Shown here piece after piece: positions 1 through 46,204 of a stretch of DNA of 46,204 nucleotides (position 1 is its first letter; every line of letters begins with the position of its first letter). The position numbers and the translations under genes were made by a program. The notes under the pieces were generated by a model. That model had not been told where the DNA came from and did not search any database. It saw nothing but the letters and a program-made list of their open reading frames with translations. Source of the DNA: Selenomonadaceae bacterium (GTDB lineage Bacteria; Bacillota; Negativicutes; Selenomonadales; Selenomonadaceae). The stretch spans positions 1 through 46,204 of the forward strand of contig JAFXNB010000146.1 of NCBI GenBank assembly GCA_017529935.1, read 5' to 3'.

Positions 1-1184
1 CCAAGGCTGAAGCTAAAGGCATTAAAGTTGTTCTGCCCGTCGACCTCGTTGTTGCCGATAAATTCGCGGCGGATGCTCAATTCAAGACTGTTCCCGTTGA
101 CCAGTGCCCGGCTGATTGGATGGGTCTCGACAGCGGCGAAAAGACTTCCGAAGAATACGTTAAAGCCCTCGAAGGCGCGAAGACGATTATTTGGAATGGG
201 CCTATGGGCGTCTTTGAATTTGACAACTTCGCGAAAGGCACGCTCGCTGTTGCAAAGGCTGTGGCGGACGCGACGGACAAGGGCGCAATTTCTATCGTCG
301 GCGGCGGCGATTCCATTGCGGCTTTGAAGAAAACCGGTCTCGACAAGAAAATTTCGCACATCTCCACCGGCGGCGGCGCAACCCTCGAATATCTCGAAGG
401 AAAAGTTCTGCCCGGCATTGACGCGATTGACGGCGTGGGACGCACCCCGATTATCGCGGGCAACTGGAAGATGAACAACACGATTAAAGAAGGCGTCAAG
501 CTCGTCGAAGAATTGATTCCGCTCGTCAAGAACGCCGAATGCCGCGTTGTCGTTGCTCCGACTGCTACCGCGCTTGCCGCTGTCGCTAAGGCTGTTAAAT
601 CTACAAACATTCACGTTGCCGCGCAGAACGTGCACTGGGAACCTAAAGGCGCGTACACCGGCGAAATTTCAACCGGCATGCTCAACGAAATTAATGTTGA
701 TTACGTCGTGCTCGGTCACAGCGAACGCCGCGATTATTTCGGCGAAACCGACGAAGGCGTCAACAAACGCGCTAAGGCCGCTTTCAACGCCGGCATTACT
801 CCGATTATCTGCTGCGGCGAGTCCCTCGAAATTCGCGAAGCGGGCAACTATATTGAATACGTCGTCGGACAGATTGACAAAGACCTCGACGGCTTCAAAC
901 CTGCGGAAGTCAAGAAACTTGTCATCGCTTACGAACCGATTTGGGCTATCGGCACCGGCAAGACTGCGACTTTCGACCAGGCGGAGGAAGTCTGCAAAGC
1001 TATCCGCGAAGCCGTTGCTAAGAAGTTCGGGCAAGAGGCGGCGGACGCGATTCGCATTCAATACGGCGGCTCCGTCAAACCCGCGACGATTAAAGACCTC
1101 ATGAAGCAACCCAACGTTGACGGCGCACTTGTCGGCGGCGCGAGCCTCAAATCTGCTGACTTCAGCGCGATTGTAAACTTCTGA
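1..1184 (+). CDS. pgk-tpiA: Phosphoglycerate kinase-triosephosphate isomerase fusion (5' end outside window)
   Basis: The reading frame is open from base 3 to the stop at 1184 without a break. The first part is the C-terminal domain of phosphoglycerate kinase, with [24 protein letters not shown] and [18 protein letters not shown]. After a linker of only about eight residues, a complete triosephosphate isomerase begins near base 441: NWKMN substrate loop, catalytic His in GHSERR, catalytic Glu in [11 protein letters not shown] and the phosphate-binding GGSV. The two enzymes make and use glyceraldehyde-3-phosphate and 3-phosphoglycerate in glycolysis and gluconeogenesis. A covalent PGK-TPI fusion is known in Thermotoga. 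No stop, SD or strong start separates the halves; an in-frame GTG at 435 lacks an SD. A frameshifted gpmI follows, completing a lower-glycolysis cluster. Confidence 0.93.
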
Positions 1185-1223
1185 TTTAGAAATTAAAATT
1201 AGAACGGAAAGGCGGTGACGATT

Positions 1224-1604
1224 ATGGCAGAACTTGAAGCAAGAGTTACGACGCTTGAACAGCAAGTGAGCAACGTCATGACAAAGCTTGATATGTTTAT
1301 CGAAGAAAGCCGCGAATCTCGTGCAAGACAGGATGCCGAAATTAGGGAACTGCGACAAAGACAAGAAGCCGATATTCGAGAGATGCGTGAAAGACAAGAA
1401 GCCGCGCAAGCCAAACACGATGCCGATATGCACGAAATGAATCAGCGTTTCTACAATAAATTTGATGATATGAACGAAAAAATCGATGCCAAGTTCGCCT
1501 CAATGGATGCTAAGATTGACAGCATGGGGCAGCACGTCCGCAATATGTCTATCGTTACGATAATCGGTATCGCCGCAATGGTCGTCGCCGTCTTTCTAAA
1601 GTAA
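1224..1604 (+). CDS. Small coiled-coil protein with C-terminal membrane anchor
   Basis: The product has 126 residues. ATG 1224 is chosen because GGAAAGGCGG lies about 8 bases upstream; a GTG at 1215 would overlap that SD. Residues about 3-100 are highly charged with heptad spacing and contain degenerate repeats of the type RQ-x-AEIRELRQ, then short repeats around KIDAKFASMDAKID, which predict a long parallel coiled coil. The last 20 residues (SIVTIIGIAAMVVAVFLK) form one membrane helix, so the protein is probably tail-anchored with the coil in the cytoplasm. It has no recognised catalytic motif. It lies between the PGK-TPI fusion and gpmI, but a terminator follows it. The function is unknown. 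Confidence 0.8.
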   Translation: MAELEARVTTLEQQVSNVMTKLDMFIEESRESRARQDAEIRELRQRQEADIREMRERQEAAQAKHDADMHEMNQRFYNKFDDMNEKIDAKFASMDAKIDSMGQHVRNMSIVTIIGIAAMVVAVFLK

Positions 1605-1633
1605 TTTTGAAGTGTTCCATATAAAAATTTGAG

Positions 1634-1690
1634 CCGCCAATTTAGTGGCTAGTGACTAGTTGCTAGTTGTTAGGTTGGCGGCTTTTCTTT
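1634..1690 (+). terminator. Rho-independent terminator with repetitive loop
   Basis: GCCGCCAA (1634-1641) pairs with TTGGCGGC (1675-1682), followed by TTTTCTTT. The long loop is made of CTAGT/GCTAGT-type short repeats (about 1645-1672) that can themselves fold. It separates the coiled-coil gene from gpmI. Confidence 0.7.
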
Positions 1691-1786
1691 AACAAAAAAA
1701 ATAATCGACGCAGGATAAAACTTTTCAGCGTGGAAATTTCTAAGTGATAAACTGTCAACGCAGGTTTTAAAAGGAGAGTGTTACGA

Positions 1787-3321
1787 ATGGCAAAAATCAA
1801 ACACGCGCCGATTTGCTTAATCATCATGGACGGCTGGGGCATCGGCAACGCCCGCGACAACTTCAACGCGATTCAAGTCGGCAACACGCCCGTCCTTGAC
1901 GAGCTGACGAAAAATTATCCCAACGCGCAACTGCAAGCTTCGGGCGAATTTGTCGGACTGCCCGACGGACAAATGGGCAACTCCGAAGTCGGGCATATGA
2001 ATATCGGCGCGGGCAGAATTATTTATCAGCCGCTGACGAAAATTACAAAGGCGATTCGTGACGGCGACTTTTTCGAGAACAAAGCTTTGGTCGGCGTCAT
2101 CGACAAAGTTACGGCTAGCGGCGGCGCGTTGCATTTGTTCGGATTGGTTTCGCCCGGCGGCGTCCACAGCCACACCGACCATCTTTACGGCTTGCTCCAG
2201 CTTGCCAAGAAAAAAGGCGTCGCGAAAGTTTACGTTCATGCATTCCTTGACGGGCGCGACGTGCCGCCCAGCTCCGCCGCAGAATTTTTAGCCGACCTTG
2301 AGGCAAAGATTAAAGAAATCGGCGCGGGACAAATCGCAACGATTAGCGGTCGCTACTACGCAATGGACAGAGATAAACGTTGGGATCGCGTTCAAAAAGC
2401 TTACGACGCCATTGCCAAAGCCGACGCGCCCAAGCAACCTTCCTCCGACGTGGCGATTAAAGCTTCCTACGACGCGAAAGTCACCGACGAATTTGTCAAC
2501 CCCGTGGTCATCGGCGATTATGACGGCATTAAAGCGGCGGACGGAATTATTTCTTCAACTTCCGCCCCGACCGCGCCCGCGAACTCACGCACGCTTTTAC
2601 GGATAAAACTTTTGACGGCTTCCCGCGCGTCGAAGAAATTGTTGGCATTCCCTTCGCGACCATGACGCAATACGAGGAAGGCTTGAATGTCGACGTTGCC
2701 TATCCGCCCGAAAGTGTCAAGAACGGCTTGGGCGAAGTCATCAGCAAGGCGGGCTTGAATCAGTTGCGCATCGCTGAAACGGAAAAATATGCTCATGTCA
2801 CGTTCTTCTTTAATGGCGGCGTCGAGGAACCGTATCCCGGCGAAGACAGAATTCTTGTTCCCAGCCCGAAAGTTGCAACCTACGACCTCAAGCCGGACAT
2901 GAGTGCGCCGACTGTCACGCTCAAAGTTGCCGAGGCGATTCTTTCCGAGAAATACGATTTTATAATTCTCAACTACGCGAACGGCGACATGGTTGGTCAT
3001 ACCGGCGTTATGAAGGCGGCAGTTCAAGCTGTCGAAACTGTTGACGTGTGCGTTGGCATTTTCGTCGCGTGCATGAAGAAAATCGGCGGCGAAGTTGTCA
3101 TCATCGCTGACCACGGCAACGCTGACCAGATGTTCGATTACAAGCTCAAGGAACCGTTCACCGCGCACACGACAAATCCCGTGCCGATTATCGTCGTATC
3201 TGACCGCGTGGCTGAAGTTAAAGACGGTGCGCTCTGCGACGTTGCGCCGACACTTTTGACTTTGGCGGGCATGGAAATTCCTGCAGAAATGACGGGCAAA
3301 CCTCTCGTTACCATGAAATAA
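1787..3321 (+). pseudogene. gpmI: 2,3-bisphosphoglycerate-independent phosphoglycerate mutase, broken by a one-base frameshift
   Basis: ATG 1787 has AAGGAG about 10 bases upstream. The first frame encodes a normal iPGM N-terminus (MDGWG, catalytic Ser in QMGNSEVGH, SGRYYAMDRD) up to about base 2550. The homology then continues one frame over as FFNFRPDRAREL and runs to 3321 (NGDMVGHTG, ADHGNADQ, HTTNPVPI metal ligands). Restoring one T in the T-run at about 2549-2553 gives one protein of about 511 residues, the usual iPGM length. The enzyme interconverts 3- and 2-phosphoglycerate using Mn. As written, the two frames give a 292-residue fragment ending at 2665 and a second piece from about 2662. 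Every catalytic motif is intact on both sides, so a sequence error or very recent mutation is more likely than an old pseudogene. Confidence 0.9.
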
Positions 3322-3340
3322 ATATTGATGAAAAATTTTT

Positions 3341-3378
3341 GGGCGGCGGTTTAAGCTTTTAAGTCGTCGCCCGTTTTT
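3341..3378 (+). terminator. Terminator after gpmI
   Basis: GGGCGGCG (3341-3348) pairs with CGTCGCCC (3365-3372), with one G-U pair, followed by GTTTTT. It lies just before the SD of the first fucosyltransferase-like gene. Confidence 0.7.
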
Positions 3379-3396
3379 CATAAGGAGGGAAAAATT

Positions 3397-4308
3397 TTGT
3401 TCGACAACAACCCCGAAGAACATTACATAAAGGAAGGAGACCCTGGCAAGCCGACTTACTACATAATTCGCCGCATGGACAAGGACACGAACCTTTCCGC
3501 GCTGTATCGAATGACAATGGGGCATGTTTGGTACGCGCTGTCTAAAGGCTGGCTCCCCGTCGTCGACATGCAAAATTATCCGAACGCTTACCTTGCGCCC
3601 GAAAAGCTCGGCAAGGAAAATTCTTGGGAATATTATTTTGAACAACCGTTCGGCGTCAGCGTCAAGCAGGCTTATGACGGCGAGAACGTCATTTTAAGCA
3701 ACGGCGATTGCGTGAAACCTTATCCAGATCACTCCATGAATTTATCGCAGAAAAAGAACGAAGAGCTGACCGAATGGCGCATGCTCGGCAAAATGGGATT
3801 CTTGACGGTGAAGCCGCAACTTAAGGAAGAAATTTTAGCGACGCGGGAAGAAATTTTTTCTCCGGAAGATAATATCCTCGGCGTGCTGTTGCGTGGGCGC
3901 GATTATTCCGACAAAAAAATTAAAGGTTTTCCGATACCGCCGCCCGTCGAGTTCGCCCGCAATAAAGCGCGTGAAAAATTTGACGAATGGGCTTGCAACA
4001 AAATTCTCCTGATAACGGAGGATAAAGCTGTTGTCGAGTTGTTCAGGGATAATTTCGGCAACAAATGCGTGAACTTCGACCAGATTTATACGGCTCACCA
4101 CGATACTGACGAAGGGCTTTCCGCCAGTGATAATACTCCTTACGGCAAGGACGATTATTTTATGTGGGGTAAGAGGCATTTGGCGCAGATGATTCTCCTG
4201 TCGAATTGCAATTCGTTTCTTGCTGAAAGATGCGGCGGCACAACGAGCACGATGTTGTTGGCTACAAAATTTGAGCACACGCACTTTTTCAACCTCGGAA
4301 CCTACTGA
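3397..4308 (+). CDS. Fucosyltransferase-fold glycosyltransferase-like protein, copy 1
   Basis: The product has 303 residues and starts at TTG 3397, with TAAGGAGGG about 8 bases upstream. The C-terminal half resembles the nucleotide-binding domain of FUT8/NodZ/O-fucosyltransferase enzymes: ILGVLLRGRDY (compare the HVRRTDK motif), then KILLITEDKAVVELF, and a final block AERCGGTTSTMLLA. The N-terminus carries a GKPTYYIIRR block and KLGKENSWEYYFEQP. There is no signal peptide or membrane helix, so it is probably cytoplasmic and acts on a lipid-linked or nucleotide substrate. It is paralogous to the next gene along nearly the whole length, which points to a tandem duplication. The family call rests on motif resemblance only, and the donor and acceptor cannot be read from the sequence. 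Confidence 0.75.
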   Translation: MFDNNPEEHYIKEGDPGKPTYYIIRRMDKDTNLSALYRMTMGHVWYALSKGWLPVVDMQNYPNAYLAPEKLGKENSWEYYFEQPFGVSVKQAYDGENVILSNGDCVKPYPDHSMNLSQKKNEELTEWRMLGKMGFLTVKPQLKEEILATREEIFSPEDNILGVLLRGRDYSDKKIKGFPIPPPVEFARNKAREKFDEWACNKILLITEDKAVVELFRDNFGNKCVNFDQIYTAHHDTDEGLSASDNTPYGKDDYFMWGKRHLAQMILLSNCNSFLAERCGGTTSTMLLATKFEHTHFFNLGTY

Positions 4309-4334
4309 GGGATTTCTTTAAGGAGGTAAAATTT

Positions 4335-5450
4335 TTGGTGGACAATAATTCTGAGAAAGTTTCAGCTGAAAAAAATCTTGACGAAATTCCGGCTGAAGAA
4401 GACGACAAGGAACTTTGGATTAACAGGGACATGGACGAATTTTTAGACGACAGGAATCCCGACGAGTTCTCTGTTGACAGCGCGCCCGAAAAAATATCGG
4501 CTGGCGACGATACAGAAGGTTCTTTGATTGATAATAAACCTGAAGAACATTACGTTAGGCGGGGCGACTCCAGCAAGCCGACTTACTATATAATTCGGCG
4601 CCTGCCAGACACGACGGGACTTTTGGCGCGCTACAGAATGATTATGGGGCATGTTCGCTACGCGCTGTCGAACAACTGGATTCCCGCTGTCGACATGCAG
4701 AACTATCCGAATCCCTACTTAGACCCCGAAAAGCTCGGCAAGGAAAATTCTTGGGAATATTATTTTGAGCAACCGTTGCGCATTGGGCTGGAGGAAGCTT
4801 ACAACGGCGAAAATATTATTTTGAGCGACGGCGACGCTGTGAAACCTTATCCCGGACACTCGCTTAAATTCCTTGACAGAAAAAACGACGATTTATCCGA
4901 ATGGCGCATGCTCATCAAGTTGGGCTTAATAAAGATGAAGCCGGCGTTAATGGAAGAAATTTCAGCGACGTGGGCAAAATTATTTTCGCCCGAAGACCGC
5001 GTGCTCGGCGTGATTCTGCGCGGGACGGATTACATTGCCAGAAAAATTAAAGGACGCCCGATACCGCCGCCGGTTGACTTCGCTAAAAGTATCGTCAACG
5101 CTAAGCTTAAAGATTGGAAATGCAACAAATTTTTCTTGGCGACGGAGGACAAGAGGATTTTGGAAGCCTTCCAACATTCTTTCGGCTATCGTTGCGTGAT
5201 TCTCGACAGGGAATATGTAGAGTTCAATTCTTTGAAGGACAAAGTTGTCAGCACTTGCCGCATTGAGAGGGAGAACGATTATTATCTGCAGGGCAAGGAG
5301 TATTTGACGCAGATATGGCTCCTTTCCATGTGCAATGCTTTGGTTGCGGCGCGTTGCTCTGGCACGACAACCGCGATGATGTTGGATAACAAATTCGAGC
5401 AAACATATTTCTTCAACGTCGGCAGATACGGGCAGATGACTCTTGACTGA
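4335..5450 (+). CDS. Fucosyltransferase-fold glycosyltransferase-like protein, copy 2 with acidic N-terminal extension
   Basis: This gene encodes about 371 residues, starting at TTG 4335 (GTG 4338 is also possible) behind AAGGAGGT. It repeats the previous gene: SKPTYYIIRR, KLGKENSWEYYFEQPL, VLGVILRGTDY, KFFLATEDKRILEAF and AARCSGTTTAMML. It differs by an N-terminal extension of about 70 residues that is very rich in Asp and Glu and probably disordered. The gap to copy 1 is 26 bases, so they are probably co-transcribed. The extension may be a binding or regulatory tail. Divergence is spread evenly, so this duplication is older than the gene-end duplications near 18 and 24-26 kb. Confidence 0.75.
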   Translation: MVDNNSEKVSAEKNLDEIPAEEDDKELWINRDMDEFLDDRNPDEFSVDSAPEKISAGDDTEGSLIDNKPEEHYVRRGDSSKPTYYIIRRLPDTTGLLARYRMIMGHVRYALSNNWIPAVDMQNYPNPYLDPEKLGKENSWEYYFEQPLRIGLEEAYNGENIILSDGDAVKPYPGHSLKFLDRKNDDLSEWRMLIKLGLIKMKPALMEEISATWAKLFSPEDRVLGVILRGTDYIARKIKGRPIPPPVDFAKSIVNAKLKDWKCNKFFLATEDKRILEAFQHSFGYRCVILDREYVEFNSLKDKVVSTCRIERENDYYLQGKEYLTQIWLLSMCNALVAARCSGTTTAMMLDNKFEQTYFFNVGRYGQMTLD

Positions 5451-5465
5451 TTGGCGGTGTGTTGC

Positions 5466-6035
5466 ATGAAAAAATTTTTCGCGCTTACGGCACTGTTGAT
5501 TTGTCTGTTCACGGCGGCGACGGTTTCAGCGGCAAGCAAAGATTCCATAGCCGAACAACGCCGGCAAATTGACCAACTTTCCGCCGAAACGCTTGCCCTA
5601 CTCTACGCCAAATATCCGCACGCGCAACGAGTTATCGGCGAGTGCTACGCCTACGCGACGCTTTCAAATTCCGGCGTCAAAGTTCTGTTTATCGGCTCAA
5701 GTCACGGGCGCGGCTTAGCTTACAACAATCAGACGGGCGAGAAAGTTTATCTGCACATGAAGGAATTGTCGGCGGGCTTGGGTCTCGGTGCCAAGGAGTA
5801 CAAATTGATTTTCCTAATCAACACCCGCGACGCCTGGGAAAATTTCATCGCGGGCAAAACTCGATTCGGCGCGAGTGCTGAAGCGTCTGCCGATGACAGC
5901 CTACACGGCGGCACGATTGAAGGCGCGGAATATGTTGCGCCGGGCGTCTGGGCTTTTCAAATGACGACAAAAGGACTTGCGCTTGAAGCGACGCTAAATG
6001 GCACGAAAATTTACAAAGACAACAATCTCAACTAA
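5466..6035 (+). CDS. Secreted SYLF/Ysc84-domain protein
   Basis: ATG 5466 (GGCGGTG about 7 bases upstream) gives a 189-residue protein with a clear signal peptide: KK, then FFALTALLICLFTAATVSA, with cleavage after the AxA. No lipobox cysteine is evident. The mature part matches the SYLF/Ysc84 domain (GVKVLFIGSSHGRGLAYNN, then LGLGAKEYKLIFLINTRDAW), a beta-rich fold that binds lipids in known members. It is therefore probably exported and works at the envelope. It begins 15 bases after the second glycosyltransferase-like gene and may share its transcript, which ends at the terminator at 6041. The role in this organism is unknown. Confidence 0.82.
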   Translation: MKKFFALTALLICLFTAATVSAASKDSIAEQRRQIDQLSAETLALLYAKYPHAQRVIGECYAYATLSNSGVKVLFIGSSHGRGLAYNNQTGEKVYLHMKELSAGLGLGAKEYKLIFLINTRDAWENFIAGKTRFGASAEASADDSLHGGTIEGAEYVAPGVWAFQMTTKGLALEATLNGTKIYKDNNLN

Positions 6036-6040
6036 CACGA

Positions 6041-6078
6041 AAAAAAAATCCCTTCGGCAAATGTCGGAGGGATTTTCG
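6041..6078. terminator. Bidirectional terminator between convergent genes
   Basis: ATCCCTTCGGCA (from 6048) pairs with TGTCGGAGGGAT (to 6073), leaving a two-base loop. An A-run lies on the left and TTTTCGTTT on the right, so it can serve the SYLF gene on plus and the ABC exporter on minus. Confidence 0.8.
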
Positions 6079-6095
6079 TTTGGAATTTTTTATTT

Positions 6096-7819
6096 TCAAG
6101 CGGCGGCGTTCGTCGAAAGATTGTAGTAGACGCCGCGTTGAGCCATCAAATTTTCGTGGGTGCCTTCCTCGGTTATGTTGCCGTGTTCAAGGACGAGAAT
6201 TCTGTTGGAGTTGCGAACGGTCGCCAGGCGGTGTGCAACGGTTATCGTCGTGCGATTCTCCGAAAGTTTCTGCATGGCGCGTTGAATTTGGCGTTCGGTT
6301 TCATTGTCGAGGGCGGAAGTTGCTTCGTCCAAGATTAAAATTTTCGGATTGCGCAAAAACATTCGGGCGATTGCCAAGCGTTGTTTCTGCCCGCCGCTCA
6401 ATTTCACGCCGCGTTCGCCGATAAAAGTGTCGTAGCCGTTCGGCAGTTCGCTGATAAATTCGTGCGCCTCCGCCAACTTCGCCGCCTCGAAAATTTCTTC
6501 GTCGGTGGCATCTTCGCGCCCGTAAGCAATGTTATCTCGCACGCTGGCGGAAAAAAGGAACGTGTCCTGCTGAATCATGCCGACTTCTTTTCTCAAGCTG
6601 TCCGTCTTAACGGTTTTAATGTCGCGCCCGTCGATTGAAATTTTCCCTCCGTCGAGTTCGTACATTCCAAGGAGCAATTCGCACAGCGTAGTTTTGCCGC
6701 CGCCGGTCATGCCGACAATCCCGACGTGTTCGCCCGCCGCAATGCTCAAGTTGAAGTCGCTAAAAATCGGCGGATTATTTTCGTAGCCAAAGTTCACGTG
6801 AGAGAATTCGATTTCCGACGCGCTGTCAAGTTTGGAGACGCGTTCGGCGGAAAGTTCGCTACTTTCGGGCAAGTTCATCAGCTCGCGATAACGTTCGACA
6901 CCCGCCATGCCGCGCTGATAAACTTCCGTCAACATCATCAGCTGAAAAACGGGGCGCATGCACAGCATCATATACAGCAGGAACGCAACCAAGTCGCTGA
7001 TTTTCATCAGACCAAAACTTATCAACGCGCCGCCCAAGACGATTATCGTTAAGTTCATGACGTTGGAGAAAAAATCAACGCCGCCGTGAAGTTTGCCGAC
7101 GGTTTTAAAAGACGTTTCTTGAATCGACAAAAGATTTTCGCCCGCGCGGAGCATTTTGTCGAGTTCCTTTTCTTCGTTGCTGAAAATTTTCACGAGGCGA
7201 ATCCCCTGCAAGCTCTCTGAAATTTGTCCGCTCAAGTCGCCAGTATTTTCCCGCGCCTTCATGAACATTTTTTTCATGTCGCCGTTTAGTTTAATCGTCG
7301 ACAGCGTTTTAAGCAAAAGCAGAATCGTCACGACGCTCGCAAGTTGCCAGTTCAGATATACAGCAACGCGACGGAGCCAAATATTGTCACCACGCAAGTT
7401 ATCAGCAGGTGCGGGATTGCGAACATGAGGTTGCCGACTTCCGCGATGTCATTGACGAGCCTTGAGAGGAGTTGTCCGCTTTGCGCGTTGTCGTAGAAGG
7501 AATAGCCCATGCGCAACAGGTGCCGGAAAAGTTTTTCGCGCACTGTGAATTCAATCCTCGCGCCCATGCCGCGCCCGACGACTTCAACTTTATAATTCAA
7601 AAAATAATTCGCCGCGTAAATTGTAAGGAGTGCGCCCGCCGTCAAAATCATCTCCGCCGAAATGCCGTGCGGCAAAAGGGAGTCCATGACGTGGCGAATC
7701 AGCATTGGCGAGAGCAGTCCAAGTCCCGCGCCGAGGAGCGAACCGATTGCCACGAACGCGAATGCTTTTTTGTGCGCCGCGTAGCTTTCCGAAAAAAATT
7801 TCAGCTTGTCCTTAAGCAT
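6096..7819 (-). pseudogene. ABC exporter half-transporter (membrane plus ATPase domains), broken by a one-base frameshift
   Basis: Translation starts at ATG 7819. The first frame gives six-helix exporter sequence (MGYSFYDNAQSGQLLSRLVNDI) up to a TGA at 7354-7352. The homology continues one frame over, at LNWQLASVVTILLLL, through the ATPase domain: Walker A GMTGGGKTTL, signature LSGGQKQRLAIARM, Walker B ILILDEATSALD, and H-loop VAHRLATV. Adding one base near 7355-7365 gives about 574 residues, the normal MsbA/LmrA half-transporter length. The MarR regulator gene 25 bases upstream suggests export of a toxic compound or drug. All motifs are intact, so the break may be a sequence error or a fresh mutation. 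The transported compound is unknown. Confidence 0.88.
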
Positions 7820-7844
7820 GAAAATCCCTCCTTGCCCTCAAGCG

Positions 7845-8297
7845 TCAATAAAATTCTTCATCGTTTTCCCGCTCCATCATTTCTTCCAACTGCTCGGAAA
7901 TTTTTTCCAGTGACGACTTTAAAAATCTTTTTTCTTCGGCGGTGAGGTAGATAAAAAGTTCGGAGTAATCGGGCTTCCGCAACTGAAAAATTTCGCCCTT
8001 CGCCGTCAGCTCAACGATTAATATCCGCCTGTCCGTATCCGAACGCCTCCGCTGAATGTAGCCGTTGTTTTCCAATTTCTGCAGAAGCTCGCCCAACGAC
8101 TGCGGACGAATATCCAAAATAAAGCCGAGTTCCTTTTGCGTTGCGCTTTTCATGCGCTGCAGTGCCATCAAAATGCGTCCCTGCCCCTGCCGAGGATCCA
8201 AGCCGCCGAAATTTTTTCCGTACCAAAGCATGTTGTAGCGGCGCAGGAGATGATGCGTCTCAAGGAAAGTATTTGCCAAATCTTTTTTCTCGTTCAT
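7845..8297 (-). CDS. MarR-family transcriptional regulator
   Basis: The product has 150 residues, with ATG 8297 behind GGGAGGC. The winged-helix core is clear: MKSATQKELGFILDIRPQSLGELLQKLENNGYIQRRRSDTDRRILIVELTAKG is the recognition helix and wing region (MKSATQKELGF...DRRILIVELTAKG). The C-terminal helices for dimerisation are acidic. It is the first gene of a two-gene minus operon with the ABC exporter. Two GGTACC palindromes lie in and after its promoter spacer, so auto-repression with ligand-induced release is the likely control. The ligand is unknown. Confidence 0.9.
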   Translation of the reverse strand: MNEKKDLANTFLETHHLLRRYNMLWYGKNFGGLDPRQGQGRILMALQRMKSATQKELGFILDIRPQSLGELLQKLENNGYIQRRRSDTDRRILIVELTAKGEIFQLRKPDYSELFIYLTAEEKRFLKSSLEKISEQLEEMMERENDEEFY

Positions 8298-8320
8298 TGT
8301 TGAAGCCTCCCATAAAGCTC

Positions 8321-8368
8321 AAGGTACCTTACAATTAACATGATACACGGTACCTTATATTTAGTCAA
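8321..8368 (-). promoter_or_regulatory. marR-ABC promoter with two GGTACC operator palindromes
   Basis: On the minus strand, TTGACT (8368-8363) and TATCAT (8345-8340) are separated by 17 bp. One GGTACC core lies in the spacer (8349-8354). The second, inside the perfect palindrome AAGGTACCTT (8321-8330), lies just after the -10. The cores are 26 bp apart, about 2.5 helical turns. This fits a MarR dimer site that blocks RNA polymerase. Confidence 0.72.
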
Positions 8369-8482
8369 TATGGACGCGACACTTTTAATAAAACCTTTAA
8401 CATCGCGCAAAAAATTTTCGTGTTGAAAAATTTATGGCGGTATGATAGACTTCCTCAAGTTTTAATTTATGGGAGTGTTTCT

Positions 8483-9655
8483 ATGGCGAAAAAACCAACC
8501 AACAGCATCGAGGCGATAACTCAGCAGAATAAACTTCTGAAAGAGCAAAATGCCTTGTTGCGTGAGCAGAATGAACTTTTACGGCAGGCAACCGAAGGCA
8601 AGACAGCTGGCACCGGCGACCCGAATGAAATTCTTAAGCAAGGCGAGATTAATTACGAGGACAGCAAGCGCGAAGTTTTGGTTGAAGACATTTATCACGA
8701 TGAAATTCGCGACGGCTTCCTAGTCACTAGCCAGCGAAAAAAATTGTGGAACGTATTGCTCGGCTTGTTGAAAGAATTCGACCGAATCTGCAGAAAACAT
8801 AATATTCGCTGGTTCGCGATAGGCGGCACGCTTTTGGGCGCGGTTCGCCACAAGGGCTTTATTCCGTGGGACGACGACATTGATGTCATCATGTTGCGCC
8901 CCGACTACGAAAAATTTAAAAGCGTCGTCGAAGAGGAATTGAAGTATCATCCCTATTTCCGCATGTGGTATTGGTACAATTACCGGCTTGAAACTGACAG
9001 CGAGGCGGCGCAACATGCCAGCTTTGATTTACCCGTCATTCCTAAGGAGCAGATGGATAAGCACCCGACGTGGGCACCGTTTTTCCCGCTGATTAGGCTT
9101 TTGGACGAGCGCACGACTTACTTAATGCCCGACGACCGGAAAGACGTTTCCTACGCCGTGTGGATTGATATTCTCTGCTTGGATCCCTGTCCGCCCTTCC
9201 CGAATAAAGAAGCGGCAAGAAATTTCGACATGGCGCACGAGCTGTTATTGGCGACGGTTTTCCCGGAAAAAGTACGGGCGGCTATCGACAGCAAAGAAAA
9301 ATTTTTAGTTCCCCGCGAAAAAATGATGTCGTTCTTAAATCTCCCCTACAAAATGCGAGCGCAACAGTTCGATTTGTTTTTGGCGAAGAATTACACCGAG
9401 ACGCCCTATATCTGCGAATTTACCCGCAACACTATCAAGAAAAAGGCTTACTCTTACAAGTACAAGGATTTTGAAAATTCCGTTCGTCTGCCGTTCGAGA
9501 AGATTGATATTCCCGTTCCCGTCAATTACGAAGACGCTTTGACTGACCGCTACGGCAACTGGCACGATTTCGTTATCGACCGCGGACACGTGAACGAATA
9601 CAGCGCGGACGTTTCCTATAAAGAATATTTTACCAAAGTGACGTTACAAGGATAA
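8483..9655 (+). CDS. LicD-family phosphotransferase with N-terminal coiled coil
   Basis: ATG 8483 with GGGAG about 7 bases upstream gives 390 residues. Residues about 8-38 are a coiled coil with the repeats KLLKEQN, ALLREQN and ELLRQ. The LicD core follows from about residue 85: the hallmark GGTLLGAVRHKGFIPW (about 114-129) runs directly into DDDIDV, whose acidic residues bind metal. LicD proteins transfer phosphorylcholine or other phospho-groups from CDP-activated donors to surface glycans. The next gene makes a CDP-linked metabolite, so the donor is probably a CDP-polyol or related compound. No membrane helix is present; the coiled coil may mediate oligomerisation or membrane association. 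It is the first gene of a likely four-gene operon. Confidence 0.85.
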   Translation: MAKKPTNSIEAITQQNKLLKEQNALLREQNELLRQATEGKTAGTGDPNEILKQGEINYEDSKREVLVEDIYHDEIRDGFLVTSQRKKLWNVLLGLLKEFDRICRKHNIRWFAIGGTLLGAVRHKGFIPWDDDIDVIMLRPDYEKFKSVVEEELKYHPYFRMWYWYNYRLETDSEAAQHASFDLPVIPKEQMDKHPTWAPFFPLIRLLDERTTYLMPDDRKDVSYAVWIDILCLDPCPPFPNKEAARNFDMAHELLLATVFPEKVRAAIDSKEKFLVPREKMMSFLNLPYKMRAQQFDLFLAKNYTETPYICEFTRNTIKKKAYSYKYKDFENSVRLPFEKIDIPVPVNYEDALTDRYGNWHDFVIDRGHVNEYSADVSYKEYFTKVTLQG

Positions 9656-9661
9656 ATTTTT

Positions 9662-9703
9662 GCGGAGGTGAATTGCGGCGAATTTTTTTTGCCGCGAATT
9701 TTT
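9662..9703 (+). promoter_or_regulatory. SD-to-start hairpin ahead of the cytidylyltransferase
   Basis: The best SD, GGAGGTG (9664-9670), lies about 33 bases before ATG 9704, the start of the conserved protein. Between them AATTGCGGC and GCCGCGAATT form a stem of about nine pairs with one bulged base and a T-rich loop. Folding this stem would bring the SD to normal spacing. The alternative GTG at 9668 overlaps the SD and would add 12 non-conserved residues. Confidence 0.5.
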
Positions 9704-10417
9704 ATGGCTAATATTGCTCTGATTTTGGCAGGCGGTTCGGGAGCCAGAATGCATCAGAATATCCCGAAACAATTCTTGACGATAAACGACCGCCCCGTCA
9801 TCGTCTACACAATGGAAGCTTTTCAAAGGCACGTGGACATTAACGCGATAGGCATCGTTTGCATAAACGGCTGGGAATCTGTCCTGCAGGCCTACGCCGA
9901 ACAATTCAATATAACGAAACTCAAGCACATAATCGCCGGCGGCGACAGCAATCACAATTCCATTCGCAACGGTCTTTTTGAACTGGAAAAACATTACAGC
10001 CGCGACGATATTGTTTTGATTCATGACGGCATTCGCCCGATGGTTTCCGAAGAAATTATCTCCGACTGCATTATCACCGCTAAAAAATACGGCAGCGCGA
10101 TTTCTTCCGTGCCCTGCTACGAACCGGTCATGCGCACCGAGGACGGGCTTCAAACTTGCGACTTCTATCCGCGTGAAAAGTTGCGCCGCTCCCACACGCC
10201 GCACGGCTACCCTATCGGCAAAATCTGCGATATGTATCGTTTGGCGGCGGAGCGCGGCATAACCAACTCCACTTCCTCCAATACGTTGCTGTTCGAGTTG
10301 GGCGAGCAAGTTTATTTCTCGGCTGGCTCCGAAAAAAATATTAAGCTCACGACCGTCGAGGACATTGAAATTTTCAAGGCGTTGCTTGTCGCGAAAAAAA
10401 CCGAGTGGCTCAAGTGA
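9704..10417 (+). CDS. IspD/TarI-like cytidylyltransferase
   Basis: The protein has 237 residues. The nucleotide-binding signature LILAGGSGARMHQNIPKQF stands at the N-terminus, and VLIHDGIRPMVSEE and KLTTVEDIEIFKALL are in the expected places, so it belongs to the IspD/TarI family that makes CDP-methylerythritol or CDP-ribitol from CTP. The genes for LicD upstream and an SDR epimerase downstream favour a role in surface-polymer decoration (TarI-like) over isoprenoid synthesis. That choice is contextual. It lies 48 bases after licD, and the next start follows its stop by 9 bases. Its start is discussed with the preceding hairpin. Confidence 0.85.
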   Translation: MANIALILAGGSGARMHQNIPKQFLTINDRPVIVYTMEAFQRHVDINAIGIVCINGWESVLQAYAEQFNITKLKHIIAGGDSNHNSIRNGLFELEKHYSRDDIVLIHDGIRPMVSEEIISDCIITAKKYGSAISSVPCYEPVMRTEDGLQTCDFYPREKLRRSHTPHGYPIGKICDMYRLAAERGITNSTSSNTLLFELGEQVYFSAGSEKNIKLTTVEDIEIFKALLVAKKTEWLK

Positions 10418-10426
10418 GGTGGCGAC

Positions 10427-11482
10427 GTGTTCACCAAGCATGAACTTTACGCGGCGGACATTGCCGGCATTGCCAACGAAAATTTGCCGTGGGAAAAATT
10501 ATCGGGAAAAACTTTGCTCCTGACGGGCGCAAGCGGGCTTATCGGCACGGTTATCGTCGACGCGCTTATGAAAAAAAATCGCAACGATAATCTTAACGTA
10601 AAAATCTGCGCGGCTGGTCGTAACGAAAAAATTGCTAAGGAACGGTTCGCGGATTACTTCGGCGACAAAAATTTTGAATTCGTCAAGCTGGACGTCAACG
10701 CGCCGATTGAAGCGGACTTCCCCGTCGATTTTATAATTCACGCGGCGAGTAACACGCACCCGCTACTTTACTCAACCGACCCGATAGGCACGGTGACGAC
10801 AAATATCCTTGGCACGCACAATCTCCTTGAGTTCGGGCGCAAGAAAAAAATTTCGCGGTTCGTCTTCGTGTCGAGCGTCGAAGTTTACGGCAAAGCTTTG
10901 AGCGCGGAAGATATTTTTACCGAGGACTATTGCGGCTACATTAATTGTAACACGTTGCGCGCGGGCTACCCCGAAAGCAAACGCGCGAGCGAAGCTCTTT
11001 GCCAGGCCTACATCAGCCAATGCGGGATTGATACCGTGGTTGCAAGATTGAGCAGGATTTACGGCGCGACGATGCGCCCGAACGATTCCAAGGCGATGAG
11101 CGAATTTATTATGAACGGCGTGCGCGGCGAGGATATTGTCCTTAAAAGTCAAGGCGTGCCGAGATTTTCTTACTGTTGCGCGACGGACGCGGCGAGCGGA
11201 ATTCTTTACTGTCTGCTGAACGGCAAAAGCGGCGAGGCTTACAACGTAGCCGATTCGAGCGAAATTCTTTCTCTACGCGAAATCGCCGAATATATCAGCT
11301 CACTTGCCGGGCGCAAAGTTGTCTTCGAGTTGCCGGACGCCGCGCAGGCGAAGGGCTTTTCAAACGCGGTCAACGGAATTATGAGCAACGACAAACTCCG
11401 TGCGCTTGGCTGGTCGCCCAAAGATGATACTCGTTCGGGCGTGCGCAAGACTATAGAAATTTTGAAGACGATAGTAAAATGA
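10427..11482 (+). CDS. NAD-dependent epimerase/dehydratase (extended SDR)
   Basis: The product has 351 residues and starts at GTG 10427 behind GAGGTGG. It shows the extended-SDR Rossmann motif TGASGLIG (about residues 34-41), the HAAS block, the catalytic Tyr-Lys in YPESK and a substrate-domain RIYGATMRP. It probably oxidises, reduces or epimerises a nucleotide-linked sugar or polyol. In some capsule loci an SDR works with an IspD-like enzyme to make CDP-ribitol, and this pair with LicD could do something similar. The C-terminal GVRKTIEILK is typical of sugar-nucleotide epimerases. The stop overlaps the start of the next gene by 4 bases (ATGA). Confidence 0.85.
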   Translation: MFTKHELYAADIAGIANENLPWEKLSGKTLLLTGASGLIGTVIVDALMKKNRNDNLNVKICAAGRNEKIAKERFADYFGDKNFEFVKLDVNAPIEADFPVDFIIHAASNTHPLLYSTDPIGTVTTNILGTHNLLEFGRKKKISRFVFVSSVEVYGKALSAEDIFTEDYCGYINCNTLRAGYPESKRASEALCQAYISQCGIDTVVARLSRIYGATMRPNDSKAMSEFIMNGVRGEDIVLKSQGVPRFSYCCATDAASGILYCLLNGKSGEAYNVADSSEILSLREIAEYISSLAGRKVVFELPDAAQAKGFSNAVNGIMSNDKLRALGWSPKDDTRSGVRKTIEILKTIVK

Positions 11483-11937
11483 TAAGTTATCGCAAGGCGA
11501 CGTTCGCGGACGTGGACGAAATTTACGACTTAATCGCGGGCTACGCGGCGCAAGGCGTCATGTTGCCCAAACCGCACAGCGTACTTTATGAGACGTTGCG
11601 GGAATTCGTCGTTGCCGAGGAAGTCGAAACAAAAGAAATCGTCGGCGTGGGCGCACTGCACCTGACGTGGAATGAATTAGCGGAAGTTCGGTCGATGGCG
11701 GTGCACGCGGATTTTTCGCGGCAAGGTATCGGCTCGTCAATCGTCAAGAAACTTTTGGAGGAAGGGCGCGCCGTCGGAGTAAAAAAATTTTTCACGCTGA
11801 CTTATCGCCCCGAATTTTTTAAATCGCTGGGCTTTCAGTTGACAACTAAAGAATCTTTGCCGCACAAAATTTGGAAAGACTGCATGGACTGCCCGAAATT
11901 CCCAAACTGCGACGAAATAGCTATGACACTCGAATAA
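11479..11937 (+). CDS. ArgA-like GNAT N-acetyltransferase
   Basis: The 152-residue protein has a GNAT fold with the acetyl-CoA loop RQGIGSSIVKKLLEEG and the beta-strand block LAEVRSMAVH. The C-terminal LPHKIWKDCMDCPKFPNCDE, with four cysteines, is the hallmark of the Firmicutes N-acetylglutamate-synthase-like subgroup, so glutamate acetylation for arginine synthesis is possible. The cysteines might bind metal. It is translationally coupled to the epimerase (ATGA overlap), but its metabolic link to that operon is unclear. A strong terminator follows. Confidence 0.85.
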   Translation: MISYRKATFADVDEIYDLIAGYAAQGVMLPKPHSVLYETLREFVVAEEVETKEIVGVGALHLTWNELAEVRSMAVHADFSRQGIGSSIVKKLLEEGRAVGVKKFFTLTYRPEFFKSLGFQLTTKESLPHKIWKDCMDCPKFPNCDEIAMTLE

Positions 11938-11943
11938 AAATTT

Positions 11944-11976
11944 TTCTCCCCGTATGTTGCGGGGAATTTTTTTTTG
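11944..11976 (+). terminator. Terminator after the licD operon
   Basis: CCCCG (11948-11952) pairs with CGGGG (11960-11964), followed by a long T-run (nine T from 11967). Confidence 0.85.
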
Positions 11977-11979
11977 TTG

Positions 11980-12008
11980 TAGACAGTTTCAAGAAAGAAT
12001 TGTACAAT
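11980..12008 (+). promoter_or_regulatory. Sigma-A-type promoter for recJ
   Basis: TAGACA (11980-11985) and TACAAT (12003-12008) are separated by 17 bp. The pair lies directly after the previous terminator and 34 bases before recJ. Confidence 0.65.
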
Positions 12009-12041
12009 CAAGCGGCAAATAAAAAGAGATGGAGAATTCGT

Positions 12042-14099
12042 ATGCGAAAGAAATGGGTTGTTAAAGAGGCAAATGCCGCGAGTGTTCAGGCGGTGGCAAA
12101 CGCGCTGGGCGTGAGTGAATTGACTGCGAAAGTTTTGTATCATCGCGGGATAAGGGACGCGCAGTCGGCGAGAAATTTTTTGGAGCCGGAAGCCGCGCCT
12201 TTTAATGACCCGTTCACAATGAAGGGAATGCGCACCGCCGTCGACAGAATTAAAAAGGCTCTCGACGCGGGCGAAAAAATTTGCGTTTACGGCGATTACG
12301 ACGTGGACGGGATGAGCGCGTCGGCGATTTTAATTCGGCTGTTCAGGAAATTTGGCGCGAACGTCGAAAGCTACATTCCCGCGCGTTCTGAGGGCTACGG
12401 CTTGAATGTTCCCGCGCTGAAAAAAATTGCGGCGGAGGGCGCGACACTTTTAATCAGCGTGGACTGCGGCATAACCAACGAGAAAGAAATCGCCGCCGTT
12501 AAAGATTCGCTGGATGTGATTGTCACTGACCACCACTTGCCCGCGCTTGATGACGTTCAATCTGCCGTCACCGTCGTCAATCCCAATCAACGCGGCTGTC
12601 CTTATCCCGAAAAAAATTTGTGCGGGGCGGGCGTCGCCTTCAAACTCAGCCAAGCACTTATGCAGGAGCTTGCGGGCGTCGATTATCAAAGTTACACGAC
12701 GGACATTGAAATTGCCGCGCTGGCGACTGTTGCGGATTTAGTTCAACTCGTCGGCGAAAATCGCAAAATCGTGCGCATGGGCTTGAAGGAAATGTCTAAT
12801 ACAAATTGCGTGGGGTTGCGTGCTATCGTCAACGTGGTCGGACTTGGCAACAAAAAAATTTCTGCGGGGCACGTCGGCTTCCAAATCGCGCCGCGTTTAA
12901 ATTCCGTCGGGCGATTGAAAACTGCCGGCGAAGGCTTGGAACTTTTGCTGATGGAAGACGCGCTGGAGGCGCGAACTTTGGCTAAGCGGCTGGACAAAAT
13001 GAATCGGCGACGCAAGGAAATCGAAGCTAAAATTTTGATTGAGGCGGAGGAAAAAGTTCGTGAACTGCGCGAGGAACACGGCGGCGATTTGAGCACGCTG
13101 GTTGTCGCGGGCGAAGGCTGGCAGGAAGGAGTTATCGGCTTGACGGCTTCAAAACTCGTCGAACGCTACAATTTGCCGACGATTATTTTGACGACGCAGG
13201 ACGGAATTTTTTCGCGCGGTTCGTGCCGGAGTATTTCCGCGCTCCACATGAAAAACGCCCTTGACGCCATGAGCGACCTTTTCGAGCAATACGGCGGGCA
13301 CTCGCAGGCGGCGGGCTTGACAATCGCCAACAAAGATATTCCCGAATTCGTGCGGCGGTTTGATAATTACGTTCGGCAGCGTTTGAACGACGAAGATTTT
13401 CAGCCGATTTTGAACGTCGACGCGCTTGTTGACCCCGCGCAGATAAATTTAGACGTGGCGCACGAGTTTGATAAATTTGAGCCTTACGGCTTGGGAAATC
13501 CGCATCCCGTGCTTGCCTGCAAAAATGTTCGCGGGTCGGCGGCGAAGGCAATCGGCTCTGGCGGGACGCATTTAAGTTTTAGCGTCGGCGAAAATATTCG
13601 GGCGATTGCGTGGAGTTGTGGAAACCTCGCGCCGCTTGTCGAGAATGAGCCGATTGATTTAGCTTATGAACCGTCGCTGGACGAGTGGCAGGGCGAAATT
13701 CGCATTCAATGCAACGTGTCGAGTTTGGAGCCTGTGGCGGCGGCGGGCGAATTCCCTGACCGCGAACAGCTCGTTGACATTTATAATTTTTTGCGCCGCG
13801 CTCGCGCCTTCACGGAAAAATTTGACTTGTGCGATTTGGTTAAGGCGGTTAACACGTCGGGCAAAAATTTTTCCACGTACACTTTCGACAGCGCGATAAA
13901 AATTTTCGAGGAGCTGGGCTTGATAATAATCGACCGCGAAAAGAGCACGTTTGAATTGCCGCGCCCGAAAAATAAATTGGAGCTGACGAATTCGCGAACC
14001 TTCAGGCTCGGAAGCAGAGAGCAAATTGCGAAACCTACGAGCGGCAAAATTATTTCGCTGGAGGCTGTCGCTAAACGGAGGCAATCCAGTGGCTACTAA
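12042..14099 (+). CDS. recJ: Single-stranded-DNA-specific exonuclease RecJ
   Basis: ATG 12042 with GGAGA upstream gives 685 residues. The DHH phosphoesterase motifs are complete: YGDYDVDGMSASAIL (motif I), SVDCGITN and VTDHHLP (DHH). The DHHA1 domain has the glycine-rich YGGHSQAAGLTI, followed by an OB-fold. RecJ digests single-stranded DNA 5' to 3' in RecF-pathway recombination, mismatch repair and base-excision repair. A C-terminal region beyond the OB-fold (about 100 residues) is common in Firmicutes RecJ. The recJ-rel order is typical of Firmicutes, but the apt gene often found between them is absent here. Confidence 0.95.
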   Translation: MRKKWVVKEANAASVQAVANALGVSELTAKVLYHRGIRDAQSARNFLEPEAAPFNDPFTMKGMRTAVDRIKKALDAGEKICVYGDYDVDGMSASAILIRLFRKFGANVESYIPARSEGYGLNVPALKKIAAEGATLLISVDCGITNEKEIAAVKDSLDVIVTDHHLPALDDVQSAVTVVNPNQRGCPYPEKNLCGAGVAFKLSQALMQELAGVDYQSYTTDIEIAALATVADLVQLVGENRKIVRMGLKEMSNTNCVGLRAIVNVVGLGNKKISAGHVGFQIAPRLNSVGRLKTAGEGLELLLMEDALEARTLAKRLDKMNRRRKEIEAKILIEAEEKVRELREEHGGDLSTLVVAGEGWQEGVIGLTASKLVERYNLPTIILTTQDGIFSRGSCRSISALHMKNALDAMSDLFEQYGGHSQAAGLTIANKDIPEFVRRFDNYVRQRLNDEDFQPILNVDALVDPAQINLDVAHEFDKFEPYGLGNPHPVLACKNVRGSAAKAIGSGGTHLSFSVGENIRAIAWSCGNLAPLVENEPIDLAYEPSLDEWQGEIRIQCNVSSLEPVAAAGEFPDREQLVDIYNFLRRARAFTEKFDLCDLVKAVNTSGKNFSTYTFDSAIKIFEELGLIIIDREKSTFELPRPKNKLELTNSRTFRLGSREQIAKPTSGKIISLEAVAKRRQSSGY

Positions 14100-14145
14100 G
14101 CGGGAAAAATTTCAGTCTTGAGACTGATTAAGATAAATTTTTTTT
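14089..14145 (+). promoter_or_regulatory. Possible 10-codon leader ORF and hairpin before rel
   Basis: A GTG at 14089, with GGAG about 8 bases upstream, opens a 10-codon frame ending in TGA at 14121, overlapping the recJ 3' end. Its stop lies inside the hairpin CAGTC-TTGA-GACTG (from 14113), which is followed by an AT-rich stretch with eight T at about 14139. This could be a leader/attenuator, or the remnant of a lost gene. Evidence is weak. Confidence 0.3.
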
Positions 14146-14174
14146 ACTGCTCCGGAAGGGAGGGGCAATAAGTT

Positions 14175-16394
14175 ATGAACGACAAGGGCAAACCACCCGT
14201 GACGATAAAATTTTTGTTGGACACGGTCAAGAGCTATCAGCCCGACGCGGACTTGGAATTAATCGAGCGGGCGTATCTTGTGGCTAAGGAAGGGCACGCC
14301 GGACAAACGCGGGCTTCGGGCGAACCGTACATAAATCACCCGCTCAACGTCGCGGCAATTTTAACGGAACTGCAACTGGACGACAAGACGATAGCCGCCG
14401 CAATTCTGCACGACGTGGTTGAAGATACAATTTTCACGCTGGACGAGCTAAAGGAAATGTTCGGCGAGGAAATCGCGCTGTTAATCGACGGCGTGACGAA
14501 AATCGGACAAATTTATTTCAAGACCAAAGAGCAACAGCAAATCGAGGCGTATCGCAAGCTGATAATCGCGACGGCAAAAGATTTGCGGGTCATCTTGATA
14601 AAACTCGCCGACCGCCTGCACAACATGCGCACATTAAAATTCGTGCCGGAAAGCAAACGCAAAAGAATCGCCAAGGAGACAATGGAGCTTTACGCGCCGC
14701 TGGCAAATCGGCTGGGCATTTCAAATATCAAGTGGGAGCTGGAGGATTTGTCCCTGCGCTACCTTGAGCCGGATATTTATTACGATTTAGTCGAGCACGT
14801 CAGGCAGAAGCGACGCGAACGGCAAATTTATATCAGCGAGGCGGTGCGGCTTATCGAGGAGGAATTTGACGAACTGGAGATTCACGCGTCGATTAGCGGG
14901 CGCGCGAAACATTTCTACAGCATCTACAAAAAAATGATGCGCGACCATAAGGACATCGGCGAAATTTACGATTTGTCGGCGGTTAGGATTTTAGTTGACG
15001 ACGTTAAGGATTGCTACAATGTGCTCGGCGTGATTCACACGAAATGGCGACCGATTCCCGGGCGGTTCAAAGATTATATCGCCATGCCCAAGAGCAACGG
15101 CTACCGCTCACTGCACACGACGGTTATGGCTCTGGGCTATCCGCTGGAAATTCAGATTCGGACGTTCGACATGCACAAAATTTCGGAATACGGCGTGGCG
15201 GCGCATTGGAAGTACAAGGAAAGCGGCTCCTCCAAACCCGCCAACAGCGACCGCGACCAAAAAATTTCTTGGCTCCGGCAAATCGCTAAACTTCAAAAGG
15301 AGATTAAAGACCCGAAAGAGTACCTTGAGACTTTGAAGCTGGATTTTTTCAGCGACGAGGTTTTTGTCTTCACGCCGGGGCGCGATTTGGTTGTCCTGCC
15401 CAAAGGCTCCTGCCCGATTGATTTTGCCTATCGAATTCACACGGAGGTTGGTCATCATTGTGTTGGCGCGAAAGTCAACGGGCGCATCGTTCCGCTTGAA
15501 TACAAACTTCAGAACGGCGACTTCGTGGAGGTCGTGACGAATCGTTCAAATAACGGACCGAGCCGCGATTGGCTGAATATCGTGGCGGCAAGTGACACGC
15601 GCCAAAAAATTCGTTCATGGTTCAAACGGGAAAATCGCGAGGAAAATATTGCGCACGGGCGCGAGATGATTGAGACGGAACTTAAAAAGCTAAGTTGCGC
15701 CCCGAAGGATTTTTTTAAAGAAAATCAGCTGGCGGAAGTCGCACGGCGCATGAACATGACTAAGGACGATTTGTTGGCGGGCATAGGCTACGGCGGGACA
15801 TCGGCGCATTCGGTGGTTACAAAACTTATCGAGCTTCATAAAAAGGAAATTGCCGCGAACACGCCGCCTGATGTTTCCGCGTTGCTTGCCGAAGTTAAAA
15901 AAATTCCCGAACGCAAGAAAGATAAATCCGAACACGGCATTTTGGTCGAGGGCGAGAGCGGCTTTTTCGTGCGGCTGGCGAAGTGTTGCAACCCGATACC
16001 CGGCGACGAAATTTCCGGATATATCACGCGCGGCAGAGGCGTTTCCGTTCACCGCGCCGATTGCCCCAACATTTTGAACGCCACGAGCGACGTTGAGCGC
16101 ATGATTGAAGTCAGCTGGGACGAGACGAGCGATAAACTTTACAACGTCGAGCTGGAAATTGTCTGCGAGGATAAAACGGGCGTCCTTGCCGATTTAATCG
16201 CCGTGCCCGCCGAAATGAAGCTCAATCTGCATTCGATACACGCCGCGCCGAACAGATATAACAGGACGTCGACGGTCAAGCTCGGTGTCGAAATGAGCAA
16301 TGCCGCGCAGGTCGATACGCTCATGAATAAATTGCGGCGCGTCGAAAGTGTCTACAGCGTCGTACGTCCCATGAAATTGGTCGGGGGTGATTGA
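14175..16394 (+). CDS. rel: Bifunctional (p)ppGpp synthetase/hydrolase Rel
   Basis: This 739-residue Rel/SpoT protein starts at ATG 14175 behind GGGAGGGG. The hydrolase domain is intact (GQTRASGEPYINHPL, LHDVVEDT, KLADRLHNMRT). The synthetase domain has YDLSAVRILVDD and FKDYIAMPKSNGYRSLHTTV. TGS (FFSDEVFVFTPGRDL), the Cys-rich zinc-finger-like block KCCNPIPGDEISGY and the C-terminal ACT domain follow. It makes and degrades (p)ppGpp on the ribosome in amino-acid starvation. CodY, which senses GTP and branched-chain amino acids, is also encoded in this window, and falling GTP during the stringent response would link the two. Confidence 0.96.
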   Translation: MNDKGKPPVTIKFLLDTVKSYQPDADLELIERAYLVAKEGHAGQTRASGEPYINHPLNVAAILTELQLDDKTIAAAILHDVVEDTIFTLDELKEMFGEEIALLIDGVTKIGQIYFKTKEQQQIEAYRKLIIATAKDLRVILIKLADRLHNMRTLKFVPESKRKRIAKETMELYAPLANRLGISNIKWELEDLSLRYLEPDIYYDLVEHVRQKRRERQIYISEAVRLIEEEFDELEIHASISGRAKHFYSIYKKMMRDHKDIGEIYDLSAVRILVDDVKDCYNVLGVIHTKWRPIPGRFKDYIAMPKSNGYRSLHTTVMALGYPLEIQIRTFDMHKISEYGVAAHWKYKESGSSKPANSDRDQKISWLRQIAKLQKEIKDPKEYLETLKLDFFSDEVFVFTPGRDLVVLPKGSCPIDFAYRIHTEVGHHCVGAKVNGRIVPLEYKLQNGDFVEVVTNRSNNGPSRDWLNIVAASDTRQKIRSWFKRENREENIAHGREMIETELKKLSCAPKDFFKENQLAEVARRMNMTKDDLLAGIGYGGTSAHSVVTKLIELHKKEIAANTPPDVSALLAEVKKIPERKKDKSEHGILVEGESGFFVRLAKCCNPIPGDEISGYITRGRGVSVHRADCPNILNATSDVERMIEVSWDETSDKLYNVELEIVCEDKTGVLADLIAVPAEMKLNLHSIHAAPNRYNRTSTVKLGVEMSNAAQVDTLMNKLRRVESVYSVVRPMKLVGGD

Positions 16395-17651
16395 TTGGAA
16401 GGAATTTATTTAATTCTGGTTATGATAGTGACGGGCGGCGCGATTGCCTTTATCGGCGACAAACTCGGCACAAAAATTGGCAAAAAACGCCTATCGATTT
16501 TCGGACTGCGCCCGCGACATACGTCGATGATCGTGACGGTAGCGACGGGCTGCTTCATAACGCTCGCCTCAATCGGATTCATGCTTTTAATTTCGCAGAA
16601 CGTTCGCACGGCACTTTTCGGCATGGACGAACTGCGCCACACAATGGACGCGACGCTTTCTGAACTGGACGAGGCGACGGAAAATTTATTCAAGGCGCAG
16701 ACGGAATTTGAGCGGGCGAACGAAAATTTGCGCATGTCGAAGGAAGAAATTGTCGCGCTGAAATCGGAGCAGGAAGAACTCCGCGCCGAAAGCGACCGTT
16801 TAAAAGAGGGCAACGAACAACTTGAGGCGACCAATTCCGAACTTGCCGCGCGGAATGAAAATCTTTCGGGCACCAACGCCGCGCTGGAGGCTGATAATAA
16901 AAAACTCGGCGAATTCAACGTGACATTGACCGCCGACAATGACAAACTTTCCGCTGACAACGACAAACTTTCTTCCGACAACGATAAACTTTCCGCCGAC
17001 AACAGCGAGCTGGAGGAGCGCAATAATCGTCTGCGCGAAGGTCTCATTGCGATTCGTGAAGGCGATATAACGTTGCGGGCGGGCGAAATTTTAGCGAGCG
17101 GCATTATAAAGGGCGGGCGCACTGCCGAGGAAATTTCCGCCGATATCAACGCCATTGCCGAACAGGCGACGCGAAATATCGTTAATCGTTTCGGCGGCGA
17201 CGAAAATACTTCCATTTGGATTTATCAGCCCGAACTGCAACGCGTCATCGAGGAAATTGAATCAAGCGGGCGCGACATGGTTTTGAGAATATCAGCGGCG
17301 GGCAATTTGGTGCGCGGCGAGCCGGTTCGTTCGCGGCTTGAACTTTATCCCAACGAATTAATTTTTAAGAAGGGTGAACTTATTCTTTCCAAAACATATG
17401 AACTGGGCGACGTTGAGCCGGAAACAATTCTGCAGGACTTTTTAACGGAGATAAATCGGCTTGCCGTAGAAAAGGGCGTTTTGAGCGACCCGCTGACGGG
17501 CAGTGTCGGGCGCATGGACGGCACGCAACTTTACGAAGTGCTTGATTCGCTGATTGACGCTAAGGGAAAAATTCAGCTGACGGCGACGGCACGCGAGGGG
17601 ACAGATTCTCAAGGACCGCTTAGGTTGAACATAAAAATGGAGCAGAAATAA
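16395..17651 (+). CDS. DUF3084 membrane-anchored coiled-coil protein
   Basis: The product has 418 residues. TTG 16395 is preceded by GGGGGTGA. It starts with two membrane helices (IYLILVMIVTGGAIAFIG; SMIVTVATGCFITLASIGFMLLI), then a coiled coil of about 150 residues with repeated DNDKLSA/DNDKLSS units (about 183-200), then a globular DUF3084 C-terminus with RAGEILASG and PNELIFKKGELIL. The function is unknown; a scaffold role at the membrane is plausible. It begins one base after the rel stop, and its stop codon shares a base with the start of the RuvC-like gene, a pairing often seen with this family. Confidence 0.88.
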   Translation: MEGIYLILVMIVTGGAIAFIGDKLGTKIGKKRLSIFGLRPRHTSMIVTVATGCFITLASIGFMLLISQNVRTALFGMDELRHTMDATLSELDEATENLFKAQTEFERANENLRMSKEEIVALKSEQEELRAESDRLKEGNEQLEATNSELAARNENLSGTNAALEADNKKLGEFNVTLTADNDKLSADNDKLSSDNDKLSADNSELEERNNRLREGLIAIREGDITLRAGEILASGIIKGGRTAEEISADINAIAEQATRNIVNRFGGDENTSIWIYQPELQRVIEEIESSGRDMVLRISAAGNLVRGEPVRSRLELYPNELIFKKGELILSKTYELGDVEPETILQDFLTEINRLAVEKGVLSDPLTGSVGRMDGTQLYEVLDSLIDAKGKIQLTATAREGTDSQGPLRLNIKMEQK

Positions 17652-18049
17652 TGTACATGGGAATAGACCCCGGACGCGACAAATGCGGCGTGGCGGTGTT
17701 GACGGCGGCGGGCGAGATAAAATTTCAGCGCGTCGTCGTGACGGAGGAGCTTGACGCCGTGATAAAAAATTTGGCGGCGGAGTTTGAAATACAATCAGTA
17801 ATTTTGGGCGACGGCACCACGCACAAGGCAGCGGCAAAAAAAGTTTCGGCGGCGGGCTTAACTTTTCAACTCGTCGACGAAAAACATACGACCGAGGAGG
17901 CGCGCCGCTTGTATTGGAAAAAAAATCCGCCGCAAGGCTGGCGAAAATTTTTACCGACTTCAATGCAAGTGCCGCCCGAACCCGTCGACGCCATCGTTGC
18001 AGAAATTTTGGTTAGGAGATTTTTGCAAGTCCAAAATAAAAAAAATTAG
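17651..18049 (+). CDS. RuvC/YqgF-like RNase H-fold protein
   Basis: The protein has 132 residues. The N-terminal MGIDPGRDKCGVAVL is the first strand and acidic residue of an RNase H/RuvC fold. VILGDGTTHKAA, VDEKHTTEEARRLYW and PVDAIVAEILVRRFL supply the remaining elements, including a second acidic residue in VDAIVAE. Members related to YqgF act as nucleases on branched DNA or pre-rRNA, and this small clade often follows DUF3084. The last about 50 bases of the gene are the start of the tandem repeat that follows, so its 3' end has been copied downstream. Confidence 0.82.
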   Translation: MYMGIDPGRDKCGVAVLTAAGEIKFQRVVVTEELDAVIKNLAAEFEIQSVILGDGTTHKAAAKKVSAAGLTFQLVDEKHTTEEARRLYWKKNPPQGWRKFLPTSMQVPPEPVDAIVAEILVRRFLQVQNKKN

Positions 18050-18415
18050 CAACGCGCGGCGACTTACTGAAAAATTTTGACGGCAAATCGCGCACACTGG
18101 ATGCAACGTCACGTTGTCGCCATTGTCGCAGAAATTTTGGTTAGGAGATTTTTGCAAGTCCAAAATAAAAAAAATTAGCAACGCGCGGCGACTTACTGAA
18201 AATTTCGAGTAGCATATCGCGCACACTGGATGCAACGTCACGTTGTCGCCATTGTCGCAGAAATTTTGGTTAGGAGATTTTTGCAAGTCTAAAATAAAAA
18301 AAATTAGTAATGCACGGCGATTCGGCTAAAAATATTGAGTAGCATATCGCGCACACTGGATGCAACGTCACGTTGTCGCCATTGTCGCAGAAATTTTAGT
18401 TAGGAGATTTTTGGA
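17989..18415 (+). repeat. Tandem repeat, 129/129/130 bp units: copied 3' end of the RuvC-like gene
   Basis: Units start at 18001, 18130 and 18259 (AGAAATTTT marker), with a truncated fourth at 18389. Each full unit holds the last codons and stop of the RuvC-like gene, an intergenic stretch and the palindrome CAACGT-C-ACGTTG. Units 1 and 2 are nearly identical and unit 3 is more diverged. The 129-bp period keeps units 1-2 in frame, but each ends in a stop. The region holds no credible gene of its own. The truncated last unit runs to the comEB SD. Confidence 0.9.
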
Positions 18416-18424
18416 GAAAAAATT

Positions 18425-18889
18425 ATGAGCGAAAAACACACGCGCCCCGCTTGGGACGAATATTTTTTGAACATCGCCCGCGAAGTCGGCAAACGCGCAA
18501 CTTGTCTGCGTCGACGCTACGGCGCGATTATCGTCAAGGGCAAAATTATAATCAGCACGGGCTACAACGGCGCACCGCGCGGCGAGACGAATTGCATTGA
18601 CAGCGGCATTTGCGAGCGCGAACGACTGCACGTGCCCAAGGGCGAACGCTACGAACTTTGCGTGGCGGTGCACGCCGAACAGAACGCTATTATCAACGCC
18701 GACCCTAACAAAATGGAAGGCGCGACGATTTATATTGCGGGCGTGAACAGTGCGGACGGCTCCAACGCTTCGGGCGAACCCTGCAAACTTTGCCGCCGCA
18801 TGATTATCAACGCACGCATTGCCAAAGTTGTTTACCTTGACCGCGACGGAAAAATTATCAGCAAAGCTCCAAGCGAAATTCAAAATTAA
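18425..18889 (+). CDS. comEB: dCMP deaminase (ComEB)
   Basis: The 154-residue protein has the zinc-dependent cytidine/dCMP deaminase signature: RRRYGAIIVKG, TGYNGAPRG, HAEQNAII (zinc His and catalytic Glu) and PCKLCRRMIINA (two zinc cysteines). It converts dCMP to dUMP for thymidylate synthesis. ATG 18425 has GGAG about 9 bases upstream, placed just after the truncated repeat unit. ComEB is named after the comE competence locus but is a housekeeping enzyme; comEA lies about 19 kb away in this window. Confidence 0.93.
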   Translation: MSEKHTRPAWDEYFLNIAREVGKRATCLRRRYGAIIVKGKIIISTGYNGAPRGETNCIDSGICERERLHVPKGERYELCVAVHAEQNAIINADPNKMEGATIYIAGVNSADGSNASGEPCKLCRRMIINARIAKVVYLDRDGKIISKAPSEIQN

Positions 18890-18943
18890 AGCAGGTTAAT
18901 CAGCATTGACGCCGAATAAATTTGCGGCAAGGGGGTGGGCGCA

Positions 18944-19864
18944 ATGCTTTACGCAATGATTGATGTCGGCTCGAATACGATTCGCATGGCAGTCTACGAT
19001 ATTGACGGCGACCGCGTCGAAATGCTCATGAAAAGGAAACACACCGTCGGGCTTGCCTCATATGTGCGCGACGGCGTGATGCAACGGCAGGGCATTGACA
19101 AGGTTGTTGAGATTATCGGAGAGTACCGCCAATTTCTCGACGACTTCGGGATAACGCAAGTAACTGCCTTCACGACCGCCGCCCTCCGCAACGCGGTAAA
19201 CGGTTCGCAAGCTGTCGACGAAATTTCTTTCCGCACGGGGATAAATATCATGTTGATGAGCGGCGACGACGAGGCGACCTACGATTTTATCGGCGCGACG
19301 CATGACCTTATCGACGAAAAAGGACTGCTGATTGACATTGGCGGCGGCTCTACGGAAATTGTTTACTTCAAAGAACGCGAGATAAGAGTTAAAGCCAGCT
19401 TGCCAATCGGGAGCTTGAGCTTCCACACGCGCTACACGGGCATTCACATTTTGCCCAGCGCGGTTGAAATTGCGGAAATGTACGCCGAGGCGGAGGCGAC
19501 TGTCAGCGCGGTTCAAGAATTCCAAGCCGTCAGCCACGCGCAAATTTGCGGAATTGGCGGCACGTTCAAAGGCGCGATGGCTCTTTATAACGCGATGTAC
19601 GGCATGACGCGCCGGAATATGCGCATGGAAGTTCGCAGGATTCAAGACATCTTGCACCGTTTCCGCCGCGACCACGAGCTGATTGTCCCCGATAAAGTTT
19701 TGCTGATGAAGACGGTGCCCGAACGCATGCATACGTTTATGCCGGGGCTGATTATCGCTGACGTGCTCGCCAAACGCTTTGGCAGTCTGCATATCATCTA
19801 CAGCGATTCGGGCGTCCGCGAAGGCTACATTTACGACAAAATTATTGATAAGGAATTTTTCTAA
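18944..19864 (+). CDS. Ppx/GppA-family phosphatase
   Basis: ATG 18944 (GGGGGTGG upstream) gives 306 residues. It has the actin-like ATPase fold typical of exopolyphosphatase/pppGpp phosphatase: MIDVGSNTIRM (phosphate-1), FTTAALRNA, GLLIDIGGGSTEIVYF (phosphate-2) and ICGIGGTF. It lacks the C-terminal HD domain of long Ppx/GppA, as do many Firmicutes members. It may hydrolyse polyphosphate or pppGpp, and Rel is encoded 2.5 kb upstream on the same strand. The substrate cannot be settled from the sequence. Confidence 0.9.
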   Translation: MLYAMIDVGSNTIRMAVYDIDGDRVEMLMKRKHTVGLASYVRDGVMQRQGIDKVVEIIGEYRQFLDDFGITQVTAFTTAALRNAVNGSQAVDEISFRTGINIMLMSGDDEATYDFIGATHDLIDEKGLLIDIGGGSTEIVYFKEREIRVKASLPIGSLSFHTRYTGIHILPSAVEIAEMYAEAEATVSAVQEFQAVSHAQICGIGGTFKGAMALYNAMYGMTRRNMRMEVRRIQDILHRFRRDHELIVPDKVLLMKTVPERMHTFMPGLIIADVLAKRFGSLHIIYSDSGVREGYIYDKIIDKEFF

Positions 19865-19876
19865 AGGAGCGACAAA

Positions 19877-20131
19877 ATGAAACTATCACAAAAAGAACAG
19901 CAGCAAGTTCAAAAGTTGCTCAACGACGACCGTAGCCCCGGCATGATTATCTGGACGGAGGCGCAAGCGGACGGCGACACCTACGCAAACGGCATTGTGC
20001 AAGGCGACCCGATTGAAGTGACAATGATGACCATTCACGCCATTGATTATGCGGCAAAGTCTTTGCACATGAAACCTGAGCAAGTGCTTAAAAAATTGTC
20101 AAAATTTATTTCTGCAACGAAACACAAGTAG
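19877..20131 (+). CDS. Conserved-looking 84-residue protein of unknown function
   Basis: ATG 19877 lies 12 bases after the Ppx/GppA stop, behind AAAGGAGCGAC. The 84 residues start with a charged helix (KLSQKEQQQVQKLLN), then a compact segment with ADGDTYANGIVQGDPIEVTMM and an amphipathic C-terminal helix. No signal peptide or membrane helix is present. The next gene is sucD, 12 bases on, so it is in an operon with both. I do not recognise a family. Confidence 0.72.
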   Translation: MKLSQKEQQQVQKLLNDDRSPGMIIWTEAQADGDTYANGIVQGDPIEVTMMTIHAIDYAAKSLHMKPEQVLKKLSKFISATKHK

Positions 20132-20143
20132 GGAGTGGATAAC

Positions 20144-21046
20144 GTGATTTTGGCTGACAAGAATACAAAAGTTATCGTCCAAGGCATAACGGGTAAGGCG
20201 GCAACTTTCCACACGAAACAAATGCTCGCTTATGGCACGCAAATTGTCGGCGGCGTGACGCCCGGCAAGGCAGGACAGAACGTTGAAGGTATTCCCGTAT
20301 TCAACACGGTGGAGGAGGCGGTTAAAGCTACGGGCGCGACGGCGTCGGTTATCTACGTCCCGGCACCTTTTGCCGCCGATTCTATTTTGGAGGCGGTCGA
20401 CGCTGGGCTTGATTTGGTCGTCTGCATTACCGAACACATTCCCGTTTTGGATATGGTCAAAGTTCGCCGCTACATGATCGGCAAAAAGACGCGCCTAATC
20501 GGTCCGAATTGCCCCGGTATCATGACGACCGGCGAAACTAAGCTCGGCATTATCCCCGGCAACGTCCAAAAGAAAGGTCACGTCGGATTAGTGTCGCGCT
20601 CCGGAACTTTGACTTACGAGGCGGCGTTCCAGCTCATGAACGCGGGCATAGGAATCACCACTTCGGTCGGTATCGGCGGCGACCCCGTCAAAGGTTCGGA
20701 CTTCATTGACATCTTGCAACTTTTTAAAGAGGACGACGACACAAAGGCTGTCTTGCTTATCGGCGAAATTGGCGGCAATGCTGAAGAGGATGCGGCGCGT
20801 TGGATAGCCGAGAACATGCCCGAAAAACCCGTGACGGCGTTTATTGCAGGGCGGCAAGCTCCTCCCGGCAAGCGCATGGGGCACGCGGGCGCGATTATCA
20901 GCGGCGGCAAGGGCACGGCGGCGGACAAGATTAAGGCTTTGAACGCGGTCGGCATTGATGTCGCGGACACCGTCGCGCATATTGGCGATACCGTCGTCAA
21001 CACGCTCAAACGCGCCGGCATTTACGAAATCTGCCACACCTGCTGA
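20144..21046 (+). CDS. sucD: Succinate-CoA ligase alpha subunit, without adjacent sucC
   Basis: GTG 20144 (GGGAGTGG upstream) gives about 300 residues. The CoA-binding Rossmann part ([27 protein letters not shown]), GPNCPGI, and the active-site histidine region [14 protein letters not shown] are intact. With SucC the enzyme makes succinyl-CoA or, in reverse, succinate plus ATP. No beta subunit is adjacent: upstream is the 84-residue protein and downstream a terminator. SucC may be elsewhere. Proteins of this family can also act on other CoA thioesters. Confidence 0.9.
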
Positions 21047-21067
21047 AAAAATTTTTGCAAAGAAAAA

Positions 21068-21100
21068 TTCCCCGTCAAACGTCGGGGAAAATTTTTTTTA
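21068..21100. terminator. Bidirectional terminator between sucD and folE2
   Basis: TTCCCCG (21068-21074) pairs with CGGGGAA (21083-21089), with A-rich sequence on the left and about nine T on the right. It lies between convergent genes. Confidence 0.8.
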
Positions 21101-21871
21101 TTCAGCGTGGGCGGCAAAGGCGTTGTGATTGTGGATTGATTCAAAATTCTCGCACTCGACAGCGAACGCCTCTAAATTTTTTTCGCCGCGCAGGGCAATC
21201 ACCACGTCGCGCAAAATATCTTCCACGAACTTTGGATTTTGATAGGCGGCCTCGGTTACAAATTTTTCGTCCTCGCGCTTAAGCAACGGGAAAATTTCCG
21301 CCGAGCCTTGCGCTTCAATCAATCGAACGAATTTTTTTATCGACACGTCGTCAAAGTTTTTGAACGTCAATTTTACTCGACACACGGAGCGTTGATTGTG
21401 CGCCCCGAAGTTTGAAATTTCCTTGCTGCACGGGCACAGCGACGTAAACGGCACGGCTAAGCCCAAAGTAAATTTCATGCGCCCGCCGCGCAGAAGTTCG
21501 CCGCTGAATTCGCAATCGACAGCTGACAGAGAAATTTTTTCGGATACGGGCGAAGATTTTTTTACAAAGAATTTAAACGCAATGTCAATCGCCGCGAAGT
21601 CCGTTGAAAGTTTTTCCAGCGCGTCGAATAAAATTTTTTCCACGTCGGGAATTTTTATCGGGCGGTTCATCCAATCGGTTAAAATTTCCGTGAAGCGGCT
21701 CATGTGTGTCCCGCGCAGGTTTTCAGCGAGTGCAACCGTGAATCGAATTTGCGCGGTGACCTGCTGAACGTCGTCGCCGTCCGAAATAAAAAACGGCAGG
21801 TGCACCCGTGTGACGCCCGTCCTCTGTATCTTTATCCCGCGCTGGTCGGGTTGATTTTGTACGTCCGTCAT
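21098..21871 (-). CDS. folE2: GTP cyclohydrolase FolE2 (type IB)
   Basis: The 257-residue protein has the FolE2 motifs RGTHMSRF and TSLCPCSKEIS (zinc-binding/catalytic Cys-x-Cys) and a C-terminal HNHNAFA. FolE2 opens GTP to dihydroneopterin triphosphate, the first step of folate and of queuosine synthesis. Type IB enzymes use several metals and often back up FolE when zinc is short. ATG 21871 is preceded by GAGGA on the minus strand. A weak promoter-like pair (TTGACT 21938-21933, TAACCT 21915-21910) lies upstream. No pterin or queuosine gene is adjacent. Confidence 0.93.
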   Translation of the reverse strand: MTDVQNQPDQRGIKIQRTGVTRVHLPFFISDGDDVQQVTAQIRFTVALAENLRGTHMSRFTEILTDWMNRPIKIPDVEKILFDALEKLSTDFAAIDIAFKFFVKKSSPVSEKISLSAVDCEFSGELLRGGRMKFTLGLAVPFTSLCPCSKEISNFGAHNQRSVCRVKLTFKNFDDVSIKKFVRLIEAQGSAEIFPLLKREDEKFVTEAAYQNPKFVEDILRDVVIALRGEKNLEAFAVECENFESIHNHNAFAAHAE

Positions 21872-21947
21872 AGATTTTTATCGTCCTCAACTTGTATGAA
21901 ATTTTTTCAAGGTTAATGCAAAATCCGTTCAAAGTCAAGGCGAAAAA

Positions 21948-22034
21948 TTACCAGCGGCTCACGGGCGGCGCGTTGCAGAAGAGCGGAATTAATTTGCCGT
22001 TCAACGGGCTGTCGATAAATAAATTTTCAAGCAT
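21948..22034 (-). CDS. Possible 28-residue peptide upstream of folE2
   Basis: ATG 22034 on minus has GGAGGTG about 6 bases upstream, and an extended -10 TGCTACAAT lies at 22062-22054. The 28 codons start MLENLFIDSPLNGK and end in APPVSRW. It could be a small protein or a leader for folE2 (stop to folE2 start about 76 bases). No homologue is recognised, and a chance ORF is possible. Confidence 0.4.
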   Translation of the reverse strand: MLENLFIDSPLNGKLIPLFCNAPPVSRW

Positions 22035-22069
22035 GACCAACACCTCCGCCGCGATTGTAGCAGAAAAGT

Positions 22070-22098
22070 TTGACGCCCGAAAGACCCTTTGATAAAAT
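22070..22098 (+). promoter_or_regulatory. Promoter of the RelBE-type module
   Basis: TTGACG (22070-22075) and TAAAAT (22093-22098) are separated by exactly 17 bp, 21 bases before the antitoxin ATG. It is back-to-back with the minus-strand extended -10 at 22062-22054. Confidence 0.75.
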
Positions 22099-22119
22099 TG
22101 CGCAAAGGAGGCGATTGAC

Positions 22120-22344
22120 ATGGCAACGATTTCATTTGAGTTCAGCGACAAAGCCTACGATGTCTTGGAAGAGCTGGCAAGTCGCAAGGACATCGGCGTT
22201 TCGGAATTTGCAAGGCGTGCACTGCTTGAGAAGATGGAAGACGAAGAAGACTTGAAGGCAGTCGCAGAGGCTCTGCGCGAAGACGAAGGCGACCCGACAA
22301 CTTACAAATTCGAGGAGTTGAAGGACAAATGGCTGACGGCGTAA
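22120..22344 (+). CDS. Ribbon-helix-helix antitoxin (RelB-like)
   Basis: The 74-residue protein begins ATISFEFSDKAYDVLEELASRKDIGVSEF, a typical ribbon-helix-helix DNA-binding start (strand, then two helices). The acidic C-terminus (DPTTYKFEELKDKW) would wrap the toxin. It is preceded by AAAGGAGGCG, and its stop overlaps the toxin start by 16 bases, so translation is coupled. Such antitoxins usually repress their own promoter with the toxin as co-repressor. Confidence 0.85.
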   Translation: MATISFEFSDKAYDVLEELASRKDIGVSEFARRALLEKMEDEEDLKAVAEALREDEGDPTTYKFEELKDKWLTA

Positions 22345-22610
22345 AAAAATATTCCGTTGAGTTCAAGCCGAGTGCACGCAAGAAAATGGACAAGCTCGAT
22401 GCTCCTGTTCGTCGCAGAATTACCCAATGGATAGCAAAAAATCTTGAAGGTTGCGAAAATCCGCGCGCTAAAGGTAGATTACTTGAGGGCGAATGGGAAG
22501 GATACTGGCGTTATCGCGTCGGCGACTATCGGCTCATCGCTGACATTCAAGACGACAAAATTATCATTATGATTATCAACGTCGACAAACGCAACGACAT
22601 CTACAAATAA
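22329..22610 (+). CDS. RelE/ParE-family toxin
   Basis: The 93-residue basic protein has the RelE/ParE beta-barrel core: VEFKPSARKKMDKL, NPRAKGRLLEG and WRYRVGDYRLIADI, ending in INVDKRNDIY. RelE members cleave mRNA on the ribosome; ParE members poison gyrase. The Arg-rich YRVGDYRLI and final Arg-x-x-x-Tyr fit RelE-type mRNA interferases better, but this is inference. It overlaps the antitoxin by 16 bases and is followed by its own terminator, giving a compact two-gene cassette. Confidence 0.85.
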   Translation: MADGVKKYSVEFKPSARKKMDKLDAPVRRRITQWIAKNLEGCENPRAKGRLLEGEWEGYWRYRVGDYRLIADIQDDKIIIMIINVDKRNDIYK

Positions 22611-22619
22611 AATTTAGCG

Positions 22620-22643
22620 TCTCGCTTCGGCGAGATTTTTTTT
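22620..22643 (+). terminator. Terminator after the toxin gene
   Basis: TCTCGC-TTCG-GCGAGA (22620-22635) is followed by eight T. The UUCG loop makes it very stable. Confidence 0.85.
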
Positions 22644-22785
22644 GCACGTTCTAATTTTCGCGAAGGGTGTACCCGCCGATTGGGACGACGAAAATAATTT
22701 TCTCGGCGGCAAGAATAATTGGAAGTAAGCAGGATAAACAACTCCCATGACAGAAATTATCTAAAAAAGTTTGGGAGGCGAGACA

Positions 22786-23463
22786 ATGAATTATCGGCGG
22801 ATATTGGTAATCGGCGACATGCACGGAAAATTCTCTCGGCTGTTGTCGCTTTTTCATAAGATAGACTTTGACGAGCAGAAAGATTTTTTAATTTTGCTGG
22901 GCGACTACATAGACCGCGGCGAGGAAAATATGCGCTGTTTTCGTTGGGCAATGGAAATGAGCGAAAAGCCCAACGTCATAGCCCTGCGCGGCAACCACGA
23001 ACAGATGATGCTGTACTATTACGCGCTGGGCGGCACTGAAGGTTACATCTGGCTCCCCAACGGCGGCAACAAGACCAAAGCCGAGTTCGAGGAGTGGCGC
23101 AAAAAAGACGACACGGCTTTTCAACGCGCCCTTGAATTCATAAACGACCGCCCGTATTATCACCAAATGACAATCAACGGCGAGGAATATATTTTTGTGC
23201 ACGCGGGCTTGAATCCCAAAAAGAAGCTGGAGGATCAGGAGGAAGAAGATTTGCTTTGGATTCGCGAGAAATTTTATAACGGCTACAGGGGCGACGCGCA
23301 CATCATTTGCGGACACACGCCCACGCCGTTCCTTAAGCGCGATTGGTATTATCCGATTCGTCTGCCGAATAAAATCACGCTCATGGACACCGGCTCTTTC
23401 ATGCGGGACGGCAAAATTTCTTGCATAGACATTTTAAGCGACCAAATTTGGCAAAGCGATTGA
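22786..23463 (+). CDS. Calcineurin-like Ser/Thr protein phosphatase (PrpA/PrpB-like)
   Basis: ATG 22786 (GGGAGGCG upstream) gives 225 residues. Metal-ligand motifs of the PPP family are complete: GDMHGKFS, LGDYIDRGE, LRGNHEQM, and later the His in VHAGL and CGHTPTP. This is the bacterial lambda-phosphatase/PrpA type, which dephosphorylates Ser/Thr or Tyr residues using Mn. It lies 15 bases upstream of the FtsZ-like gene on the same strand, so a common transcript is likely. No kinase is adjacent. The 140-bp stretch upstream shows no confident promoter. Confidence 0.9.
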   Translation: MNYRRILVIGDMHGKFSRLLSLFHKIDFDEQKDFLILLGDYIDRGEENMRCFRWAMEMSEKPNVIALRGNHEQMMLYYYALGGTEGYIWLPNGGNKTKAEFEEWRKKDDTAFQRALEFINDRPYYHQMTINGEEYIFVHAGLNPKKKLEDQEEEDLLWIREKFYNGYRGDAHIICGHTPTPFLKRDWYYPIRLPNKITLMDTGSFMRDGKISCIDILSDQIWQSD

Positions 23464-23478
23464 CGAGGAGAAAGTTTT

Positions 23479-24321
23479 ATGGACGTTAATATAAAAATCG
23501 TCGGACTTGGCGAGGGCGGCGCGCGGGCGATTAGCAAAATGATTGCGGCGGGCGTCGGCAAAAATAAATCCGTCGAGTACATTGCGATTGGCAACGACGA
23601 AAATATTTTGCTGACGAGCACGGCGCGGAAAAATATTTTCCTTAACCGCGACATGGCGGTGATTTACAAAAATATCTTCGACGCTCTCAACGGCGTAAAA
23701 ATTATTTTTATCGTCGGCGGTTTGGCGGGCAATGCGGCGCGAATTTCTATTCCGATTATCGTTTCCTTCGCGAAGACTTACGGCGCGGCGACCGTTGCTT
23801 TTATCTGCAAGCCGTCAGTTTTGGAAAATGCCACGCGCAAGATTAATGCCGATTACACGCTGAATTATCTGCGCGAAGTCGATACGCTGTTCGCCGTGCC
23901 CGCTGAAAAATTTTTTATGTTCTGCATAAATCGCCCGCAAATTTCGCTTGCCGAGCTTTTCGACGTTGCTGACGATATTTTTTGTCGTGGCGTGAAAAAT
24001 TTTCTGGAGATAATTTCAAAAGACGTTTCGTTGAGCAAGCGCGGCAATGCGGCGTTCGGCTACGGCGAAGGCGCGACTGCACTCGACGCGGTTAAAGTTG
24101 CCGCAAAGTTCCCGACGCTTGAGGAGGACGAAATTAAAACGGCGCAGAAAGTTTTGGTGCACTTGGCGAGCGGGACGCCCTTGCCGCTTAGTTCACTTAC
24201 CGCCGCGCATAAATTTATCCAAAATCAACTTCAACCGGAGACAGAATTTTTATCTCGGGAGGAAATCAACCCGCTGTTCGGCGAAAAAATTTTCGCAACG
24301 ATAATCTGCACGAGGAAATAA
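23479..24321 (+). CDS. Divergent FtsZ/tubulin-like protein lacking the GTP signature
   Basis: The 280-residue protein aligns along the whole FtsZ core. IKIVGLGEGGARAISKMI matches the T1 loop and helix 1. SVEYIAIGNDENILL matches EFIAINTD. KIIFIVGGLAGNAARISIPII stands where GGGTGTGAAP should be, and LREVDTLFAVPAEKFF and GRGV-like CRGVKNF follow. The C-terminal domain ends IFATIICTRK. The tubulin signature GGGTGTG is reduced to VGGLAGNA, and the T7 loop (SLSKRG) lacks the acidic catalytic residues, so GTP hydrolysis and FtsZ-type polymerisation are unlikely. There is no C-terminal peptide for FtsA/ZipA binding. It starts 15 bases after the phosphatase gene. Confidence 0.8.
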   Translation: MDVNIKIVGLGEGGARAISKMIAAGVGKNKSVEYIAIGNDENILLTSTARKNIFLNRDMAVIYKNIFDALNGVKIIFIVGGLAGNAARISIPIIVSFAKTYGAATVAFICKPSVLENATRKINADYTLNYLREVDTLFAVPAEKFFMFCINRPQISLAELFDVADDIFCRGVKNFLEIISKDVSLSKRGNAAFGYGEGATALDAVKVAAKFPTLEEDEIKTAQKVLVHLASGTPLPLSSLTAAHKFIQNQLQPETEFLSREEINPLFGEKIFATIICTRK

Positions 24322-24462
24322 AAAAATCCCCCGCCGCGCATAAATTTATCAAGAATCAACTTCAGCCGGAGACAGAATTTTTATCTCGGGAGGAAATCAA
24401 CCCGCTGTTCGGAGAAAAAATTTTCGCAACGATAATCTGCACGAGAAAATAAAAAAATCCCC
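24201..24462 (+). repeat. 131-bp tandem duplication of the FtsZ-like gene 3' end
   Basis: 24201-24331 and 24332-24462 are direct copies: last 40 codons, stop, A-run and the first half of the terminator. Only about five substitutions are seen. CCGCCGCG stands at the left edge in the gene and again in the terminator after each copy, so slippage between these short repeats explains the duplication. The second copy is out of frame with the gene (131 is not a multiple of 3). Confidence 0.9.
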
Positions 24463-24490
24463 CGCCGCGTCATGCAGTGGGGAATTTTTT
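24457..24490 (+). terminator. Terminator after the duplicated FtsZ-like 3' end
   Basis: CCCCC (24459-24463) and GGGG (24479-24482) form the stem, followed by AATTTTTTT. The left half of this terminator is also present in the first copy near 24324-24337, without its partner arm. Confidence 0.6.
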
Positions 24491-24538
24491 TGGAGAGGGA
24501 TTCTATCGGGAAAGTTTTTTTCAAATTCAACGGCAGGT

Positions 24539-24646
24539 TTAAATCAATTTATCGAGGGCGTAGACGAGTGCCATACCGACTGCCAACGAGCAGGCAAAAA
24601 TTCCCGTGCTCACCGCGAGGACACCGTCTTTGAAGTTTTTCTTCAT
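24539..24646 (-). CDS. 35-residue hydrophobic microprotein, copy 2
   Basis: ATG 24646 has AGGAGGCG about 7 bases upstream. The peptide starts MKKNFKDG, then one hydrophobic helix (VLAVSTGIFACSLAVGMALVYAL) and ends DKLI. It matches its upstream neighbour in pattern: MKK, FK, STG, F, VG, LVYAL/LLYGL. It probably spans the membrane once, with the basic N-terminus inside. It could be a membrane regulator or a type I toxin-like peptide. No antisense RNA was identified. Confidence 0.68.
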   Translation of the reverse strand: MKKNFKDGVLAVSTGIFACSLAVGMALVYALDKLI

Positions 24647-24688
24647 GATGTGCGCCTCCTTTGCCAAAATTTTCAAGTGTGCGAGGTC

Positions 24689-24802
24689 TCAAAAGATTTG
24701 TTCGAGACCGTAGAGAAGCACCAAGCCGACCATCAGCGACGCGCCGAAAAGTCCCGTGCTGAACAGCAGAATCGCTGCGTTCTCCTTGAAAAGTTTCTTC
24801 AT
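24689..24802 (-). CDS. 37-residue hydrophobic microprotein, copy 1
   Basis: ATG 24802 has GGAGGC about 7 bases upstream, and a promoter lies 54 bases further up. The peptide starts MKKLFKEN, then AAILLFSTGLFGASLMVGLVLLYGL, and ends EQIF. Copy 2 lies 42 bases downstream with its own SD. Keeping two similar peptides each with a strong ribosome site argues for real expression. The helix contains small residues (STG, FGAS, MVG) suited to helix-helix packing, so the two could pair. Confidence 0.7.
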   Translation of the reverse strand: MKKLFKENAAILLFSTGLFGASLMVGLVLLYGLEQIF

Positions 24803-24855
24803 GGTTATTGCCTCCTGTCTTGAAATTCATCGTTCAATCCCTTGAACCGCCGCGA

Positions 24856-24883
24856 AGTATAGCACAGAAAAAATTTTTGGCAA
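24856..24883 (-). promoter_or_regulatory. Promoter of the microprotein pair
   Basis: Minus-strand TTGCCA (24883-24878), 16-bp spacer, then TATACT (24861-24856) with an upstream TGC forming an extended -10. The first microprotein SD lies about 40 bases downstream. Confidence 0.72.
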
Positions 24884-24950
24884 TACGGATTTGTTATTAA
24901 TTCGTGTCGTATTCGTTATTGTCTATTCCGATTTGTCCTTGATTGGGATT

Positions 24951-25451
24951 CTAGCGCGCCATAAACTTTTCAAAGCGGAAAAAATAATCGCCGCCGGGGA
25001 AGTCCTCTTCGGGTTCATTCGGGTCTTTGTGGTGCGGATTGTAAAACTCCACCGCGTGAAAGCCGCACTTGTTGATATAAAAATGCAAATTGCGCTTCTC
25101 GAAATAGGGCGTGCAAGTCTCCCAAACTTTTGTATCGGGATAAAGTTTTTCGATAGCCCGCCACGCCGCCGCGCCGATGCCTTTGCCGTGACAATCGACG
25201 TTCACAAAAAAAAGAGCCAGCTCGTTGCGCTTACTCGGACGAATCACTACAACTGCGCCGCCGACAATCACGCCGTCGTTGACAATGTCAAAAATTTCCG
25301 CGCCCGCCGCCGCAAAAGATTTCTCCACGTCTTCGCGCGGGATAACTTCCTTGCCGTCGTCGCCGAATTCCTCGACCACAGCCTTTTTGAACGCCGCTTG
25401 AATGTTCACGATAAAATTTTCCCTGTCAAGCGTCGGGACAAGTTCAATCAT
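24951..25451 (-). CDS. GNAT N-acetyltransferase C (full length)
   Basis: ATG 25451 behind GGGGTGA gives 166 residues. It has a GNAT core: AVVVIRPSKRNELALFFVN, the acetyl-CoA loop [20 protein letters not shown] and NLHFYINKCGFHAVEFY. The acidic C-terminal tail (DPNEPEEDFPGG) differs from copy A. The N-terminal 60 residues are almost the same as in chimeric copy B. The substrate is unknown. It is the last gene of a minus-strand run from cobU. Confidence 0.85.
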   Translation of the reverse strand: MIELVPTLDRENFIVNIQAAFKKAVVEEFGDDGKEVIPREDVEKSFAAAGAEIFDIVNDGVIVGGAVVVIRPSKRNELALFFVNVDCHGKGIGAAAWRAIEKLYPDTKVWETCTPYFEKRNLHFYINKCGFHAVEFYNPHHKDPNEPEEDFPGGDYFFRFEKFMAR

Positions 25452-25738
25452 CAAATCACCCCATAACTTTTTCCAGCGCAAGATAAACATCATCCTCGCC
25501 GACAATCACGCCGCCGCTGACAATGTCAAAAATTTCCGCGCCCTCCGCCGCAAAAGATTTCTCCACGTCTTCGCGCGGGATAACTTCCTTGCCGTCGTCG
25601 CCGAATTCTTCGACCACAGCCTTTTTGAACGCCGCTTGAATGTTCATGATAAAATTTTCCCTGTCAAGCGTCGGGACGAGTTCAATCATCAAATCACCCC
25701 ATAACTTTTTCTAGCGCAAGATAAATATCGTCCTCGCC
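25263..25738 (-). repeat. 238-bp tandem duplication across the GNAT A/C junction
   Basis: 25263-25500 and 25501-25738 are direct copies (about 95% identical or better by eye). Each holds the 5' third of GNAT C, the SD and the last codons of GNAT A. The junction reads CTCGCCGACAATC, joining A-type TCCTCGCCG to C-type CCGACAATC; the shared CGCCG is the likely microhomology. Confidence 0.88.
25456..25689 (-). CDS. Chimeric, truncated GNAT (copy B) made by tandem duplication
   Basis: This 77-residue frame starts like GNAT C ([24 protein letters not shown]) and after GVIVG joins the end of GNAT A ([13 protein letters not shown]). It lacks the whole acetyl-CoA-binding core, so it cannot be an acetyltransferase. 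It keeps SD, start and stop. The reading frame stays open through the junction although the 238-bp unit is not a multiple of 3, because the breakpoint happens to join the two in frame. It may be translated as a small protein that could interact with GNATs, or be neutral. Confidence 0.75.
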   Translation of the reverse strand: MIELVPTLDRENFIMNIQAAFKKAVVEEFGDDGKEVIPREDVEKSFAAEGAEIFDIVSGGVIVGEDDVYLALEKVMG

Positions 25739-26134
25739 GTAAATCGAAAACGCAACGAAGCCGCACTTGTTCAAATAGAAATGCAAATTTCGCTTGTCAA
25801 GCCACGGCGTCGACGTGTACCAAACTTTTGTGTCGGGATAAAGTTTTTCAATCGCCCGCCACGCCGCAAATCCGATTCCAAAATTTCTGCAGTCCGCGTT
25901 CACGAAGAACAGCGATAATTTATTGTGCCGCGTTTCGCCGTTGATAATCACGACCGCGCCGCCTGCGATTTTTTTATCGGCGATGATGTCCAAAAGTTTT
26001 GCGCCCGTCTTGGCGAAAAATTTCAGCAGGTCGCCGCGCCGAAATTTATCGGAGCCGTCAGCGCGGCGGAAGGCGGCTTGCAAGTTGTCGATAAAATTTT
26101 CCCTGTCAAGCGTCGGGGCAAGCTCCACGGTCAC
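25694..26134 (-). CDS. GNAT N-acetyltransferase A
   Basis: GTG 26134 overlaps the cobU stop by 4 bases (GTGA), behind GGAGGAGAAA. The 146 residues show [15 protein letters not shown] at the start, the core [29 protein letters not shown] and [29 protein letters not shown]. The loop [10 protein letters not shown] departs from the classic R/Q-x-x-G-x-G/A. It is about half identical to copy C, so this pair is an older duplication than copy B. Role unknown; coupling to cobU may be incidental. Confidence 0.85.
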
Positions 26135-26688
26135 AATTTCTCCTCCAACTTTTTTAAATCAAGCGCAATGCCCGCCACCGTCAAGAAAACTTTTTCAGCG
26201 TGCGCGGCGAGCAACTGATTGACAAGCCCCGCCAAATCTCTGAAACGTCGCGCCAATTTATTTTCGGGGACGATGCCGCCGCCAACTTCATTGCTTACAA
26301 AAATCGTCACGGCGTCGGAAGTTTTTGCCGCGGCGATTAATTTTTCAATCAGCCCGCGCAGATTTTTATAAAGTTCGGCTTCGTCATCGAGGTCAGCCGC
26401 GCAAAGAAAGTTGCTTACATAAATCGTCACGCAATCGAAGAGAATCGCGCCGAAATTTTTCCCCGCCGCAAGAATTTTTTCTTCCGCCGCGAAAGGAGCT
26501 TCAAACGTCGTCCAATTTTCTCCGCGCCGCGATTGGTGGAGCTTAACGCGAAAATTCATCTCGTCATCAAAAATTTGAGCGGTGGCAATGTAAGCCGCCC
26601 GCCCGTTCCCGATTTTCAACGCGAGCTTTTCCGCGAATGAACTTTTGCCGCTGCGCGCGCCGCCCGTCACTAAAATTATTTGTCCCAA
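26131..26688 (-). CDS. cobU: Adenosylcobinamide kinase/guanylyltransferase
   Basis: TTG 26688 is chosen because GGAGGA stands 7 bases upstream; a further-upstream TTG at 26706 would precede the SD. The protein starts with the P-loop [12 protein letters not shown], and has the conserved His region [15 protein letters not shown] and [19 protein letters not shown], all diagnostic of CobU. It phosphorylates adenosylcobinamide and then attaches GMP, late in cobalamin nucleotide-loop assembly. No other cobalamin gene is in the window, so it may serve salvage. Its transcript runs on into the GNAT genes. Confidence 0.92.
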
Positions 26689-26768
26689 AGTTTGTTCCTC
26701 CGTCAAGCTATAAAAAATTTTTTATTCTACCTCCGGCGTAAAAATCCCTACTTCGCCGCCGAAAAAAT

Positions 26769-26797
26769 TTGACTAAAAAATTGCCGTGGTTTATAAT
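26769..26797 (+). promoter_or_regulatory. Strong sigma-A-type promoter for the sigH gene
   Basis: TTGACT (26769-26774), 17 bp, and perfect TATAAT (26792-26797), 26 bases before the ATG. Confidence 0.85.
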
Positions 26798-26823
26798 CAG
26801 CGCGTGAAAATGGAGGACGTGAA

Positions 26824-27576
26824 ATGAAATCGAACGTTGAAAATTCTTTCGAGAGTGAAGTCGCCGACGAATACGCCAAATATGAATCGCTCTCGGACGA
26901 AGAACTCATTGTCGAGATAAAGGAAAAGGACAACGCCGCCGCGATGGATTATCTGATTCACCGCTACCGGAGTTTCGTTCGGGCAAAGGCGCGTTCGTAT
27001 TTTCTAATCGGCGCGGACAGAGAGGATATTATCCAAGAGGGCATGATTGGTTTTTATAAGGCGGTGCGCGACTTCAAGAGCGATAAGCTGTCGAGCTTCC
27101 ACGCCTTCGCCGAATTGTGCGTTACCCGCCAAATCATCACGGCGATAAAAACCGCCACGCGCCAAAAACATATCCCGTTGAATTCTTACATCTCGCTGAA
27201 CAAGCCGATTTATGACGAGGACAGCGACCGAACTTTGCTTGACGTGATAAGCGGCGTAAAAGTCGCCGACCCCGAAGAACTTATAATCAGCCGCGAAGAG
27301 TTTCTGACTATCGAAAAGAAAATGTCCGAAATTCTGAGCGAGCTGGAGTGGCAAGTTTTGATGGCTTATCTCGACGGCAAATCCTATCAAGAAATCGCGG
27401 CAAGTTTGGATCGGCACGTCAAATCAATCGACAACGCGCTCCAAAGAGTGAAACGCAAGCTTGAACGCTACGTTGCCAGCCGCGGCGAGGCTATCGACAT
27501 CGGCACAGTTTATCGCGGCTTGTCGACCCTTGACCGCCACATAAAATATTCTGCCGCACCTAAAGCGCACAGCTAG
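26824..27576 (+). CDS. sigH: SigH-type RNA polymerase sigma factor
   Basis: The 250-residue protein has sigma-70 region 2 (RYRSFVRAKARSYFLIGADREDIIQEGMIGFYKAVRDF), the last part binding -10 DNA, and a region 4 helix-turn-helix (YLDGKSYQEIAASLDRHVKSIDNALQRVKRKL). GADREDIIQEGMIGLYKA is the typical SigH block. It lacks region 1.1 and much of region 3. In spore-formers SigH starts sporulation; in non-spore-formers it often controls competence, and comEA is encoded in this window. The C-terminal tail of about 35 residues is longer than usual. ATG 26824 sits behind GGAGG. Confidence 0.9.
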   Translation: MKSNVENSFESEVADEYAKYESLSDEELIVEIKEKDNAAAMDYLIHRYRSFVRAKARSYFLIGADREDIIQEGMIGFYKAVRDFKSDKLSSFHAFAELCVTRQIITAIKTATRQKHIPLNSYISLNKPIYDEDSDRTLLDVISGVKVADPEELIISREEFLTIEKKMSEILSELEWQVLMAYLDGKSYQEIAASLDRHVKSIDNALQRVKRKLERYVASRGEAIDIGTVYRGLSTLDRHIKYSAAPKAHS

Positions 27577-27598
27577 GCGTCCGCCGAGGACGCTTATT
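27577..27598 (+). terminator. Terminator after sigH
   Basis: GCGTCC (27577-27582) pairs with GGACGC (27588-27593), followed by TTATTTT. The T-run is interrupted, so some read-through is likely. Confidence 0.6.
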
Positions 27599-27621
27599 TT
27601 AATTGGAAACGAGGAATTGGA

Positions 27622-28257
27622 ATGTGGAATGCCGAAAAACTTTTGAGCAGCGGCTTTGAAGTTGACGGGGAAAATTTTATCCGACGCCAAAAAATTTTAA
27701 ACGATTTCACGCTGACGATTATAATCGACAAGCGCGGCTCTGTCACTACAAAAATTTTCGACGCGGACGGCGAGCCTTACACCTTGCATTTGGTTGAAGG
27801 CGCGAGCGGCAGTTTTGTCGGCGCGGTTAAGGCGGAACATGAGCGCGTTTTGAGTGAGCTTGCCGCGCAGTGTTTCGACGCCGAAAATTTTAAGGCCGCG
27901 CAGACTTTGCGACTGATTGATTATATCCGCGAAAAATTTTCCGGCGAACCCGAATTTCTCTGGGAAAAATATCCGAACTACGCGGTTTTTCGTCGCGCGG
28001 AGAATCGCAAATGGTACGCGCTGATTGCGAATGTCCCGAAAAAATATTTGAAACTCGGCGGCGCGGCGGAGATTGAAATTTTAAATGTGCGCGTCGAACC
28101 TGAAGAGTTGGATAGAATTTTCGACGGGGAAAAATATTTTCGCGGGTGGCACATGAATAAAAAATCGTGGCTGACTGTGCGCCTTGACGACACGCTGACT
28201 GACGAAGAAATTTTTTCGCGCTTGGAAAAAAGTTATCGGCTTGCCGCCAAAAAGTAA
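27622..28257 (+). CDS. MmcQ/YjbR-family protein
   Basis: This 211-residue protein has the MmcQ/YjbR (CyaY-like) fold in its C-terminal half: PEFLWEKYPNYAVFRRAENRKWYALI, KYFRGWHMNKKSWLTVRLD and LTDEEIFSRLEKSYRLA. The N-terminal half (about 90 residues) is an extra domain seen in longer members, which start with a MWNAEKLLSSGFEVDG-type block. Such proteins are thought to bind DNA, but no activity is established. ATG 27622 follows GAGGAA. It begins a likely run of genes through to nth. Confidence 0.82.
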   Translation: MWNAEKLLSSGFEVDGENFIRRQKILNDFTLTIIIDKRGSVTTKIFDADGEPYTLHLVEGASGSFVGAVKAEHERVLSELAAQCFDAENFKAAQTLRLIDYIREKFSGEPEFLWEKYPNYAVFRRAENRKWYALIANVPKKYLKLGGAAEIEILNVRVEPEELDRIFDGEKYFRGWHMNKKSWLTVRLDDTLTDEEIFSRLEKSYRLAAKK

Positions 28258-28287
28258 CTGTGTTATATTCGGCTTGAGGTGATAGAA

Positions 28288-28557
28288 ATGAAACTAATCG
28301 TGACAGTCGTCGGGCGAGACCGCGTCGGGATAATCGCCGCCGTGACAAAAATTCTTGCCGACAACAACGTCAACATTCTCAGCATCAATCAAAATATTTT
28401 GGACGGCTTTTTTAACATGATTCTGTTCGCCGAAGCTAGCGAAAGTAAAATTCGGCTCGTCGACCTGCAACAGAAATTGCGCGAACAGGGCGAGGCTATC
28501 GGCGTCGAAATTAAAACGCAGCACCAAGATATTTTCGACGTGATGCACAAGATTTGA
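28288..28557 (+). CDS. ACT-domain protein (UPF0237)
   Basis: The 89-residue protein begins MKLIVTVVGRDRVGIIAAVTKILADNNVNILSI, a single ACT domain, with FFNMILFAEAS completing the fold. UPF0237 proteins resemble the regulatory GcvR family and probably bind an amino acid as a dimer. They are commonly encoded next to UPF0210, which also occurs here after one intervening gene. ATG 28288 follows GAGGTGATAG; an in-frame GTG at 28279 overlaps the SD. Confidence 0.9.
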   Translation: MKLIVTVVGRDRVGIIAAVTKILADNNVNILSINQNILDGFFNMILFAEASESKIRLVDLQQKLREQGEAIGVEIKTQHQDIFDVMHKI

Positions 28558-28560
28558 ACC

Positions 28561-29028
28561 ATGAAAAATTTTGCCAAGCACGCGGACGCAAGAGTTCGGC
28601 GGGCGTTTGAAGTCGCGAAAAAAATTCACGCGGGGCAATTCGACAAAGGCGGCGTCGAGTACATAAATCACCCGCTGACCGTGGCGAGCAACGTCGGAGA
28701 AAATATTTCGGCGATAATCGTCGCCCTGCTCCATGATACGGTTGAGGACAGCGCGAAAACTTTTGACGAGTTGCAAGCGGAAATTCCGTTGACGGCGGAC
28801 GAGTTGCACGCTTTGAAACTTTTGACGCACGATGAAAAAATTCCCTACCTTGAATACGTCGCGCAGATTAAATCGAACGAACTTGCCGCCAAAGTCAAAG
28901 CCGCCGACCTTAAGCACAACTCCGACTTGTCGCGGATGAAAAATCCCACAGAAAAAGATTTCGCCCGCGCAGAAAAATATCGGCTCGCGCTGGAAATTTT
29001 AGGGAGGAAAAATTTTGATAACGATTGA
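28561..29028 (+). CDS. Single-domain HD hydrolase, SpoT/MESH1-like
   Basis: The 155-residue protein carries the alarmone-hydrolase motifs: [30 protein letters not shown] and [12 protein letters not shown]. They match the HD, ED and K-x-x-D-x-x-H-N elements in the hydrolase half of Rel in this same window. There is no synthetase domain, so if it acts on (p)ppGpp it would only degrade it. No good SD precedes ATG 28561, which follows the ACT gene stop by 3 bases, so translation is probably coupled. It is inserted between the usual UPF0237-UPF0210 pair. Confidence 0.82.
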
Positions 29029-30376
29029 AGATATTCTCGAAACGAACCGCATGATAACCGTAAACAAGCTGGACGTGCGCACGATAACCATGGGCATTTC
29101 CCTGCGCGATTGTGCTCACCCGAACTTGCGCGATTTCTGCCGCAACGTCTACGACAAAATCACGCGCTCCGCCGAATTTTTGGTTAAGACCGGCGAGGAG
29201 ATTGAGGCGGAGTACGGCGTCCCGATTATCAACAAAAGAATTTCCGTGACGCCCGTTGCCATTGCCGCTGAAAGTTGTAAGGCGGAAAGTTATGTGCCCG
29301 TCGCCGAAACTTTAGACCGCGCCGCCAAAGAGGTTGGCGTTAATTTTATCGGCGGCTTCAGCGCGCTGGTTGAAAAGGGTTACACTGCCGGCGACAGAAT
29401 TTTAATTGAATCGATTCCACAAGCATTGGCGGCGACCGATTTGGTTTGCAGTTCGATTAATTTGGCGTCGACCAAGGCGGGCATTAACATGGATTGCGTT
29501 CGCGAAATGGGCGAAGTCATCAAGCGGACGGCTGAACTCACGCGCGACAAGCAGGCTATTGGTTGCGCAAAGTTGGTTATCTTCGCCAACGCGCCCGAAG
29601 ACAATCCGTTTATGGCGGGAGCGTTCCACGGCGTCAGCGAGCCGGATAAAGTTATCAACGTCGGAGTCAGCGGTCCCGGCGTCGTCAAACACGCGCTGGA
29701 AGATTTAAAAGGCGCGAACTTTACGGAGATTGCCGAGACGATTAAAAAGACGGCGTTCAAAATTACGCGCGTCGGACAGCTGGTGGCGCAAGAAGCGTCG
29801 CGGCGATTGGGCGTGCCGTTCGGGATAATCGATTTATCATTGGCTCCAACGCCGGCAGTCGGCGATTCCGTCGCAAGGATTTTGGAGGAGATGGGACTTG
29901 AGGCTTGCGGGGCACCTGGCACGACGGCTGCGCTTGCCCTGTTGAATGACGCGGTAAAAAAAGGCGGGCTTATGGCGAGTTCACACGTCGGCGGCTTGAG
30001 CGGCGCGTTTATTCCCGTCAGCGAAGATGAGGGCATGATTGCGGCGGTCAGTCAAGGCAGTTTGTCGATTGAAAAACTTGAGGCAATGACTTGCGTCTGC
30101 AGTGTCGGCTTGGATATGATTGCGGTTGCGGGCGACGTGAGCGCGGCGACTTTGAGCGGGATAATCGCGGACGAGGCGGCTATCGGCGTCGTCAACAACA
30201 AAACAACTGCCGTGCGACTGATTCCCGTGCCCGGCGCGAAGGTCGGCGACGTTGTCGAATACGGCGGCTTGCTCGGCTACTGCCCGATTGTTCCCGTCAA
30301 AAATAATTGGAGTTCGGAGGCGTTCATTGCTCGCGGCGGCAGAATTCCCGCGCCGGTTAGGAGCTTGACAAATTAA
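29015..30376 (+). CDS. PFL-family protein (UPF0210/DUF711)
   Basis: TTG 29015, behind GGGAGG and overlapping the HD gene by 14 bases, opens 453 residues. [48 protein letters not shown] and [20 protein letters not shown] are typical of UPF0210, whose fold resembles pyruvate formate-lyase but which lacks a proven activity. No glycyl-radical motif was seen. Association with the ACT protein suggests amino-acid-linked control. The next start follows the stop directly. Confidence 0.9.
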
Positions 30377-30835
30377 ATGGAAATTGCAATCAGAAAAATT
30401 CAGCGCGGCGACGCCGAAGCCGTTATCGATATGATGCGCAAGTTTTACACGTCGCCCGCTGTCATAACCAACGGCTCGGAAAAAATTTTCGCGGCTAATG
30501 TTAAAAATATTTTAAGCGGCTCACCTTACGTCGAAGGTTTTGTTTTTGTCGACGGAGAAAAAATTATCGGCTACGGAATCACGGCGCGGAGCTATTCGAC
30601 GGAATTTGGCGGCGAGTGCATTTGGCTTGAAGATATTTTTATCGCGGAGGAGTATCGCGGGCGCGGCGTCGGCACAAAATTTATCAGCTATGTTAAAAAA
30701 CTTTTTCCCGATAAAATTTTGCGGCTTGAGACTGAAACGGACAATGACAAAGCTTTGAATTTGTATAAGCGGCTGGGCTTTGAGCCGTTGCCGTACATGG
30801 AGTTGGTTCACGTTGCTTACGGAAGAATTGATTGA
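30377..30835 (+). CDS. GNAT N-acetyltransferase
   Basis: The 152-residue GNAT has the acetyl-CoA-binding EEYRGRGVGTKFISYVKKLFP and a C-terminal NDKALNLYKRLGFEPLPYMEL. It starts with no gap after the UPF0210 stop; an AGGAG about 13 bases upstream is the only SD. The 3' end overlaps the start region of nth. Its substrate is unknown; the ArgA-like cysteines are absent. It is not closely similar to the GNAT cluster near 25 kb. Confidence 0.85.
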   Translation: MEIAIRKIQRGDAEAVIDMMRKFYTSPAVITNGSEKIFAANVKNILSGSPYVEGFVFVDGEKIIGYGITARSYSTEFGGECIWLEDIFIAEEYRGRGVGTKFISYVKKLFPDKILRLETETDNDKALNLYKRLGFEPLPYMELVHVAYGRID

Positions 30836-31739
30836 GAAACACATAAACGCTTGGGATCCGATTGACTTAATCTGCTACAACCCGCACGAATATGACATTG
30901 AAGTTCGCGCGATTTGTCGACGATTGCCCGCGCAAGGTTCTTTGAGAGCAGAGGTTTTGGCGAAGATTATTTACGACGTGTTCTATCATTACTTCGACGA
31001 AACTTTTGCGGAAAAATACGGATCTGCGGCGACGCGCCCGGTTGCCGAAAAAATTTTGGCGGACGCAGGTTTTAACGACGCTGATTCGGAGGAAGAGCTT
31101 GACGACGAAGACGACCTTGCAAAACTTCAGCGCGAGGAGCTCAGAATTTTGGAGAAGACTTATCGCGGCGCAGTCCCGCAACTGAAATTCGATTCGCCGT
31201 TTGAACTTTTGGTCGCGGTGATTTTGTCCGCGCAGTGCACCGATAAGCGCGTCAATCAAGTCACGCAGATTTTATTTCCGCTGGCGAACACGCCCGAAAA
31301 AATTTTGCAACTCGGTCAGCCGAAGCTGGAGGAAATTATCAAACCGTGCGGTTACTTCCGCGCCAAGGCAAAACATATCGTCGAGACTTCAAAAATTTTG
31401 CTGGAAAGTTACGGCGGCGAAGTTCCCTCCGATTTCGACGAGCTGATTAAATTGCCGGGCGTCGGGCGCAAAACTGCAAACGTTGTAACCAGCGTCGCGT
31501 TCAAAAATCCCGCTATTGCCGTCGATACGCACGTTTTCCGCCTGTCGAACCGATTAAAGCTTGCCGAGGGGAAGACGCCGCTTGAAGTCGAATTGGGCTT
31601 GCAGAAAATTATTCCGCGCGAAAAGTGGAGCGACGCGCATCACTGGCTGATCTGGCACGGTCGCGAAATTTGCAAGGCTCGCAATCCGAAATGCAACGTT
31701 TGTCCGCTGTCGAAAGTTTGCCCCGCGTCAAATTTTTAA
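30813..31739 (+). CDS. nth: Endonuclease III with an N-terminal DUF1871-like domain
   Basis: The C-terminal about 210 residues are complete endonuclease III: ILSAQCTDKRVNQ, helix-hairpin-helix LPGVGRKTANVV with the catalytic Lys, VDTHVFR with the catalytic Asp, and the 4Fe-4S cysteines C-x6-C-x2-C-x5-C. It removes oxidised pyrimidines and nicks the abasic site. Before it lie about 95 residues starting near KHINAWDPIDLICYNPHEYD, which resemble DUF1871 (small Firmicutes proteins), then an acidic linker (DSEEELDDEDD). The start is uncertain: TTG 30813 (GGAG 10 bases upstream) or TTG 30828, both inside the GNAT gene end. Confidence 0.85.
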   Translation: MLTEELIEKHINAWDPIDLICYNPHEYDIEVRAICRRLPAQGSLRAEVLAKIIYDVFYHYFDETFAEKYGSAATRPVAEKILADAGFNDADSEEELDDEDDLAKLQREELRILEKTYRGAVPQLKFDSPFELLVAVILSAQCTDKRVNQVTQILFPLANTPEKILQLGQPKLEEIIKPCGYFRAKAKHIVETSKILLESYGGEVPSDFDELIKLPGVGRKTANVVTSVAFKNPAIAVDTHVFRLSNRLKLAEGKTPLEVELGLQKIIPREKWSDAHHWLIWHGREICKARNPKCNVCPLSKVCPASNF

Positions 31740-31750
31740 GAAAAAATTAA

Positions 31751-31787
31751 CGCCCTCCGATAAAACTTCTAAAGGAGGGCGATTTTT
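31751..31787 (+). promoter_or_regulatory. Hairpin that masks the SD of the next gene
   Basis: CGCCCTCC (31751-31758) pairs perfectly with GGAGGGCG (31774-31781); the right arm is the SD for ATG 31789 and is followed by ATTTTTT. The structure is therefore both a terminator for nth and a lid on the next SD. Confidence 0.7.
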
Positions 31788-31788
31788 T

Positions 31789-32484
31789 ATGGTCGGCAAC
31801 GAAATTCATCTGGATAATTTTTATATCGGCGGCGCGGTGACTGTGATGGAGGATTTGGAGCGGCGCGTCGAAAATTTTCACAAGAAAAAGACTTACGACG
31901 AGATTTTAGCCGAGGCTCGCGACGGTCTGAAAAAAATTTCGCCGCAAGAAATGTCGTTTGACGAGTACAAGGCGTATATCGAGGGCGAGCTCCAAAACAT
32001 TCCGCGCAATTTTACTCGCCACCGCGACGACGTGACGATTGTAATCAGCGACGCGGGCTATCGCGCCATGCAAAACGATTCAGAGTATGAAGCTTGGGTT
32101 TTAAATTGCGTGCGCGAAGAATTGAGTTTCCCCGATTATCTTTGTGGCTACCCTGGCACCTACGGTCGCCACGAAGTGATTCAATTCGGCGCAACTAAGG
32201 AAGAGTATCGCGGGCAATCGTCAGCCATTCACAAGCACGATTCGCGCCACGTCGAGGAGGAAACTTATTGGGAACGGCGACTTAAACGGCTGAAGGCGCG
32301 ACTTAAAGCCGAACAGGAACTTTTCGAGCACGAACAGATTTTGCAGCAGATAAACGATTCGGCGGCGGAAATTGAAGCGATTCAACGCGCAAAAGAAGGA
32401 TTAACCGACCCGCACGCGCCGCAAAAACCGATAATCGGAATCCCTGCAAGCTATCTGCTCAGCATGTTGGACGGAAACACTTAA
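31789..32484 (+). CDS. Unknown 231-residue protein with C-terminal coiled coil
   Basis: ATG 31789 follows the SD-masking hairpin. The first about 90 residues include MSFDEYKAYIEGELQNIPRNFTR, then a compact domain with VTIVISDAGYRAMQ and CGYPGTYGRHEVIQFG. From about residue 145 a charged coiled coil runs (WERRLKRLKARLKAEQELFEHEQIL). It lacks a signal peptide and a membrane helix. The charged and Tyr-rich middle does not match a family I know. The hairpin suggests tight translational control. Confidence 0.72.
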   Translation: MVGNEIHLDNFYIGGAVTVMEDLERRVENFHKKKTYDEILAEARDGLKKISPQEMSFDEYKAYIEGELQNIPRNFTRHRDDVTIVISDAGYRAMQNDSEYEAWVLNCVREELSFPDYLCGYPGTYGRHEVIQFGATKEEYRGQSSAIHKHDSRHVEEETYWERRLKRLKARLKAEQELFEHEQILQQINDSAAEIEAIQRAKEGLTDPHAPQKPIIGIPASYLLSMLDGNT

Positions 32485-32491
32485 AAAAAAA

Positions 32492-32520
32492 TTCCCGCCA
32501 CTTTGACGGGATTTTTTTTA
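32492..32520. terminator. Terminator between the unknown gene and the LCP gene
   Basis: TTCCCG and CGGGAT pair (32492-32512), with A-run left and eight T right, so it can work for both convergent transcripts. Confidence 0.65.
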
Positions 32521-32522
32521 TT

Positions 32523-33611
32523 TTAAAGTTCATTGTTCGATAAATCGAATTGCCGCCGCTCAATGTAGTCCATAAGCCGCATATCTTTTTCCGGATTAAA
32601 ATTCACGTCGTAATATTCGGCGTCGGTGCCAGGCGTGTACTCGTAAGCCAGCTCCTCAAAGTGTTTTTTATCAATTTTGAAGCCGAGATTCTTCCGCATG
32701 ACTTTTCCGAGCCGTTCAGCGTTGGGAATTAGATAACTCACGCCGTCAATATACTGCAACCATCCAGGAACGACGCCAGTTTTAACATTTCCTTTGGATT
32801 CCGCGCTTTTCAGGGAACCAGCCGCCGCTAACATCTCGCTTGAACTTAAATCGGTGTCAATCGCCTTGACCGCCACGCTTAAAAGTTCCGGAATTTTAAT
32901 TAACATGCTCGGATCGCTCAATTTGTCCGCGCAGGCTCGCATAAACGCCTGTTGACGCCGAACTCGACCAACATCGCCCTCTGAATCGCGGAATCGCACA
33001 AATTCTATCGCAGTTTGCCCGTCTAAATGCTGATTTCCCTGTTTTAAATCGATATAAAGCCCGCCGTCGTCGTCCCACGGGTCTTCGTAGTGCATATCGC
33101 GTTCAACGTAAATATCCACGCCGCCCATCGCGTCAATCACCTCAGCGAAGCGCGATTTGTTTATCATGACGTAATTATCGACTTCAATTCCAAGAAAATC
33201 TTCCACGGTCTCGCGCGTCAATTTTGCCCCGCCGTGAGCGTAAGCCGCGTTGATTTTTTGATAGCCGTGTCGATTTATGTAAACCATCGTGTCGCGCGGA
33301 ATTGTCAGCAAAGATGCCTTGTCCTCCGATAAATTTAAGACCATTAGCGTGTCTGAACGCCCTACATCGTCTTTGCGCTCGTCGACGCCCATTAAAATTA
33401 TCGTTGTCGGTTCGCGGAAGGTCGGCAGGATTGTTTCCGGCTTAACTTTTGCTGTTATCCCCTCTTTTATTCGCGCAAAGTCCGAATTGAAGCCAAGATG
33501 CGCCAGCGAGCCAACGATTATGAATAAACAAAGTATTAATGACCAAAATAATTTCCGATTGCGCATTTTGTACAAGAATTTCCGCCGTTTTTCCTCCAAA
33601 CGTTCGCGCAT
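32523..33611 (-). CDS. LytR-CpsA-Psr family ligase
   Basis: ATG 33611 behind GGGAGGTG gives 362 residues. A basic N-terminus precedes one membrane helix (LFWSLILCLFIIVGSLAHLGF), and the LCP domain faces outward: ILMGVDERKDDVGRSDTLMVL, LTIPRDTMVYI, KINAAYAHGG and GRVRRQQAFM, with the phosphate-binding arginines. LCP proteins attach wall polymers or glycans from lipid carriers to peptidoglycan or proteins. The LicD cluster and the GtrB-like gene in this window may feed such polymers. It lies 19 bases downstream of the MsrA-like gene, so it could end that operon. Confidence 0.92.
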   Translation of the reverse strand: MRERLEEKRRKFLYKMRNRKLFWSLILCLFIIVGSLAHLGFNSDFARIKEGITAKVKPETILPTFREPTTIILMGVDERKDDVGRSDTLMVLNLSEDKASLLTIPRDTMVYINRHGYQKINAAYAHGGAKLTRETVEDFLGIEVDNYVMINKSRFAEVIDAMGGVDIYVERDMHYEDPWDDDGGLYIDLKQGNQHLDGQTAIEFVRFRDSEGDVGRVRRQQAFMRACADKLSDPSMLIKIPELLSVAVKAIDTDLSSSEMLAAAGSLKSAESKGNVKTGVVPGWLQYIDGVSYLIPNAERLGKVMRKNLGFKIDKKHFEELAYEYTPGTDAEYYDVNFNPEKDMRLMDYIERRQFDLSNNEL

Positions 33612-33630
33612 TTTTATCACCTCCCGTCAA

Positions 33631-34161
33631 TTAAAATTTAAGGGAAGTTTTCAGCTTTGTCAAGTCAATATCGGTTTTAATTTCCGGGTGTTTGCGCAGA
33701 AAATTTTGCTCGGCTTCGGGCGCGGCAACGAAATTTATCAGCCGACCGACTCTCACATAACATTTGCGCACAATTTTATCGATATGCGGGTCATTAATCG
33801 TCAAACACGCCTTGGAAACGACAGGCTCCTTGCCGCGATTGGCTATAAAATTCAAATGCAACTCGATTTGCGGTTCATCTTCGCCCGAATTGTAGTAAAC
33901 GCCTAAATTTTCGTCAGCGTAGGGATTTAAAACGTTAAAAAGCACGTCCATTAGCATTGATAAATCCATTTTCTTAGGATTAAATTCAATTTCGACGCTC
34001 TGAACGTCATTTAAAACTTGCGGTTCGGGATTTACGTAGCTGTGAACGTTTTTAGCGGACAATTTACCAACTAAAACGCTCAAAACGCCTGGAATATCCG
34101 TAAAAATCTCCTGCAACTCATGAACATTTCCGCCGCTGAAATAAATTTTTTTAGTGTACAA
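33631..34161 (-). CDS. MsrA-like protein without the catalytic cysteine
   Basis: TTG 34161 (GGGGAGG 7 bases upstream) gives 176 residues and overlaps the CydC-like stop by 11 bases. The protein aligns along peptide-methionine-S-oxide reductase A: IYFSGGNVHELQEIFTDIPGVLSVLVG, VEIEFNPKKMDLSMLMDVLF, YYNSGEDE and FVAAPEAEQNFLRKHP (compare the MsrA EDxHQxYLxKxP). Where MsrA has GCFWC/GCFWG it has GGNVHEL, so the nucleophilic cysteine is gone. The only cysteines left are far away. It probably binds rather than repairs methionine sulfoxide, or has a new role. Confidence 0.75.
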   Translation of the reverse strand: MYTKKIYFSGGNVHELQEIFTDIPGVLSVLVGKLSAKNVHSYVNPEPQVLNDVQSVEIEFNPKKMDLSMLMDVLFNVLNPYADENLGVYYNSGEDEPQIELHLNFIANRGKEPVVSKACLTINDPHIDKIVRKCYVRVGRLINFVAAPEAEQNFLRKHPEIKTDIDLTKLKTSLKF

Positions 34162-35584
34162 GTTCAATCCTCCCCATTTCCGAAAAATAATTTGAATCGT
34201 GCGTGATGACAATCAACGTGCGATTTTTTGTCGCCAAAATCAAGTTTTCGATTAATTTTTCTGCATTTTTACGGTCTAATCCTGCCGTCGGCTCGTCTAA
34301 AATTAAAATTTCTGCGTCTTTAGCCATCGCCAACGCCACTTGCAAGCGATTGCGCTCGCCGCCCGATAAATTTGCGCCGTCTTCGCCAATCGGAGCGTTA
34401 ATATCAAAATTTTCAAGCTCGCAAGTCCTTAACGCCGATAAAATCTCCTCGTCAGTAATATTTTCGTGCAGAATTTTAAAATTTTCCCGAATCGACGCCG
34501 AAAAAATGTAATTCGTGAACGTCGACGCCTCAATTTTCCCGTTAATCGCGATTGTGCCCGAATTGGGCACAAAAAGTTTCATCAGCAAGTAAAGTAACGT
34601 CGTTTTACCCGCGCCAGATTCGCCCACTACCGCAATTTTCTCGCCGCGTTCAATTTTCAAGCTAAAATCGTCAAAAATTTTCTCGTCCGCGTATTTAAAG
34701 CTCAAATTTTTAATTTCGACGGCGTTTTTAGTTGTAAAAACCTGCGCGGCTGAAATTTTTTCGTCGGGAAGTTTGATTGAGCGAATTTTTTTCCACGTTC
34801 GGATTGCCGGCGGTATTTGAGCAAAAATTTCTAGCGTTGCCAAAAAAATCAGCGTCCAAACCGTCAACGCGATTGTATCAACAACCTCCGAAAGTTTCAA
34901 CAGCATAAAAAAAAATCCCGCTGTGTTAAAAACTCTAAATGCCGTGTCGAAATTTATTTTTCGCGCCGTCAGCTTAAAATTTTCCTCGCCGAATTCTTTT
35001 GCCGCCTGATTTAGCATTTTTATCGCCGGTTTTGTGCCGAAAATCGTTAATTCGTCGCGCCCGTCATTGAAATCTAAAATTTTTTCGCGGTAATCGGAAT
35101 CATCAGCGGCTTTAAGGGCGATTGGAATCAAATTTGCTAAAAAAATTATCGGCAAAAGCGGTTCGCGCAGGAAAAATGTTAATAAAATCATCACGAGGGC
35201 GGCGGTTGACAGCGGTAAAACGACTCGCGGCAAGAAATCTTTTAATAAATCGGCTGAAACGGTTAAATCATGCAAAAGTTCGCCTTCGTGAGCGCGTCCG
35301 GACTTCAACGGGAATATTTTTGCGGCTTTTAGGAAGATTTTTTCGCGTAAATCGTCTAAAAGCTTAAAAATTATCTTGTGCGAGATGAATCTGTCGGCAT
35401 ATCGGAGCGCGGCGCGTGAAATTCCAGCCGTTCGGACTAAAGTTATCCCGATTGACAGCGAACTTAGCGGCGGATGCAGTGCAGCGGAGGCGATTAGCCA
35501 CGCTGAAGACGCCATTAATAAAATTTCGCTCAATGCGGCGGATAAATTCGCTACGATAGCCGGAAAAAATCGTTTGAAGCTCAT
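34151..35584 (-). CDS. CydC-like ABC transporter (membrane plus ATPase)
   Basis: ATG 35584, behind GGAAGGTG, gives 477 residues. The N-terminal FPAIVANLSAALSEILLMASSAWLIASAAL and RAALRYADRFISHKI fit CydC, one half of the exporter that moves cysteine/glutathione to the outside. The ATPase domain has Walker A GESGAGKTTLLYL, signature LSGGERNRLQVALAMA and ILILDEPTAGLD. It is shorter than usual in the helices. No cydD or cytochrome bd genes are adjacent, and it is coupled to the MsrA-like gene, so the partner and substrate may differ from classical CydDC. Confidence 0.8.
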   Translation of the reverse strand: MSFKRFFPAIVANLSAALSEILLMASSAWLIASAALHPPLSSLSIGITLVRTAGISRAALRYADRFISHKIIFKLLDDLREKIFLKAAKIFPLKSGRAHEGELLHDLTVSADLLKDFLPRVVLPLSTAALVMILLTFFLREPLLPIIFLANLIPIALKAADDSDYREKILDFNDGRDELTIFGTKPAIKMLNQAAKEFGEENFKLTARKINFDTAFRVFNTAGFFFMLLKLSEVVDTIALTVWTLIFLATLEIFAQIPPAIRTWKKIRSIKLPDEKISAAQVFTTKNAVEIKNLSFKYADEKIFDDFSLKIERGEKIAVVGESGAGKTTLLYLLMKLFVPNSGTIAINGKIEASTFTNYIFSASIRENFKILHENITDEEILSALRTCELENFDINAPIGEDGANLSGGERNRLQVALAMAKDAEILILDEPTAGLDRKNAEKLIENLILATKNRTLIVITHDSNYFSEMGRIELVH

Positions 35585-35671
35585 AAAATCACCTTCCGAA
35601 CAAAAAATTAGCCGCGAGAGCAAAATTTCCTGCCAAAAACAGTTTTGAGGGCGATTTTTCGACTCAAAATT

Positions 35672-35787
35672 AAAAATCCGAAATACGGGATTTTTCAAAG
35701 TGTTAAATGGCGTCAGGACGCGAAGTAGAAAAAAAGCCCTGTTTTAGGGCTTAATAACGGGTGAAAAATCCAAAATACCGGATTTTT
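35672..35787. repeat. Two copies of an AAAAATCC/GGATTTTT inverted repeat plus a minus-strand terminator
   Basis: AAAAATCC and GGATTTTT flank 8-base loops at 35672-35695 and 35764-35787. The loops differ at two positions, and the copies are 92 bp apart. Between them AAGCCCT-GTTTT-AGGGCTT (35734-35752) with an A-run on the left ends transcription on minus. The 300-bp gap before the peptide gene otherwise shows no gene. Confidence 0.7.
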
Positions 35788-35901
35788 GCTCGGAAAATAT
35801 TTTAAAAAGTTTTGGCAGCCGTTTTTTTAGTGTGTAACGAAGTCGATTTTTGAACGTATAAGGTACAGAAAGAAAAATTTAATCAAAGGAGATTGATAAC
35901 A

Positions 35902-36120
35902 ATGACGAAAGAAATTTTGAAGGACGAAATCTTGATGGACGCGGAACTTGAGCAGGTTGCGGGCGGAGCAGGCGTTGCCTCATGGTTTAAAGCAATCGGC
36001 GGAACTTTATTGGGAATTGGCGCGGCAGTGGCTTCAGTTGCTAATCCCGCCCTGGTCGGCGTGGCAATCGTTTCCTTAGCCAGTGGTGCAAAAGGTATTA
36101 CAGAAGTTGCGACCGAATAA
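35902..36120 (+). CDS. Double-glycine leader peptide, bacteriocin-like
   Basis: ATG 35902, behind AAAGGAG, gives 72 residues. The leader has MTKEILKDEILMDAELEQVAGG: acidic, with the ELEQVAGG pattern used by C39-peptidase transporters for cleavage after GG. The mature part (about 50 residues) is rich in Gly and Ala (FKAIGGTLLGIGAAVASVANPALVG) with a hydrophobic helix, like class II bacteriocins or secreted signalling peptides. No C39 transporter, modification enzyme or clear immunity gene is adjacent, so processing would depend on genes elsewhere. A strong terminator follows. Confidence 0.75.
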   Translation: MTKEILKDEILMDAELEQVAGGAGVASWFKAIGGTLLGIGAAVASVANPALVGVAIVSLASGAKGITEVATE

Positions 36121-36133
36121 AATTCACTAAAAA

Positions 36134-36166
36134 GCCCTTCGGCGAGCTGTCGGAGGGTTTTTTATT
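36134..36166. terminator. Terminator between the peptide gene and rbgA
   Basis: CCCTTCGGC (36135-36143) pairs with GTCGGAGGG (36149-36157), then TTTTTT. An A-rich left flank allows use from the minus side too. Confidence 0.8.
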
Positions 36167-37003
36167 TTAATCAAGCGTGACTTTTCCGAGTTTACCGGCG
36201 CGAAATTCGCTTAAAACGAGTTTTAAAGCTTTGTCGGTGTCGATTATGCCGCCTTTTTTTATACAACCGCGCTTAAAACCGATTTTATTTAAAAGTTCGC
36301 CGCCGTCACCAGAAATTTCAATTTTATAGCGTTCAAGCAGTCCATTAGGGAATTTCGCGGCTAAAATCTCCAAAAGTTTGCAAACAGTCGGCTCCAAGTC
36401 GTGAATTTCGTCGCTGATTGCGTAAATCCACGATAATTTTAGCGCAACATCCGCGTCGTCGAATTTTGGGTATAAAATGCCGGGCGTATCGAGTAAATCA
36501 AGCCCGTCAGCGATTTTAATCCACTGTTTTGCGCGAGTAATGCCCGGTTTATTCTCAATTTTGGCGTGATTCATACCCGCAAGCCGATTTATCAGCGAAG
36601 ATTTGCCGACATTTGGAATACCGACAATCATAGCGCGGGCGGAGCGCGGTTTTGCGCCGAATTTGGCAAATTTATTAGTTTTCGACGCGGCAAGCGACTT
36701 TGCAAGCGAAATTAAATTTTTAGTGCCCGTACCTTTGACGGAATCGACAGCAACGGCGGAAAAATTATCGTCGCGGAACTTTTTAAGCCAAAAATCGACG
36801 TTTGCGGCTAAATCTGCCTTGTTCAGCACGATTAAGCGCGGTTTTTCGCCTAAAATTTCGCGGAGCATGGGATTTTGACTGCTGATTGGGATTCTGGCGT
36901 CCAAAAGTTCAATTACGAGGTCAACCAGCGGCAAATTCTCTTGAATCAGGCGTTTTGCTTTCTGCATATGCCCCGGGAACCACTGCAGAGTTGAATTTTG
37001 CAT
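36167..37003 (-). CDS. rbgA: Ribosome biogenesis GTPase RbgA (YlqF)
   Basis: ATG 37003 (GGAAGGTG upstream) gives 278 residues. Circular permutation of the G motifs is visible: G4 NKAD precedes G1 GIPNVGKSSLINRL, then G2 region KPGITRAKQ and G3 DTPG. This is the YlqF/RbgA family that matures the 50S subunit. The start WFPGHMQKAKRLI is typical. It comes after comEA in the same direction (52 bases), a common neighbourhood being other ribosome or DNA genes. Confidence 0.93.
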   Translation of the reverse strand: MQNSTLQWFPGHMQKAKRLIQENLPLVDLVIELLDARIPISSQNPMLREILGEKPRLIVLNKADLAANVDFWLKKFRDDNFSAVAVDSVKGTGTKNLISLAKSLAASKTNKFAKFGAKPRSARAMIVGIPNVGKSSLINRLAGMNHAKIENKPGITRAKQWIKIADGLDLLDTPGILYPKFDDADVALKLSWIYAISDEIHDLEPTVCKLLEILAAKFPNGLLERYKIEISGDGGELLNKIGFKRGCIKKGGIIDTDKALKLVLSEFRAGKLGKVTLD

Positions 37004-37055
37004 AAAAATCACCTTCCGAACCGAAATTTCCTGTCAAGCGGGCGTTTTTAGGGCT

Positions 37056-37601
37056 TTAAATCGTGATTTTATCTTTGAAAGCGTCGAATTTCTTTTGACC
37101 AATGCCGCGCACGTTTTTAATTTCGTCGATTGACTTAAATGCGCCGTTTTGTTCGCGATAATCAATAATTCTTTGCGCGAGGGCAGGTCCAATGCCTTTA
37201 AGCGTGGCGAGGCGTTCAGCGTCGGCGGTATTTATGTTGACAAGGTCGCCCGAACTTGAACCGGAGGAATTTTGCGCTTGCAGGAAAATTTCTTTGGTCG
37301 GAATGTGAATATGTTGCCCGTCGGTGAGTTTTTCGGCTAAATTTACGGCTTCGGTGTCCGCTAAAGAGGTTAGACCGCCCGCCATGTTCACCGCGTCGAC
37401 AAATTTTAAATTTCCGGTGTCTTCGAGTTCGACGACGGAAATATTTTTGACTTGACCGGAAACGTACACGCTAATTTTCTTAACGGGCGGCGCGGGCGGC
37501 TCAAGTGCGGGAGTATCGTCGTTTAAACCGATTAAAAATAAAATTATCAGCGCGGCGAACGCAAAAACGCCGAATCCGATTAAAAATTTTTTGTTAAACA
37601 T
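37056..37601 (-). CDS. comEA: ComEA competence DNA receptor
   Basis: The 181-residue protein has an N-terminal membrane anchor (LIGFGVFAFAALIILFLIGL), a Pro-rich linker, a SLBB-like domain (ISVYVSGQVKN, VDAVNMAGG) and a C-terminal double helix-hairpin-helix (VNINTADAERLATLKGIGPALAQRII, VRGIGQKKFDAFK) that binds double-stranded DNA. It captures external DNA for uptake. Its ATG (37601) lies inside the serA stop region with an 8-base overlap and no own SD, so translation depends on serA. comEC and comEB are not adjacent. Confidence 0.92.
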   Translation of the reverse strand: MFNKKFLIGFGVFAFAALIILFLIGLNDDTPALEPPAPPVKKISVYVSGQVKNISVVELEDTGNLKFVDAVNMAGGLTSLADTEAVNLAEKLTDGQHIHIPTKEIFLQAQNSSGSSSGDLVNINTADAERLATLKGIGPALAQRIIDYREQNGAFKSIDEIKNVRGIGQKKFDAFKDKITI

Positions 37602-39171
37602 CGTAAGCGACGGGCGTCACGTCGAAAATCGGCTCAAGAGTCTTCATTTCGGCGAGAACGTGCTGCGGAATCGGGTTATCGACAGTCAAAACCATCAAAC
37701 TCGTGCCTTCAATGGCGGTTTTTCCGACATTCATGCCCGAAATATTCACTCCGTGCTTTGCAAGGAGCGTTCCAACGAGTCCAATGACGCCCGGGCGGTT
37801 AATATGCGGGCAAATTAAAATTCTGGCGTGCGGGTCGACGTCGACGCGGAAATTATTAATCTCAACAATGCGTCCGGCGTTGCCAAAGAGCGTTCCGGTC
37901 ACGATATTTCCGTTCGCGGAGACAGTTACGAGATTTGCGAAGTCGCGGGCAAGATTTGATTTAATTTCGGAAAGATGAATGCCGCGTTCCGCCGCCAAAA
38001 TGTTCGCGTTGACTAAATTAACGTTTGTATCGAGCGCGGAGCTTAAAATTCCCTTCAAAACGGCGGTAGAAATCAAACTTGAATTAATATCGGCGATTTT
38101 TCCGTTGATTTTGACTTGAACGCTGGAAATTGGCTCTTTGCTCATGCCGGTAATCGTTCTGCCGAGCCGTTCGCCCAAATCGAGGTAAGGAGCGAGTTTT
38201 TCGAGGACGTGACCGGGGATATGCGGCAAATTTACGGCGGTTGCGACGGGTTTATTGTTCAAAGCGTCGATAATTCCCTTTGCAACGTCGACAGAAACGC
38301 CAATTTGCGCTTCAACGGTCGATGCACCCAAATGCGGCGTTAAAATTATATTTTTAAGCGTTCTAAGCGGTGAATTTTCGTCGAGCGGCTCATTTTCAAA
38401 GACATCAATAGCTGCTCCGGCGATAATTTTGTCATTTAGGGCGGTTACGAGGTCATTTTCGTTAATAATTCCGCCGCGCGCGCAATTTATCAGTCGAACG
38501 GTCGGTTTCATCATGCGCATTTGCGAAATTGAGATCATATTGCGGGTTGAATTGGTCAACGGCATGTGCACGGTAATAAAATCGGCGGTTTTAATTAATT
38601 CGTCGAGATTTACGAGCTTAACGCCGAGATTTTTGGCTCTTTCCGCGCTGACGAACGGATCATAGGCGACGACGTTCATTTCAAAGGACTGCGCACGTTT
38701 GGCGACGCCCGCACCGATTTTTCCAAGCCCGATGACGCCCAAAATTTTATTTCTAAGCTCCACGCCGACGAATTTTTTCCTATCCCAGCCGTTTTCGTGC
38801 ATAATTTGATTAGCTTGGGGAATATTTCGGCTAACGGCAAGCATCATAGCAAAAGTATGTTCCGTAGCGGCGATTGTGTTGCCGTCGGGCGAATTTATAA
38901 CGATAATTCCGCGTTCAGTGGCGGCTTGCACGTCGATATTGTCCACGCCGACGCCCGCCCGCCCGATAATTTTAAGATTTTGGGCGCGTTCGAGGACATC
39001 AGCGGTAATTTTAGACGCGGAACGGACAATCAGCGCGTCGAATTGCGGGATAATCTCCAAAAGTTCGTCGTGGGAGATTTTATCGCGAACTTCGACGGAA
39101 AAATTTTTTTTAAGCAGTTCGATACCTTCATTGGCAATGCCGTCGACCGCCAAAATATTAAACGTGTTCAT
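37594..39171 (-). CDS. serA: D-3-phosphoglycerate dehydrogenase
   Basis: The 525-residue long-type SerA has substrate/NAD motifs VGRAGVGVDN-like (GRAGVGVDNIDVQAA), GLGKIGAGVA, NCARGGIINENDL and the catalytic HLGAST. An intervening domain and a C-terminal ACT domain (ILICPHINRPGVIGLVGTLL) follow, where serine may inhibit. It starts serine synthesis from 3-phosphoglycerate. ATG 39171 follows AAGGAGACTG, which lies inside the last codons of the glycosyltransferase gene. It is an operon with comEA downstream. Confidence 0.95.
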   Translation of the reverse strand: MNTFNILAVDGIANEGIELLKKNFSVEVRDKISHDELLEIIPQFDALIVRSASKITADVLERAQNLKIIGRAGVGVDNIDVQAATERGIIVINSPDGNTIAATEHTFAMMLAVSRNIPQANQIMHENGWDRKKFVGVELRNKILGVIGLGKIGAGVAKRAQSFEMNVVAYDPFVSAERAKNLGVKLVNLDELIKTADFITVHMPLTNSTRNMISISQMRMMKPTVRLINCARGGIINENDLVTALNDKIIAGAAIDVFENEPLDENSPLRTLKNIILTPHLGASTVEAQIGVSVDVAKGIIDALNNKPVATAVNLPHIPGHVLEKLAPYLDLGERLGRTITGMSKEPISSVQVKINGKIADINSSLISTAVLKGILSSALDTNVNLVNANILAAERGIHLSEIKSNLARDFANLVTVSANGNIVTGTLFGNAGRIVEINNFRVDVDPHARILICPHINRPGVIGLVGTLLAKHGVNISGMNVGKTAIEGTSLMVLTVDNPIPQHVLAEMKTLEPIFDVTPVAYDV

Positions 39172-39173
39172 TT

Positions 39174-40163
39174 TTAATCAGTCTCCTTTGTATTTCGTTC
39201 TGTCGGCGCGAATTGCGGCGCGTAAATCATGCGCTTGCCGTCAATTTCGTCGACTAAGTAAATCGGGCGGTGTTTGCTTTCGTGGAAAATTTGCCCGATA
39301 TATTCTCCGATAATCCCCAGCGATAAAATTTGAATGCCGCCGAGGAATAACATCACGGTTATCAGCGTCGGATAGCCCGCCACCGGGTCGCCGTACAAAA
39401 GTGCCATCGTCAAAACAAAAAGCATGTAAATCATTGCGACGAACGAAATTGTTATGCCGGTGAAAGTCATCAATCGCAGCGGCGCGGTCGTGAATGACGT
39501 CATGCCCTTCATCGCCAGATTGAACAGCGCGAAATAATTCCACGTCGTCTTTCCTGCGGCTCGCGGCTGCACTTCAAACGGAATTTCTTTTTTGCGATAG
39601 CCAACCCATGTGAAAAGTCCCTTCGTGAACCGCTGATTCTCCCGCATGAGTTTTAACGCCTCGATACACCTTCTGTCAAGCAGGCGGAAATCGCCAACGT
39701 CGCGTTGCATTTCGTAGGACGTGGAAAATTTTTTCATGACGGCGTAAAAAAGATTTGCGCAACTTCTTTTCAGCCAAGTTTCGCCGGCACGGTCGACGCG
39801 CTTAGCGCAAACATCGTCATAGCCTTCGCGCCAATATTTAATCATTTCGGCGATAGAGCTTGGCGGGTGCTGGAGGTCAGCGTCCATGATAATCACGGCG
39901 TCGCCGTCGGCGTAGTCAATGCCCGCCATCATTGCCGATTCTTTCCCGAAATTGCGCGATAGGCTGATATAAGTCACGTCGTCATGAGCGGCAGAAATTT
40001 TGCGGAGTTTATCCAAGGTGCTGTCGCGGCTGCCGTCGTTGACGAAAATATAATTGAAGCGGCAGTCGGCGATTTTTTCAATGTGCGCCTGCACCGTCGG
40101 ATAAAACATCTCGATAACTTCTTCCTCGTTGTAGCAAGGAATCACGATTGTAATTTTGTCCAT
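39174..40163 (-). CDS. GtrB/DPM1-like membrane glycosyltransferase (GT2)
   Basis: The 329-residue protein has a GT2 domain: IVIPCYNEEEVI, VNDGSRDSTL, ISLSRNFGKESAM and the metal-binding MDADLQHPP. Two C-terminal helices follow (ITISFVAMIYMLFVLTMALLY and YPTLITVMLFLGGIQILSLGIIGEY). Such enzymes load a sugar from a nucleotide donor onto undecaprenyl phosphate for transfer outside the membrane. The SD of serA lies in its end. No flippase or GtrC-type gene is adjacent. The promoter was not identified. Confidence 0.9.
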   Translation of the reverse strand: MDKITIVIPCYNEEEVIEMFYPTVQAHIEKIADCRFNYIFVNDGSRDSTLDKLRKISAAHDDVTYISLSRNFGKESAMMAGIDYADGDAVIIMDADLQHPPSSIAEMIKYWREGYDDVCAKRVDRAGETWLKRSCANLFYAVMKKFSTSYEMQRDVGDFRLLDRRCIEALKLMRENQRFTKGLFTWVGYRKKEIPFEVQPRAAGKTTWNYFALFNLAMKGMTSFTTAPLRLMTFTGITISFVAMIYMLFVLTMALLYGDPVAGYPTLITVMLFLGGIQILSLGIIGEYIGQIFHESKHRPIYLVDEIDGKRMIYAPQFAPTERNTKETD

Positions 40164-40259
40164 ACCTTCCCCTTTAAAATTGATAAATGTTCAAAGCCGT
40201 ATATACCACAACAAAAAATTTTTTGCAATAAAAGTTGCGTCTGTAGTAAAATCGCATAA

Positions 40260-40308
40260 AAGATTCTGAAAATTAATTTGACATTATTAAAAAACGTGTT
40301 AGTATAAA
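40260..40308 (+). promoter_or_regulatory. codY promoter with a near-consensus CodY box
   Basis: AAGATTCTGAAAATT (40260-40274) matches 13 of 15 bases of the CodY consensus AATTTTCWGAAAATT. It lies 3 bases before TTGACA (40278-40283), with TATAAA (40303-40308) after 19 bp (GTATAA at 18 bp is possible). This suggests auto-regulation. Confidence 0.75.
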
Positions 40309-40328
40309 CGTAGGATATCGAGCAACGC

Positions 40329-40407
40329 CAAATTCAGCTGTCAGTTGTAGCTTTCAGCTATCAGGGAAAAATCCTAACAGCTAACAGCTATCAGCTATCA
40401 GCTAACA
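40329..40407 (+). repeat. CAGCTATCAG/CAGCTAACAG short repeats in the codY leader
   Basis: At least eight near-copies of CAGCTWTCAG or CAGCTAACAG cover about 80 bases between promoter and SD. They contain AGCT palindromes and can fold. No gene was seen here; the SD AAAGGGGAG follows. Confidence 0.7.
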
Positions 40408-40423
40408 AAGGGGAGTTTTAGAT

Positions 40424-41182
40424 ATGACGCTTTTGGAGAAAACGAGGAAAATTAACAAGCTGCTCCAGCGTTCCGAAAATGTGGAGTACGACGGGATTTC
40501 GCGTGTCTTGGGCAATGTCCTTGAGGCCAGCATTTACATCGCGGGCAAAGACGGGACGCTCTACGGCTACGCGCTTATCGACGACGAAGAGAGCACTTCG
40601 GGCGTCGGCGACGTTATCAGCAAGGGCAAATTTCCCGCGCCCTACGTCAAATGGCTCAATCGTTTCGACGACACTCAGACGAATCCGAAAAGCTACACCG
40701 ATAAAGCCGGCGGCGCGCCTTTGAGCGGGAAAAATTTTACAATCGTCCCGATTTACGGCGTGGGTAGCAGGATTGCCACGCTGATTATCGCCCGCCAAGA
40801 AGGTTCTTTCACCGATGACGACTTGCTTTTGGCGGAATACGGCGCGACGGTTGTCGGCATGGAAATTTTGCGCGACCGCTCCGAGAAGATTGAATTGGAA
40901 GCGCGCAAGAAAGCGACCGTTCAAATTGCGCTGGCGACGCTTAGCTATTCGGAGGCGGAGGCGGCGATAAATATTTTGGGCGAACTTGACGGCAATGAAG
41001 GACTTCTTGTCGCGTCTAAAATCGCTGACCGCGTCGGTATCACTCGCTCGGTTATCGTCAATGCCTTGCGCAAATTTGAATCGGCGGGCGTTATCGAATC
41101 GAAATCCCTCGGCATGAAGGGCACCTACATCAAAATCAAAAACGAATACTTGATGGAAGAAGTTCAGAAACTCCACAGATAA
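40424..41182 (+). CDS. codY: Global regulator CodY
   Basis: The 252-residue protein starts LLEKTRKINKLLQ and has the GAF domain for isoleucine/valine and a C-terminal winged helix: LVASKIADRVGITRSVIVNALRKFESAGVIESKSLGMKGTYIKI, the recognition part being ITRSVIVNALRKFESAG. CodY represses amino-acid, transport and often competence genes when branched-chain amino acids (and often GTP) are high. Here Rel, serA, comEA and its own promoter could be linked to it. ATG 40424 has GGGGAG about 10 bases upstream. A terminator follows. Confidence 0.95.
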   Translation: MTLLEKTRKINKLLQRSENVEYDGISRVLGNVLEASIYIAGKDGTLYGYALIDDEESTSGVGDVISKGKFPAPYVKWLNRFDDTQTNPKSYTDKAGGAPLSGKNFTIVPIYGVGSRIATLIIARQEGSFTDDDLLLAEYGATVVGMEILRDRSEKIELEARKKATVQIALATLSYSEAEAAINILGELDGNEGLLVASKIADRVGITRSVIVNALRKFESAGVIESKSLGMKGTYIKIKNEYLMEEVQKLHR

Positions 41183-41204
41183 AATTTTTTCAGCGGCAAG
41201 ATAA

Positions 41205-41238
41205 ATCCCCGTCACTCACGGCGGGGAAATTTTTTTTG
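41205..41238 (+). terminator. Terminator after codY
   Basis: TCCCCG (41206-41211) pairs with CGGGGA (41222-41227), then AATTTTTTTT. Its left half ATCCCCGTCACTCAC recurs in the RTX terminator at 43355. Confidence 0.8.
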
Positions 41239-41258
41239 CAAAAATTGCCCGTCGGGAA

Positions 41259-41288
41259 TTGACAAAAAAAAAAAACAATTACTATAAT
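41259..41288 (+). promoter_or_regulatory. Strong promoter for the RTX gene
   Basis: TTGACA (41259-41264) and TATAAT (41283-41288) are both consensus, with an 18-bp spacer containing an A12 run that may vary in length. Confidence 0.85.
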
Positions 41289-41323
41289 GCGTGAAGCAAA
41301 AAATTTTTTAAGGAGATGATCTT

Positions 41324-43336
41324 ATGTCGACACCGGTTGGAATCATCAAGAAATTTGTTGACACGCTGACCAAGACGAAAAAGACGGGTACCGCTGCCGC
41401 CGATGAAGCTTTTAAAGCTGTCGGAGCAAAAAGTTACAGCGCATTCAAATCGAAGTTCAACACCGATAAGGCATCAATTAACTTAATGGATGATTTTCTG
41501 AAAGAAAAATGCGACATTCGGCTCAACAATGACGATACGGGCGCAATTACTGGTTCGGATGCGGGCGGCGATACCGTCAAAACAGATGAATCTATCGTAC
41601 CCGAAACCGCCGCCGCCAAAAATCCCACCTCCGCTGAGTATAAATCCTTCACAAAGGGCGGAGTCACCTTCAATATCGACTATGACGAGGTCGACGACGA
41701 CGAAGCAGAAGAGCTTGATGATTTTGGCTACAGTGCCGCGACTTATTTGGCTAAACAAAAACTCGTCGTGAAGCATTTGTATAACTGGTGGATTCCCGAA
41801 GCCTTAAGTCTTATCAATGAATCATTCGGCGACAATTTCACCGACAAGCTCGCCAATATCTACAAATTCGACATAAAGTTTGAAGATGACGGTAGCGAAT
41901 CTCCCGTAGAACTCGATTTTGATTATAACAACGGTTACGCTTTTGAAGTAACTTTGCGAATTGACCCGAAGCAACTTTACACCATCACTGCCAACGACAA
42001 GAACGGCAAACTTCCCGACAATAACGGCGGCGGCTACGGCGTTGTCAGTGATTCTTATTCCGATGATACCGCTGATGATCCGTCGGCAACGTTCACGAAT
42101 TATCTTGACAGGTTGATTCTTCAATCTATGGCAGAAGTTGCGTTGAAATCGAACATTCCCAACTTTAACAAATTGCCGCTTGGAATAAGGAGCGGGCTTA
42201 TCGAACTTGTCGGCGGATACGACTCCGGTCTCGGCAACAACACGAATTTTTCTTATGACTTCTACCATTACAACGATATTGATTATGACGGCATGGGTTA
42301 TGCCACAATGCGTTATCTCGCGAAAAATTATTCGGACGGACTGCCCGACGGTCTCTCTTACAACGCAAAGAAAACTGTTTTGACTGCTACGACGGAGTTC
42401 ACGGGCAGCGCGATTGATTTGGCGGATTTCGCTAGCACCGTTAAAAATGTCGACGCCTCCGCGCTCAAAAAGGGCATTAAAATTATCGGCAACGCGCTGG
42501 CAAATTCAATCGTCGGTGGCGCGGGAGCTGACAGCTTGAACGGCGGCGCAGGCAACGATACGCTAAAGGGCGGCAAGGGCAACGACGTATTCATTTACAC
42601 GGCGGGCAAGGACGTTATCGCTGACTACGCGACGGGCGACAAAATTTCTATCGGCGCGGCAATTTCTAAGGCGACACTTGACGGCTCCGATGTAATTTTC
42701 ACGATCGGCAAAGGCACCCTCAAAATTAAAAACGGCAAAGATAAAACGCTCAGCATGATTGATTCCAAGGGCAAAGGCTTCGATACGGTTGTCAGCGGCA
42801 CGACGACTTTGACGATTAATAACAAGACGACTTCGCCCGTGACATTGGCGGCGGACGTCGGGACAGCCGACGCAAGCAAACGCACTGCGGCCGTTAAAAT
42901 CGTTGGCAACAAACTCGACAACGTGATACTCGGCGGCTCGAAAGCCGACACGATTTTTGGCGAAGGCGGCAACGATTCAATCGTCGGCAACGCGGGCAAC
43001 GATAAACTCTACGGCGGCTACGGCGCGGACACACTCAAAGGCGGCGCGGGCAATGACACTTTGATTGGCGGCGCGGGCAACGATTCACTTTGGGGCGACG
43101 CCGGCGCGGACGTTTTCATTTACTCTTCGGGCGGCGGCAAAGATGTTATCTTCGGCTTCGACAACAAGGACACCTTGACGCTTGACACTTTGGATTTCAC
43201 GGCGACTTATAAAAATTCTGCCGTCACGCTCAAGTTTGAAGACGGCTCAATTACTCTTAAAAATTACACAGCGACGACTTTTAACATTAACGACGACACC
43301 TATCAAATTAAATCCAACAAGTTCGTCAAAAAATAA
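41324..43336 (+). CDS. RTX-type calcium-binding secreted protein with a degenerate metallopeptidase-like domain
   Basis: The 670-residue protein has no Sec signal; type I secretion is expected from the C-terminal RTX nonapeptides. Block 1 (about 398-425) has GGAGADSLNGGAGNDTL; block 2 (about 537-600) has GNAGNDKLYGG, GGAGNDTLIGGAGND and GDAGADVF. They bind calcium outside the cell. Residues about 110-350 resemble a zinc-peptidase-like domain common in related RTX proteins (LDRLILQSMAEVAL, LPLGIRSGLIELVGGYD, GMGYATMRYLAKNY), but QSMAE stands where HExxH would be. The N-terminal IIKKFVDTLTKTKKTG is unusual. No type I exporter genes are in the window. Confidence 0.88.
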   Translation: MSTPVGIIKKFVDTLTKTKKTGTAAADEAFKAVGAKSYSAFKSKFNTDKASINLMDDFLKEKCDIRLNNDDTGAITGSDAGGDTVKTDESIVPETAAAKNPTSAEYKSFTKGGVTFNIDYDEVDDDEAEELDDFGYSAATYLAKQKLVVKHLYNWWIPEALSLINESFGDNFTDKLANIYKFDIKFEDDGSESPVELDFDYNNGYAFEVTLRIDPKQLYTITANDKNGKLPDNNGGGYGVVSDSYSDDTADDPSATFTNYLDRLILQSMAEVALKSNIPNFNKLPLGIRSGLIELVGGYDSGLGNNTNFSYDFYHYNDIDYDGMGYATMRYLAKNYSDGLPDGLSYNAKKTVLTATTEFTGSAIDLADFASTVKNVDASALKKGIKIIGNALANSIVGGAGADSLNGGAGNDTLKGGKGNDVFIYTAGKDVIADYATGDKISIGAAISKATLDGSDVIFTIGKGTLKIKNGKDKTLSMIDSKGKGFDTVVSGTTTLTINNKTTSPVTLAADVGTADASKRTAAVKIVGNKLDNVILGGSKADTIFGEGGNDSIVGNAGNDKLYGGYGADTLKGGAGNDTLIGGAGNDSLWGDAGADVFIYSSGGGKDVIFGFDNKDTLTLDTLDFTATYKNSAVTLKFEDGSITLKNYTATTFNINDDTYQIKSNKFVKK

Positions 43337-43355
43337 ATCTGCGCAGCAACAAAAA

Positions 43356-43393
43356 TCCCCGTCACTCACTGCGAGCGGCGGGGAAATTTTTTT
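43356..43393. terminator. Terminator between RTX and mscL
   Basis: TCCCCG (43356-43361) pairs with CGGGGA (43379-43384), A-run left and eight T right; it serves the two convergent genes. Confidence 0.8.
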
Positions 43394-43405
43394 TATGGCT
43401 AGAAA

Positions 43406-43843
43406 TTATTTGCCTTTGATGTCGGAGGCGCAATGCGGACACTTTGTCGCGTCGTCAGCAACGACTTCGCGGCAGAAGGGGCACTTGCGCGGGTCGGGCG
43501 GCGGAGGAGGAGGTGCCGGCATAAATCTACTGATTTGCTTCAGCAAAATAAAAACGGCCGTGCCCATAATCAGGAAATCGAGGCACACATTGAGGAATGA
43601 GCCGTAAGCGATAACCGGCGCACCGGCTTCCTTGGCAGCGGCAAATGATTCGTATTCAACGCTTGACAAATTTATGTAAAAATTAGAGAAATCCACTTTT
43701 CCGAGCAACATTCCGAGCGGCGGCATCAAGATGTCGGACGTAAACGAGGAAACAATTTTTCCGAAGGCTCCGCCGATAATTACGCCGACCGACATATCAA
43801 CGATATTGCCGCGCAATATAAATTTTTTCCATTCATCTAACAA
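43406..43843 (-). CDS. mscL: MscL large mechanosensitive channel with C-terminal zinc ribbon
   Basis: TTG 43843 (AAGGAG 8 bases upstream) gives 145 residues. WKKFILRGNIVDMSVGVIIGGAFGKIVSSFTSDILMPPLG is the pore helix region (VDMSVGVIIGGAFGKIV), and CLDFLIMGTAVFILLKQI the second helix. MscL opens on membrane tension and saves cells from osmotic downshock. After helix 2 comes a seven-proline run and CPFCREVVADDATKCPHC, a rubredoxin-like zinc ribbon in place of the usual helical bundle. It is convergent with the RTX gene and divergent from the GIY-YIG gene. Confidence 0.9.
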   Translation of the reverse strand: MLDEWKKFILRGNIVDMSVGVIIGGAFGKIVSSFTSDILMPPLGMLLGKVDFSNFYINLSSVEYESFAAAKEAGAPVIAYGSFLNVCLDFLIMGTAVFILLKQISRFMPAPPPPPPDPRKCPFCREVVADDATKCPHCASDIKGK

Positions 43844-43855
43844 AAGAATCACTCC

Positions 43856-43884
43856 TTGCAAAAAATTTACCCTTCTGATAAAAT
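43856..43884 (+). promoter_or_regulatory. Promoter of the GIY-YIG gene
   Basis: TTGCAA (43856-43861), 17 bp, TAAAAT (43879-43884), 47 bases before ATG 43932. The -35 lies next to the mscL SD on minus. Confidence 0.7.
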
Positions 43885-44825
43885 GCGTTTGAATAAACCA
43901 ATTCACACGTTTCTCAGAAAGGAGTTCTCGTATGAATAATACCAAAAAAAATGTTGAAAGTCAAACGCCTCCTCTTTTTTCAGTTTACGTTATCTGGTGC
44001 AGACAAACCGATATGCATTATGTCGGCGTCACAGGTCAGGAAAGCGTATATAAACGCATTCGTCAGCACAGTCGCGGTAAGAAACAATTTATCGACCGTG
44101 AAATTCAGCGCATCGGCTGGGAAGGAAATTTTGACTGGTGGATTGTCGAAGAGCACGTTCCGTCGAATCTTATCAGCGAATGCGAGCAACGATGGATAAA
44201 GTTTTTCGACTGCGTACACCCAAAAGGTTACAACAAAACCATAGGCGGAATAAAGCTTTTCAGGCACTCTGAAGAAACAAAAGCCCAAATGCGTAACAGA
44301 CGTCACACCGAGGAAGAAAAAGCCAATATTAGTAAAAAAATGACCGGCAGAAAGCTCACCGAAGAACACAAAGCTAAACTGGGCAAATTGCACTCTGGCA
44401 AAAAGCTCACCGAGGAGCATAAAGCTAAACTTCGTGCGAAGGCTTTTGCAAGAAATATGAGCGGTGAGCGTCACCCAATGTACGGAAAACATCATACGAA
44501 AGAATCCATAGAAGCAATGCGTCAAGCACATCTTGGCAACAGTGCGCATAAAGGTAAGCATCACACAGAGGAAACGAAAGCGACTTTACGCGAGAAAGCC
44601 CTTGCAAGAGATATGCGCGGCGAAAACAATCCTTTCTTCGGCAAAAAACATACGGAAGAGGCGAAAGATAAAAACCGTCAAGCACATCTTGGCAGAACGC
44701 CTTGGAACAAAGGCAAGAAAATGACTGAAGAACAAAAAGCCAAAATGCGCGCGAAAAAAGCCGCTAAAGCCGTCGCTAAAGAAAATCTTGCCGCTGCCAA
44801 TTCGACGCCGAAAAGCCTATCGACT

Positions 44826-46204
<1,379 letters not shown>

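Follow-up and report, generated by a model that had tools for sequence, protein, structure and literature searches.

The window, by which we mean the whole stretch of 46,204 nucleotides that was analysed, comes from a Selenomonadaceae genome and carries an open reading frame whose product we designate pZ1, a working name valid in this text only. The frame is supported by matches to FtsZ families, by its predicted fold and by 28 named orthologous loci. It lies directly downstream of a phosphatase gene, and the spacing of 15 bases that a first-pass annotation of the DNA had given holds, as the phosphatase frame ends at 23463 and pZ1 starts at 23479. Many pZ1 orthologues have a similar Shine-Dalgarno-like sequence ahead of their start. 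The two genes are probably co-transcribed, so that pZ1 would be made together with the phosphatase.

22786..23463, + strand: PPP-type Ser/Thr phosphatase (metallophosphoesterase) gene, adjoining pZ1 upstream with a 15-nt gap
23465..23470, + strand: Shine-Dalgarno-like GAGGAG of pZ1, 8 nt before the ATG
23479..24321, + strand: pZ1 open reading frame, ATG start, 280 aa
24200..24461, + strand: tandem duplication, 131 bp, of the pZ1 3' end and the bases following it, copies 96% identical

The tandem duplication is missing in the sister genome L040. No Rfam match to an RNA element was found near the pZ1 gene, and a promoter and terminator scan at the gene gave nothing above chance. Just upstream of the phosphatase lies a gene for a ParE-type toxin (window 22329-22610; Pfam E 7.8e-16).

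FtsZ fold and lost catalytic parts

pZ1 matches the NCBIfam ftsZ model (TIGR00065) with an E value of 1.6e-29, at a score of 103.3 bits that falls below the equivalog cut-off of 295.2. Its Pfam FtsZ_C match is slightly above the cut-off and its Tubulin match slightly below (31.4 vs 33 bits); across the 29 members of the family, Pfam detects Tubulin in 28 and FtsZ_C in 24, with no other recurrent domain. A profile of the 29 relatives searched against the PDB matched FtsZ only (best E 3e-38). The AlphaFold2 model (mean pLDDT 91.9, pTM 0.90) has the GTPase domain, H7 and the C-terminal domain of FtsZ, and superposes on FtsZ over residues 1-280 (Foldseek, VIA-align), the best chain being 8h1o (Z 32.2, rmsd 2.4 over 274 residues). 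Sequence matches at E <= 0.001 and the fold-search matches listed were all FtsZ, which leaves the relation to CetZ, TubZ or PhuZ unaddressed. The first-pass annotation had claimed that the whole FtsZ core can be followed and had proposed structure prediction as a check: FtsZ families, profile search and predicted fold all agree with the claim, and the tubulin/FtsZ fold is present in the model. Like canonical FtsZ (TIGR00065), pZ1 possesses both globular domains and the same order of secondary structure elements. Unlike pZ1, canonical FtsZ has GGGTGTG, T3, T7, a linker and a tail.

To map the losses, we aligned pZ1 and the 28 other members with 93 canonical Quinella FtsZs. The kept and lost elements are as follows, those marked (a) being read from the alignment.

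23503..23529, + strand: T1 loop, residues 9-17, GLGEGGARA vs FtsZ GxGGGGxNA (a)
23590..23613, + strand: T2/H2, residues 38-45, GNDENILL vs FtsZ NTDxQALL (a)
23656..23661, + strand: junction A60/V61 of a 17-residue deletion removing T3 (a)
23716..23754, + strand: T4, residues 80-92, GGLAGNAARISIP vs FtsZ AGMGGGTGTGAAP (a)
23824..23838, + strand: H5 motif E116...R120 (SaFtsZ E139, R143), both invariant in the 29 members
24019..24024, + strand: junction K181/D182 of an 11-residue deletion removing T7 (VPGLVNLDFAD) (a)
24043..24318, + strand: C-terminal (GTPase-activating) domain, residues 189-280, kept, without linker or C-terminal peptide

In T1, one glycine is replaced by E or D in all 29 members, and the asparagine after GGGG has mostly become K or R. 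T4, which contains GGGTGTG in 93 of 93 aligned Quinella FtsZs, is GLxSxAA-like across the pZ1 family; relative to those FtsZs, GMGGGTGTGAAP has changed to GLAGNAARISIP in pZ1. The phosphate binders T4, N25, N44 and T3 are gone. The catalytic T7 loop NxDxxD (NLDFAD) is deleted in every member, and in the model H7 stops at residue 179, followed by a short turn to the next strand. The pZ1 of the window ends past the last strand, without a linker and without a C-terminal peptide such as the IDIPPWMRxR of FtsZ-A. A tail of 25-30 aa with a PLLKNFLGRFQ-like end occurs only in the deep-branching members L062, L064, L065 and L066, where it is conserved (FPLLKNFLGRFQ); it is possibly a remnant of the C-terminal peptide of FtsZ-B (IIPDFFNRR or LPDFLNNW).

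These results bear out most of what had been noticed in the sequence alone. The loss of GGGTGTG extends to all 28 other members, the missing T7 acidic residues proved to be part of a deletion of the entire loop, and the FtsZ tail is indeed absent. The first-pass annotation had further held that close homologues with an intact GTP site would expose a sequence error here; no such homologue was found, and the changes, being shared by all 28 other aligned members, are not a local sequence error. The identity of the protein and the loss of its catalytic parts stand, with GTP hydrolysis itself judged from sequence. We infer that pZ1 is unable to form a normal GTPase site with itself; what we say of its GTP binding, hydrolysis and polymerisation is likewise inferred.

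Distribution and selection

Scanning 84,980 species genomes gave 28 pZ1 loci, each in a MAG assigned to Selenomonadaceae or Selenomonadales. Ruminant gut is the origin wherever a source is stated, and three of the MAGs bear the name Quinella (1Q5, 1Q7, 2Q5); these three named bins, derived from physically enriched large cells, all contain pZ1. In Quinella, the genus of giant rumen Selenomonadaceae to which the window's own genome belongs, 32 of 66 genomes have an intact orthologue (45-93% identity). In an order-wide search the scores were 315-507 bits for these 32 and fell to 138 bits for the best remaining match, a canonical FtsZ; the 123 genomes belonging to other genera of the order yielded no pZ1. 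As nine pZ1-negative Quinella genomes are at least 90% complete, its absence from them is real. pZ1 is restricted to one Quinella subclade. Where the first-pass annotation had looked to the Negativicutes for its phylogenetic spread, the range is narrower, and a Negativicutes-wide spread is ruled out by the other-genus genomes and the gap between 315 and 138 bits.

All 28 named orthologous loci have open frames without internal stops, dN/dS is about 0.08-0.24 in pZ1 pairs with dS < 0.5, and 35 positions are invariant among the 29 members. pZ1 is kept by purifying selection. The damaged 3' surroundings of the gene in the window, with their 131-bp tandem copy of its end, could be taken for signs of a decaying pseudogene or an assembly artefact, a reading to which we give practically no credence: it is refuted by the open orthologous frames, by dN/dS far under 1 and by the invariant positions. 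A sequencing error is ruled out by the orthologous loci and the low dN/dS.

FtsZ paralogues and the origin of pZ1

The search for a canonical ftsZ elsewhere in the genome, suggested by the first-pass annotation, was positive for the window's own genome. FtsZ-A and a divergent FtsZ-C with mostly intact GTP motifs are present in all Quinella genomes with adequate data, and FtsZ-B occurs additionally in one subclade, to which all 32 pZ1 genomes belong. The members of this subclade that lack pZ1 (G005, G020, G048, G078) have a completeness of 60-73%, and the contig of G078 stops 37 nt past the phosphatase. Three further genomes (G013, G065, G073) have an FtsZ-B-like gene and no pZ1, and branch at the base of this subclade. 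The FtsZ-C gene of the window genome (G000:C27:2718-3917; L180) is split by an in-frame TAA and is whole in relatives; the split may be a genuine truncation or a fault of the assembly.

Trees joined pZ1, as a long branch, to Quinella FtsZ-A and FtsZ-B (support 100/99) and kept it separate from FtsZ-C and the FtsZ of other families; they could not tell whether FtsZ-A or FtsZ-B was its parent. A topology placing pZ1 just outside A+B was not rejected (p-AU 0.27). Joining it to FtsZ-C was borderline (p-AU 0.06), and FtsZ-C parentage is not favoured. pZ1 probably descended from Quinella's own FtsZ, the exact parent remaining undetermined. As to its position, the phosphatase gene of pZ1-negative Quinella (L187, L190, L191, L192) is followed directly by a Cof-type HAD gene, and the same HAD gene follows pZ1 in L062, L064, L065 and L066. 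The phosphatase is immediately upstream of pZ1 in L062, L065 and L066; in L064 the upstream frame is masked by an overlapping antisense ORF. The simplest reading is that pZ1 was gained at the phosphatase/HAD junction.

Quinella genomes contain other degenerate FtsZ copies. A second paralogue, pZ2, of about 270 aa, lies directly behind FtsZ-B in about 29 genomes (for example L154:4288-5112, that is G058:C7:12587-13411), with a spacing of 7-26 nt in most and 77 nt in G046; the count leaves out the window's own genome, where the FtsZ-B contig stops 153 nt past FtsZ-B. Its T1 and T4 are destroyed (ADEVWENIKAVAL), and Pfam detects FtsZ_C and no longer the GTPase half. pZ3, an N-terminal half-only FtsZ located before FtsZ-B, has the T4 sequence GLGGCDGTGA and no C-terminal domain (L137:1969-2607, that is G015:C47:16868-17506; also in G016, G041, G046 and G079, and broken in G051). 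Further degenerate or half-length copies lie beside canonical ftsZ at G050:C121:3552-4352 (L165), G075:C34:2285-3037 (L152) and G059:C56:45976-46653 (L135). G050 and G075, with degenerate copies of their own, are pZ1-negative. We read the extra copies as independent, reflecting repeated FtsZ decay and reuse in Quinella.

Conserved nucleotide face and possible role

The nucleotide face is the most conserved part of pZ1 across the 29 members. Invariant positions number 29 of 171 in the nucleotide-face half (residues 1-171) and 6 of 109 in the rest (Fisher p 0.005), and the halves also differ in entropy (p 0.0001). Where two subunits of S. aureus FtsZ meet, D46, Q48 and R143 on one side contact the T7-loop residues N208 and D213 of the neighbouring subunit (PMC8936486). 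Throughout the family D46 is kept as D40 and R143 as R120, and Q48 is conservatively replaced by N42; N44 has become G, likewise in 29 of 29. The H7 residues F161, A164 and D/N165 are kept, and on the guanine/ribose side F161, A164, E116 and R120 stay, whereas the phosphate binders are lost. At nine positions pZ1 differs from FtsZ by a new residue that is invariant or nearly so (E12, G38, E41, N42, N52, N56, D58, K144, F168). Judged from these alignments, the surface is remodelled under constraint, which is more than simple loss.

We propose, with a probability of roughly 0.42, that pZ1 is a GTP-independent end-capper or modulator of FtsZ-A/FtsZ-B filaments, a regulator more than a ring builder. 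This is inferred, without interaction or expression data. The first-pass annotation had likewise suggested a protein unable to hydrolyse GTP that could be a cap, scaffold or regulator of division; our results support that interpretation, its cap or regulator part as inference only. An FtsZ subunit joins via its top face to the T7-exposing end, and bottom-face mutants are toxic (PMC8936486); MciZ, SulA and MinC all act on that T7-exposing end (PMC11938149). pZ1 would be a non-hydrolysing mimic of an FtsZ subunit, with a top (nucleotide) face that, reworked for no bound triphosphate, may dock on the T7 face that FtsZ-A/FtsZ-B filaments present at their growing end. With no T7 face of its own, pZ1 would block the addition of a further subunit. 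Filaments would then be capped or shortened, and pZ1 may in this way tune how the Z-ring assembles or where it is placed in an exceptionally large cell. A conserved top face, T7-facing residues kept or nearly so and the deletion of its own T7 together make up what we infer to be the anatomy of an end-capper, and two canonical FtsZs co-occur with pZ1 in the same genomes. Against capping, the top face is much altered (N44 to G, T3 deleted, T1 G to E) and may have lost its fit to FtsZ; there is no complex model; and, the phosphatase aside, the gene neighbourhood of pZ1 shows no link to division genes, mreB/mreC being a few kb off in a few loci only.

Conservation of the top face could just as well point to a new ligand or partner. 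The reworked pocket might bind, for example, a nucleoside or signalling nucleotide, with the contact to FtsZ lost; the nine new residues at former FtsZ positions mark a changed function, and guanine- and ribose-side residues outlast the phosphate binders. We consider such an unrelated role unlikely, as the retained positions precisely include those facing the partner's T7 loop. It is similarly doubtful that pZ1 enters FtsZ-A/FtsZ-B filaments laterally or internally as a non-hydrolysing subunit that alters their stiffness or turnover, in the manner of chloroplast FtsZ1/FtsZ2 mixtures. Two canonical and several degenerate FtsZs per genome hint at a mixed ring and pZ1 retains the full FtsZ fold, but the loss of T7 and T3 rules out normal longitudinal contacts on both sides, and the C-terminal domain, the would-be second contact, is the less conserved half.

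In 27 of 32 pZ1 genomes the pZ1 gene immediately follows the phosphatase gene in the same orientation (the exceptions being G001, G012, G024, G059 and G081). This order would suit a SulA-like mode in which pZ1 binds monomeric FtsZ one-to-one under the control of the neighbouring phosphatase, using the same surfaces as capping. We regard this as quite improbable: sequestration requires high affinity (PMC11938149) and there are no affinity data for pZ1, and the phosphatase gene occurs in 64 of the 66 Quinella genomes, also where pZ1 is absent. Together, these three alternatives take up most of the confidence that we do not place in capping.

Under the capping proposal, pZ1 would resemble plant ARC3, the chloroplast Z-ring inhibitor, in being an FtsZ relative that limits FtsZ assembly without a filament function. 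The FtsZ-like domain of ARC3 is GTPase-defective, and ARC3 is regarded as a functional homologue of MinC. Its inhibition of FtsZ2 filaments is seen even in E. coli (PMC5471200). The two proteins differ in origin, and ARC3 has a C-terminal MORN region whereas pZ1 has no MORN and ends with the FtsZ_C domain. We infer analogy in mechanism, not homology in architecture. Quinella retains MinC in nearly all genomes, those with pZ1 included, which rules out pZ1 as an ARC3-like replacement for it. FtsZ-like 1 (Tubulin_2; Makarova and Koonin 2010) likewise belongs to the FtsZ superfamily and occurs beside canonical FtsZ, without T6-T7 elements (PMC2875224). Unlike it, pZ1 keeps S6, H7 and the FtsZ_C domain, matches PF00091/PF12327, with no Pfam match to Tubulin_2 among the 29 members, and has no vWA or kinase operon. 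MciZ, MinC and SulA share the proposed target, the T7/C-terminal association face of FtsZ, but are not FtsZ homologues. Laboratory FtsZs mutated in T7 or the interface, for example the S. aureus FtsZ T7 mutants 3wgk and 3wgl, are structural neighbours of the pZ1 model with a full fold and a crippled T7 face; those were engineered, whereas pZ1 is a natural deletion that has lost the GTP site too. As a kind, pZ1 is by its sequence a GTPase-dead FtsZ relative with precedents in ARC3 and FtsZ-like 1, yet by their defining criteria it cannot be assigned to canonical FtsZ, to ARC3 (no MORN) or to FtsZ-like 1 (no Tubulin_2, FtsZ_C present). Full-text literature searches found no description of pZ1 and no report of ftsZ in Quinella genomes, one paper mentioning both words being left aside.

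Most bacteria use a single FtsZ for division. In Quinella, a clade of uncultured rumen bacteria with very large cells, FtsZ has been multiplied, and several copies that are dead by sequence persist under selection. The cells are oval, measure up to 4 by 8 micrometres and exceed E. coli about 60-fold in volume; their division site is of Gram-positive type (PMC9585023). It is possible, if still rather doubtful, that this giant-cell lineage evolved a GTPase-dead FtsZ set (pZ1, pZ2, pZ3) beside two or three catalytic FtsZs, giving a multi-tubulin Z-ring with built-in caps or modulators, convergent with chloroplast FtsZ1/FtsZ2/ARC3. pZ1 is a natural system in which to test whether a filament protein has become its own regulator, and raises the question of how the division ring is controlled in a bacterium of such volume. 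Two SepF paralogues are found in nearly all of the 66 Quinella genomes, a doubling that is a possible counterpart of the doubled FtsZ.
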